This document shows positions 1 to 64,000 of a DNA stretch of 64,000 bases, piece by piece. The position numbers and the translations under genes are program-made. How positions within the stretch are numbered: the stretch's first letter is position 1; every line of letters begins with the position of its first letter. The notes beneath the pieces were generated by a model. The model was not told the origin of the DNA and searched no databases. It was given only the letters and a program-made list of their open reading frames with translations. Origin of the DNA: Sclerodactyla briareus (taxonomy: Eukaryota > Echinodermata > Holothuroidea > Dendrochirotida > Sclerodactylidae); the NCBI GenBank assembly GCA_026419785.1, contig JAODTK010004176.1:288649-352648 (forward strand), written 5' to 3'.

Positions 1-1720
1 AAATTTTCGTGGTAAACAAAGGGTCAGGGCGGATGTTTAAGTCATAATGATGTCTAATAGCCCAGCTCACAGTCATATACCGTCAGGGTTCCCAGGGATT
101 TTGGACTTGATGCCTAGTGTCGTTCGGCCGATTATGTTGAAATCACGCAAGATGCTTTTATCCTCCTACAAATTTCTGTTCAACAGTGCTGATGAATCGA
201 TCATGATGGTAATGTTATAGTCGTACCTACAGGCTTATTAGCAAATTTTTGTTAGGTCCAAGGTCCCACTTATGTCATAAGGCCCATTTTCTAAATAGAA
301 CCTTTTCTTGCAAAGAAATGGGAAGGTGGGGGTCGTTGCTAAAAAAAAATTGGGGCGGAGGGAGGCCGAATCGACCAAAAATTTACCTGCAGCAATGCAT
401 TCCTATGAGTCCGTTACATTTTCATTTCGTTCCAGATAGGCCCACTGCAAGAGGTCAAAATGTCAGGGCCATTGGCTATATACTGGAGAAGCGACCAAAG
501 CAGGACTTCAGGAGAGGTCGTACGTATGTTAGGACACGGAGCTAGTCTCTAGCTCAAACTACTATGCTGGTTTAGCTATAACTGTGATGCCATGTTCATT
601 CTAATCTATCCGTCCGTCTGTCTGTCCATCTACTATTTCCGTCTGAAACTTTTGCTTTTCGGGCCACGATTCCCGATGTGGGCACTAGGCCCATCATGTG
701 AATTCACGTGAAATGCTTCTTCTAACAATTTCGAGGTACTGGTCATGGCTGATGTTCATCATATGATGGGTCTAATAGCCCAGCTCACAGTCATACGTCC
801 GTGTGCTCCAGGGATTTTGGACTTGATGCCTATTGTCGTCCCGATTATGTGAATCACGCAAGATGCTTTTATCTCCTACAAATTTTCGTGCACCGTGCTG
901 ATGAGCGATCATGAATGGTAAGGTTATAGCGTACCTATCAGCTGTATTAGCAATTTTAGGTCCAGGTCCCCTTATGTCTAAGGTCCCATTTTCTAAATAG
1001 AACCTTTTCTTGCAAGAAATGTAAGGGTGGGGGTCGTTGCGAAAAAAAATGGGGCGGAGGGAGGCGATCCGACCAAGAAATTTACCTGCAGCAATCATTT
1101 CCTTGAGTCTTTACATTTTCATTTCGTTCCAGATAGGCCCAACTGCAAGAGTCAAATGTCAGGCCAGTGGTTATATACTGGAGAAGCGAGCCAGAAGCAA
1201 GTGACTTCACGGGAATGTCTTACGTAATTTTAGGACCACGGAGCTAGTCTCTAGCTCAAACGAGCTATGCTGGTTGAGCTAGTAACTGTGATGCCTAGTC
1301 ATTCTACCTTCCGTCCTTCTGTCTGTCTATCTACTACTTCCTGTCCTGTAAACTTTGCTTTTCGGGCCACGATTCCCGATGTGGCATAGGGCCCATCATG
1401 TGAATTCACGTGAAATGCTTCTCTAATCTACAAATTTCGAGGTACAGGTCAGGGCTGATGTTCAGTCATAATGATGGTCTATAGCCCCGCTCACAGTCAT
1501 ACCGTCAGGGTTCCCAGGGATTTTGGACTTGATGCCTAGTGTCTGCCCATTATGTGAATCACAGCAATATGCTTTTATCTCATACAAAATGTTCGGTGAC
1601 ACAGTGCTGATGGAATCGATCATGATGGTAAATGTGATAGTCGTACCACAGGCTTTTCGCAATTTTAGGTCCAAGGTCCCACTTATGCCATAAGGCCCAT
1701 TTTCAGATCGAACCAGCTAT
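1..1720. repeat. Tandem repeat, ~707 bp unit, about 2.4 copies
   Basis: The same sequence recurs with landmarks TTTTGGACTTGATGCC near 101, 815 and 1522, and AAGGCCCATTTTCTAAATAG near 278 and 983 (altered in the third copy). The third copy is cut short around 1705, where it jumps to a piece found later in the unit (ACCAGCTATGCTGGTTGGAGC). The array begins before the window. Copies differ by many single-base gains and losses. Confidence 0.9.
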
Positions 1721-4560
1721 GCTGGTTGGAGCTATGGGGATCGCATGCATTCTATCTATTTATCTATTAAACTATGATCCAGTGTGTCAACAATGCCTTT
1801 TGCCCCCCCCCCCCCAAACAGTATTTCTCTGACAGATGCCAACTAAACTTGGACACATTGTTCACACAAGGTCAGTGAAGGGGCCATATAGCCATTAGGT
1901 GTAGCTGCAAAGTACATTAAACTGTTTTGAAACTGTAACATATGTTTTCTCTGGAGGTGCCTCTTTCAGGCTTGTTGCAGTCACACTGGATTTTCGATGC
2001 AACATCATATAGTCTTGATAGAATTACACAGTATATATCTGATGAAAAGAATAAATGCTCACTCTTTGATAGATTTTTGACCATAACTGGACCCAATGTT
2101 CATCAACCGTTGAACATCTTCTGACCATGTGGTCATAAAGGGGCACAATATCCGCCTGTGTGAAAAGTATGCCTTTTTCTCTCTCAATTGTCCTATTTTA
2201 ATGAATGTTTGACCAACTAATAACAATGGGGTTTTTATTGATTGGCAAGAACATCTTTGGCCATATGAAGATCAAGGTCAAAGGTTGACACAGGGCACTA
2301 AGGCCATTGTTTTTGAAGCTGCCTTTTTGGCCTCATACTCTAAACGTTTAACAAATCATTAGTACATTCCTTTTTGTTACCATTTTGTGCGGTTTGAGAT
2401 ACATCACCATTGGTGCTCTAGTTTTCAGTTATCAGAAATGACCCCCAACTGCACGCAAAGTGATAGGGGGTCCTTCTAACCCCCATGCAAAAACCCCTGC
2501 TGCCAAATTACGCTTGATAACGACATGCATCTGGACTGTTTTACATAATTTTTCAGACTGTGATCTCTCAGATGACCGTTGACCTCTGACCCCAAGATAT
2601 AGTGGCCATGTCTAGTATGGGGAACCGACATACCAGAGTAAATGAGCTTGACTCAACTAGTGGGGTCAATGTTGTTCTCAAGGTGAAACGCACCGAAATT
2701 TTTTTTCCAAAATTGTATATTTTTCCTTAAAACATCAAAATGATTTCCGTCTACATGGTACGGACTCGGTTCTTCACCACATTAGCTGCATACTGGTACC
2801 AAGCATCAATTTGATGCGATTAAGCAATTTGGACTTGACATGAAAACTTCATTCAGCTTTTACCTCTGTGACTTTTGACGACATGAAAACAAAGTTTATT
2901 AGGCAAATCGGTTACGAATATAAAGAGGGAAAAGAGCAGCCAAGGCACAGTAGATCCACACATCAATTAGTAGAAGTTGATTGCGATTTTGTTGTAACAG
3001 TCTTTCAAATGATATCCAAAGTTTCTTGAGCATTCAAGTAACTTTCAAAGTCTCCATGGGTTATTCAAATTCTTGCTGTATTAGTGTATGACTACTGGTA
3101 CCATGACCAATGTTGTTTGTCAAAGGACAGTAGAAAGTGGATAGACATATCGTTCGTGAAGTGAAGGCCTAGGGGGGCGTTTTTTGTTGAACATGACTGC
3201 GACGATCGAATCTGGCAGGGCCTGCACAGAAGTACCCATAGATGATCTCTGACGTGGTATTTATGAATATCCCTATTGACCATTGGTCAATGATGAAAAG
3301 ACTTACCACCTTCCATGATAAATCCGCTGCTTGACTGTTTAAACGGAATAGCCAAAAATGGACCCCCTAAATTATCTATCAGAAAGGTGTAGAAGGAGTA
3401 TCAAGTGGACACAATTGTGGATGGATGATAGCCAGGGGATCACTAATGTTATCATTGCATTGCTTCTAAAGTATTGTTTCTATTAAACAACAAACATTAT
3501 CAATATAACCAGTTCAAGAAAGCGGGAATTGAGAAGATAATTCTAATTGCTGATATAGTGAAAACACACAATGATGAGGCGAGCAATTAGCAATTGTTTT
3601 CGACCATGCATTCCATGGTAACAACAGGTCAAACTTGAATCAAACCAATGCAATAAAAGAGCCTGATTATTTCTGTCCGGTCAAGCCTGCAGCAGTTGAA
3701 GGTGTGTACAGCAGTCTGACAATGTTACAGTTACAAGACAAGGAATCAATTTCACTTTTGCCTCGCATCCTTCCATGGTAAAACCAATGTCACATTCTCA
3801 GGTGGAGGCTCCAATCGCTTGGTCGACATGACTACTCAATTTCCCCAATGATTTACTATATTGTTATGAACATTGGGGGTTGGGGGGGGGGGCGGGGGGG
3901 GAGTTGTGAAATTTGTGCTTACAGGTTGTATATTTCTTGTCATGGGACTCTAAGTATACCACTATGAACTGTATATCATCTCTTCACTGTGGACTGCAAA
4001 CAAGCATTTAAAACTGAACATCTGTGACCTTCGACCTTGGCGCCAAAACGATAGGGAGATCATTATTAACCCACATACCAAGTATCAGTTCAGTCTATCC
4101 AAGAGGGGGGGAGTAGTTTCGTTGTTCACAGGCATTGGATTCAACACACATACACAAAATTGTCACGATGCATAGAATGACATTGTCAAGGAAAGGACAA
4201 ATCAAAAACTGTCCAACTTGTAATGAGATTTTCAATTCGCGAATTTATAGTATTTGCTTATATTCAATAAAAAGGGATTATTTCACATATATTTTTCAAG
4301 AAGAACATGTTAGAAAAATGTATGTATTCATATTGCATTTGAGAGATATCGGATAGCATTTTCAGCAATAAAACCAAATCACAAGTGCTGAGAAAGAACA
4401 ATGACCAAGCTATAACCTTTATGTGTAATTTCGGACTGATGAAACATAATGAAATGAATATGTAGTAATGATGATCCGCTGTCCTCAGAGCCTGTTACCA
4501 TCGTTCTCCTCATTAGGTTACTTAACATTTTTGTCACATGTCAATAACAGAATCAGTTCT
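1721..4560. other. Intergenic or 3' flank, degenerate repeats, no supported exon
   Basis: No exon was recognised here. Around 2570-2700 and 4020-4110 there are worn fragments resembling the composite repeat unit (GACCTCTGACCCCAAGATAT; CCACATACCAAGTATCAG). There are G/C homopolymer runs at about 1805 and 3880-3900. The last exons and 3' UTR of the polycystin gene should lie here or beyond the window. Confidence 0.5.
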
Positions 4561-4563
4561 TAC

Positions 4564-4633
4564 GCCCAAACCAAAGAAGCGATCCATCCTGCCCAAAAGG
4601 GAGCTGAAGACATCCCGGTGATTTACTTCAGAC
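4564..4633 (-). CDS. Exon, cytoplasmic C-terminal segment
   Basis: The acceptor CCATGAACGTTGGCAG and the strong donor GGGC|GTAAGA bound a 70 nt exon reading SEVNHRDVFSSLLGRMDRFF, then GLG. Polycystins carry a similar V-x-x-F/Y-x-x-x-R-x-x-x-W/F-x-G-L segment soon after the last helix. Because a good donor follows, the protein should continue into an exon at lower coordinates, but none was recognised before the window's repeat-filled end. Confidence 0.55.
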
Positions 4634-7600
4634 CTGCCAACGTTCATGGGAGTCAAGAAAGAATGAGTCGATGGTGAAGACCAAGCATCAAGATCATATG
4701 AATACTCGATGAGGCCAAAGACCGTCACCCGAGGAACAGCAAGATGATCACACGGTTCGTTCTGATGATGCGGGGGAGCTGGTCAAAGCTTTCGATGACC
4801 AGGACAACAGCTGTCTCAAAAGGAAGAAAGAAGGTGTTTGACAGTATAGTATGAGATGGGGCCCCGAAGAGAGAAGGGTAGGCGGAAGAGGGCGAGCGAA
4901 CCCGGCAAAGACTACCAGGGACGACCGCCAGCGACATCTGAACTTCTGAGACAAGGAGGGGAAGCCAACGTCATCTGCATGAGGTGGACGCTCTTGTTGT
5001 ACCTCAGGATATTGGGGCCATGAGCGTGGAGAGAAGACGATAGCGGCCATCAGGTAGTTGAAGTCCGGTGTGAGCAGGCGGCATGAGAAGAAGCTGCAAA
5101 AACCGGTCGGGGTCAAGACGGTAGCACGAGCGGTAGCACTTCAGGGAGACACGTAGGATGCCTCCAGGAGAGAAAGGGCGTAGGACCGCAGTCGCTGTCA
5201 GCGAGAGGGAGAATGAATGAATATCGTCAGGATGTTCCAGAAGCCCCAGTAGTTCGACCTGTCCTTGCAGTACCTCTGCCATCGATCACTATCAAGACCA
5301 GCACCACCACCACATAGACGCCCTCCAAACTGAGACTGATCTTGTGTATACAGCTCTTGAAATCACGGGCCGCATGATGTCAAACTCGGGAGAGGCTCTG
5401 AACACTCCCGTCGGGAAGAGTTCGAAAGAGCATGCAGCAGACCATAGGAGATTGGGTTGGGTGGAGCAGGTTCCACTCTACGAAAGATGCCCTGGTGTTA
5501 TCGTCGGAGCCATCCAGGACTCCTGGAGGTAGTTCTAATGGTTATGACGTGTAATTATGAGATGTGCAAGATAACTGGTGTGAACCCGCCACCCTCGGAG
5601 GTGAACCTGAGATAATGCAAGTGAGAGCTGTTGGTTCGCTGCCCAGGACGGTCATAGCTTGAATGATACTCCCACGGGGGTGACCCTTGGGTGACCTCGC
5701 TACTTGCTGCTACCCGAGCTGCATGACCTTCCTTGTTATCCAATACTCCTTGCAGGACGATGATTTAACGCTCCTAGGATGGGAGTGTGATGTGCACAGT
5801 ACTGTTGAGATATAAAGGAGGCCCCCCATGAAGGACGATATGTCAAGGTCTGGTTTCAAACATTGGTATGTCATGATAGATATTGGCTTCTGATCATGAC
5901 TGGTACATTCGAAACACACTCTCAGTTGCTCGAGTTGATTCGTGTTTTTTTTATCAGAGGCAGTGCAAAAAGTTTTGATACATTTTCTGGGTCAGCTACA
6001 CAACCCAAGTAAACTTTGCGTAGAGTTCATTTTGTGGGCATGGTACAACAGCCGTCAGAAATTTTATCCTAAGCCTCATCTTTAATAACCATAAACACAT
6101 TCCTAACCAGTGACTTAAGAAATGCTCCACCTTAGCCACCAATGTAGTCTACATCCACTGAGTTTTCTCAATCTGGCAAACTGGATGAGTTGGGTAAATT
6201 TTGACTAATGATGAGCTTGAATGAAATTACCCCCACTTTCTTCGGACATCGGTAGTCTACATCTAGCAAGTTTGTAATCAGACCCACTTTAAAAAACTTG
6301 TGAGACAGCATTTTGAAATCAGAAGGTTCAAAGAAAGTCACAACCAAAATGAGTCTACATCCACTGAGTTTGGCGCAAACGGCAAAAACAACTGGGAAGT
6401 TGGGTAAATTTGACTAATGATGACCTTGATTGAAATTACCCCCACTTTCCTTCGGACATCTGGTAGTCTGACTCTAGCAAGTTTTGTCAGCAGACCAACT
6501 TTAAAAAATTGTGAGAAGCATTGAAATCGAAGGGGCAGCAGTCAAGTGTTGATGCAACTTTCGAACCTATTCCAAGATTTCCGGTCAACGAACAATGTGT
6601 TGATAAGTACTGCGCTTACACCTAACGTCTTGCGCCAGAGGACACGATAACCAAAATATTCCACGGACACTGTTTGTGTAGTGCGGATAATGTACTCTGT
6701 TTGACACAAGCTATGTCGAGGATTGGGAAAGTCTGTGATGGTATCAACATTCTAATGTCAACTGAGGAACTTGCACTGTGGTATAGTAGAATACGGGAGA
6801 TGGTGGGCACCCGAGAAGACGAGAGGGGGGGGGGCGGGGGGAGGAAAGGAAGAGAGAGGGGGGGTGGATGAGGATTCAAAATTCAACCTACCTTGCTTTG
6901 TTCTCAGTTGTCTAACCCTAGCCCCACCGAGTCGGAATGCAAAAGTCCTCCAATATGAAGCCATCAGATCCGCCATAGAATGCTGGTACGAAAACATCCC
7001 TCATCCAAACAGCAAGTCTGTCTGCAAGATGTTCTCACCTTAGAAGAAAGATATTTGTATTAGGTTACAATCCCCGGCGGAATTATTGGCGCAAACACTG
7101 CCAGAACTGTTTCCTTGTTGCTCAGCTGACGAAAAGATGTGGTTTGCTCCATTTACTTCCGGCTGGGGTTCCAGGCAGATTTTGTTGTTTCTTCAATTTG
7201 TACCTGTTCGAAAATTTGAAAGCTATTCAGCCATTCAAGCTCCAATTCATATCTTGGAAATCGTGAGAATCAACCCAAGAGTGCCCATGGCACAGATAGC
7301 TACCCCCCACACCCCACCTAACCAATTTGGTACCGTTTGAGTGTATGAAATGTGCAACGTTTAAAAAGATACCTTAACTGCTCTTCGACATCAATATGTA
7401 TCATCAGTCAAGAACAGGCTGAATGTATAGGTCCAGTACCAACTCTCATGATTCTCCAAACTATTCTGTAGAAAAGAGAGGATGCACAAGTGTTCTAATA
7501 AAATGGAGTAGAAGTCGCTGACCATTTGAACAAAATGGCTGAAAGTGGCCCCTAGATGGCCTCTGACCTCAAATTCCTGAACACCCTGTATGTACCATTG

Positions 7601-10600
7601 GACAATGATAATATTGACTATCATGGTCATCATCATGGTCATCCAGTTCAATCTCTGGGAGAAGAAGCATCTTGTTGTTTACCACAAAATCACCTTTTTT
7701 GCCAAGATGACCCCTAGATGACCTTTGACCTCAAATTCCTGAACACCCTGTATGTACCATTGGACAATGATAATATTGACTATCATGGTCATCATCATGG
7801 TCATCCAATTCAATCTCTGGGAGAAGAAGCATCTTGTTGTTTTTGACTCCCCAAATGACCTCTTTTGGCTAAAATGACCCCTAGATGACCTTTGACCTCA
7901 AATTCCTGAACACCCTGTATGTACCATTGGACAATGATAATATTGACTATCATGGTCATCATCATGGTCATCCAGTTCAATCTCTGGGAGAAGAAGCATC
8001 TTGTTGTTTACCACAAAATCACCTTTTTTGCCAAGATGACCCCTAGATGACCTTTGACCTCACATTCTGAACACCACATAAGTACCACTGGTCAATGATC
8101 ATACTGACCAATTTTTATGATCGTCTGATCTGTCCCATAGGAGAAGAAGCCGCTTGACAGTTGAACAAAATGGCCAAAATTGACCCCTAGATGACCTTTG
8201 ACCTCAATTCCTGAACACCCTGTATGTACCATTGGAAAATGATAATATTGACTATCATGGTCATCATCATGGTCATCCAGTTCAATCTCTGGGAGAAGAA
8301 GCATCTTGTTTGTTTTACCACAAAATCACCTTTTTTGCCAAGATGACCCCTAGATGACCTTTGACCTCAATTCCTGAACACCCTGTATGTACCATTGGAC
8401 AATGATAATATTGACTATCATGGTCATCATCATGGTCATCCAATTCAATCTCTGGGAGAAGAAGCATTTTGTTTGTGTTTACCACAATTCACCTTTTTCG
8501 CCAAGATGACCCCTAGATGACCTTTGACCTCAATTCCTGAACATTGGTCACCGAGAATACTGACCAAGTTTCATGAAAATCCGATTTGAACTGTAGGAGG
8601 AGAAGTATTTGCAGTTTTTCGCAAAAATGGCCAAAATTGACCCCTAGATGACCTTTGACCTCGACTTCCTGAACAACCCGAATGCCCCCTTCACTCAGTG
8701 ATTAGACAGACAGACAGACAGACAGACAGATAGACAGATTGACAGATAGTAGATAGATAGATAATAGTATAGATAGTAGATAGAAGATAGATAGAGACGT
8801 GCAGGATTACAATAGCTCACCCAGCACATGCTGGGGTGCTGGCTGAAGAAATTTAGGCCAAGAAATAGGTCCCCCTCCCTAATCCATAATTTTTTCATCA
8901 AATTCACAAGCATTCCTAGTGAACAATCTGTTTTGTGATGTTTTGCATTGCTGCAAAAATTTGAAACATTCATTCCATTCCCCAAATATCTTAAGATGTA
9001 AAGACTCTTCACCTCTTTTTCTTCCTACCCAGATTTCACTTATTTGAAGGGAATTTCATGTAATTTGGAGAGAAAACCTGTTTTTTGGTGGAATCCATCC
9101 TAGAGAAAATTTGAGGTGCCTGTTCAATAATTCCAAACTAGAAACCAATAAAAATCTGCCGGACAGGCAGACGCATGCACACACACAAACATGCACACTT
9201 ACGGCCTGGCCCCTGTTACGAGTGCGCCTCATTGCTGGACCACCCATGGGGGACCCCTCAATGGAAGCTTCCCACTCATCATAGTTGATGCCATAGCTGT
9301 TTATAGTTGGGGAATAGCATTGTAATGGCAACTAGCAATTAGTGAATATGGGCAAAAATGGCAAATTGGTTACAATATCTAATCCAGCCCACTGGGACCA
9401 ATGAGATTAATAATAACATTACATCAGACTGAAGTAAACATTTTGAAGCACCAGTTATTCAAAACAGATGACAATGGTGCCTCAGATGTGGAGTGTAATG
9501 TTTTCTTGGTAATAATGTTATACCATTGGTAGCGGGTAATATAAAGTAAAAATTATGTTCAAAAGCACAATGAGTTCTATGAACTAAAATATCAGGTTGA
9601 TTGGTCCTCATGCTTATCTATTAGAAGATACCTAAACCTGCCAGTGCAACAAGCATATTGGGGAAACAACTCATATCCACAAGTATTCTGTTCAGGCGTG
9701 GAATCCTTACATCCCAGCAAATGTCCAAAGGAGGGCTACTCGGAATAACTAGCTGTCTGAGGGATTGACCATATGATTGAGGCATTTCCGTCTGACCTCG
9801 ATGGTTCTCAGGTTGAGAATACCTGATTCTCTTGTTACTGGCCAACTTTCAGCAAGATCCGCGGTCAACTTCGACACGTGCACACACATGCACTGACATA
9901 CATTCACACGCACATACACAAAATAGTGATATCTAGGTCTCTTATGAAAGAGTCAGGCAAGACAAAAGGGCGCGTGCGGGTTCACAATGTAGTTTCCAAC
10001 AGGCAGCCAAAATGAATGAGCACGTCAGTAAGACAGCCGGGGCTTAGTGGCAGCAGACACATACCTCATGAGCATTTCCTACAAAGCTGTTTGCCAGGGC
10101 CCGCTTCATCAGGTGGTGTTGGGGTCCCCGACCGAGGTAGGGGCCATCTGCGAGGACTATGAAGATGAGACACGGGGCCTAGATCGTCAGCCTTCAGGAC
10201 GGAGTACATCTGGGCCTTCTTCATTCGCTTCTTCGCGGGCCTTCTGGACCTTCCTAGTTGATGGTGGCTGGTATTAGTGGGTCCCCTCAGCTGATAACGG
10301 GGGGATCGAATTTTCCCCCTGCTGGATATCTCTGCTGTACAATGAAAAACAACAGAATAAACGACCACTGAACAATAGACAAGGTCGTCTTTGTTCGACA
10401 ACAGCAGTGACAACTGTCCATACAAAGCCTATGTCGATGCACCCCTGGCTGGAATTCCTCTCTGAGGGGCACTCCAGGAATGAAACTAGTAACAATTCCA
10501 ACCCAATATGAAAGTGGGACTCCCTCAGAAGCAGCTCTAGAACAGGAACAATACTGTCAGTAGTTTATGATACCTAGCGTTTGCTGCTCCACGAAGCTGA

Positions 10601-13600
10601 GTGGCAAACAACCAAACGAAACAACTGAACCAGTTTGGTGGTGATTAACAAATGACTTTCAAAGGCTTACACTTGCCGTTTTTGTCCACGCCATCAAAAG
10701 CTTTATATGACAGATACAAGACAGCCTGAAACTGCAATTTTTTTTTGTTGGGGGGGGGGCAGGATGACAGAGTTAAGCCCCCCCCCGCCAATATCTATGA
10801 TCACCCCACTCCACAATGATTAGAAATTATTGGCACTGCTCTTGGGAACAGTGTGGTCCTAATCTAACCAAGCATCAACTGACTGCCAATTGAAACAGGA
10901 CTTTATGCACATGGGAGATTTGTGTGTTCGGAAATTCACACAATGCGACAAAACTGAAAATGTTAAGCCAGACACTTGAATCTAATTATTGAATAAAAAT
11001 TTACGCTGTGTCACTACTTGAACTCAAGTCTGCGCAGGTTGACCTGAATAGCATATAATGTTTTCATTGTGAGATGATTCTTTTCCATTGCCAGTTTTTT
11101 AATTAATAAAACGAAATTCGCTAAAAACAACAATCACATCCTATTGTTTAGCATGAGCCAACTTTACCCACAATCCAGATGTTGTTCTCTTGATAACGGA
11201 TCCCTGTGCTTTTCCCTCCATGGTAGTTTAACCTGGACCCCCCCCGTTTCTCCCCCCCCCCCTCCCCCCCACCACCCCCGCCCTCCCTGCAGATCTCTGC
11301 TAGTATAAGAGTTGTTAATATATCATATGAGTGAGATAGGTTTCCATGACAAAAAGGCAGTAAAGTCTAAAAATTGTGTTATCACAAGTCCAAAATATTT
11401 TTTTTCCCCCCCCCCCCCCCCCCCCCCCCCCCAAGGACACAACTTAATTGACAAATACCCCTCCCCCCCCAAACTTTACATCACATTTTGCAGAGGGACT
11501 GCAGTTGATACAAGTAAAGATGAAACTTGGTTGGGATCGTAAAAACCTTGAAGAACACAAATACATACCAATTCATTTATTTGTGAATAGCACAATAGCG
11601 CTGCTAAATGACAGCATTACTTTCGTAGGGTCCATGGGCAGCCTCACATCACATACCGCCCCCTTCCCCATCCTCTATGACGTCATCAATTTCTTCTCCA
11701 AGTTTTCGAAATAACTGAACAACTCATCAGGATTGAATCCCCATATTGGGTCTTCTAGATGCTCTCTTTCACAGTTCAGTTTATTGAAATTTGTTACATG
11801 ACCTCGAACCGGCTGCTTCAGTTGGCAGTACGGAACCAATTCTCCCATGAATACACAAGCAGAAGGGAATTATCTGAATTTCTAATCTGTTCAACTAATC
11901 TCGGGATGCCAACTGAGATATTACACACATTCCAAACAAAATTGTCTACCCTGCCTCGCATCGACTACCATGCCCTCGTCCGATTTCCGATGACGTCGTG
12001 GGTGTGTTTCGGCATCAGGATTGCGAAACAGGGCTGCCAGGATCACGACGTTCAGCCGGGCTGTATGACCGCGGCGCTCTGGAAGAGGGACAACGAGCAT
12101 GGCGACGAGCCTAGTCCACGCCTGCTTCTCCCGATTCTCATCCCTAAAGGATGATGAAGAACGAGCAGACCAGGCAGTGATGATAGACAGAACCACGAGA
12201 TTGTGATGACCCCCATGTGGCAAGGTCACGCCCTGAAACGGAGTGAAGGAAGGTGGTCCAATACATGCAAGAGCCGCTGTCCATGATCCCATCTCTGCTA
12301 TGGTGCACATCGCATACGAAGGAATACTTGCAGTTCAACATGCAGATACCTTGCCAATTTAGAGTTTCAAAGGCTAAAACACCATTGATATGATCCTCGA
12401 ATGGTAATCATTTTTTCTGATGGGAAAATCATGGAACTATTATTTCAGATGAACCAGAAAAAAGCCAAAAGGCTTAGTGATCTCCTATGACTCGACTGAT
12501 CCTGACTTGATCAACTAGCATTGTTTTACACTGTCACATGCAATTTACATAATGATCATGTAATACTCATTTATGGGGACATCTCACATACCACTTATGA
12601 ACTTTCATCCATCCAATGAGGTCTTGTTACTTCCAATTTTCTTCCGAACTGACCCCGGGGTCTACACCAAGATAATAAGGTTTTCCTGTACCCCCAATGA
12701 GAAAGCGGCATACTAAACTTCAACCTCATAATTGTCTGGAATTCTAGACTCCTTATGTTAACAAGGTTTCAGATTTTGACTCTCTGTTTGAACCTTCAAA
12801 CGACATTTGATCTGACCAAGAACCCTGGATCATGTACCCATTTATGGGGAATCACATCCATCCATTCCTTCAGGTGGTCGAGTTATCGTGGTAACAAGCT
12901 AAACTCTTTGCCACTTATCAATTTTTTACAATTTTCCTTTTCTTTCGCGATCTACAATTTTCCTTCCAAAACTGACTCAAATCTACATAAAAACATAATG
13001 TTCCTGTACAACTACAAACCCCAAAGGAAATCTGTATACTCAATTTTCAACATGATTTGGGTCAGTCTTTGTGATTTAAATCGTTTTAACAAGATTTCCA
13101 GGACTTTGACTTTCTGACCTCAGATGATCTTTGACCTGACCACACACCAATAGGGATCATGTATTCATTATCGGGAAGCCGAAATAAATACCAAGTAGGA
13201 ACCTCATCCATCCCTAGTGTGTCAAGTATCGTGTTAACAGACTATAAGCGTCACACACACAACACTGTCATGACTGGCATAGATTCCTCTCACTCTTCGT
13301 CAAGGAATTAAAAAAAAAAAAAAACACAGCACTTATTACTGAACTAACCTCTTCATATTTTTCACTTCGTTCAAACTCAATATGCCCCACTCGACTTCTC
13401 CCTTCCTCGACCAGTGTCTCCAACGAGACTGCGGGTTCCCTAGCTGGTTTGAACTCTGAGCCTTTCCCTTTTCCCCCCTGGCCTCATCAAGCCCACTGTG
13501 ATCGGGGTGTCCCTGGAGGCTCCATCCATCTATCTCGTGATCATCCAGCCCTCTGCACCTCTCCATGTGCCCTGTTCCTCCTCAGGAGGAGTTGGAATCG

Positions 13601-16600
13601 GACCTCGCTCCTCGTCGACATCGAGTCGAGATTGATTCATTGTCGGTCCAGTAAGACCGACTCCGTAGGAATGTCCCTCCCGCTCATGCCCTGTGAGGGC
13701 CGCCTTCTCTCGTCTCCTGCCACTTCCCGACAACCCAACCTCTCTATTGTCCGAGGAATGTGGCCTTTCTCTCAAATCGCCATCATGGATGAAGCGGTGT
13801 ATTGGTCTGGAAGGAACTTCTCGCTGCTGGGAGATGAAAGGCTGGTAGCGTATGCAGATCGTGGACGTAGTCCTGAGGTTCCTGGGCCGTCCCCGACGTC
13901 CTTGAACTCTCACAGATGGGGTATTTTTGATGGTGACAGGCACGATACTGCTTTCAAATTCCTGTAATCAGACGCCACTAAAGCTATAACTGATGAGGGT
14001 TATTGTGTTGTGTTGTGTTGTCAGTGACATTACATATGCTGGAGTACAGGGATAGAGAACAAAACAATGGATAGCTTTTTGCAAATCAAGCTTTCTCACT
14101 GATGACTGAAGGCTATAGCATATTATGTGATATTAAGGGAAGGAGTAATTTCCACAGAAACCATTTATAGCTAGTAACAATAATGAAGGCTGCATTGTGT
14201 TTGTGCTTTTGTCATTGACATTGACGATACTGCTGTCTTTTGGGAGTACAGGAATAGAGATAACTATGAGATGGCTTTTCTTAAATCAAGCTTTCTCAAT
14301 GATGACTGAAGGCTGTGGTGTATTATGTGTTATTATTAAATATTATTCTCAGCGAGGCGGGGCTTTTAACTGGTACTATCATAGTCCAAGCCGTGAGATT
14401 GATTCTCAAATTCCTGCATGCTACTGACAAAGCTGAACAGTTTTTTGGATACATTGTTCCAGTAAAATAGACTTCTATATAGAGGGCACGTGGCTCGTAA
14501 TTAAACCTAGAGCGGCACTGGTAGCATCCAAATGTTGAAAAATCGGCGACTTCAATCTGAACTGTAGAGTTCAAGCCATCAGCAGTGAGGTGGGTGTGCT
14601 TTCCGCCTCTCCTCTAGCCTGTTGACACAGGCGTTTGACTTTGTTCAACCTGTCTCACAGCCCCAATCCCTCATAGTGCAGGGTGATCTTTAACTTTAAC
14701 CATCGGTAATTTTGCCTACCAACAACACCTTGCGTGCTTCGTTCTGCTCGCTGTCGAGCTGAAGCATGGGACGTACAGTGGGCAGTGCGACGTCAACGTT
14801 GAGTGTGCGCAGCCGAAGATTTCTCCTCTTTCACACTAATTACTGGGAAACGGCCATGGTCTGCTGTAAAATTACTTTCCATTGGTCCAACAAGTTTTTT
14901 GGAATAACGTTTAGATGTATATTTTTTTTTTTATTTGCCCATCTGGAAGGACTCAATATTTTTTCTGAACGTCCTGCGGCGATCCAAACAAGCAGCATAA
15001 CGCCTTGCGCATAGCTGAAATAGTGGCTTCGGTAGATTTTAAAGGGCTTCAAATGCAGTCATTTTTCAAATAATTTCTCATTTTCGGTGTTGTAAAAGGT
15101 TATTGAAAGTCTTCTGTAATATTCATGACCTGAATATGGTGCGATTTTTCTTCCACGGAATCTATTCCAGGTTTGCTACGTCAATCCATATCAACGCCCG
15201 TGTGCTACTTCTGACTGACATTACGTCACCTTGAATCGTAATGAGCAAAATCCCCAATTTTTTGGGATTTGTCAAACGTAGTCCTGCAGACGATATAATG
15301 TTGGTGATATTCGACCGTGGGTTTTAAATAACTTAAAGAGCGATAGCCCTATTAAGGACGGTTTTCCATATCGTTCTGCTTTCGAAGGCTATCTCAGGAC
15401 CTACCTATGATGACACGTAGCCATGAGAGGTTTGAGCGATCCAATCGATATATACTGTCACGGTTAGAATACTCTCTTCTGGCACCCCGAGAAGGATGAT
15501 GATGCTCGCCGAGCATGGCCGTGAAGGTGAGCAGAGGAAGCACGCCGCCCCTCTGCAGTCGGGTGAACCCTTACTGCGAGGGGGTGTGGACCACCACGAC
15601 ACCAGAGATGGTACTCGTGATGTCCCGCTGCAATCCCAGCAGGAAGAGGTGTGGAACTGGACGAGGTCCGTTGCGTGGCGGCGGGGAAGTCTATTTATCG
15701 ATGCAGAACTCCCCGAGATTGGGCTGAGCCAGGACGACAGAGGTAGTAGTACCACCAGCTGTTTGCCTGGAGGTCGTGGACGATCACTCTACTATGTACC
15801 CTGTGAAAAAGAGACGGAAGATCTGTAGGTGATTTAGGGTTCATCAGATCAGGGTCAGGGATGTCCTAGAAAATTTGAGTGCGATGTTAACCCTTGCGTC
15901 AGAAGGGCAGGTGACATCTGTAAAAGCATTGGTTGTGCGTATTAGTTATAGAGAAAATAGCGGGTGAGTGCCTGTAAAAGCCTGAGTGCGGGGCCCCACA
16001 ACCCAATGCGACCCAGGTGGGCACATTCCTCCACATTACCCAAGGTCATGTAACAGGAAGCTACATAAATGGGCACAGGTGGAAAAGAAAACAGATCATA
16101 AACCCTTCATCTCAACTGTGTAGGCTCTATTAAGGTTGTGACGATCCAGGTCATGTGAGTAGGCAAGCAGGTGCTGTCATGCTGGAGTCTCACCCTATGA
16201 GTTCATTCCCTCCCCCCTCCCAGGCTTCGTGGAGTATTGGAACCTAGAGGGCCTGTGTACCTGTAACATGTGACGAACAGATGTGTCGCAACAAGTGTCC
16301 GAGAGCCTTGTGTCTGCCAAATGTGACAGTGTTGTACAGAGCAAAACATCAGGAAAGAGAGGAAACATGTTATGCAACCTGTGGCGCAACGGGTCCAATA
16401 ATTGAAAAATCGCTTAATATGGCAACATGATGTTCCTAATGTTGTCCTGACTCTTTTGACCAATCAAAGGGTCATACTTGAATCAGTCGAGATGTCTTGC
16501 ATTCTAGTTCATAGGCCTTTGACAAAATGGCAGCCTCCATGGAATAGATGTGTCAATCCAGTAGCCTATGATCAGTGGTATACTTGGCCTCATTAATTAT

Positions 16601-19600
16601 AATGCTGTTCTGACGTTCACCAAATGTAGGACGCTGATAATGCTAAATAGGGTAACAGTTTACTTTACCCCCCAATCATTCACAAACAGTATTCGAAGTC
16701 GCTTGCCAAAAGGCTGGAGTGGTGGGTGATGATAAATAAGCCAGCAAATAGCAAGACATCATAGATAGCCTGATCAATAGGATCTTAACACAGAAACCCA
16801 ATGTACCTCACCTCTACCTATGAAAAGTGTGAGATGGATGGAGAGGCATTGGGGGGGGGGGGGGCATCCCCTAATATGTGGGGGAAACTGCCAGTCAGTT
16901 AATGACAGCACAAGAGTTAATGCTAGTCAGTTTCGGAACATTTGATGACAAGGACAACATGCCGATCAACCAGAGCGATGCAGGGTTGCATGAGGGGGGT
17001 TGAGGGGCATTTAGGCCCCGAACAGGCAAAATCAGCATGCCCCCTTGACCAAAAAAACAGTTTTTTGACCATTTACTTCCCCTGTCATTGTTTTAATTCG
17101 GGATAATTGACGGGAAATGGGGTAGAGAGAGGAGAGAGAGGAAAGTACCAGAAGGAGGGCCGAGCCTTTCGACCTAACAAACCCCCCATCCCCACCACCT
17201 GCTGGCTAGCGCCCGCCCCTGTTGTGTCGACCGACATCTCTCAAAAGAACTGTTTCACCAATGAAAAAAAAAAGATTAAACTCGAGGTGGTCACTGCAAT
17301 AATATGAGAATGAATGGAAATATGCAATCTTTTTCCCTTCACCGAATAAAGTGGGAAACCATAACGAATCAGGTGTGACTTGTTGGTGTGGAATGCTTAA
17401 CTCGACCTCCTCCTGTCTAACCCTTCCACCACCCCAAACCGCCCCATTTTCGCTTTTCTTCTTTGCCTCGGTGTAACATAACATAACTAGAATATGATGT
17501 AATCGTCTTAAGCTTTAAACAAAATAATAATGGAAAGTCTATCGAACCAGGAGCCAAATGCTTAGTGATTCCTTACCTCTTTTCTACAACCTATAGCCAG
17601 AACACAAGACAAATGGGAGATTGTGCACTAGCTCATTATGGGAACCATAACAGTCGCAACTTTCCCATTTTCCCCACCAACCAATAGGGCTCCTATACTC
17701 TTGATAAGGCGCTAACACTAAATTTTCAGGTTTTCACAGTCCTCTGACTGCTGGTGACCTCAAATGAACTCTGACTGACCCAAAACGATGGGTAATACGC
17801 ACTCATCATGGGACTCACATACCAAGCATGAAGCTCATCCATCTGGGTGGAGTCAAGTGTACGTGGTTTACAAGTCAAATTGGGGGAAAATATTCCACTT
17901 TCACAATTTGCATCATATTCTTGACCAAAATCACCCTCCGAAACTTGACAAAAACAATAGGGTTGACCTCAGATGACTCTGACCTGACCCCAAAACAGTA
18001 GGGTTTAGTATCATCATTAGGAACCACACATACAAGTATTAGCTTCAAATCCTCCGGTTGGGGTGGAGTTTATTGTGTTTACCAAGCCAAAATTTGCCAA
18101 AATATGCTTTTCCCAATTTTTCCTATTTTCACCAAATTCACCCCGACCTAACCAAAAACAATAGGGTTCTTTTACTCCCCCATGTGAATAAAGCATACAA
18201 CCAGATTTCAAATCTGATCGACCAACCCTTCTGGACGTATCGTGTTTACAAGGTTTTCAGACTTTGACCTCTGTTGACCTCTAATGACTCCCCTCTGACC
18301 TGACCCAAAACAATGGTTCATGTACTCCTCATGGGGGAACTCACATACCAAGATGAGCTTCATCCTCCATCCAGTGGGGTTGAGTTATCGTGTTTACAAG
18401 CCAAGATTGGCCAAAAATATCAACAACTTTCACACATTTCCTATTTTTGACCAAATTTTCACCCCCCCCTGAACCAAAAAAAACAATAGGGTCCTGTACT
18501 CCCCATTAAGAAGGCTATACACCAACGTTCATCATTGATCAGACCACCATTCTGGAACTCATCGCGTGTTCACAAGGTTTCAGACTTTGACCTCTGTTGA
18601 CGGGGGGGGCGCGGGCAAATGGTGACGCTCGTGACCTTACCGGGGGGGGGGCGGCGAAAACAATGAGCGGGTCATATAGCGTAAGGCGATGAGGAACACG
18701 ACAGTTGGCCTAAGTATGGAGCTTCATGGGGGCCATCCCGTCGGTCGAGGTGGGTGGGGGCGTGTTTGGACCGCGGCGCCACAATTGGCCCAAATATTGA
18801 CTTTTCTCACATTTGCTATTTTTGACTGAAATCACCCCGACCAAAACCAAAAACAATAGGTTCGCGGTACTCCCGCATAAGAAGCTAGCCACCAATGTCA
18901 ACTAATCAGACCAAACCCCCACCGGATCGGGGTAGGTGTGTTTTTCAAGTTTTCAGCTTGACCCTGTTGACCTCAGATGTCTTCTGACTTGACCCCAAAA
19001 CATAGGTTCATGGAATCATCATGGGGAACACCCAATGCCAATATGATCTGTCAATCCATCAGTGGGGTTGAGTTATCCGTGTTTACAAGCCAAAACTGGC
19101 CCAACTCTGAATTTTTCACACATTTCAATTTTTGCCACATCACCCCCGACCAGAACCAAAAAACATTAGGGTTCCTGTACCCCCATAGGAAAACTATACA
19201 AACCAAATTTCAACTCGATCATCAAGCATTCGGACTTATCGTGTTTACAAGGTTTCTTTCTGACTTTGACCTCTAGTGACCTCAGATGACTCTGACCGAC
19301 CCAAAAACAATAGGGATAATGTACTCATCATGGGGAACACACATACAAGTATAGCCTGATCTAATCAGACCTGATCAAGTTATCCATGTTACAAGCTGGG
19401 CGTTCCACAACACACACATACACACACACACACCATCACACACACGGACGTGACTGATAGGATTCCTCTGAACTTCGTCAAGATCAAACATAATTGGGTT
19501 ATGGGGTGGAGGATTAATCCAAACCCTTCCCTTCTCTCTTTAACAGCAAGGGTATTGTGTGACAAGATTTTCTTTAAAAAGCCCAGGTGAAAAGAGGACA

Positions 19601-22600
19601 TATCAAAAACCACACCCCAATTTTGGAGGTTTTCTAGCAGTTGCCTCTGTTAAGTTGTTTTCAATTGCTTTGAAAGAAATTTGACGAATTGATGATCACA
19701 TCACCAGGGAGGAAGGAGGGGGGGCGGCGGGGGGGGAGGGGAGGAGGGAAGGCGGTATAAGGACGCTCGTTGCTCAATCAGTAAAAGGTGCAATTTGAAC
19801 TCTCATGACAACATGTTGCCATGTGTTGCAACTGTGTCGCAACTTGTTATTGTATATACCGGGCCCCAACAAGATTGATCGGCAACATGTTGCGACACAA
19901 GTGTTGCAACATGTTGACAGTTGATAAAAAGGCCTTAAGAGAGTCTCACTCGTAAGATGATCACCCAGGTAATTCTTATCCCTGTGAGCTCCCCAGCGCA
20001 ATTCCCGGGTGGTGAAACCAAACACCATCTCTTACAAGTCTGAGTTACTGCCAGTGTTGTTCATGTCACCACCCTGTGTCTCCTCCTCACAGGCCGCTAT
20101 GGGTACCCCCCCCCGCCCCCTCCCAGGACAACGGGGGGTGTGGAACTAAACAACATCTATACCAGTCTGGGTTACTGTCAGTGGTTTGGCCCACCCCTGT
20201 GGTTCCCACTCCCCTTACCTGGGTGGCCCCTTCCCACCACCTTCCAGGGTGGGAACCTAACACGTCTCTTACCAGTTCTGGTTATTGCCAGTGTTTGTCA
20301 TTTGTCACACTCCCTTGATTCTCCCCCACTGCAAGGCTTCCTGGGTGCCACCTCCCAGGCCTCCCTGGGTGGTGAACACACCACAGCTCTACCAGTATGG
20401 GTACTGACAGGTTGTCTTGTCCCAACCCCTCTATTTTCCCCTTCATTGGCTTCCTGTTCCCCTCCCAGGCTCCTGGGTAGTGATAGTGAATCTGATTTAC
20501 CCCTCCCCGGGATTCCCTGACCCCATCCCAGGCAATCCTTGGTGGTGAAACCTAACGCCATCTCTTACAAGTCTGGGTTAATGCCAGTGTTGTCTGTCAC
20601 ACCACTGTTGGATTCTTCCCCCTCCCAGGCTCCCGGGGGCCCCCCTCCAGGCTCCTGAGTGGTGTGAACCGAAACACCACTCTTTACCATCTGGGTTACT
20701 GCCAGTGTTTGTCATGCAAGTCTCACCCTGTAAGCCCCCACTGTAAGAGTATTCACACTTTTGTAAGTCCCTCACCCTCTGTAAAGTCCATCAACCTTTG
20801 TCTTTTTTTAAGTCACTCACCCTTGTAAAGCCCGCCCACCCCAAGGCCATCCCAGAGTGGTGAGCATATGTCAAACGTCTTTTACAAGTCTGGGTTACTG
20901 ACAGTGTTGTACACTGTCCCACCCCTGTGTTTTCCCTGTCCCAGAGGCTACCCTTGGCGGGTCCCCCCTCCTAGGCTCCCCTTGGTGTCCCCTCCCAGGC
21001 CTCCCTGGGGCCCCCCCAGGGCCCCCTGGGTGGTTGAACACCTAACACCATCTCTACCGTTGTGTTACTGCAGTGTTGTCATGACAACTATCCCCCCTGT
21101 AGAATCCTCCCGGCCTCCATGGGGGCCCCCCTCTCAGGCAAGGGTGGCCTGGGACCATCTCTTACCAAACTGGGTCACTGCCAGTGGTGCATGCAACTCT
21201 CACCCCTGTAAGCCCCCACTGTAAGAGTATCACCCCTGTCAGTCCTCACCCTGGAAGCACCACCAGTGAGTCCCCCCCCGTTAAACCCCCACCCCCAGGC
21301 ATGAGCCTATCACTGTCTCCTACCAGTCTGGGTTTGCCATGTTGTCATGGGCCAGAGTCTCATCCCCTGTGAGTGCCCCCAGGTGCTCCTGTGTTGGTGA
21401 TTCATGAAGGAGTTCTCGATAGCTATCTGTAGGGACTGGTCTGTGAGGGAGCGGCCGCAGGACATGGGGCTCATGGGAAACCCCACGCGAACCCTGTGGG
21501 AGGCAGGGGAGAATTACGGTTGAGGTTGTATAGCTTAGGATGTGGGTGTCATTGAACCGGCAGGGGGCAGGGGTAGGAATAGGGTTGAGTGACATGGAGG
21601 TTCAGTTGCCTCTGTGATATACAGTTTTTCGACTGGAGCAGCTGGGATTGTGGGGACGTAATTTGAAGGAACAACTGCAGGATAAATATGAAGTGGCTGA
21701 TATATTAGCTGGGAGGAAAAAACTAAATAGTGTCCGTCCAAACCCGACGTTCATACGATTCCGGTTACGGAGTTTACAGAGAGTCCTCGGAAGTTGTGCA
21801 TGTGTATTGCACAAGATCGAAAAGCATCCATCATGCAATGATAAATTGATGTCATACTTTCCTGTTTTTAATTGAAGTTCACTACAGCAATTTCACTTCG
21901 GAAAAGCAGTCAGTCATGGGAGAGAGAGAGGATGCTGTAGATGTGGTTGGTAAGGGTGATGAATAATTTGGGAGAGAAAGACAACAGAACTTCTGCTAAA
22001 ATGTTGACTTATACAAAGAATTGAAACAATGAAATACATAACATTCTTTTGCGGGTCGTCAAAGGTGATGACGTTCATGGGAATGCGCAATGGGATTCTC
22101 CCCAAGTTCTCTGCATAATGGACCAAACTTTGGAGTTCCAAAATAACTCCCACTGGGAACATCGTATGAAAATGAGGGTAGACCTAAAAATAGGTTTTCC
22201 ATTCTCCACGATATACCCTGTTGTAGTCAAACCTGCCATTGTCCTTGAGAGCTCTGAACCTTGTTAGGGGAATAGTCTAGTGGTTGATAGAAAAATGATG
22301 TGTTCTCACATCGGGGGAAGGACCGGGGTGGATCGAGTGAATAGGACGGAGTGAATTGGGTCCCTGCTGTGGTGGGCTGATACTATACCTCATATACCTT
22401 GAATAGCGAGTAAACTCAAGTCACTAGAGGTGTGTGTACTTCTGATTTGGTGTTCACAACTGTATTGCGGAATATTGCGAAGTGATGGTTCTAGGGTGGA
22501 TGAGAACAGAATTTGGGAACGATGTCACCAAAACTTTGGGTCGGAGAAGAGAGAGGGAAGGAAGTGAATGGAAGTTTTCCTGCATATGTCCTTTTTATTG

Positions 22601-25600
22601 ATGCATACTAAAACCGCATTGGCTTCACAGTGTTTTCCTCCAGTGTATGTTGAATACCAGTGTGTGGTTACAGCAGTGACTTCATCACAATTGAGTACTT
22701 CTACAAGTGTCATTCTCATGGTTATAAAAAATAGTCATATCATGTTTTAGCTGGAAGTGCATAAGTCTTCCAGTTGTCAAAATAGACATTGTGTCCAATT
22801 TCGCATAGTGACCGAAGTTGCAAAAGTACCGGTTCCGAGAAATCGCGGTTAAAAGATTTTAGGATTTTGAAATGGTCGTATCGAATGTTAAGCAATGGTT
22901 ACTTTTCTCATTTATGTAGGGTCCAAGCGTAAGGAAACAAGTTATATTCCGCTGCTGAGCACGGATTTTGGCGATGAAACAAACATTTTCGATATTATAT
23001 TATTCGTTAAAAGACAGTCGTCACTATGCGAAATGGAAATATACAATGTAGTACAGATTCATCACACATTCGTCACTACACACAATTTTTGCATTGTTTT
23101 CCATTGACTGTTATGATAGCCGTGCCACTTGGGGGGGGGGACTTTGATTACGTTTGACGATCCTACTTCGTCACACGCGGAATGGGAAATGGCCAGGTAT
23201 TGACAGATTCGTCACACGTGCGGAACACATTAGTCACTACGCGATACGGTTTCATTGTTTGCAATGCTGTTTTTAAAACACATCTTGCAATTGACTTGTA
23301 CACAGCATATGACGAATCTTACATTTCATCATTATGCGTACGCGGAATGGAGTTTCCACAAAAACATGAAAAAAGAGGATTCGTCAAGAAGTGATTGGCA
23401 AATATTGTCAAAAACTTCGGCTGGGAGTCTTCAGGACCCACGCATTAGATAATACACCAAAAAAATTGGCAGAATATCTATTTCAGCTCAAAATCAACGT
23501 AAAATGCAGATTAGTAAAGTATGCGAACAGGGGCGATTTGTCCTGTCCCAAGTATAATATTTGAAGGATTTGGGAGCCAGTGTAACACATTTTTCATCAT
23601 TCGGAACGATCTATTCAAATTAGGGCTGAGCAGGGAGAAAGAGGCGGCCTGCCTATATGGAAATGAGGGTACGATACAAATCACAATAACTTCTCACCAG
23701 AAAGCCAAAGGGACTTAGTGATTCTTGACTCTTTCTGACAACCTAAAACCACAGACACAAGGACAAATGGGAGATTGTACAAGCTCATTATGGGCAACAT
23801 AACGCCTGACCCACTTTCCATTTTCCAAGAACAATATGGCTCCTCTACTCTTGATGAGAAAGTTTTACAACACTGAATTTCAAGGTTTTCAAACTTTGAC
23901 CTCCTGGACCTGACCCAGTATGAGCTTCATCCATCCAGGTGGGGTGGACTAAAGCGTGTTTACAAGCCAAATTGGCCAAATTATCGAGTTTTCACAAGTT
24001 TTCTATTCTGACCTATCACCCACCCAAAAATAGGGCTTCTGGTTTTCCTCAGGACAGCTAACACACACAAATATCAACCTGAATCCGACCCCATTCGGGA
24101 CTTACGTGTTCAAAAGGTTTTCAAGCTTTGACTTATCGTGGTGACCTATGATGTTGACCCCAAAACCGTAGAGTTTTCCAAGGTACTCATTATGGGTGAC
24201 ACATACGCAGTATAGCTTCATCCCTCCAGGTGGGCTTGAGTTATCTTGTATTACAAGTCAAAATTTGCCAGAATATCCTCTATTCCCAAATTATTTCCAT
24301 TTTGACCAATTGGCACAAACCCCGACCTGAACCAAAAACAATGGGTGCCTGTAACTCCCCATAAGAAAGCTCTACAAACAAATTTCAACCCGATCAGAAA
24401 CCAAACCTTCTGAACCTCACTATCGTTTACAAGGTTTTCAGCTTTGACCCTGGGGACGGCCTGAGCGTGGACCTCCAAATCGTGTACTCATCATGGTGGC
24501 ATACACACATACCGAGTATGAGCTTCTCCCTCCCTCCAGAGGGGATTGGAGCTCATCGGTGTACAAGCCAAAACTTTTACTTTTCACATATTTTTTATTT
24601 TTGACCAAACTCCAACTCCACCCGTGACCTGACCCAAGAATAATAGGGAACTTCAAGATGAAAACTTGTTCGGCGGGCATCGGCACGCTCTGAAAAAATG
24701 GATTGTAGCACAACCAACCCGCTCACGTGAAGTTTGGCGCCCCTTCAGGGTGAGGAGTGGCAACACTACTAACTGCCAGATAAACAGGCACAGGTGAGGT
24801 TACAGTGACCCACCTGAAGGGTGATGGTAGCCGTGGAGTAGTACCAGAGCTCGCGCCTCATACCAGTGATGATAGTCACATGGTACTGGTAAAATGCCTC
24901 AGGGTCATTGTCAGCCAGGAAAATAACTTCAGCCTGAAAAACGAAAAAAACAGGGACAAAAGCTAGGCTCACATAGTCGAAGGATAAGGCCCGTATTTGT
25001 CCCGCAGTTATATCCGAATACTCTACTCCATAGGCGATTCTGGAGTGGTACAAAACCCGCCTGTATCTACCGATTGTACCATATTTTGTAGTGTATCACC
25101 CTTTAATGGTCCCTGGATTGCCCGATTTGGTTAGTGACAGGGCGGTTCAGGTAGTTCGGGGCCATTCGGCATTATGCGGTACTATCCAAATGCGATTCAG
25201 CTCAATACGGGACTCCCTGGGAACTATTCCTGGATGCTTCCAGCTATTCGGGAATAAGTGTAGTTCCCGAATGGCCCCCGATTTTTCCCAATATTCCCGA
25301 ATGGTCCCAGAACAGTCCCGCTGGTCCCGGGAGTCTAAATACGGTACGGTTATTTTTGACATGTTCAAAAAAATTTGACGCTTCCCGAATTTCCCTTTGC
25401 TCCTCCCAAACAACCCCCCAAACTGTCCCGAATTATCTAGAACTGTCCCAAATCCTCCCGAGCTGTCCTGTATGTATCTTCTGGCGAATACAGGCCATTC
25501 TTGACTGTGTGAGAGTACCTTTGAAGTGATAAGATTGATAAGCGAATATGTCTACAACGGAATTGACAATTGGTGGATTAGGTGAATATTTCATAATGAA

Positions 25601-28600
25601 TATTAATCAGTACTTTATAATATTCTAGAGCCCGACATTGGCTATTTGGCTACAACAAACAATCGCAAGACGATTGTGAGTCGCCTCAGAACAAATGTCC
25701 ACACAAATTCCTGAATTATATATACTTACATCGTGTAAACCATCTTTCAGCAACGTGAGATAAGAATACCCCCAAACCACCCCCGCCCCCCCCCAAATAA
25801 CCTTCACACTAGAAGGTTAGGTGGGCAATACGCCATGCTAGTGGGAAAATGTGAGTACCATCTCACATAAATTCCTGTATAAGCAACATCCTACCACCGT
25901 GCTGTAAGCCACTTGGGGGGTCTGGGACCCCATGGGCGGCGTTAGATCATGGGTATGTTTAAGGCTCCTTCTGACAAACAAGATTGACAGCAGGCTGATA
26001 ATATACGCAACCTTGGTCTTCCTTCAAGTCCTTCCTTCGAGCCCAGCGCGCATAGCAGCAACATCAGCAGATGCTGAGAACGGTAATCGCCGTGACAGGA
26101 TTCTCAAACACCTCCGTGAAAGGCGGAGGTCATCCCGGAAGTGAATGGCGTTGGGGAGGGGTACAATTCCGCCCCCAAAGGTGGACCGGTGGTCAATAGG
26201 GACAGTGGGGTGTCTGAGATTTGTGAGGGGCTTCTTGGCTGTAGAATAATAAGAGAAGTACCACTCAGTGGGTTATCATACATAATGTCATCTAGGCCTT
26301 GCAACACTTGAGAAAGATACTCAATTACTTAGAAGATTGCAGTATCCGGTACTCGCAAACAATGTCCGTTCGACGTTACACATAAAGTCAGTTAGGAATC
26401 AGTGTTTGAAATGGTGCCCAACATTGTGTAGCAATTTGGGGAATTGTAGGAAACCACATGCTCTCCATAGTTTTGTGTACAAACTGACTGCTATGCACTT
26501 TCAAAAGTGTGTAGCAATCTTGCTCATTGAGGCAAGCTTTCGCGATGCTCACCAGTTATTTCAAACACTGTTAGAGACCCCTATATGTCCAGTAGTGTGT
26601 GGAGAAGTCATTGTACAAATTTCTCATTGACCTTCGTCGTGAAGAGGGTTTGTTTTCATTGGTCAGTTAAATCAGCTTATTGCATGATTTGAGTGATCAT
26701 GAAGGCACTTGCGTAACCAGAAAGCCAAAAAGCTTAGGGATTCCTTGACTCTTTCTGACAACCTATGGCCAGACACAAGGGACAAATTGGAAATTGTACC
26801 AGCTCATTAGGCGAAATAACGTCTGACAAATTCCCATGTTTTACAACCAACCAATAGGGTTCGGTTCCTATACTTTTGATAGATAGCTACACACTAATTT
26901 CAAAGAGTTCCGACTTGACTCTGCGTGACCTCAAACAATAGGGTTCAAGCCATAATTGGCCAAAATATTGAACTTTTCACAAATTTTTATTTCCAATCAA
27001 ATTCACTACTGACCTATACCAAAAACGATAGGGTTCTGTATTCCCCATAGGAAAGCTACACACCAAATTCAACCCCGATCAGACAAACCATTCGGACTTA
27101 TCGTGTTCACAAGGTTTTCAGACTTTGACCTCTGGTAACCTCACACCTGACCCCAAAACAATAGGGTTAAGGTACTCATCGGGGAACCCAAACCAAGTAG
27201 GAGCTTCATCCATCCAGGTGGGGTCGAGTGATGTGTTCACACAGCCAGGCGTCACCCACATAATACATAACCTACACACACACTGGCATGACTGCCATAG
27301 ATCTCCGACTTTCGTCAGGGAATAAAAAAATCGAGGCATTTCATGACAAAATTAATTCGAAAATTGCCAAAGGAAAGTGGCAGATTGCAAAGTTTCCCAG
27401 AGTGAAGACAGGTTATAACAAATGAGATCTAGGTATCGAGGAATAGTGAACATTCAAACTGTGAACATAACAGGATATATGGTTAGTCATCATATTGGTG
27501 ACCACGTGGAAAGAAGGGGTAGCAGTAGATGAGTGCAAGCTCGGCTCTGCTGTACTGAGGCCCACATGCAGCATGCGTCAGCGTGTAGCTCAGTGGTTCC
27601 CAACCTTTTCCCCATTTCCTCCTTTGCCTTACGCTTGAAGCCGTTTCCCGTTATGAAATACATCATAATTGGAGGTTGATAGTGGGGAGATGCGGACAAG
27701 GTTTAAAACTTGCTATGTAATTGGTTGTAAACAAGGCGAATTCCCAAAACTAGAAAAATCCTGCAAAAATGATACCTTTGTATACATTTTTTTTCCCCTG
27801 AAATCTTGAAATTTCCCATGGTTGGGAACCACTGGTGTAGCTAGTTCTATGCCACTGGCAGGGCACTTGTTGTGATACCGAAGAGTTGTGAAGTCATGTG
27901 GGATGTGATTCTTGTGTGATGATCAGCACATACAAAAGATTACAGTTGTGGCCCGACAGGTAGGGTAAGCGTAAAACTTTATTGAGCCGAAACGGAAATT
28001 ATTATTGATCCAAAACGAACAGCCCCCTCTAGTTCCAGCTCCATTAAGTCATGATGTTCTATTTCAGCCTGGATGATTTTTTGGCAAAGGGTTGTATTAT
28101 TGATCGTACCATGTTTCTAAAAAACTATACTACTGAGCTTCCATAAGGCTCGTTGTTCTTGTCAAACGATCAGTTAGGGTAATACTGACTGCAGTTGTTT
28201 CTAATAGTGCACAATCAATCAGCCTATATTATGAAGCAATGTAGGTCTGTGCCATGCGAATCACTGGTCAAACCTAAGCAGTTATTATACGAGGATTTAC
28301 ACATGCTGTGAAACCGTGTATCAGTGTCTAACATGACAATAGCCAGCATTCCCTTTTCTTCACTGAAATTTAAAGTTCCATTCAAACTTTGAAATATTCG
28401 AGAAAATAAGTATTCAATAATAGTGAAAATGAATGCCATCGATTCGGATACTTGATCTACGAGATGAAGTCGGTAAAATTTACAGCACTCAAATATTTCC
28501 ACTTGAGAAATGGTGATCAGCCTGGAAAATTTTCCAAAAAGACAGCTGGCTGCAATTAATGTTTATGTTCGCACAGGGACCTATTCCACACGAATTATGA

Positions 28601-31600
28601 CCTAATACTATAGTTAAACACATGGTTTTTGTATCACGTCAATACATAGAATACTACAGTATGGATAGCGTAAACATCCATTGGCTGAATGGAAACTCTG
28701 AACAAATGGGCAAATAGAGCATTCATATGATAGCCTGAGACACACAGCGAGATGTGTGTTGATTTGATTGATGCTACGGTTCAGGACCAGCCAATTTGAC
28801 TCATCAAGGACCCCTAACCGAATTTTTGATCGTGGATGAGCACCGGCGACAATCGACTTCTTTTGGGACTAGTGCTCCGGCTGTGATATCGGGCAGGAGG
28901 GTCCCCATCCGACGGACGCTCAGTGAATGACAGGACCTGACCACTCTCAGAACCTGGAAGAGCGGAGATGTTCGACGGGACTGCTCCACAGCCGACCGAC
29001 AAGAACCTCTTGCAAGTTGCCCCTGCAACAACCCCCCCGAATTACCAAGCCATGCTCAACAGACAGGACCAGGACACATAAGACCAGGAACAGGCCGTCG
29101 AAATGCAAGTATAGCACTCTGAAAAAAGCCTGGTGTGTCGGCTGGAAATCGAATCCGGGACCTGTTGCATGCAACGCGACACTGATACAGCGTTACTGTT
29201 CTTCCGCTCGTTGTGTGAGTCAAACACACAATCTTTGAACCCGCCTATCATTTCTGCCAACTGCGTTTCTTTCTCGAGCCAATATTTGAGCAGATGGGGA
29301 GATCATGTGACCATGTTCACAGTTTACAACTGATGACAGGACAGAAACGGGATCATAATGATTCATCGTGTTATCAGATGATGTGCAATCAACAATTAAA
29401 AAGAAAAATTTCCCTGGTTGTTACCAATTAACCAGTGTTGTCAGAGTCTAACTCAGTCACGTTTCTCCAGGAATTCGCAAACTGAACTGGTTTGTAAATC
29501 ATGGACTAGGGTTGAGAGAGAGAGAACAACCTCTGAAAACCGCGAAACCAAAACGGATAGTCGTTTGTTAGATTAAAGAACAATGAAAGCGATAGTTGAA
29601 AGGTAACTTCCTTCAGAAACGATTGATGATTGGTGTGGAAAATTTGATAGTGAAATTTTCAACCGAATCTTGACCCAAGAGCTCAACATGTAGACCTTCA
29701 GACTGGCAAAAAGAGGAAGGCAATGGGGTGCAAACAAGGAACATTGTGTTATGCCAGATGTTCTAGGCATATGGGTGGGGTGCATAGTCAATATTGGGTG
29801 AGTTGAATATGTGAAAAAAGAGATTGCGAGTCCATTGGAATTTCTAAACAAACAATGAAGGGATCGAGTCAATGATTTGTCTACAGTCAAAAGAAATCTC
29901 CAATAACTTGGGTCCTAAATTTCGCGACTTGTTACAGCTATGCTTCCAATACAGATCGCAGACTGGCCACTATGATGGTGAGTGACTGACTATAACTAGT
30001 GCTCACAGGTGTCCTGGGCGATAGGCATGAAGTGTTGGGCATGAAGGAGGGATAAGCAGGAAGGATTTGGGCTGGAAACAAAGAATCTGGTGAGAGGGGT
30101 GGGAGGGGAGGGGGGGGGGGGTGAAGAGGTGCAGGTTTCAAAGTTTCTTTACAGGGGGATGGGGAGATATGTGGTGTTGAAGAAAGCAAAGATAGTGACA
30201 GAGCAATACAGAAGCTTAGTGTTGTTGATGACCCCGGACAGGGGAAGAAACGCTTGAAGCCAAGAGTGCCGAACAAGACAAACCAGAAAGCCAAGAGGCT
30301 TAGTGATTCCTTGGAACAACGGTCCGGTCTGTGGTGTCCAAGTTTGATTTCCCTAACACCAGTCTTATGTTTAAACTGAGATCAATAGCAATTTAAATGT
30401 ACTAGGCAGTTTCATGATCAGTCAGGCCGTGGGACATAGCCTGGATTACAAGGTAAAAGTAGGTCTGCCAGGAATACCAGAATTTTACAAGTTCCCGCTT
30501 TCCCCTAAATTGACCCTAACAAAAATTGATAGCATCATGTGCTCATCATGAGAGAAAGCACACCCACTAAGCTCTTGAACTGATCCAGCCAGGCAGTTGG
30601 ACTTTGCCGTGATTACAAGTTAAAAGTGACCAAAATACCAGAATTTCACAAGTTTCCAATTTTGCCCAAAATGGACCCTATACCCATACAACAATAAAGA
30701 GCATTCATGTACTCACAATGGGGAGCACACCCACTACTTGAACTTGATAACACCAGGCATGTTGGACATAGCACCATGATTACAACGGTAAAAAAGTGCC
30801 CAAAATACCAGAATTCACAAGTTTCCACTTTTTGCCCAAAAGTGACCCCCTAAACAAACAACAATATAAAAGCATTCATGTTCTCATCATGGGAAGCACA
30901 CCCACTACGTTTGAACTTGAAACCCACCAGGCATGTTGGACTTTGCCTGATTACAAGGTAAAAGTGCCCAAAATACCAGAATTTCACAAGTTTCCACTTT
31001 TTGCCCAAAATTGACCCCCTACCCAAACAACAATAAATAGCATTCATGTACTCACCATGGGAAGCACACCCACTACGTTTGAACTTGAAACCCACCAGGC
31101 ATGTTGGACATAGCCTGATTACAAGGTAAAAGTGCCCAAAATACCAGAATTCACAAGTTTCCACTTTTTGGGCCGGCAAAATTGACCCTAGACGCCATAC
31201 AACAGCTACTTAGGCATTCATGTACTCACCATGGGAAGCACACCCACTACGTTTGAACTTGAACGCCACAAGGCATGTCGGACATAGCCTGATTACAAGG
31301 TAAAAGTGCCCAAAATACCAGAATTTCACAAGTTTCCACTTCTTGCCCAATTGTGTGTAATATGAGCAGACATATGGGGTTCCAGGAACGTAAACAAGGT
31401 CCCGAGATTATACCTGACCATCATGGGCATTCTCAAATTTATTAATGCCGGTATCTCAGTCAAAATTCATCAATTCCAGAGTCATTTTAAAATGGCATTA
31501 TCAAACGATTTTCAGTGGTCGGAATCATCACTGTTCTGAGATGAAATTTGACCTCTCCGGAGGAGCGAACTATTCTTTCTTCTCACACCACTGTTGCCCG

Positions 31601-34600
31601 ATCACCAAATGTCACACTAGCTCAGATTTGACAAGTGCACCCACCTGACATCGTGGCTCCTCCACTCCTCAGAGCTCTCCTCCAGTATACAGCTGGGCTG
31701 TAGACGAGGCGGTCACGTTCCACTCGGGGACAGTGTAGGAACCCCCACCCGAAGGTCCATGTAGTATGACCCGGTCCTGACCAAACACGGTCTCTGTCCA
31801 GTGCACGCTGTAAGGATTAACAGTGAATTCTCACTCTGTCCGACAAAAGACATGGGGTCCTTAGGCGGCTGAATGTCACTACTGATGTCACCTCTGTTAT
31901 CATTTAGTCCGTCCGTAATTGTCTACATTGACATCTGTCGCATTGTATCCATAAGACGATTCCACACCTCAAGTGTAACATGATGTGTGTCTCTTCTCCC
32001 GTTATATTGAATCCACCAACGTATCACCTGTTCGTAGTCGGGCTTCCATCGAGGGTGACGAAGCACTCGTCGATTGACGTGTCACGGAATAATTATCGGT
32101 TCTTCTAAGTCAGTGACCTTGAGGTCTACGTCGTTCCCCTCTGCAATGGTCAATGCGATGACCTGAATGGTGGACCTCTGAACCTCACAGACCAGAGAAG
32201 GGATTATGAGTGAAATGACGTACCTGAAAGGATGCAACAAATGTAATTCTGGGGGGAGGACAACTGGGGTGCTTTGGCAGGGCATCGTAAAGTAGATAAA
32301 AGCATAGGTTGTGAATATTACAGTTAAATCCGTTAAATCCTACTTAAATGGAGTCTAACAAATTGAGTAAAAAGTGTTGATGCAAGCAACTTGCTTGGTA
32401 CCTCAAAAAGATTGAAATTTTGCTGAAGAAAAAATTGGGAGGTAGTGCATTGGATTGAGGAGAATGAACCTGAAGATCACTCATATATGAAACGCAGGTA
32501 TAATAAGCATTTTGCAAAAAAAAATAATTCCAATATTTGTTCCCTTCCCATGTAGGTGCATTTAAACTTGGAGATGGGCGCCGCCATTTCCCCTCAAATA
32601 GATGGCAAGTGACTTGAACAAGTCAAAATTATGATGTCACAAACCCTACTAGCAGGGATTAATGTCGTTCTTATTTTTCATTACCCCATCATAAAGCCAC
32701 TAAGAGCAATCCGATGCACGCTTTTCCAATGGAATACCAAAGTATATACTGTGGAGATTAACATTAACGCTAAAGAGGCTTGAAAATTATGTACACCATT
32801 TTGAAATAATTTGACAACCAATTAGAATGAAAAACAGAAAACCTTTATAACGACAAGGGGTTGCGTGATGAACGCACAATCCTTATCAAGATGGCCGTAC
32901 CTGCTGAACATTCAAACCTGGCATATTCTGACAGTAAACAATATTAGTTCGATCAAATTGGGGAAGATGGTCAGTGCATGTGGTCTCTTAGTTTGTCATT
33001 GTTAGTTCACTTCGAAAATCAGCCCACTTCTCCTTAATGACATATTCATATGCATGTTTTACAGTTCAATCTTCCCCTTTGACTCCTCTTACAGGCAAGG
33101 AATACATGAGGCAATCCAACAAAAACTCAGCAAAATCAGAACCGTTTCGATTCCATGGTTGTCGAAAACTAGAATTCCAAGAAAATGATCCATGATATTT
33201 CCATGATGGAATTTTCAGAATTCTAGGATGAAAACGTTTACTAATTTCTAGTCAGGACCGCTCTGGAAAGCCCAGCCCCCTAGCCAATCAGATCTACAGT
33301 GTCCGTCGTTGGCCGATCAGGTCAAGGATTATTCCAGGATTTGAAGCATTTCCCCTCAACCGCCATGACTTTTGAAGCATATGTTTCAAATTCCATACTT
33401 AGTCCAGGTTTTCCAGGTAAAGCTGGGGGACCTGCACATTCACAGCGAAATATAGCCACAACTTACATGCGGTATCCACGATGGAATCATACACAGATAG
33501 GTTGCCATTCTGTCCTCCAAAAGCATCTCCAAAGTTGTTTGGTAACTTGTGAAGGCATCCCTTCCAGGCACCTCGAAGATCTTCCATCTATTCATGTTTC
33601 TCCGTCTAGATAGAAGGACATCCAGCTCTTCTGTCTCGATGACGAAGGTTTCCTCCCCCGGACCGGCTGTTAAGGATGGCAGCTTCGATTTTCTTCGCGA
33701 GTCCACAGGAACTGAGGATACACAACGATTCTGTATGGGAGTGTTCGAAACCAGACAGAACCAACCATTAGTAGTGCATGCTTTTGTTTTGTACTTAATG
33801 AATAAACGCAAATGGGAGACCTTTACTGGCGAATAACAGTTGAGATTATGAATTTAGGTAAATAACGGAAGAGGTGCAGCCGAGTTCATTATTAAGCTAA
33901 ATCAGAGTCGAGACTGTTATGAATTTTGAAACCAGTAAAAGCGACCTGACGTAGTTATCCTATTCTACAACCACAAATCAGGAATAACCCGCAACAGATT
34001 AGAGATATCTATATTTTTAGATCTATATCTTTGTATCTCTAAACGTAAATAAGCAGCTAGGGTACTATTGCGTTAGTGCGTACGAAGTGAATTGCATTGC
34101 ACACCACAAAAGATTGGCAGTGCGTGCTGGGCGTACTTTCACGGAGACGCAATAAAAAAACCACGCGTGCCGAAATGGAGGGTTCTGCGCGTGTGAAAAG
34201 GGCGTTCACCAATGCAACGAGCGACGCGTCGTTTCGCCCGTTTGTATTCCGTTGAGCCAGTACGCACTCTGAAGAGCGGTTTATTGAAAGCCGGATCTGC
34301 GCGGGTAAACATAAACTCCCAAGGTTAACGCAACCTCACACTTGCGTTTGGAAAAGTCATGCGGTTACTTATGACCCAGCAAAATCGAGGGGGGGTGGGT
34401 GTCTTTTGAAGTATTAGATTGTGGGTTACTATGGACGCTGCCGTGGATGGTTTTTTTTTCCAAAATGACCGACAACTTGAACAAGTCTAATATAGGTATG
34501 ACTGTTTGTTGCAGAATAAAGGACAGTTGCGTGACTGGGTTCAGCCAATCAGCATGTAGTATTGTAGTATTGGAGTAGGGTTGTAGAATAACATTTTTAA

Positions 34601-37600
34601 TGTCAGCCGATTTCCTTCGAATTATCGCCTGAATAATAAACATACTGCAGTATTTTTGTACCAGTTATCACTAAACTAGGGTCATCACTGCCATGACATC
34701 TGTGCTGTCTGCCTCCATATATAATAACATTATCATCATGAGCATTTCATTATCGTATCACCCTCTTGCATCAGGACCTGGGACTGCCATATCTCGCAAT
34801 GAGGGCCCGCAGGGACAAATAAATTGCGGTATGCTATGTGCCCACAATTACCAGGGCTGTGTCAAAATTGTCATGTCTGGCCATGGTAATGGACTACTAA
34901 GTGCTGGAGGAGGGGAAGGAAGAAGGAAGGAAGGAAGGAAGGAAGGAGGAAGCACCGCACTACCATCCCCATTCTCTCCATTCCAACATCCATTATCCGA
35001 CTTTAATCCTCCTCGACCCCTCAATCACCACATCAATATAATACATATACGTCGTTATACTGCATCTTTATATCACGATATTTCCGTAATTGCCATCGCC
35101 TTGATGATGACAAGTTATTCACAAAATTCGAAGCTCATAAAATTCATCAAAGATTAGCAACAGTTAAGAATCCACTATTATCAATATTTGCATCATGTGG
35201 GGTTAGATGGTTTATGGAGGCACAGACCAAGCTGTGAGATTTACCATGATCGGTAGCAAAAAACACAGCATTGTGACTGATGAAAACAATTTGAAAGTCA
35301 ATTAGCAAAGTATACAAATAACTCACATTTTCTGCAGTGGAATTGTCCAGATCATTTTGAGAAATTTCGGTGCCAGTAATTCTGAGTACTCCAAGATTGC
35401 TTGAGATGCCCCCATGAATGTGTCCACCCCTGAAACAAGCTGCCTGTAATGTTGAAAAATGGATAATTTATTTGAGTCAGGAGTTTCCTCACGTTGCAAA
35501 TTTTACCATTTTTCCAAAAAATTATCCCCCCCCCCCTTCCATGCACTACTAACTGTTACGTGTACAATTGTCTCCGAGAAAATCACTGGTCTCTATTATA
35601 AGCCACAAAAGCCCCCCTCCCTTCCATGCACTAGCTAATTTACGTGCACCCATTCGCTTCCAAATCACATGGTCGACTTTTATAACACACATCCCCCCCT
35701 TCCATGCCCTTAGCTAACTTACGTGTACCATTGCTTGCCCGATAAAATCACATGGTTGCTATTATAAGCAGCAAAATCCCCCCCCCCCCCTCTCCTTCAT
35801 GCACTAGATAACTTTACATGTACACATTGCTTCGTTACCGAGAAAAATACATGGTCGAATATATAGCAAAAGAATTCCCCCCACCCTTCACATGAACTAG
35901 CTAACTTCAAGTGTTAACATTGCTTCGAGGGGGGGAGAAAATCACATGGCCGACTATTTTAAGCAACAAACCCCACCCCCCCCTTCATGAAGCTAGTAAC
36001 TTTTCCGTACACATTGATTCTGAGAAAATCACATGGTTGACTATATAGCAACCAAAAAACCCCCCCACCCTCCTTCCATGCCTAGTAACTTTAGTGTGAC
36101 ACATTGCTTCGAGGAAAATCTACATGCGACGATATAACCAACAAATCCCCCCACCCCTTCCATGCACCTATCTAATTTACGTGCACACAGTGCTTCCGCC
36201 GAAGAACAATCACAGCGGTCCGATACTATTAGAAGCAACGGGAACCCCCCCCCCTTCCCCTTCCATGCCACTAGCAACTTGACGTGCACTACTTGCTCCC
36301 GAGAAAATCACTGGCGACTAGTATAAAGCAACAATCCCCCCCCCCCCCTCCCTTCCATGCACTAGTCAACTTTACGTGTACACATTGCTTTCGAGAACTA
36401 TACACATAAGGCTGCATTATTAGGTGCATCAATTTGATAAGAGTTCCCGCCCTGTTATTTCGATGCCCACCTTCTTAAAATTGACATGCAGACACAGCTC
36501 TCTATCCATAGTGGAAAAGGCCTGACAGTGACTCGTTATTGGCATGCACTTTTCAGGCATTTTTCCTTAGTGTGCATGTTTTCTTTTCATTAAACTACAA
36601 GGAATAATCAATCTACTGCCCATGAAGCTAAACTTGTTGCATCTCATGGACTATGTATAGATGGTTAGAACATTCCAATGGGCAGGGCAATGTGCATGGA
36701 TGTGGCCAGGTTGACCCCTTGAAAATGCCAACCCCCCTATTCCACACCTATCAGCAATGTTCAGCTGTTACACACATTTGAGTGGATCGGGCCCAATAGG
36801 GCCCCTGCCTCACCCCCAACCTCATTGAAATGAGTGGTCCTGAGACTGGGCCTCTCCTAGAGTGAAAAATGTGGTGCAAACACCTTTGATGTGACGACTC
36901 ACAAACTGCAAGGCACAGGCTGGAAGTGGGGAGAATTCCCAACCGAAGACTAAGAATGGGGGGGGGAGCAGGCAGTACCAAGATTCCAGCTCAACTGGTA
37001 AATGTCTCAGATTCTTGGTAGAGATTTGGCCTTGCATAAACCAAAGTGAACAGAACTGAAGTCTATAACAAATTGCACTGAAATTTAAGGAAAATTTCCA
37101 AAAACAATGAAGGTATGCTGGGCAACATTTGTCTGACATTATTTTTTCCCACTGTCCTCTTGTGAACAGAATATTTAAAGGACCCTCAGACTTCTGGCAC
37201 ATTGCAGGGGGACAGTTTCTCTCCTTTCCAAACATAATGGAATGGTGCTTCACCAGGGTTGGTTGATTATATCAGGTGATTAAAATCGTTGATTTAATCA
37301 GGTGATTTTAATTGAACAATCAGATTAAAATCAGATTCCACTTGATTTGAATCGATTTATAATCATGATTTTTTTGAAAAAAAAAAAAAAACACCAACAC
37401 TGTGCTTATATCACTTGTTTCATTCTTCACAAACCACTTCAGACTTTTTCTGCAGACACAGGATCAATCTTTTTTGTTTAGGAGGGAACCTATAAGACCT
37501 CTTTGCTCTCAATAACCTTCCAATGGTAATGACCCCCCCCAGAGATCCACGGACCCCAGGATGATTATCAGTAGTTTAGAACAATACTTTAAAGGACAAG

Positions 37601-40600
37601 TTCCAGCCGAAAATATTTAATTAGTATGAGTGGGTATTAAAATCATCCAATAAAACTTGTTCATGTTCATAGCATGTTCGGTTATAAAGTACCAGTTTTT
37701 TAAGATATTAATTTATCACTGCTATGGTGTTTGGCAATTGGCAACATTTGATGACGTCTAATCTACCAATATTGAAGAAAAAAGAAAATATGACTTTTTC
37801 TTAGTAATTGGTAGATATGAAATTAAATGGTTGCAGGTTTGCCCAAATCACAAAAATTATATGAAATTGAGGAAGCCATTTCTTTCGAACGAACATGCTA
37901 TAAACTGAACAGATGGATATTGAAGGAATTTTTGATCTCTTCAACACCAAAATGAGTATAATTTGGCTGGACTGTGTCTTTAATTGCGGGTGAAGATAAT
38001 GTCTATGAGTACCTGCACTAGCTCTACTGCTACAGTGGAGCCCCTGTATTGATGCTCGGTAGGGTGGTCCCCATCTAGAGATTATTGTCGATGCGGATAG
38101 CTGAGGAGAGAAAGTACGACATTGCTGTGTTATCTCGTGTTCCAGCTTATCTTTGTTTAAATAAGAAACGTTGTTTCCCCCTGAATCCATCTTGGGGACA
38201 TTCTGTAATCCAGTGTTTCCTGATCACCGATGTTGTCAAACAATTCGAGCCATCATCTGGCCTTAATAGTATCATTACCTATTTGTAAATGGTGCTCTTC
38301 CTCAAGTGACTATAAGATAGTACCGCAACATGGAAACCAGACAGGCACTCCAACAAGCTGGAATGGATTCTCTCTGAGTGCGACTGTATCTACTCAGATT
38401 TCTCATATGTCCCCAATTAGCATGTTCTCGGTTGCACATGCTCACACCAGGACAATAGTTGGGTATAAGCAAACATTTGTCACATCGATATCACTACAGT
38501 GTAAATTGTAAATGCTTACCACTCTGGAAAATGAATACGATCATCCCATTTTCAACACGTTGTGTACTTCGGTATGAGGGGAGATTGTGCATTTTTTAGG
38601 GCGGAGTAATTTCCATGAGGGGAGTTCCCAAAGTTTACCCCTTTACCTCTCCACAGAACCATGAACAAGATTTGACCTTGATACAACTGAATCAATTTTG
38701 AGGGTCTTCATGGTGTATAGTATATGGCATTAGCTGTAATTAGTATTTATCAATTGTATGTATGAGTTTATTATCAATTCACAGCATACCAATGAGAAGG
38801 GGTAATGATTGTGAAGCACTCAGAGATGTGGTTGCCAACATGTAAAGCGCTATAAAAATCGAAAGCATATCATATCATACACTGAGCAGCAGGTTGATAC
38901 CTCATCCTCCTCTTTAGTGGCCTCAGCCACAGCAGGGGAGGTCAGTGGATAGGACTAAGGCAAGGATATCGACCTGATCAAGTATCTGCGATCATCTGGT
39001 CACGGACCTAATGAGAAAATTATCAAATGACGAAAACAGTTGTGTTTAATGTGGGTCCATTGCTCATGAGTAAGCAAGGATCATTGGAATCTAACCTAAG
39101 CACTCAAGAACTCTGTTGCCTAATCTGATTCTGTTTCGCTCCATCTCATTCTAACTATCACAAGCGTTTTCAAACCGTCACTTTCGCTTTAACCATTTCC
39201 TTGATCACAACCCACCCCATTTGTGACACTTCTTCTCCCTCATCTTCCTCAGTATTTGAAGCCCACAATTTGATAAGGGAATAAACCTACTCAGTCTTTG
39301 AGTTGAGATTGAAGGACAACTGCGGGATGTTATAAAGGGGCTAATATGAAACTGGACAAAAATGAATGCGTCAGACCAAACCGGAAGTTCGTACGACTTC
39401 ACGACGAGTTATAGTCCTTGATTTGTGTATGTGAAGCATTTTTGTGTATTGCACAAGATCGAAGGCATCCCAGCATGCAACAATAAATGACGTCATACGT
39501 GCACAACCCTGCAAACATTCTGTGTTGTCTATTGAAATTCAAAAATTATTCACTTCGAGAAGTTTAGTCTATGAGAGAGATTGCTGTAGTGGTTTGGTAG
39601 GTTTTGATGTTTGTTGCTTTGGTGGAGGAAGACAACAGACTTCTGCTAAATGTGGGACTTTTAACAAAAGAAACAATGAAATACATAACATAGGTTCCTG
39701 TGTTGTCCCATGTGTGACGTATGCGTTATGGCACAATGGGGATTCTCCCAAAATATTGAAAAGGCCAATAACTCCCATAGGAACATCGTATTGAATGCGG
39801 GGTTCGAACCCATATATACAGTTCTCCATTATCCGTGATATAACATATGTTGATCCAACGCCTGCAGTTGGCCTTTAAAGGACAACCGCAGATTAACTAT
39901 AACAGGGATTATATTGGTGTGGATTGGGAAACTTGCTATGAGTCCAACCCTAATCCATTATGATGTTCCAGTGTGGAGTATGACCTTTGGTCTGTGGTGG
40001 AGGGGAGAAGTCCCTATTGTGCAATAATGTGTGATGTAACAGAGGAACAACAAAGAGAATTCCCTAAGTGTTTCCTGTGTTAAATATTGTGTAAAGTAAC
40101 CACCATCACCTACCAACCCACTACACCAATCCCTTCTCGTGGATAATCATTTTTTCAAACGTGAACTTAAACATGGCGCTTTATAGAGAAAAAACCAATA
40201 TTTGCAGAGTGTGCAGGTATGACGTCATTGATCATTGCTGACGGATTCTTTCAATCTGCTGAGAAACATGCACAAATATCAGAGGCCTCTACAAACTCGA
40301 AAAGAAAAATTGTATGAACAACGGGTTTGTTTGGACTGACAACATGTAGTTCTTCCTCAGCTATTTACTACCTCTTTATTAATTGGCGCAGTCGTCCCTG
40401 AATAATAGTGATGAGAGTGATGACCTAGGCAGGATTCTGTTAACAAGGGACTCTAGTTTGACCTCCAGTTGACCTCATCATATTACTCCGTAATTTATTC
40501 TATTAGGATGACAAACCTGGACCCTGGCTTTTGTATTTCCTCCCTCCGTGCCCCCTCCCGCTCTATCTCTCTCCGTCTCAGAGTTGAGGATAGATGAGAC

Positions 40601-43600
40601 GGAGGTGATGAGCTGGGTGGCGGCCTGGGTGTCCCAGAACGCAGCAGATGATGCCTCGCTGTTCCCTCCCCCTGGGTAGGTCCACAGCTTGTGAACACCT
40701 AATCGAAGCTGCAAGTGGAGGTCGGACCTGGGAACCAAATGAAAACACCCGTAATAATATTATTGTTAAACAACATAATATTTCAATGACATTTGGAAAG
40801 TGGCATAGGGTTTATCGACACAGAATGGGGACGGGGCTGCGGGCCTATGAGGGATCGACCCATGTCTATGTGGCTACATTTCAATGTTGATGTGCTGTTG
40901 GGCGAGTTATGTATATAAAATGCCCCAAGCTACCAATGTGTAATAATGAGGACCTTGTGAGGGGACTCAAATGGTGGGGTAACTGTATGTGTAATAGCCC
41001 CTTAAGGTAGGGGGAGGGGAGTATATGTTCCCGCCTGTAGTTACAGACACCTCAGAGAATTTGTCAATTTTCTAAAGGGTTCCGAATAACAACAATACAC
41101 ACAGGAAATGCACACAAATGGTAAAGTAGAGTGTGTAGGAAGGATTATAGATCGATCGAATTTCCAGAATGATGATTTCAAACAAGATTACAAGTTTTCC
41201 CAGGCCCTCACGTCAGGAACATCACGTCCTAGAGCAGCCTAAATGCTCGGACACTGAAAAAACTTTGAAAAGCTACAAGACAGACACCTCAAGGTTAGGG
41301 TATGGAATTTTGAATGTCCTTGTTTTCCAACCTGTGTGACGTTGAAGGGAAATATGTTACATGAGATGACTTTATTGGACTTACAGTGGGCATTGCAGGT
41401 GGGTGACTTACAGAAGCACCCAATAGGCATCAGAGTAGCGATGTATGGCAATTGGAACAATGTAGTCATTGGAGGGTGACCCTGGTAACATTTGTAGGGG
41501 GGGGAGAGAGGCGTCCAGTCCAAAGAATAGAGGGCACCTGCAGAACATAAGGAAATTCTGTAAATATTCATGAATAACTACTGTAAAAGATTAAAAATAG
41601 GGAAATGAGGAGGGATGACAGTTGGTTTCCGAAAACGTTTGCTCGTTTACCGTATAAACACATGGGGAAACCGGCCTCCCTAGCACTTTTTAAAGATGGG
41701 CTTCGCCTCACATATGATGAAGACGACAACAAATCGTCATTCCGTTCACACCTCCTCAAACCCACCCAAAGCATCCAATTTGTTTGGTATTCGAAAAAAT
41801 AGGTCTGACGTATCGTCAATTTGTCAAGTAATGTGAAATTGTTCGCTTAAATTTTGCGAAAAAACCCGACCATATTTGCTAGGTTTTGTAAGACAATTTT
41901 TCCCTCTCAGCTAAAATATACAAAGGCTTAAATTTAAACTGTTCCTGTGCATGTCCACGAAGGCATATGAAAAAAAAAACTGCATTAGATAGTAGTTTTG
42001 GGGCACGTCAAGGTGTAAAGGGGACGATCATTTCAATATCAAATACCATCACCCTGCACTTTAGTCTTCAAAGAAAATCTTGTGTGTTAGGGGCCACTAC
42101 TCTACAGCCACAAAATGGTAGCTCTGGCCGTAATGGTGATTCCTGGGTGTTCAGTTGTGGGACATGTGGAATTGTACCTGACCCAAGCTTTCATGATAAG
42201 AAAAATGCTGGGAAGGCCGCAATCGCCAGACCGCTAACAGTGGCAGATCATCATGAAGAAGAGGGCCAAAGGGCAGGATGGAGCCACACCCGTGCCAACA
42301 CCTTAAGTCGAGGAGATGCTTCTGTGAAGTACACTCCAAATATGTAATGGGATTGATTTCAAATGCGAAATTTTCAAAAAGTCTCTCCAAATGACCAAAC
42401 TGGAGGCCTCAAGCGACCCTCCACTGTACAGGTGTATTAACGTGGAACGGAGCCCAAAGCTCTCGACAGTACCTGGGCATCATAGTCTTCAGATGTGACG
42501 TGGAGCTGGTTGGTCAGAGAGTAAGTACCGTATCTGGTTAACCCAGGGGGAGTGTCCACATCAAAGAAAAGGCTACAGCTAATGTAGAAGTACGTGAAGA
42601 GAACGAACCCCTCCGTGGGGGCAACGAAAACAGTCCCTCTTGCTTTGGGGGGAGGGGAGTTGATTGGACAGAGAACTCCGCATGACTGGGAGAGCACGAG
42701 CCAAGGAATGCATGGAAGAAGAAAACAATGAAAATTGAGTGGATTCGTGTTTTGTTTCTTGTGATAACAATGTCGTTGCCGCCCCAAGTCCCTTTGAAAA
42801 AAATTCAAGTCCATATAGTTTAGGACATCATAGGGAGACACGATGTGAAATGCCAAGGGCAAGACTTACCAAAATCATCCAAAGACAAATTTGCGTTTTC
42901 ATCTTCATATGGCATTGGAACATTATGATCCGATATTTGACCTTTGGAGTGACACAAAACAACAGGGATTTATATACATGATTATGTTCTCACAACCAAG
43001 TGTGAGTTTCATCCACCTAGGGCCAACTGTTCATTAATTAACAAGCTATTAGCCGAAATATATTTTCGAATCCCCAACAGCCACACCCCCCCCCACTGCA
43101 CTTGAAGGGGGATTTGCTCCCCATAAAAAAGCTGCATACCAAGTTCCAACTTGATTGGACAAATGCATTCTAGACAAGGAATAGTAACCAGGTTTTCTGA
43201 ATTTGAACTTCATGACCTTTGACCTGACCCACAAAAAACAATAGGGATTATGTTCATTATCGAAAAAAGTTATAGTGGGCAACATGGGAAAGAACACCAA
43301 TTGAAATACTGCACAATTTTGTCAGCTGTGAGTCCTTCATCAGGTACATGGAATAGAGGGCAGTGCCTCTTGGCAGTTACAGTATGGCAGTATTGATGCA
43401 GATGCACTTGCAAAATGCCTACCCCATGTTTGTCCCAGCTACAATTCCTTGGGCGGTGAGCGACCAGCGAGAAGGGCACCATACCATCTCGAACCTCTGG
43501 TAGCATGACCGAGGATTCGAACCCTGATCTCCGGAGGAAGTAGGTAGAGGGCCCATTGCTCTACCAACTGTGTGAACCACTGGTAAAGAGACGCCCTTCC

Positions 43601-46600
43601 ATGTTACCCTAAGCAACTTCTTGTTGAGTCACAACCTCAGAATCCAATGGGGCAAAGCTTCTAGTTATTTAATGAAATGTGTGATTTGATTCTATTGAAT
43701 TTCCCAATTTGCCGTCAAGCCCTCATTTCAATGGCTCTTATGGAGGGTTGTACAAAATATTCAGCCTGAGACGGAGTCACTGCAAGAAACAAGGAAGTAG
43801 TAGTTACAAACCCATAGTTAATAGTTGCATTAGATAAGTTTGAAGCAACCAATATGCAGGCTCTCAATCTCAATTTGAACGAACAACTGCAGAACGAATC
43901 ATAAAGAGGCTAATATGCTAGCTGGATATTTTAAAAACTGAATGTGTCAATTCAAACTGGAGGTTCATACGACTTTCCGTGACGGTACAGTCCTTGAATT
44001 TTCGTGCCAGGTGTATTGTGGCAGGATCGAGAAGGCATCCCATCATACAATAATAAAGTATGTCATAAATGCACAACCCTGCAAACATCTTTTTTTCTAT
44101 TGGAATTCACACATTATTTTCACTTTGAAAAGCATTTAGTCTAGGGGAGAGGATTGCTGTAGTGGACTGGTAGGTGTCGTTGGTGACTTTGGTTCACTTA
44201 TTCAAACAAAAGAAACAATGAAATACATGACATAACTTCCTGGGTTGTCGTTAGTGCGAGTTCCACCTTGATTTCTCCGTATAATGAACCAAACTTTGAG
44301 GCCAGTAACTCCACATAGGGAATCGTATTGAAAAGAGGCTTGAACCTACAGATAGTTTTCCATTCCCACGATGAAACCTCTGTTGTATCCAAGCATGAAG
44401 TTGTCCTTGAACTTCATATTGTGAGGCATACTTGTTAGCCTGACGGTATATCTTGGGTATGTTGTATCTGGAGAACACTCCTCCCTTGATAGCTAGGTAA
44501 GCATTGTGCCTCCCTGGTTGTTATACATGACTCCAGCGACCACGTCCAGGGTCAGAGTCGTCGAGTATGATGGTCCACTCGTAGCGTGGCCTTGCTCGAC
44601 TGAGGGCAGTGTTCACACCTGCCGGAGAGGACCAGACGCTCCGATGGATTGGCATACAGTGATCACAGTGATAACACACTGGAAGAAAAAATAGCCAAAG
44701 TTGAACGATTTTTCGTAATAGCCCGTCCAAACTTTTACCGCTTACTACTAAGGAGTCTTTTAGGTACAGATAAGATCTTCCTCATAGTGATATCAATTAC
44801 TGCTCAAATCTCAAAGGTCTCTATTCAGAGTTGTAAATGTAACCAAGACACAAAAACTTGTTCAAAGTGGAGTCATATTACCTAAAATAGGGTTTGTAAA
44901 GTCAAGTCATTTCAAGCAAGTCACCGTATATAAAAAAAAATATGGAAGCAAGTCACTAGAGCAAGTCGCCAGCACTTTTCAACCTTTCAAAATCTCTAGT
45001 TGCGACTCCTTACAACACTGTTCCACTCTCTGAAAATAAAACGAATCCACTCCTTGTTTTACCATGAAATTATTGATGAGCATGGCGAGATATTTCCAAA
45101 GTCCCCAGCTGTTAGGATCACTGACCTATAAATTAAACTGGACTGGAGATGACCTTCTGTATGAAGTAACCGGAAGTGTGGTCGCCGCCATTTTGTGACA
45201 CCCAAATTGACCTCCAGAGACCTTGTTTACATTGACTTAGTGTGTAATTCGAAAGAAATTGTCACGAAAAGTTTGATACTTTCTAAAGATTTTTTGTATG
45301 TTTTAATTAATGCATCTTGAAAATATGTCATAAAATCATGGAAACGTGTATGACTTTCTGATTTGAGTGGAAACTGAGTTAAATGAGGTATTCCAAAATC
45401 ACAATATCACGTTAAGCCATCAACACTATTGACAACAGCACGGTACAGCCATATGGATGCCTGCTCTTCTCGAGCGACATGTCTTTTAATCCCGGTTTTC
45501 ACACTCTTATGCCAAGCAAGTTCGCGCAATTGAGTTTTAGATTAATGGTTATTGTTGAAGTGAGTTTAAATTCAGAAAAAATGTCGGGATCAAACTGCCT
45601 TCGATTGTTGAGTCGACCTTTTCGGTCAGGAAAACACAGTAAGGCCTTTCCGTACGTACGCCGCCAACCTACAACAAATAGTGCCAACATTCTCTAGCAG
45701 ACGACATGTGTTGTCTCATGTGAGGATATGCTGATTGCTGATATGCTCAATCCGGTAATAGCAAATGCGTCTAAGCCTCCGGTATAATAGCCGAATCTGA
45801 CAATTTGATGGAATGTCTCAGTTGTTAATTCGAACAGTAGATTTCTAATATATTTCCAGAGTTCGTAACCGTATTATGGATAGTATTGAGGTATCCTGAG
45901 ATCTGATTTCAGCGCATCCTGCCAGGGAAAATAAATTGCAGAGAAAGGTCGGAAAATGGCTGCCTCTGCTTACTTCACCTCAAGTATATGGGATATTAGT
46001 GTGTAGCGCCTCCAGTCCAGTTAATTCTAGGTCAGTGGTTAGGATATGTAATTTTTATAGGGGGGAATTGGATTGTTCCACGAATCAATCATTGATGTGC
46101 GTCTGTATCAGTCAGTCAATGTACCCTGGTGACCTTTGACATCAGAGAATTATCATATCAATATACTACAACAGTGAGGCATATCCTCAATATGAAGGTG
46201 TACATTCTGTTCTCCTGCAAGGATCTCTTCAAAATCTAGGAAAGTGTTGCGATCGAGCATGTCCATTGATCTATCTGATCTATCTATCATTGATCTATCT
46301 ATCTATCCGTTCACAGTCTGAGGTGTGAATTACTGATTTATATTGTTTTGCAGATCCTTTTTCGTGAACTACAAGACATTTAAAGGGCAAGTCAAGCCCA
46401 AAATATTTAAATGTCATAGGACTGTGCATTGAAAATCATGCCAATCAAACATTGTTTCATGTCCATAGCATGTTCAGTTTATATGAGGTTACAAAATTTT
46501 AAAGATTATTAATTTATCACTGCTAAGTTGGCAATTTTGCAAATTGGCAAACATTGCGGACACATATCTACCAATTTTAAAGAAATGGTCAAAAAATATG

Positions 46601-49600
46601 CTTTAACTTTCCCCTCATAATTAGTGGATAGAACATCATAAAAAGGTTGCCAGTTTGCCAAAATCTCCAAATTATATGACATTTGAGGAGGAACAGCATA
46701 TCTTCCAAAACCGAAAACATCTATAACCTTGGAACAAGTGATATATTTGAATGCTTTTTATTCTCTTTAACATTATAAACACCAAAAAGAGTAAGAATGA
46801 GGATGGACTTCGCCTTTGAGCGCATTCTCAGGTAACACCCTGGTGGGCATTTGAGCCAAGCTTGAATTCACTCCTAGTGAACTCTTCTTCAGTCAGTTCT
46901 TAGATAGATACATCTTACCTAATAGGCAATTAAAGAAGCTCCACACGTCAATAGCCCACGGCAGGATTTGTGTGAATTCAAGAATTAAATCCCAGCCCAG
47001 CTTATCTTCCTAATCTAACCCTGCAGTATAGTACCTGAATGAATCTCTGTGGATTAGGTGAATCGATTCATAAAAGTCTGTGGAAGTGAGAACTCACATT
47101 TTCTTAGATAGCCCCAGAATGCTTTGAAACTGAAAAAGCAAGTTTGATGAGTTTGGATTTCCAAACTACTCTCATTTTTGTGTTATCTACAATAGTCCAA
47201 TGACATCACAAGGGAACACCCGATGAATGTTTTGCCGTGGGGACACAGAAAGAAATTGCGAAAGTTCAAGTTCAAGTCAATGAATACTTGCATCTATAAA
47301 TTCCCCAAAAATATGTGCATCCACAATCGAATAAGGTTCACCATGCTTGTGTAGCAGAGATTTGAAGAAGTAAATTTTGTATTGAGCAGGTATTGCCCCC
47401 TGCACCCCAATGTCATCATGAGGGCATTGCACCATAGAAGGTTTGTCTCATTTTCACTGTCTTCTCAACTGAAAGGTCAATTCGGAGGACGGATATTCTT
47501 CTCATGCTAATCAGAACCAGGTCTAAACCCCATTTCAATACGATGTTCCTATCTGGAGTTATTGGCCTCCAAAGTTTGGGCCATTAGCAGATGGATTTTG
47601 GGAGTATCCAACATCATTTGCGCATAACGCATGACGTCACACATGGACAACACAGAAAATTATGTTATGTATTTGATTGTTTCATTTTGTTGAATAAGTC
47701 AACATTTAGCAGAAAGTCTGTAGTCCTTGTCTCTCACCAAAGTAACCATCAACACCCTCCCCAGGCCACTACAGCACCCTCCCCATCGACTAAATGCTCT
47801 TCGAAATGAAAATAATGTGTGAATTTCAATAGAAAACAAAGATTGTGCAAGTATGACATCATTTATTATTGCATGATGGATGCATTTCGATCTTGCGCAA
47901 TACACATGCTCACAATACACAAACTTCAAATGACTATAACTCCGTAAAGGAAAGTCCTATGAACTTTCGGTTTGGACTGACACATTCAGTTTCATCAAGC
48001 TAATTAAATCAAGCCCCTGTATAAATCACCCTGCAGTTGCCCTTCAAAGTCCTGTTTCGCACTTCCACTGACCTTTCAAAATTTACAGAATACCTCACCT
48101 TACTCAAGTACATCAGTGACATTGCCAGGAAGAATCCTGATCGTCTGTTCAGTTGCCACAGGGCCCCTCCCAGTCTTGCTGATCTCCAATCTGAAGGTGT
48201 AGCTGCTGTTGGCCTCCAGGGACCGCTCGGGGAACCGGAGAGAGGATGACACAGAGATGCGGGGGATGTGTCCTCTGAGATGAGGAGCCCAGAGCTGAAA
48301 ACAACCGCACGCTGCCAAATGAAAAGGCTCAGTGATTCCTTGAATCAGTAATGATAACACATGACCAGAGACATGAAGTACGGGAAATTGTACCAGCACT
48401 TTATGGTAAACATACCTATTTCTCAAGGCACAAATGACCCTTCAACAATTGTTCGGACTCATTTCTGGACCATTGGTGGCCTTAGATGACCTCTGACCTG
48501 ACCACAGAATAATAGGATTTGTTTACTCCTCATGGAGAACACAGACAAAAAAATCACAAGTATGAGCTTCGTCTATCAGATGGGGTGGAATTGTTGTGTT
48601 TTCAAGCAAAAATTTGCCATAATATTGATTATCTACAATTTTTCCATTTTTTGAGAGAAAAAGAGGACCCCGATCTACACCAAAAACAATAGGGATCATG
48701 TACACCCCATAAGAAAGCTACACACAAAAATTTCAACATGGTCAAACCAAGTGTTCTGGGCATCTGAAGGTACAGCTATCAGGCCATCTTTGACTGAACA
48801 ACAAAAATTGTAGGAGACGCAAGATTCTCGTTATTTCATATATGGGCCCTAGGGCCAAAACTGGCCCTGAGCCCCAAATCCCCGAACACCCCAAGGGCCC
48901 TCTTGACCATTTAGTAATTTTGAAGAGGAAAATTAATTGGAGCTTGTGGGAGGGGATGCATTTCAAGTGCCATGTGTGGAAATGGGCATAATGGAAGTGG
49001 GCCCTAGGACCAAAATTTCCCGAACACCCTGAAGGTACGGCTGTTAGAACAGTAAACATGTCCCATGGGTAATAAAACAGTGTGTCCAGGTGTGGTCGAC
49101 AGTCATCACAGAATGACTGTTTGGGGGCCAAAAGGCAAGTGTGACGACAGACAGTCCTATAAAATAGATAGATAGCCTGAATTGTGTCATGATGTAATGA
49201 TCCAATTTAGTCACCTCTCAAAATGAGGTTTGTGGCCCTTTGTGGAAGCAAAATTTCATGTATTCTGATGAAATTTAGAACTCCTGGATAGCCATCTTGA
49301 CCAAAGTAATCAGGGAATCGTCAGGAGGGTTTATTGCTTTGTGTGGCTGCCGGCTGGGAGAGGTGATGATCTCCTCAAATGAGGAACTTCCATGCAATTT
49401 CCCGACTCCTCCCTGACTGGGAAATAGAAAGTATATAACTATTTATAATGGAATTAAAATTAGCATATAGTCTTGAGAACCTCCAGCAAAATTAGTCAAT
49501 GCAATCAAAACAAGAATGTAACAAAGATCCATAATTGCTTAGTCTCATCCATTTTTGTATTCACTCTCGTCTCTCAGCAACAAGTGAGAGTGAGAGAAAA

Positions 49601-52600
49601 AGGGGGAAAAAAACTTACTCATACACTGGTTATCTTCGAGGGCATCATGTAATGTCTCGTTGACACCAGGGAAGGTCTCGTTTTCCCTCCTACAATACCA
49701 ACGGAAGGTCAGATCGGTGTCAAGGCTGTGGCTGGTTGGCAGGTCGGGATCGTAAGAAGTCGAACCATCAAGCAACACCTCTGAGGTCCAACCTAGAGAT
49801 AGTATGAACAGTAATCAGCATAGTGAATCATCAGAAACAATGAAATCTAGCAGGGATCAAACCAAAACATGGACCTGAAAACATGGGAGCAGAAGGACTG
49901 CATTTATTGTTAGCTGTAAATCCTTACACAGGTACAAAGAATAAGCAACAAATGAGATAGGGGTAATCAAAATGCAGGTGAGGACATGCTAATCCCCTAC
50001 CACTTATTCTCTCACGTTGAAAGCCCAGCAGAAATTACACAAGGTTTTGAAGTCTTTGGTAACCTATTCAGGAATTGAACCTAATCCCCTTGGTGGAAAG
50101 TGGAAGCAAGGTTCTTTCTCTGGACAGATGGGTGATGAGTGCGCGTAGAAGTGAGAAGTCCTGGTAATATGTAAATATATCAGGACAATTAAATTACAGT
50201 GTTGCATGCCCAGCCACATGACAATTTGGAGTTCACATCTTTTTTTCATGATTCAAGTCAAGAAAGGCTTGTCAAGAAATCCTAACCCTATTGAGCATTG
50301 GCGCTAACTCCCCTTCGACTAGCACCTGGAAGATATCAAGGCAGGGGTGCAATCAATCCTAACCTGCTCCCCGGGCTGCCATTTTACGTCCCCTCCGACA
50401 AGTACAGCCACCTGGTGGGGAGGGGGGGGGGGAGTCGGGTGATTGCTGCAATTCGAATCCAGTGTCAGGAGACTAATCACCATTACATCCCTCAGAGGAA
50501 GCTTTTGCTCGTAGACCTTATAATGCTCTATGAATAAAATTATTGAAAGTGTACAAGTAGTAACGTACTATTGATCCTCCATGAGCCCCCGTGATTCGTG
50601 GTATCAGTGAGTTAGGGGCCACTTTGATGTGACTCTGGTCGTATTCTACCATGCCCACAGAGCTGTCCGCATTCATGATAGTCGTGACAGCAATCTCCAC
50701 GATGTATTCACCGTAGGCGAGGGTGAACGGCGGTATATAGCACTCCACTAGGTCCGTCCTGACATCCTCCCCAAACAGGACCTCATTGGCGATGCTGGGT
50801 ATGGGAAAAACTCATCAATCCTGTAAAGCCTCCAACGATAGATTGTCACATCAGAACCCTGACAGTCCAAGTCGATATCAGCATGCAGGGTGATCGCACG
50901 ATTCCGGTAATACCTCAGAGCAGATGAGAAATCTGGGCTGCCACTCCGGATTTTGAGTAGTGGTATATCACAGGGCTTCAGATTTACTTTCACCTCAGAG
51001 AAGCAGAGCGTGAGGAGACCATATTCCAACCATAGGTATAGCCAAATAGCTGCTCCAGAGGTAGTGGTGTTTTATATCTTAGATACGCAGTGTGTATCAA
51101 CGGCAGTTAACAGGGCCTGGTTTCAAGATCTCCGACTGACGCATTCTGGAGAAGTACGGGAAAACTCATAGGAATAGCCGTCGCCATAGCTTGAGACGAA
51201 AGGTGAGTTTGAGGCCAAGGGTCTCTGCAAAAAGACTATGAAGATTATGTCCCTCCATCAATAACATGGGTCCATTATCACGAGGAGCAAGTTGTGATGT
51301 TTCCACCACAGTGACCTGTGTGGTCCCCGCACCTTCAGAGAAGTCATTGCCGACATTCGCGGCCACGGTAAAAGTGCCGAAGGCTGTGAATGTGTAGGAC
51401 CAATCGCAGGTGGAGGTTGGTGGTGTTTGAGGTTATGGTGGTTATCTCCCAGGTCCCCACTGACTGTCCCCTCCCCAGAAGCAAGTAGTGAAGTAGGACT
51501 GGGTACTATACTGGTAGCACCTCAGATCAGTGGGAAGGACGGGTGACCCTGATGGATACAAATTAATAGTTATATTTGGTGCATCCAATAACCCAGCCAA
51601 CAACCCACAGACTCTGGTCAGAGGTCGAGGGTCATTATCTGCGTTGTTAGTAGGGACCTTAAGTCCCAGGTGAGAGGCAATGTTAGCAATACACAAATTG
51701 GATCTGAGAGGTATGCCCTCTTTGATTTTTTATGAGAGGGATTTTGGACTCAAGGAGGGATATACAATATCAACATTAGTCGATTGAGCGATGTTTGAGG
51801 AAAATTACATCTAAGAGTAAATTCTCTCCTACAAATATTTGTTGTTGTGGGAATTAAAAAATTGATCATACCATCCCTCAGTGCTAACACTGGGGAGAGG
51901 AGAAATGCTTATGCGATGGCTTTTTTTTCAAGGCTGGAGGGAGGCTTGCCGGCCACCAAAACAGCTCCAAGCTAGGCCCCACACAGCCCTACTAGTTTCA
52001 ACAATATGCATGGGCTCGACGCAAGTCGATTGGAGGTGATACTACGAGGCCTCGTACAGTGTGTACTATACAGGAAGCGGTAAGGATGTCCTTTCCCTGC
52101 CGGTAGTGCGGACATTCAGACAATGGGATGGCCGTGTTTTTTGGCTGTTCACGGAGGAAAGCATCGCGAAACGTATCTGGACCTGTTTTTTTTTTTTAAG
52201 AAACTTGAAGTCATGTTTGCGGGCTTTTCGGCAGAGAATTGCAAATATTTTTTAAACAGACTACAACTTGCGCATCTGAGCTGAGCTGGAGCATTAGGGG
52301 AAATTTTCCGGGTTGCGAATTCCACGCAAATATTTCATTTTTTGCCTCTGTCACAGAGAGTACGGGTACGTTTTTTCGCATTCTGGGTGCAGATTCGTAC
52401 TATGAAACTCCACCCCCTGTGTTTTTCGAGCACTGTGCGGGGCACATGCTGACACACCTTCCAAATTACCTAATCTCGATGTCCCCCTGACCTCCAATCC
52501 CTGTGCCTGAGCCCCAGTGAGGAGGCAACAGACCTGTATTATTTTTCAATCTGCAGTATGATTGCATGCATCAATCATGGAAAGATGATGATAATAATGC

Positions 52601-55600
52601 CACGATTGTTCTTGTCAAAAACTTCTCCAACTCCGCCAACAAGGCTAATTATTGTTTCATCTTAGTTATGAAAATATATTGTAAAAAGAAAAATTGTGTT
52701 GCAGCAAGATTACTTGAAATTGGCTTAGCTATGCTACAAGGTAGCCAACAGAAGTAGATGCAACCAGAAAGCCAAAGGCTTAGTGATTCCTTGACTCTTT
52801 CTGACAACCATAGCTGGGACACAAGGACAAATGGGAGATTGCACCAGCTCATTATGGGCAACAAACATTTGACAAATCCCGGTTATCCCAACCAAACCAA
52901 TAGGGTTCCTAACTCTTGATAAGAAAAGCTACGTACACAATGAATTCGAGGATGTTCAGGACTTAGACCTATGGCGACCTCAGATGACCTCTGCCAGACC
53001 CCAAAAAATAGGTGCATGTACTCATTGTGGGGAACACACATTACCAAGTATGGGCCTCATCAATCCAAGTGGAAGTTGAGTTATCATGTTTACAAGCCAA
53101 AATTGGCAAAGTATTGATATTAACAAAAAAAATTACCAAAAATTCACCTGACCTAAACCAAAACAAGAGGGTTCCTGTACTTCCCCATAAGGAAGGCTAC
53201 ACACAAATTTCAACCTGATCAGAGCTACCAACTATTCTGGACTATCATGTTTACGAGGTTTTCCTGAACTTCTGGTGACCTAGACGACCTCGGACCCCTG
53301 ACCCCTTGATACATCCAAGTGGGGTTGAGTTATTGTGTAATGAGATAAATTTGCCAAATTATCCAATTTCCACAATTTGACCCCCGATTACACCAAAACC
53401 ATATGGGTTCCGTCTCCTCATAAGAAAGCTGCCTACTGAATTTCAAACCTGATAGCGACCAGGCATTCTGGACTTATTGTGTAACAAGATTTTTCAGACT
53501 TTGACCTCTTGACTTCAGAGGGACCTGTGACTGCCTCAAACCAATGGGGATCATGCACTCATTATGGGGAACCCTATTACCAAGTATGAACTTGATCCAT
53601 CCAAGTGGGGTTGTGTACCGTTTTTACAAGCTAAAATTTGCCAAATTATCACTTTTCACAATTTCCCCTTTTTCCTCAAATCTGACCAGATTTACACCAA
53701 AGCTTTGACTTTGACCTCTCTTGACCATAGATGACTTTGACCTACCCCAAAACAAAGGAAAGTATGAACTGACGATTAAAGTGGGTCGATTTCGTTCGTG
53801 GTTAACGAGCTAAAATTTGCCAAATTATAAATTTATACGAGTTTCCCAATTTTTTGAATATGACCCTCAAATTACACCATAAAACAATAGGTTCCATGTC
53901 CTCCTCTAAGAAAGCTGCATAATTGGAATTTCACTGATTGGACTAGCATCTGGGACTTGATGTGTTATCAAGATTTTTCAGACTTGACCTCTCTGAATCA
54001 GATGACCTTTGACCTGACCCCAAAAAAAACAAATAGCGTCTGCAGTCATTAGGGGAACCCATATACCAAGTATGAACTAGATCCATCCAAGTGCGTCGAG
54101 TTACGTGTAACAATCTAAATTTGCAAATTATCAAATGGTTTCACAATTCCTATTTTTCTGTACTCTCATAAGAAAGCGATACAGAATTTCATTGTCGGAC
54201 CAGGCATTTAGACTTATCGTTGTTACAAGATTTTTCAGACTTGGACCTCTCTTACCGTTGACCTGACGTAAAACAATAGAGATCTCAGTTACTAATTATG
54301 GGGGGAAACCATATACCAAGTAGAGGAACTCATCCATCCAAGTGGAATCGAGTTATTGTGGTAACGAGATTAAAATTGCCAAATATCAATTTTTCACCAA
54401 TTTCCGCCATTTTTTTCTCCAAAATTCTGACCCCCGAATTACCCCCACCCCCCCCAAAAACAAGAGGGTTCCTGGACTTCACATTAGAAAGATGCATACC
54501 AAATTCAAACCTGGTCAGACAGGCATTCGGACTTTTAACGTGTGGTTAACAAGATTAGACTTTGACTATCCTGACCTTTGACTGACCCCAAAACAAAGTT
54601 ATGAACTTGATCCATTCAAGTGGGGTCGAGTAGTTAGTTATCGTGTTGACGAGCTTAAAATTGCCAAATTATCAATTTGTCATGATTTCCCAAAGTTTTT
54701 TCTCGGAATATGACCCTCGAATTACACCATAAAGATAGGTTCCTGTACTCCTCATAACGAAAGCTGCATTACCGAGTTTCAACCTGATCAGACCAGGTAT
54801 TCTGTGCTTATCGTGTTAACAAGATTTTCAAAACTTTGGACCCTGGTGACTCAGATTGCCCTCTGAACTACCTCCCAAAACAATAGAGTTTCTTGGTAAT
54901 CATCATGGGGAACACCACATACCAAGTATGAGCTTAAATCCATCCAGGGTGGGTGGAGTGATCATGTTCACAAGCCAAAATTGGCCAAATTATTGATTTT
55001 CACAAATTTCTATTTTGACAAAATTCACCCCCGACCTATACCCCAACAATAGGGCCATAAGCCACATAGGGGAAAGCGACACACAAAACTCTTACCTTTG
55101 GGGGGGGGGACCTGACCCAAAATACAATAGGATCAGGTACTCATATGCGGGAACCCATTAGAGAACTATGAACTTGGATCCATCTAGCGGGGTTGAGTTA
55201 CGTGTTAACAAGTGCTCTAGGGTCACACTACACAACCACACTGTCATGACTGCAAGATTCCTCTGATTCGTCAAGAAATAAAAAAAGGACGAACTTAGAA
55301 GCAGGCATTACACAGCTCCGAATTACACAAATGCTTATTTTCGGGTGTCAACCAGGCCTCGAATTAAAAGTTGGAAGGGGCAAGGCAATTTTCGGAGGGC
55401 AATGTAAAAAATTGCCTTCGGTTACTTTAAAAAATGGCAGGCCACCAAGGCAATTAGAAGAATTTGCACGGCAGCAAGGTAATCTGAAAAAAAAGAAAAG
55501 ACGAGGCAAGAAGGGCCAATTTGAAAAATTACCGCCAAATGTTTTATTGTAACCGGTTTAAGCCGCGTTTCCATGCACGAGGGCGGGCGGGCGGGCGGGC

Positions 55601-58600
55601 GGCTCAAATCGCTCATCGTTATTTTAATGGGAGCCGTTTCCATGAACGCGAACGGGCGGGCGGGCGTTTTTTCGCATCGGTCATGTAGAGAATTTTTTCC
55701 GCCCGCCCGGCATGTCCGTGTGTATTCGCAATCAATTCCGGGGTTCTCCCTGCAATCTTACCGGCTTGAAGCCGGATAATGGAGGATAGAGGACAATTTT
55801 AGGTTCAAATAAGTTCAAAACAAACATTCATAACTGTTTCAACACTAGGGATGAGATGTTATACAGATGGTCATTTCAACGTCTTAGACACCTTTTTGAA
55901 CACATATTTAACATGTTTAAACCATGATATGTCAAGTATTTGAATAATAAACTCCAAAAACATGTCAATTGTGAAAGTTTTATGGTGGGGCCGTAACGTT
56001 GACATTTCAGAACCAATGTTTTCAGAAAACCATGAAAACCGGTGTTTAGGTTTTAAACACTAGTATGGCGGTTCCGGTTGGTTGTTTGACACAACAACGT
56101 CAAGTACAACAACGACAATGACAACAGCGACAACAACAACAACACCTTTACATGTTAATGGCCTGACGATTCAAGGAAACTCAGAAGTGGTTGTAGGGTT
56201 TATCGCTAGTTTTGAGAGGGGGGGCAACGACGGCATGAACAATTAGGGCACGGCAGTCACTTGCCGTCGGTGAAGCTTTTGAAATGTGAGGGCATCAGGG
56301 CAAATTGGCAGGCACCGACGGCCGTTGCCGTCGGTGCCGTCGGTTAATGCGAGGCCTGTATTCAACACTGCTAGTACCCACTGAATGTAGTAACATTCAC
56401 TCCGTGATGGTCTCAAGAACCATTATGCTTGAATGTGACGGATATATTGATCACGCATTGTACAATCGCAGGGTGGCTGAAATAAATCCCTGGGTAGTGT
56501 AAGGTCACAGAGAGCAGGCTGATTCTGTGTGTCAGACTGGACCATTCCCCAGCTAGCAGCAAAACTGTCAAAAAAAAATGAAGAATAAGAAATCGCGGAG
56601 GAGAACATGAATTGTGTCCGACTGTTCATTTGACGTTATAGAGTGATAAAATGAGAAGAAATGAAAGAAATTAAGCTTCCGAAACCAGCAATTCATCATA
56701 CTGACAGGAGGTCATTCGCCGTGAGAATCTTTGTGATTGGTTTATTCGGATATATACATGTGAAATTAAGAGCTTTGAGCAAACCAAGTCCCTCACTTCA
56801 AAATGGTAGTGCCCTAGTCTTCAGAAATTGATCCATTTGCAAAACAGTTATACATGTCATCATGCCGTACTCCATTTTGTCACCTTTCCACAGGCAGATA
56901 AAGCTTCTACTCTATTGAAGCACCCCCAAAACACAGGAGATAAATTATCATTCATAAAGGGACAGCTGAAGGTCAGTGTAAGTGGAATCTCAAATTTTTT
57001 AGATTGCATCAGGTTGCTTTGTCAACTAATATAGATGAAGGGTTGTTTGACGACTCTCATCTCAAAATTTGAAGTTACAAACTTCTTTCCTTTTTTTTTT
57101 TACATTATTTGTTTGGGTCAAAAGGTCATAAGGGTAACCATGTGAATTCACTATTGAGTTTACACAGTTACTGCTGATTTTTTTACTCCTTCATGAGTGA
57201 ATAGTGCAAGTCAATCTCTTCCTTTGAGGACATGAATGCATTACATATTTGCATCATTGACATAGTCTGTGTTTAGACGATGATACTGATATTTCCCGAT
57301 TACCTGCTGCTTTTATGTACACCACTCGCGGAATTTCGCAGTGCGCCATCACTGTGTTTGTATCTGTATCATCTTTTGTCCAAATTGCAATATCCTCCAA
57401 TATTGGAGGGAGGCCAATCACAACACGAGGGACACCCCCCGATCGGAGATTCAAAAGTTGAATGGTTGGACTGTATAGCTGTTACCACATCGTGACATCG
57501 AGGATTGCGGTTCAGCAGTTTGACAATTAACATGATCTTCTCACAGACACGCCCATATTTTTGTATTTGGACAAGACGATCATTCCAGCCAGTCGGGCTG
57601 CATCTTTTTTGTGTATACAGATAAGAAAATCCAGCTTCAAGAAGCGCTAAACAATGATCGTCTTAACACAGGACTAGTGACCGTGCATTGAGCAGGTTTC
57701 GCTCTCCTCCTTGATGTCATAAGACATGCGAAGACTAGTGGTCTCTCTCATTGTCACTGCCTGATCAACTGAAAGTCAGTTTGGGGATGGATTTATATTT
57801 CTTAACATTACCAATCAGGAGGAGGAATGGTATCTTCACAGTCATGTATTAAAGGTCAAGGTCAGTAAATATGACGGGATTTTAGAACTTTCTATTATTA
57901 TGACTCGAGTGTATTGATAAGGCACAACCAGTATTGAAAAATTTGTCTTGAGACATCAGAGGGAGAACTGCAGGCTTCAGTAAACATTTTTCAAAAGAAA
58001 ATTGATAATTAGGAGCAATCGATAGGTGTTTTACTAGCGTTAATGCGCTAAAGCTAAAGTACAGAACATTATTCCGTAATAGCTGGAACTTGTTGTTACT
58101 TGTGCTGCACTGAAAAATTTATATTTTGAAGTGCTCCAAAAATATACCAGTACTGCCCTGTTTGTGCGCCTTGAAATAAATTACATTTTGCATGCTCCAA
58201 GAATATAGCGATGTTGTTTTACCATTTTCATTGTAGCATTATTCGCGCCCAGAACAGAAGACTACGCATGTAGACTTGATGGCGATGTAAGTTGAGAGTT
58301 TGGGGTTTATTCAATTAGTGATTAGGCCTGATTGTTTTTTTTCAGGGAATGTATGTGTGAGTTGCTCATGAAATAGTTAGCAACAAGTGTCTGTAAGATG
58401 GGCTATCAGGGTTCAACCGTAATTTGTGCTAGCTGGGCTTGTATTGCAACTGTTCAAGCTTGCACCTCTGTTCAATGCAGGTATGGGTGCCTGTGTGGAG
58501 ACTTCAGTAGCGGAACATCGGTGGATTCAGTGGATTGCTCTGCGATTGCTGTTGAGCCGGTAGGGGTTAGTGCTAATAGCGGCCCAAATGGATGTCAGAT

Positions 58601-61600
58601 CGATCCGATTATCGGTAGTTAAGAGCTCTAATACTAATCTAAACATTAATTGCACATACTACCCTCTGGCATCCCTGAGATCAACTTCTAGGGAAGGTTC
58701 AGTGGTTGGTGGGATGGTGGGCTCCAGGTCAAAGGTACATTCACCACCACATGGATCACCCACATATGGGGCTGGGGCAGGTGTATCAACAGTCAACCCC
58801 AGGAGTCTGTTTCGGCGCGGCGGGTGACATTCTGCTCGTAGCTCTTGACAGAAACGTGGTTCCATCCGTGAGTGATTAGTGATGATAGTGTGCACTCCTA
58901 CCAAAGAGAAAGTTGTTAAACTTAGTTTACAAGTGACAAGTCAATGCTAATATTATAACTTTGTCAAGAATTAGGCGAGCCCCAAATATCTCTTGAGGAA
59001 ACAGAAAACAAATATTCATGGCAACCCTTAATTAGGAAATTAAACAAAGGTCATAAGCACAGAATAAACAAGATTCCCCCCATAGCAAAGATCGTTACGG
59101 CTTATTTTTTTAAATGACACTGCTATTGAAAACGCAACCAATTCATTCCATGTTTCATATGTTATGTTGTATGTAGGGGAGGAAATCTGTAGAGTTTTGT
59201 ACTGGCAGGATTCGTAATTTCGGCAGGGTAGTTTAGAAAGATTGTTTGACATGTGGGTTCAATGTCAAAATGCCATTGTCCCTCATGACCTTTGACCAAA
59301 TAATTATCATTTAATTAGACTCCGTACTGACGAACAGGCTTATTCACCAGTGATACTGAGTACGTAATGATTCAAGGGCCACTTCCCAATTTAATTTCAA
59401 AGGGAGGTGGAGGGGGCATAGATCTATATTACAAGCCAACTATAGCATGATAATTCAGAAGAATCCATCAACCTCTAAGAGAGCTGGTGAGTCTTAACGA
59501 TTCCATTATTAATAAAACTACCTCTGACAACATTCGCTCCACTAAAGCAAATGACCCTACTTCACAAACTTGCCGATAATGCCTGTTACAATCTTTACAG
59601 GAATAACTCTATGGGACTGACCTGTCTCTGCTAACATCATCGGGACGGTTGCAGAATACCATTCCATGCTGTAGGTTACTCCAAGGATGCTCAAGACCAC
59701 CTGACCATTCTCCACACTGGTGTGAGGGCCAATGGGGTCCCGCATCAACACGAAATTGAGGTCGAACGTCACGTTCGTCCCGACAAAGGCACCGTCAGTC
59801 TCAGTGGTGAGGTCTTGATGGGCTGGCTGGAGTATTGCATTCAGAGTGCAGTATGATCCATGGGTCTCTCCAATCACCAGAAGAGTGAATTGTCTCTCCC
59901 CTGGCCTGACAGTATCGCGGTCACCGAGGATATCGCAGTGCGCCCTCTACTGCTCCGACACCCAACCCGAAAAAAAAAAAAGTGGTAACACAGCACGAAG
60001 TTGAGATCACTGCCACCTATGAGGAGCGGTAGCTAACTCTGCATCAATTGTATGGTGGTAACGTAGCAGGAGGTCTACCTCCCCTAATGAGAAAGATGGA
60101 GGGAGTGCTCTCTCCTGAATCAGTCAGATCACAACAGCCAATCCCAAGCGGGGGAATCACCGGCATAGCGGTATAAGACAGAGACCAGATCAGCCATTGT
60201 GCTCAATTGAATGGGAACCTGTCCACTGTACGCAATTTTAAAAAAAATAAGGCGCCAGCTCAGTGACATAGCCACAGAGAAGGGTTAAATCCCACCCCCC
60301 CCCCCCACCCCTCCTCCAGGACACGAACCTTGGGAGGTGAACACACAAATTCCAACCACTGTGCAGTGGAAGTTTTGTTGGCTGTTTCTGTACCGTTTGC
60401 ACCTTCTCATGTCTAGGGCCCCATGAATTGCATATATTTGCCATATTGAGGGGGATGGTGCACTTCAATCCCTCCAGGAGCTCTCTCACCACCCGCCTCT
60501 CTTCCCAAGGAAATCCACAATGCCAATATGGAACTAGGAAGCCAAAGTCAGTGTGATTCTCAAACTGACCCTAATCCCGACTAATTGAGCACTGTCCACT
60601 TCATACCAGGATGAAGTATGAGCCCGGCCCCATCCATCTAGTGAGGTCAAGTTATCGTATTGTCTTGTCTTGTCTGGTGTTTACTATGCAACACCAACTA
60701 TGTGGTTTTATACTATGGGCATGAGGGGGGGGGGGGTGTGGGGAAGCACACAACAAGCACAAGGCTTATTGAAGAGGTCAGAGTTGAAGATGATGATGAC
60801 GAAGTTACACCATCACCATGAAAACACCACCGGACTACTTAATCCTGCATAGTGAGACTATTTATTATTATTTTGATAGCATGGTGCGTGCATTGGAACC
60901 AACCTCCCACTTGCCTGGGTCATAAATCCTCTTCTGATAGAAAAACAAGGCGAACAATGTCACCTTCTGTTTCATCAAAAGTGGGGATATATACACGTTG
61001 GCGGTGGACCGCAGGCGATGTCTCGTTTGTAGGGGGTCATGGGGGTGGGGCATGCCCTCCGCCACACAATCTCCATCAGGGAGAAAGAAGTTGTGAAACT
61101 TCTATGAAAAAGAGGACGGGGGAAAGGCACAGGGAGAGGGTGAATTAGGGAATTAGAATGAGATGAAAATATGGCAAACACCACTTGCGTAATGATGTAT
61201 AGTAAATGGACTCGACTCCTGAATAGGAAAAGTCAAGTGAGACACTGCCTTTTCAAATGCCAAAATCCTGCACTATTTACCTGTCTCAGGGTCTCCTTTC
61301 TCCAGGATTGACCCATTGATGGTATAGACCACAACTGCTCTTTGAAAGTGCATAAGGCAGGCAAATTCCTGAACACTATAACCTCCATGTTAGCCTGAAA
61401 TCCTGAAGATTATTAATATCAAGGATGGTCGGGGATCTTCATGTCAACTTTATAGTAGCATAATGGGCCAACTGATATAACAGGTGGTAGGTCCGGATCA
61501 GCAGCCAGCTACTTGTAGTTTGGTCAAGGGCGCTTCCTCTCACTACTAGTAATAGATCTACCATTGCCTCCCCCACTCCAAGAGGGTCCATCAGCAGATT

Positions 61601-62587
61601 CTGACGATAGATGCGAGGCCTATTTGAGATATTGTTAGAAATTGCCAGAATGTGACTAGTAGGCTTCATAACAGCATAAAGGGGAACTAATTTTAATGGC
61701 GTTTTGACTGGATCAGTACAACTTATACAGATTGTGATATGATCATGGTGGGAAAAAGTAGGAATGTGGGAAGCACCTTCCCGGGGAATTTGGGGAAATC
61801 TGGGGGGGAAACTGTGCCATTCCAAGGCAAGTTTTGCAAATTTGCCTGTCGATTACCAGGATCTTTGCTGGTGCTCCTTCATGGGAATTTGCACTTTTCA
61901 AGCCATTGATATTGATGCTTAATGATAGATACTTCAATACATACAAATACAGTTCCTTCCAGATTGTTTAAGAAAATGCACCTTGCCATTTTTCCCTACC
62001 CCGTGTTATCCATAATGTTGCATGGATAGAAACAAAGACAAATTTAGCAATACAACCGTGATCCACTATGCAATAGTTAAGTTATTGTTCAATTTCATGA
62101 CCCTTAATTGGTTTCAATACCAATATCCAATAGTTCATGTTGTATTCATTCTGAATGAATCTCATTTTATGGCCTAACAGAAACTCATTTATGAAAGCAC
62201 ACGTGGCATTTTCGACCAACCCTGTGATTGTTTTTATAATGATAGAAAGTCATAATGTATTCGGATACAATGCCACCAAGACATGCATATAAAGTGTGCG
62301 CGTACCGTTTCATACTTCCGGGGAATCAAGTTCAGCAGTGTTAGGTCCAATAGGAGAGAATGAATACAGTTAGTAGAATCAGAAAATAGTATAAATAATA
62401 TAAATGATATTTAGGAAAAGAAGTCTGTTATGTACCTCAACTGGAATAGATTTATTCTCCCATCCTCCATCTGAAGTGGTGCATGAAATCTGTAGAGGAT
62501 TAAAGGCCGCATCATGTAGCATGGGACTACGGGACCAAAGTCTGCACGAGATGAGCTTTCTTTGAACATCCCCAAAGTCCACAAGCA
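4564..62587 (-). CDS. Polycystin-1-like / REJ-family receptor-channel gene (spliced, incomplete at both ends)
   Basis: This span collects about 25 exons on the minus strand that follow the polycystin-1 family order: N-terminal region, PKD-type domain, REJ module, GAIN/GPS, first helix, PLAT, more helices with a cytoplasmic loop, polycystin extracellular domain, channel helices and a short C-terminal segment. Family members are large membrane glycoproteins that sense ligands or fluid and act with TRPP channels; sea urchin REJ proteins on sperm bind egg jelly. Exons are listed individually below. Evidence is the presence of diagnostic motifs in the right order plus splice sites and matching phases. 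Many exons carry single-base frame changes, more often at the low-coordinate end. The initiator exon, a signal peptide and the stop codon were not found. Family assignment is firm; whether it is PKD1, a PKD1L form or REJ is not resolved. Confidence 0.88.
4729..5773 (-). CDS. Polycystin domain and channel helices (one long exon or several)
   Basis: After acceptor CACTCCCATCCTAG, fragments in changing frames follow the family order. SCKEYW and PPWEYHSSYDRPGQRTNSSH lead to GGGF (the G-G-G-Y/F motif), then NYLQESW, DDNTRASFVEWNLLHPT (the W-L-D-x-x-T-R-A-x-F motif) and FPTGVFRASPEFDIMRPV. Next come the helix LEGVYVVVVLVLIVI, then YCKDRSNYWGFWNILTIFIH, LTPDFNYLMAAIVF, NILRYNKSVHLMQMTLAS, MSLAVV, LFGAPSHTILSNT, SFDQLPRIIRTNRVIILLFL. 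These cover the channel S2-S6 area of polycystins. More than ten frame changes occur; introns inside cannot be excluded. The low-coordinate boundary is tentative. Confidence 0.82.
5800..6620. repeat. Imperfect direct repeat in an intron
   Basis: Two copies about 215-240 bp long lie head to tail. Each contains TGAAATTACCCCCACTTTC followed by TTCGGACATC and GTAGTCT, then CTAGCAAGTTT (near 6218-6275 and 6430-6485). Both are preceded by GTCTACATCCACTGAGTTT. No coding signal is seen. Confidence 0.7.
6892..7038 (-). CDS. Exon, start of the polycystin extracellular domain
   Basis: The acceptor AATATCTTTCTTCTAAG and donor GCAAG|GTAGGT bound sequence reading EHLADRLAVWMRDVFVPAFY, then GGSDG. After one frame change near 6.97 kb it continues FAFRLGGARVRQLRTKQ. 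W-x-x-x-V/F-x-P-x-x-Y-G-x followed by L-G-x-A/P-R-x-R-Q-x-R is the conserved entry of the polycystin (PKD channel) domain. An in-phase TGA at the very start suggests that the boundary is a few bases in, or another indel. Confidence 0.85.
7400..8695 (+). repeat. Satellite-like tandem array, ~160 bp unit, about 8 copies
   Basis: The landmark GACCCCTAGATGACCTTTGA recurs at roughly 160 bp spacing from 7.7 to 8.65 kb, with a diverged first copy at 7548. Units share CCTGAACACCCTGTATGTAC, TTGACTATCATGGTCATCAT and TCAATCTCTGGGAGAAGAAG. The unit resembles half of the composite element's double unit in length and wording (TTTGACCTC, then GTACC), so they may be related. It ends at a tetranucleotide repeat. 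Confidence 0.92.
8701..8795. repeat. Tetranucleotide microsatellite (ACAG)n/(GATA)n
   Basis: A run of GACA units passes into GATA units immediately after the ~160 bp array. Confidence 0.95.
9203..9296 (-). CDS. Possible exon of uncertain assignment
   Basis: This 94 nt segment has acceptor CCAACTATAAACAG and a strong donor, CAGGCC|GTAAGT. The open frame reads GINYDEWEASIEGSPMGGPA, then MRRTRNRGQA. Splice signals and strand suit the polycystin gene, but the family has no obvious counterpart between the preceding helix and the polycystin domain. It may be an alternative exon, a lineage insertion or chance. Confidence 0.32.
10065..10267 (-). CDS. Exon, juxtamembrane basic segment and transmembrane helix
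   Basis: It reads RKVQKAREE and then, one frame over, KRMKKAQMYSVLKADD, the basic A-R-E-x-R-x-K-x-x-x-M/L-Y segment that precedes the first channel helix. A later frame reads LIFIVLADGPYLGRGPQHHL, then MKRALANSFVGNAHE at an excellent donor, GAG|GTATGT. This fits helix followed by x-R-D-P-x...x-x-S/N-F. The upstream boundary could be 10267 or about 10252. Confidence 0.75.
11220..11475. repeat. Poly-C / poly-pyrimidine tracts
   Basis: Several C runs, the longest about 25 nt at 11407-11431, separated by mixed sequence. Similar C or G runs recur throughout the introns. Their lengths are unreliable if this is long-read data. Confidence 0.9.
11969..12232 (-). CDS. Exon, transmembrane helices after the loop
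   Basis: The acceptor CCTTCCTTCACTCCGTTTCAG precedes GVTLPHGGHHNLVVLSIITA. In alternating frames it continues CSFFIIL, ENREKQAWTRLVAMLV, LFQSAAVIQP and VVILAAL, then AILMPKHTHDVIGN before a GTAGTC donor. This is the family pattern L-P-x-W...S-x-x-F-x-I/L-Y-G-x-E/W...W-L...Q-S-x-V-x-x-Q-P-x-K-V. At least four single-base changes interrupt it at about 12.15, 12.08, 12.05 and 12.02 kb. No substitution-type stop is evident. Confidence 0.8.
12450..13318 (+). mobile_element. Composite repeat copy 1 (head, units, tail with A run)
   Basis: It starts with the head AAGCCAAAAGGCTTAGTGAT (12474) and passes through worn units (CCAATAGGGATCATGTATTC). It ends with the tail CACTGTCATGACTGGCATAG and TCTTCGTCAAGGAATTAAAA followed by a 14-16 nt A run. 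This copy shows both ends of the element most completely. Confidence 0.8.
13349..13961 (-). CDS. Exon, large cytoplasmic loop
   Basis: The acceptor CGTCTGATTACAG starts EFESSIVPVTIKNTPSVRVQ in a frame open for about 140 codons, very hydrophilic and rich in Arg, Ser and Glu. After a frame change near 13.53 kb the end reads EFKPAREPAVSLETLVEEGR, then RVGHIEFERSEKYEE, and stops at GAG|GTTAGT. Polycystins have a long, poorly conserved cytoplasmic loop here, so the identification rests on position, splice sites and composition. An overlapping + strand frame of 172 codons is treated as a shadow. Confidence 0.6.
14000..14340 (+). repeat. Direct repeat pair, ~195 bp apart
   Basis: AATCAAGCTTTCTCACTGAT followed by GACTGAAGGCTATAGCATAT near 14087 matches AATCAAGCTTTCTCAATGAT and GACTGAAGGCTGTGGTGTAT near 14283. 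The flanks (GGAGTACAGGGATAGAGA) match as well. Confidence 0.85.
15456..15800 (-). CDS. Exon, PLAT end, linker and second transmembrane helix
   Basis: The acceptor TTCCGTCTCTTTTTCACAG is excellent, and the first G completes the Trp codon of the preceding exon: W then VHSRVIVHDLQANSWWYYYL, the last PLAT strand. Fragments in shifting frames follow the family order: SWLAQ, LPRRHATDLVQFHT, YHLW, GFTRLQR (F-T-R-x-Q-R is the conserved start of helix 2), LLTFTAML and SIIILLGVPEESILTV. At least five frame changes occur in about 200 nt. The downstream boundary (a GTATAT donor) is approximate. Confidence 0.8.
16250..16400. repeat. Imperfect inverted sequence related to the 19.8 kb hairpin
   Basis: Contains TGTCGCAACAAGTGTCCGAG and ACATGTTATGCAACCTGTGG, both close to arms of the inverted repeat at 19.8-19.93 kb. 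Probably a worn copy of the same small element. Confidence 0.4.
17545..19495 (+). mobile_element. Composite repeat copy 2, several internal double units
   Basis: The head is AGGAGCCAAATGCTTAGTGA. The body has about five to six ~310 bp double units, each with two related halves carrying an AACAATAGGG block and ending TTATCGTGTTTACAAGCC or AAGG. The tail has a (CA)n tract, GACGTGACTGATAGGATTCC and TTCGTCAAGATC. Units differ by substitutions and small indels. Confidence 0.88.
19800..19935. repeat. Inverted repeat able to form a hairpin
   Basis: The arm ACAACATGTTGCCATGTGTT (then GCAACTGTGTCGCAAC) on the left is the approximate reverse complement of GCAACATGTTGCGACACAAG (then TGTTGCAACATGTTG) on the right. 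About 30 bp of loop lies between. Likely a small palindromic transposon remnant. Confidence 0.65.
20025..21340 (-). repeat. Tandem array copied from the end of PLAT exon 2 and its donor site
   Basis: About ten units spaced roughly 110-180 bp carry, on the minus strand, GACAACACTGGCAGTAACCC followed by AGACTGGTAAGAGATGG. This translates as HDNTGSNPDW followed by a GTAAGA donor, i.e. the PLAT hallmark and its exon-intron junction. The true exon (21324-21493) forms the high-coordinate end. Units also keep part of the upstream exon (CACTCACAGGGG-like) and the intron's C/G-rich start (CTGGGAGG, CCTGGG). Confidence 0.85.
21324..21493 (-). CDS. Exon, PLAT domain part 2; source of the adjacent tandem array
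   Basis: The acceptor CTCCCCTGCCTCCCACAG leads into GSRGVSHEPHVL, the canonical PLAT G-x-x-G-x-S-x-P-x-x-L. One base later the frame shifts and reads GRSLTDQSLQIAIENSFMNH, then MRLW in that frame and HDNMANPDW in another. W-H-D-N-x-G-x-N-P-x-W is the PLAT hallmark. The exon ends after TG of the final Trp codon at G|GTAGGA, and the next exon supplies the G. The 1.3 kb array immediately downstream in transcript order is built from copies of this exon's end. Confidence 0.82.
21655..22265 (+). mobile_element. MITE family B, copy 1
   Basis: About 600 bp starting TTTGAAGGAACAACTGCAGG and ending CAAACCTGCCATTGTCCTTG, which is the near reverse complement. The interior shares GTATTGCACAAGATCGAAAA, a GAAACAATGAAATACATAAC block and CACTGGGAACATCGTATGAA with the copies at 39.3, 43.9 and 47.5 kb. 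No coding capacity is evident. Confidence 0.8.
22895..23420. repeat. Imperfect direct repeats rich in CGTCAC
   Basis: TCGTCACTATGCGAAATGGA near 23020 is echoed by CGTCACACGCGGAATGGGAA near 23170, and GATTCATCACACATTCGTCA by GATTCGTCACACGTGCGGAA. The copies are about 150 bp apart. No gene is supported. Confidence 0.55.
23695..24690 (+). mobile_element. Composite repeat copy 3
   Basis: The head CCAGAAAGCCAAAGGGACTT is followed by TTTCTGACAACCTAAAACCA, then about three worn units (GGTGGGGTGGACTAAAGCGT; GAAAGCTCTACAAACAAATT). The tail is not recognised, so it appears truncated around 24.7 kb. Confidence 0.8.
24814..24933 (-). CDS. Exon, PLAT domain part 1
   Basis: This is exactly 40 codons, open, with acceptor TTTTTCGTTTTTTCAG and donor CTTCAG|GTGGGT. 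It reads AEVIFLADNDPEAFYQYHVT, then IITGMRRELWYYSTATITLQ. L-x-D-N-x-P-x-x-x-Y-x-Y-x-V-x-V/I-x-T-G is the start of the PLAT domain, which in polycystins follows the first helix and binds lipid and protein partners at the membrane's inner face. Its phase-0 end joins the next exon's GSRGVSHEPHVL cleanly. Confidence 0.92.
26007..26238 (-). CDS. Exon, GPS end and first transmembrane helix
   Basis: The acceptor ACTTCTCTTATTATTCTACAG is excellent. The exon reads KKPLTNLRHPTVPIDHRSTF, then GGGIVPLPNAIHFRDD, corresponding to the H-x-T-x-F-G-G-x-x-x-V-x-P-N segment after the GPS. Then come PPFTEVFENPVTAITVLSI and a hydrophobic run of Leu/Met/Cys, followed by ARWARRKDLKEDQG, the usual basic stop-transfer into the cytoplasm. 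Frame changes occur at about 26.14, 26.06 and 26.04 kb. The GPS cysteines are not visible in any single frame (see findings). Confidence 0.82.
26715..27335 (+). mobile_element. Composite repeat copy 4 (short, complete)
   Basis: Head AACCAGAAAGCCAAAAAGCT, about one and a half double units, then tail CACACTGGCATGACTGCCAT, TTTCGTCAGGGAATAAAAAA. It is useful for defining both ends because the internal array is short. Confidence 0.87.
27591..27834. mobile_element. hAT-type MITE with perfect 8 bp target-site duplication
   Basis: A 244 bp element bounded by CAGTGGTTCCCAACC and its exact reverse complement GGTTGGGAACCACTG. It is flanked on both sides by the identical octamer GTGTAGCT (27583-27590 and 27835-27842). 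The 15 bp termini starting CAG and the 8 bp duplication are hallmarks of hAT DNA transposons. It has no transposase and must have been mobilised in trans. The perfect termini suggest recent insertion. Confidence 0.95.
27850..30280. other. Intron sequence without a recognised exon
   Basis: No family motif was found. Open frames at 28.8-29.3 kb overlap on both strands and lack splice support. A G-rich tract lies at 30.10 kb and a tRNA-like CGAATCC block at 29.15 kb. Confidence 0.5.
30285..31355 (+). mobile_element. Composite repeat variant, ~165 bp single units, about 6 copies
   Basis: It starts with the shared head ACCAGAAAGCCAAGAGGCTT, but the body is an array of single ~165 bp units: CATTCATGTACTCACCATGG, AGCACACCCACTACGTTTGA, TTACAAGGTAAAAGTGCCCA and ATACCAGAATTTCACAAGTT. 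Each aligns with one half of the ~310 bp double unit of the other copies. No tail is seen. Confidence 0.88.
31645..32177 (-). CDS. Exon, GAIN domain up to the GPS
   Basis: This is a long exon of about 530 nt with several frame changes. It starts RSTIQVIALTIAEGNDVDLK, followed by VTDLEEPIIIP, the typical D-L-x-x-P-I-x-I of GAIN. Later pieces in shifting frames read VESSYGYNATDVNVDNYG, DIQPPKDPMSFVGQSEN, YSVHWTETVFGQDRVILHGP, SYTVPEWNVTASSTAQL and ILEESSEEWRSHDVR, ending at CAG|GTGGGT. The last piece corresponds to the C...W just before the GPS cleavage region. At least three single-base errors are needed, at about 32.08, 31.93 and 31.70 kb. Confidence 0.75.
32180..33460. other. Intron sequence, no feature recognised
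   Basis: AT-rich, with no family motif or clear repeat. Short stretches near 32.58 and 45.19 kb share GCCGCCATTT wording, too little to call a repeat. Confidence 0.4.
33467..33730 (-). CDS. Exon, GAIN-like region
   Basis: The acceptor GAACACTCCCATACAG precedes NRCVSSVPVDSRRKSKLPSL, an acidic stretch ETFVIETEELDVLLSRRR, and the family-like WKIFEVPGRDAFTSY. After that, one frame stays open to the GTAAGT donor, but a shifted frame reads NNFGDAFGGQNGNLSVYDSI, which suits the GAIN pattern better. Which is correct depends on whether a base has been lost near 33.55 kb. The exon itself is well supported. Confidence 0.78.
34908..34955 (+). repeat. (GAAG)n microsatellite
   Basis: Seven or so GAAG/GAAGG units lie inside intron sequence. 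Confidence 0.9.
35327..35429 (-). CDS. Exon, GAIN-like region
   Basis: The acceptor GCAGCTTGTTTCAG and donor GAAAAT|GTGAGT bound a 103 nt open exon reading GGHIHGGISSNLGVLRITGT, then EISQNDLDNSTAEN. The stretch L-R/N-I-T-G-x-x-I-x-x-x-D-L matches the conserved segment that lies between REJ and the GPS in polycystin-1. NST is a potential glycosylation site. Confidence 0.75.
35520..36405. repeat. Tandem array, ~80-100 bp unit with long C runs, about 10 copies
   Basis: The landmark CCTTCCATGCACTAG (with variants) recurs at about 35.54, 35.62, 35.70, 35.79, 35.89, 35.98, 36.07, 36.16, 36.26 and 36.35 kb. Each unit reads roughly TTTACGTGTACACATTGCTT, then GAGAAAATCACATGGTCGAC, TATAAGCAACAAA and a run of 5-12 C. 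Length variation sits mainly in the C run. Confidence 0.92.
37250..37392. repeat. AT-rich self-complementary remnant with A run
   Basis: Repeated GATTAAAATC, GATTTTAATT and AATCATGATTT motifs in both orientations, ending in a run of about 14 A. It resembles palindromic DNA-transposon debris. Confidence 0.5.
37588..37986. mobile_element. MITE family C, copy 1
   Basis: About 400 bp starting TTTAAAGGACAAGTTCCAGC and ending GGCTGGACTGTGTCTTTAA, imperfect inverted termini. The interior shares GTTCATAGCATGTTCGGTTA, TTAATTTATCACTGCTATGG and CTAATCTACCAATATTGAAG with the 46.4 kb copy. Confidence 0.8.
38013..38100 (-). CDS. Possible small exon in the GAIN-A region
   Basis: This is an 88 nt segment bounded by a very strong acceptor (CGTACTTTCTCTCCTCAG) and a good donor (GTGCAG|GTACTC), on the right strand and between exons that need more GAIN sequence. 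One frame is open and reads LSASTIISRWGPPYRASIQG. It has no recognisable motif and may be chance. Confidence 0.3.
38700..38885 (+). repeat. SINE/LINE-like 3' tail
   Basis: AACATGTAAAGCGCTATAAA followed by AATCGAAAGCATATCATATC closely resembles the AGCGCTATA-AAT tail shared by many invertebrate non-LTR elements. No head was delimited. Confidence 0.5.
39310..39895 (+). mobile_element. MITE family B, copy 2
   Basis: Starts TTGAAGGACAACTGCGGGAT and ends CTGCAGTTGGCCTTTAAAGG. It shares GTATTGCACAAGATCGAAGG, ATGACGTCATACGTGCACAA and AACTCCCATAGGAACATCGT with the other copies. Confidence 0.82.
39955..40345 (-). mobile_element. MITE family B, worn inverted copy
   Basis: TATGATGTTCCAGTGTGGAG, CACTACACCAATCCCTTCTC and GTGCAGGTATGACGTCATTG parallel the reverse complement of the family. 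More divergent than the others, and the ends are not sharp. Confidence 0.5.
40517..40727 (-). CDS. Exon, end of REJ / linker to GAIN
   Basis: The acceptor is TTTCATTTGGTTCCCAG and the donor GTCCAG|GTTTGT. It reads SDLHLQLRLGVHKLWTYPGG, then FWDTQAATQLITSVSSIL and NSETERDRAGGG. In polycystins this position holds a helix with the pattern x-Q-x-I-x-x-V/L-x-S-x-L-N, which matches QLITSVSSILNSE. It is open throughout. The phase with the preceding exon is off by one, so a boundary or base error is possible. Confidence 0.8.
42473..42685 (-). CDS. Exon, C-terminal part of the REJ module
   Basis: This is a fully open exon of 71 codons with acceptor GGCTCGTGCTCTCCCAG and donor GCCCAG|GTACTG. It reads SCGVLCPINSPPPKARGTVF, then VAPTEGFVLFTYFYISCS, FDVDTPPGLTRYGTYSLT and SEDYDAQ. 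The arrangement G-x-x-x-V-x-P-x-x-G-x-x-L-x-T-x-F-x-x-S/E-C followed by an acidic D-x-D and a Y-rich strand is diagnostic for this family. No correction is required. Confidence 0.9.
42945..43265 (+). repeat. Worn fragment of the composite repeat
   Basis: AAAACAACAGGGATTTATAT, AACCAAGTGTGAGTTTCATC and GACCTTTGACCTGACCCACA followed by AAACAATAGGGATTATG match the double unit. No head or tail. Confidence 0.7.
43275..43590 (-). repeat. tRNA-derived SINE, copy 1
   Basis: On the minus strand, CAGTTGGTAGAGCAATGGGC (box A-like) is followed about 40 nt later by CAGGGTTCGAATCCTCGGTC (a perfect GGTTCGAATCC box B), the internal promoter layout of tRNA genes. It continues about 230 bp into a body containing CCTGATGAAGGACTCACAGC. 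It does not fold obviously as an intact tRNA and is better read as a SINE head. Confidence 0.72.
43865..44425 (+). mobile_element. MITE family B, copy 3, abutting an exon
   Basis: Starts TTTGAACGAACAACTGCAGA and ends ATGAAGTTGTCCTTGAACTT. The interior shares GAAACAATGAAATACATGAC and CTCCACATAGGGAATCGTAT. Its right end lies about 10-20 bp from the REJ exon donor at 44432. Confidence 0.82.
44432..44678 (-). CDS. Exon, REJ module (frame change inside)
   Basis: The acceptor GGCTATTTTTTCTTCCAG is very good. The exon reads CYHCDHCMPIHRSVWSSPAG, then RPRYEWTIILDDSDPGRG, where R-Y-x-W corresponds to the REJ C-x-x-C...R-W motif. Frame changes follow near 44.53 and 44.47 kb, after which VFSPDTTYPRYTVRLT continues the expected strand, ending at A|GTATGC. 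A MITE terminal repeat begins about 20 nt beyond this donor, so the intron's first bases are almost at the insertion point. Confidence 0.75.
45000..46370. other. Intron sequence without a recognised exon
   Basis: No family motif. A short (GATCTATC)n-like tract is at 46.26-46.31 kb. Open frames at 45.48-45.70 kb overlap on both strands with no splice support. Confidence 0.45.
46377..46822. mobile_element. MITE family C, copy 2
   Basis: Starts TTAAAGGGCAAGTCAAGCCC and ends GATGGACTTCGCCTTTGAG. It shares GTCCATAGCATGTTCAGTTT and TTAATTTATCACTGCTAAGT with the 37.6 kb copy in the same orientation. Confidence 0.8.
47470..48056 (-). mobile_element. MITE family B, copy 4 (inverted)
   Basis: Reads as the reverse complement of the family: ATACGATGTTCCTATCTGGA, ATGCATTTCGATCTTGCGCA, and ends ACCCTGCAGTTGCCCTTCAA. 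The left end is worn. It lies just downstream (in transcript order) of the REJ exon at 48.1 kb. Confidence 0.8.
48104..48294 (-). CDS. Exon, REJ module
   Basis: The acceptor is GCGGTTGTTTTCAG and the probable donor CTTGA|GTAAGG. The frame reads LWAPHLRGHIPRISVSSSLR, then EANSSYTFRLEISKTGRG, then EQTIRILPGNVTDVLE. The pattern Y-T-F-x-L-x-V/I...G-R...A-x-x-x-Q-x-I-x-I-L-P-G is typical of REJ strands. NSS and NVT are possible glycosylation sites. The phase at the upstream junction does not match as read, so one indel or an imperfect boundary is likely. Confidence 0.85.
48315..49140 (+). mobile_element. Composite repeat copy 5 with an attached diverged pair
   Basis: Head-like AAAAGGCTCAGTGATTCCTT, then one double unit (AATAATAGGATTTGTTTACT; CAAAAACAATAGGGATCATG). 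From 48.84 kb two ~150 bp repeats share GGGCCCTAGG and CCCGAACACCC, resembling the 7.4 kb satellite. No tail. Confidence 0.7.
49619..49792 (-). CDS. Exon, REJ module
   Basis: This is a fully open 174 nt exon with acceptor ATACTATCTCTAG and an excellent donor, ATGA|GTAAGT. It reads WTSEVLLDGSTSYDPDLPTS, then LDTDLTFRWYCRRENETFPG and EDNQCM. The run L-D-G-S-x-S-Y-D-P followed by L-x-F-x-W is one of the clearest REJ signatures. NET is a potential glycosylation site. Phases agree with the exon before it. No frame change is needed. Confidence 0.9.
49880..50130 (-). repeat. tRNA-derived SINE, copy 2 (worn)
   Basis: GCTGTAAATCCTTACACAGG and CAGGAATTGAACCTAATCCC parallel the body and box B region of the 43.3-43.6 kb element in the same orientation. 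Confidence 0.5.
50565..50993 (-). CDS. Exon, start of the REJ module
   Basis: A strong pyrimidine tract (CTCCTCACGCTCTGCTTCTCTGAG) precedes VKVNLKPCDIPLLKIRSGSP. Then come RNRAITLHADIDLDCQGSDV and the diagnostic YRWRLYRIDE, followed by LAYGEYIVEIAV and KVAPNSLIPRITGAHGGS. This matches the REJ module of polycystin-1 (the Y-R-W-x-x-Y-R motif, then G-x-Y strand, then the V-x-P-x-x-L-x-P-x-I-x-G-G boundary). One base is missing near 50803 in a T run; adding one restores the frame and gives a length that agrees with the phase-1 end joined to the next exon, creating IVRWTSEV across the junction. Confidence 0.88.
51141..51719 (-). CDS. Large exon with PKD-type domain upstream of REJ
   Basis: This exon begins near KEGIPLRSNLCIANIASHLG, contains the sequon-bearing stretch APNITINLYPSGSPV, then a clear PKD-domain C-terminal pattern SYTFTAFGTFTVAANVGNDF, followed by TTQVTVVETSQLAP. 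A second PKD-like piece, SSYGDGYSYEFSRTSPEC, ends at a GTCAGT donor. PKD domains are immunoglobulin-like modules with the typical Y-x-F/V...G-x-F/Y-x-V-x-V-x-A-x-N ending. The reading frame changes at about 51.47-51.42 kb and again near 51.19 kb; I attribute this to one-base errors. The exact start is uncertain. Confidence 0.75.
52760..55290 (+). mobile_element. Composite repeat copy 6, longest internal array
   Basis: Head AACCAGAAAGCCAAAGGCTT followed by TTTCTGACAACC; about seven double units over 2.4 kb; tail CACTGTCATGACTGCAAGAT and ATTCGTCAAGAAATAAAAAA. The copies drift gradually along the array, and a subfamily around 53.2-54.9 kb carries CAAATCTGACC-like changes. Confidence 0.9.
55353..56358. 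mobile_element. hAT-like non-autonomous element, ~1.0 kb
   Basis: The left end CAGGCCTCGAATTAAAAG and right end CGGTTAATGCGAGGCCTG are inverted copies with one mismatch in the first 15 bases. Flanking octamers GTGTCAAC and TATTCAAC agree at six positions, compatible with an aged 8 bp duplication. Inside are a (GGGC)n segment at 55.58-55.72 kb bordered by GTTTCCATG motifs, an ACAACA tract at 56.1 kb and GCCGTCGG repeats. Open frames inside are not recognised. Confidence 0.7.
57304..57470 (-). CDS. Exon, extracellular region
   Basis: The acceptor is GTAACAGCTATACAG and the donor GCAGCAG|GTAATC. Using the one base needed to complete the previous exon's codon, it reads PTIQLLNLRSGGVPRVVIGL, then PPILEDIAIWTKDDTDTNT and HCEIPRVVYIKAAG with no stop and no frame correction. 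The alternation of short hydrophobic strands suggests another beta domain. The five exons from 61.37 to 57.30 kb join in consistent phases, which makes a chance set of open frames unlikely. Confidence 0.6.
58663..58897 (-). CDS. Exon, extracellular linker with Cys and Pro/Thr-rich part
   Basis: This is a 235 nt open exon with acceptor CTCTTTGGTAG and donor AGAGG|GTAGTA. In phase with the preceding exon it reads GVHTIITNHSRMEPRFCQEL, then HPPRRNRLLGLTVDTPAPAP, a cysteine pair in DPCGGECTFD, and the proline/threonine stretch EPTIPPTTEPS. Such stretches usually serve as glycosylated linkers. It ends in phase 2, which the next exon completes. No catalytic or binding motif is visible. Confidence 0.6.
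59622..59946 (-). CDS. Exon, extracellular beta-sandwich (PKD-like) region
   Basis: This is a 325 nt exon with no stop. Its acceptor follows a T-rich run and ends GAGCAGTAG; the donor is ACAG|GTCAGT. It reads RAHCDILGDRDTVRPGERQF, later TDGAFVGTNVTFDLNFVLMR, then GQVVLSILGVTYSMEWYS, and ends LAETG in phase 1. The pattern G-x-x-VTF followed by alternating strands resembles PKD or other immunoglobulin-like folds, but the signature is not strong enough to name the domain. The phases match the exons on both sides without any correction. Confidence 0.65.
60530..60665 (+). repeat. Composite repeat fragment
   Basis: AGGAAGCCAAAGTCAGTGTG (head-like), then CAGGATGAAGTATGAGCCCG and GTGAGGTCAAGTTATCGTAT. 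A short, deleted copy. Confidence 0.6.
60904..61070 (-). CDS. Exon, N-terminal extracellular region
   Basis: This is a 167 nt open exon with acceptor TTTCTCCCTGATGGAG and donor TGGGAG|GTTGGT. In the phase set by the preceding exon the first codon becomes GAT and the frame reads DCVAEGMPHPHDPLQTRHRL, then STANVYISPLLMKQKVTLFA and ends DPGKWE at a codon boundary. Phase agreement at both ends is the main evidence. The donor is not canonical beyond GT, and no domain is recognised. Confidence 0.5.
61281..61368 (-). CDS. Exon, N-terminal extracellular region
   Basis: This is an 88 nt exon with acceptor GTTATAGTGTTCAG and donor ACAG|GTAAAT. It reads EFACLMHFQRAVVVYTINGS and ends GDPETG, with one leftover base (phase 1). 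The next exon toward lower coordinates begins with the two bases needed to complete that codon, which supports both. The peptide is hydrophobic and beta-like with an NGS sequon, but no domain is recognised. Confidence 0.55.
62436..62587 (-). CDS. Exon, N-terminal extracellular region of the polycystin-like gene
   Basis: This is the highest-coordinate exon I can support. It is preceded by a pyrimidine-rich tract ending in CCACCTGAATTCCAG and followed by GAG|GTACAT. The open frame reads LVDFGDVQRKLISCRLWS, then continues through FNPLQISCTTSDGGWENKS to PVE. Two cysteines and an N-linked glycosylation sequon (NKS) suit an extracellular beta-rich segment. I recognise no named domain. Membership of the polycystin gene is inferred from strand and from leading into the next exons. 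It could instead belong to another gene upstream. Confidence 0.5.
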
Positions 62588-62744
62588 CTGGAATTCAGGT
62601 GGGAGGAGGGATCTTTAATTAGTACGAAGGGCAGGGTAGTTCACTATTGCAACATCTGTGAGTGTAACTTCATAGGCTGGGTAGAGAATGAAAACTAGGA
62701 CAATCACCAAGCCAACTCAGTCAGGAAAGCTTTCATCAGATTTC

Positions 62745-63010
62745 AGCTTAGCAAACCACGCATTCTAGAACTACATGTCACAAGGTTTTGAGACTTTCAA
62801 CTTCTAGTGAACGACATGACTTGACCCTAAAATGGTAGGGATCATGTAATCATCATGGGGAACCCAATCAACCAAGTATCATAAGCTCAATCCATCTAGA
62901 TGGGGTTGAGTTATTGTATCACAAGCGGGCATCACAGAATACCCCACACACTGTCATCATGTCATGGCTGCATAGAATTCTGGATTGTCCTCAAGGAAAC
63001 AGGTTTTGTG
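62745..63010 (+). mobile_element. Composite repeat 3' end
   Basis: One half-unit plus (GGTAGGGATCATGTAATCAT; GATGGGGTTGAGTTATTGTA), then tail CACACTGTCATCATGTCATG, GCTGCATAGAATTC. The head is absent. Confidence 0.75.
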
Positions 63011-63416
63011 TTTGATTTTTCCGTAGACATCTTAATTTTGTCACGAAAAGGGGGTTTGGTTTGGAACTTCATAACTCTTTCATACTGCTTCGAATGAATG
63101 AAATGGTGATCAACCTTTACTGAAAATTCAAACATTGTTGGTTGGTTTGTATGATCCTCCCTCGGCTTGCAACTATTCCTGGCTTCTTCTTCCACTCATT
63201 TTGCAGCGAAAGACATTGATCAGAATCCACAAGCCACTCCTGCGTTTAGGCAAGTGAAGAATTAAATATTCTGGATTGAGAAATATAATTAGGTATTTCA
63301 CTGTGTGTGGGTCTGCAGCATTGAAGTCGGAAGTTGCAGGATAGTCAGGCAATTGATTACAATTTTGTGTTTACCTGTGGTCTTCGCTTTTGATTGCTTG
63401 GTGCTTAAAGGGCACC

Positions 63417-63532
63417 CCCCCCTTATTACAGGTGATGCCCACCTAGGATCACCGAGTTTTGAAAAGACTGATGTTCTGAACCAGTACATATCAAATGAAG
63501 TAGAAAATTTTCTGACTATTCAACTCAAGTGA
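63417..63532 (+). CDS. Possible 3'-terminal exon of an unknown gene
   Basis: A run of C followed by TTATTACAG resembles an acceptor. The following frame reads GDAHLGSPSFEKTDVLNQYI, then SNEVENFLTIQLK and a stop at 63530-63532. It is on the opposite strand from the polycystin gene. I recognise no family. It could be a terminal exon of a neighbouring gene, a transposon remnant or chance. Confidence 0.25.
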
Positions 63533-63539
63533 GGGTTGG

Positions 63540-64000
63540 CAACACATGTTGAAGCTGTAGGGGCCAATTTTGGAAGGGTCATTCCAATTAAATTAGGGCA
63601 AACCCCTATGACATGGACATTTCATGCCCAAAATCAGTTTTTCATCTATTGTTGATTATTTTCTTTCCAAGTAGGACTTTCTTGTATGTTTCTCATTCTA
63701 ATGATCAAACAGTACTATTTTGCATTAGAAATATTGGCTACAACATCCAAGGATTCGACAGTGGATTATAGGGGGTGTCCTAGGTAAAGGGGAAACCAAT
63801 ATGGAATCGTCAAATAAATTCAACCCAATCAGGTTTTCAATTAGTTCTTTAATTTTCTGAATACTTGGTCCATTCCTAACAGAAATACTGAATACATTCT
63901 CCATTTAAGAGTAATATCAGACTTTTATGGCTTAAAAGATAATTGTGGTTATATTAAAGGGCGCCACCAAGCGATTTTTCCCAATTTTCGGAAAAAATGC
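63540..64000. other. Window end, no feature recognised
   Basis: AT-rich sequence with no exon or repeat that I can name. Upstream exons of the polycystin gene may lie beyond. Confidence 0.4.

Follow-up and report, generated by a model that had tools for sequence, protein, structure and literature searches.

A probable mirage-type minisatellite across the exon-intron boundary of a PLAT-like exon in Sclerodactyla briareus

Published accounts place mirage minisatellites in the globin and Adh3 genes of lancelets (PMC3087553) and set lancelet mirages beside PGBD5 and troponin C (PMC3902484). Titles and the opening lines of abstracts in the open literature name no polycystin mirage and no mirage outside lancelets. 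Here we describe an intronic array in the holothuroid S. briareus, within a stretch of 64,000 nucleotides of contig JAODTK010004176.1 (positions 288,649 to 352,648, assembly GCA_026419785.1), referred to below as the window. We consider it probable that this array is a mirage-type minisatellite that grew across an exon-intron boundary, and that its copies are tolerated and serve, if as anything, as unused decoy donors.

The array and its relation to the exon end

On the minus strand, between 19.96 and 21.5 kb, an exon is followed by nine intronic units, each of which copies approximately the last 57 nt of that exon, the donor and the first part of the intron (Table 1), so that tandem repeats run across the exon-intron boundary. 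Array and exon lie where the initial annotation had placed them; its count of about ten intronic units was slightly high, as we found nine, together with a probable partial unit beyond the last. The unit donors run from 21165 to 20035 at an uneven spacing of 108-198 bp. The consensus of the units can be read, as had been proposed, as HDNTGSNPDW followed by GTAAGA, and we take the peptide to be a PLAT-like motif. The exon itself differs, as it encodes HDNMANPDW followed by GTAGGA in the assembly; GTA stands at the donor in all nine intronic units, but the exact GTAAGA in only four. Tandem Repeats Finder recovered small pieces of the array only, and Rfam gave no match in the window. Further long-period tandem arrays are present in the window at 7549-8543, 30432-31350 and 35783-36390 (163, 168 and 94 bp).

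Table 1. Positions in the window of the exons, splice sites, intronic units and putative duplication seed
Feature	Position	Donor	Strand	Remark
Source exon, PLAT-like end, copy joined to the real acceptor	21324..21493		-	Small indels break the frame
Real acceptor with pyrimidine tract	21494..21516		-	0.8 pyrimidine in 20 nt
Real donor, GTAGGA	21318..21323		-	
Next exon, VHSRVIVHDLQANSWWYYYLC after CACAG acceptor	15730..15800		-	Read from sequence
CCTGGGGG in exon, possible duplication seed	21376..21383		-	
CCTGGGGG in intron	21292..21299		-	84 nt further on
U1	21142..21193	21165	-	
U2	21025..21083	21057	-	
U3	20852..20910	20885	-	
U4	20654..20716	20687	-	
U5	20537..20594	20568	-	
U6	20364..20419	20392	-	
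U7	20244..20301	20272	-	
U8	20136..20188	20162	-	Weakest match to exon
U9	20004..20065	20035	-	
Probable partial unit, exon-like part only	19965..19996		-	Score reached in 32 of 5000 shuffles

The similarity between units and exon exceeds a few chance bases. The consensus of the nine intronic units alone matches the exon at 22 bases with no mismatch and two gaps, and the resulting score of 35 lies above every one of 5000 dinucleotide shuffles, which peaked at 33, and above the best of 1460 other bins of the window (30). The intron side alone is weak, with 41 of 5000 shuffles reaching its score and other window bins equalling it. Across the exon-intron boundary, eight of the nine units beat all 1000 shuffles, and U8 was equalled by one in 1000. 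In eight units the likeness to the exon sets in 55-59 nt upstream of the donor, and in U9 at 42 nt. In forced alignments the identity is only 38-51% between exon and units and 41-72% among units, values which suggest that the array is either old or quickly diverged; the low exon-unit identity and the weak intron side both count against the mirage reading.

A paralogous exon elsewhere in the genome (L008, E 8.5e-6 to PLAT) ends at the same intron position with the motif SLGDVTSIRLWHDNTGTSPEW followed by GTAGGT, and has no such array. This indicates that the exon was the source of the units, in agreement with the proposed growth from the exon-intron boundary, which is also consistent with the PLAT-type coding motif held by the units. 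The converse candidate, an exon end born from a satellite, is ruled out by the same paralogue. A satellite common to other loci, which would have spoken against such growth, was not found either: a search of the 319-Mb genome with the units, in which the best candidates were scored, gave five matches, all of them in the window's array.

We infer the recombination steps behind the array as follows. A tandem duplication, perhaps between two copies of CCTGGGGG lying 84 nt apart in exon and intron, may have doubled a segment made up of the final ~57 nt of the exon, the donor and the beginning of the intron; unequal exchange or slippage would then have expanded the array to nine or more units, partly in multi-unit blocks. 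The exon reads CCTGGGGG where the unit similarity begins. As a seed this pair is suggestive only, because the count of CCTGGGGG in the window equals chance (three matches against 2.57); all three are at the array locus, which is G-rich anyway. In a tree of the units, U1/U4 and U5/U9 have 95% and 74% support and the other nodes 28-47%, and a long off-diagonal self-match joins 800 to 739 nt of the array at 65% identity. These are signs of repeat turnover within the array, and the two pairings together with the block match point to duplication in multi-unit blocks.

No Pfam match was obtained for fragments of the window's two exons (the source exon and the next), and a genome-wide PLAT (PF01477) profile search gave no match inside the window, both of which we attribute to small indels. 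The motif and the paralogue speak for a PLAT-type exon, and by our reading the next exon would encode the rest of PLAT. Upstream on the same strand, a REJ domain matches at 48100-48441 with an E value of 1.2e-8, over the cut-off, and a second REJ match at 50518-50811 (E 0.0072) falls under it. Judging from the upstream REJ match and from how we read the exon that follows at 15800, the gene appears to be polycystin-1-like, and the REJ region and the PLAT-like exons probably belong to one gene. At 15380-15800 and 21324-21493 the reading frame is interrupted by several one- or two-base shifts, of the kind seen in unpolished long-read assemblies; small indels are numerous in this assembly.

Boundary duplications at other exon loci

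Exon matches from PLAT, PKD channel, kinase and ion channel family searches of the genome provided 43 loci, reduced to 40 by removing L010 and L048, which repeat the exons of L008 and L012, together with L011, a weak COX1 match; several of the 40 exons are on a common contig and probably in a common gene. We scored a boundary duplication where a duplication on the same strand extended 20 nt or more into the exon match. Such duplications occur in four of the 40 other exon loci, against a mean of 5.9 expected from random placement in the same loci (an earlier count on a smaller set gave four of 37 against 5.4), and 21 of the 40 contain some tandem duplication. Exons are therefore not targeted by tandem duplication, there being no enrichment over random placement. 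Applied to the window's own locus as a control, the same test picked it up through just one match of 44 nt, so the survey counts too few of the diverged arrays. Genome searches for three lancelet markers, GFP, huntingtin and the sarcoplasmic calcium-binding protein, gave no match, which is weak evidence for a host outside the lancelets. The kinase family search yielded only 39 matches in 319 Mb, which suggests that much is missed, either by the search or in the assembly.

All four boundary duplications, like the window's array, are downstream of the exon (5/5). At L019, a presumably MAST-like kinase exon (1510-2309), 4.4 copies of 171 bp repeat part of the exon and its ATGGTAAG donor; the first three copies there read TAG where the fourth has TAT. 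The kinase exon of L032 (1685-2161) is accompanied by 5.7 copies of 77 bp across the donor, and that of L017 (760-1605) by a 63-bp array behind the donor as well as distant, diverged exon-like copies. At L007 the end of a PLAT exon recurs once more, without a clearly preserved donor, which leaves three clean boundary cases.

Splicing and the fate of the copied donors

Many but not all of the copied splice signals are intact. Computed from base frequencies, the donor scores extend from 1.66 to 9.0: five of the nine unit donors score at least 5.4 and four about 3 or less, and two, at 7.38 and 9.0, exceed the real donor (6.44), so one cannot take it for granted that the decoys are silent. Runs of GGG follow all ten donors, two to five each, compared with a mean of 0.53 behind 32 GTAAG sites elsewhere on the same strand. 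AG sites within the units have a pyrimidine fraction of at most 0.5 before them, compared with 0.8 for the real acceptor, and no good acceptor was found inside the units.

The intron has phase 2 in the PLAT frame, and reading beyond the first donor gives TGG TAG. Use of any later donor would thus bring an immediate stop, which excludes longer proteins made through later donors, if the bases there are right, and the suggestion in the initial annotation that the array could allow variable PLAT lengths is not supported. Among the options raised there, tolerated decoys appear to fit best. Splicing would take the copy that is linked to the sole good acceptor, and the G-runs behind each copy could help to mask the remaining donors. 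In human introns, donor-like sites near G-triplets are rarely used and appear masked, according to the available text of one study (PMC8964760). The array may persist by virtue of its intronic position, the exon being left whole and tandem duplications being common in the genome.

Alternatively, the array could regulate splicing, either through decoy donors that hold U1 snRNP and so delay or tune removal of the intron, or through the immediate stop as a switch that turns the protein off. The five better unit donors, including the two above the real one, and the G-rich context would suit such a role. We regard it as unlikely, since boundary duplications are not enriched at exons, the units have diverged, with low scores at the four weakest donors, and lancelet mirages are reported, in the available portions of the two papers, not to disturb splicing (PMC3087553, PMC3902484). 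Equally improbable is an assembly artefact, or a location in a dead gene; in either case the array would be uninformative on a working exon. Several frame shifts in both exons of the window point in that direction, as do stops or shifts in L008 and L009 and, in the exon copy of L019, a stop that is absent from one intronic copy. Against this, the units differ from one another far beyond read error, the same kind of array is found at separate loci, and the PLAT exon of L007 is open. Finally, although exon-like sequence and a donor occur together in every unit, with AG triplets 30-62 nt before the donors, the possibility that the units act as extra mini-exons, or as alternative ends, and so make the PLAT domain variable is very small, because their AG sites have no pyrimidine tracts and an in-frame stop follows the first donor directly. 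We favour a tolerated minisatellite grown across the boundary.

Comparison with described systems

The array is a natural experiment on how the spliceosome settles on one donor when presented with nine near-copies. The small survey points to arrays of this sort being the product of random tandem duplication filtered by selection, a reading that bears on the proposal that mirages feed intron gain (PMC3087553). We would suggest only tentatively that mirages are not confined to lancelets, and that a non-lancelet animal rich in tandem duplications has boundary duplications at about one in ten exon loci, predominantly or exclusively at the donor end, and with them a constant reserve of surplus splice sites that could let introns move or originate; we hold this the less firmly because L007 keeps no clear donor.

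Human G-run masking resembles the present case in that donor-like intronic sites stand beside G-triplets (PMC8964760). The human sites, as far as the available text describes them, are unrelated GTs, whereas those in the window are copies of the real donor. Intron gain by tandem genomic duplication, as presented in the accessible portions of PMC4974935 and PMC3443670, shares with this locus the copying of splice signals. The intron position in the window is common to the paralogue L008, and the locus shows no new intron.

The closest likeness is to the lancelet mirages of Adh3, the globins BflGb6 and BflGb9, troponin C and PGBD5, among which BflGb9 is the donor-side case in the available text (PMC3087553, PMC3902484). 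Compared with these, the gene and the locus are new, and the window's units are more diverged and uneven: they recur at 108-198 bp, against 10-72 for lancelet Adh3 and 150-160 for the globins in the same portions of those papers.
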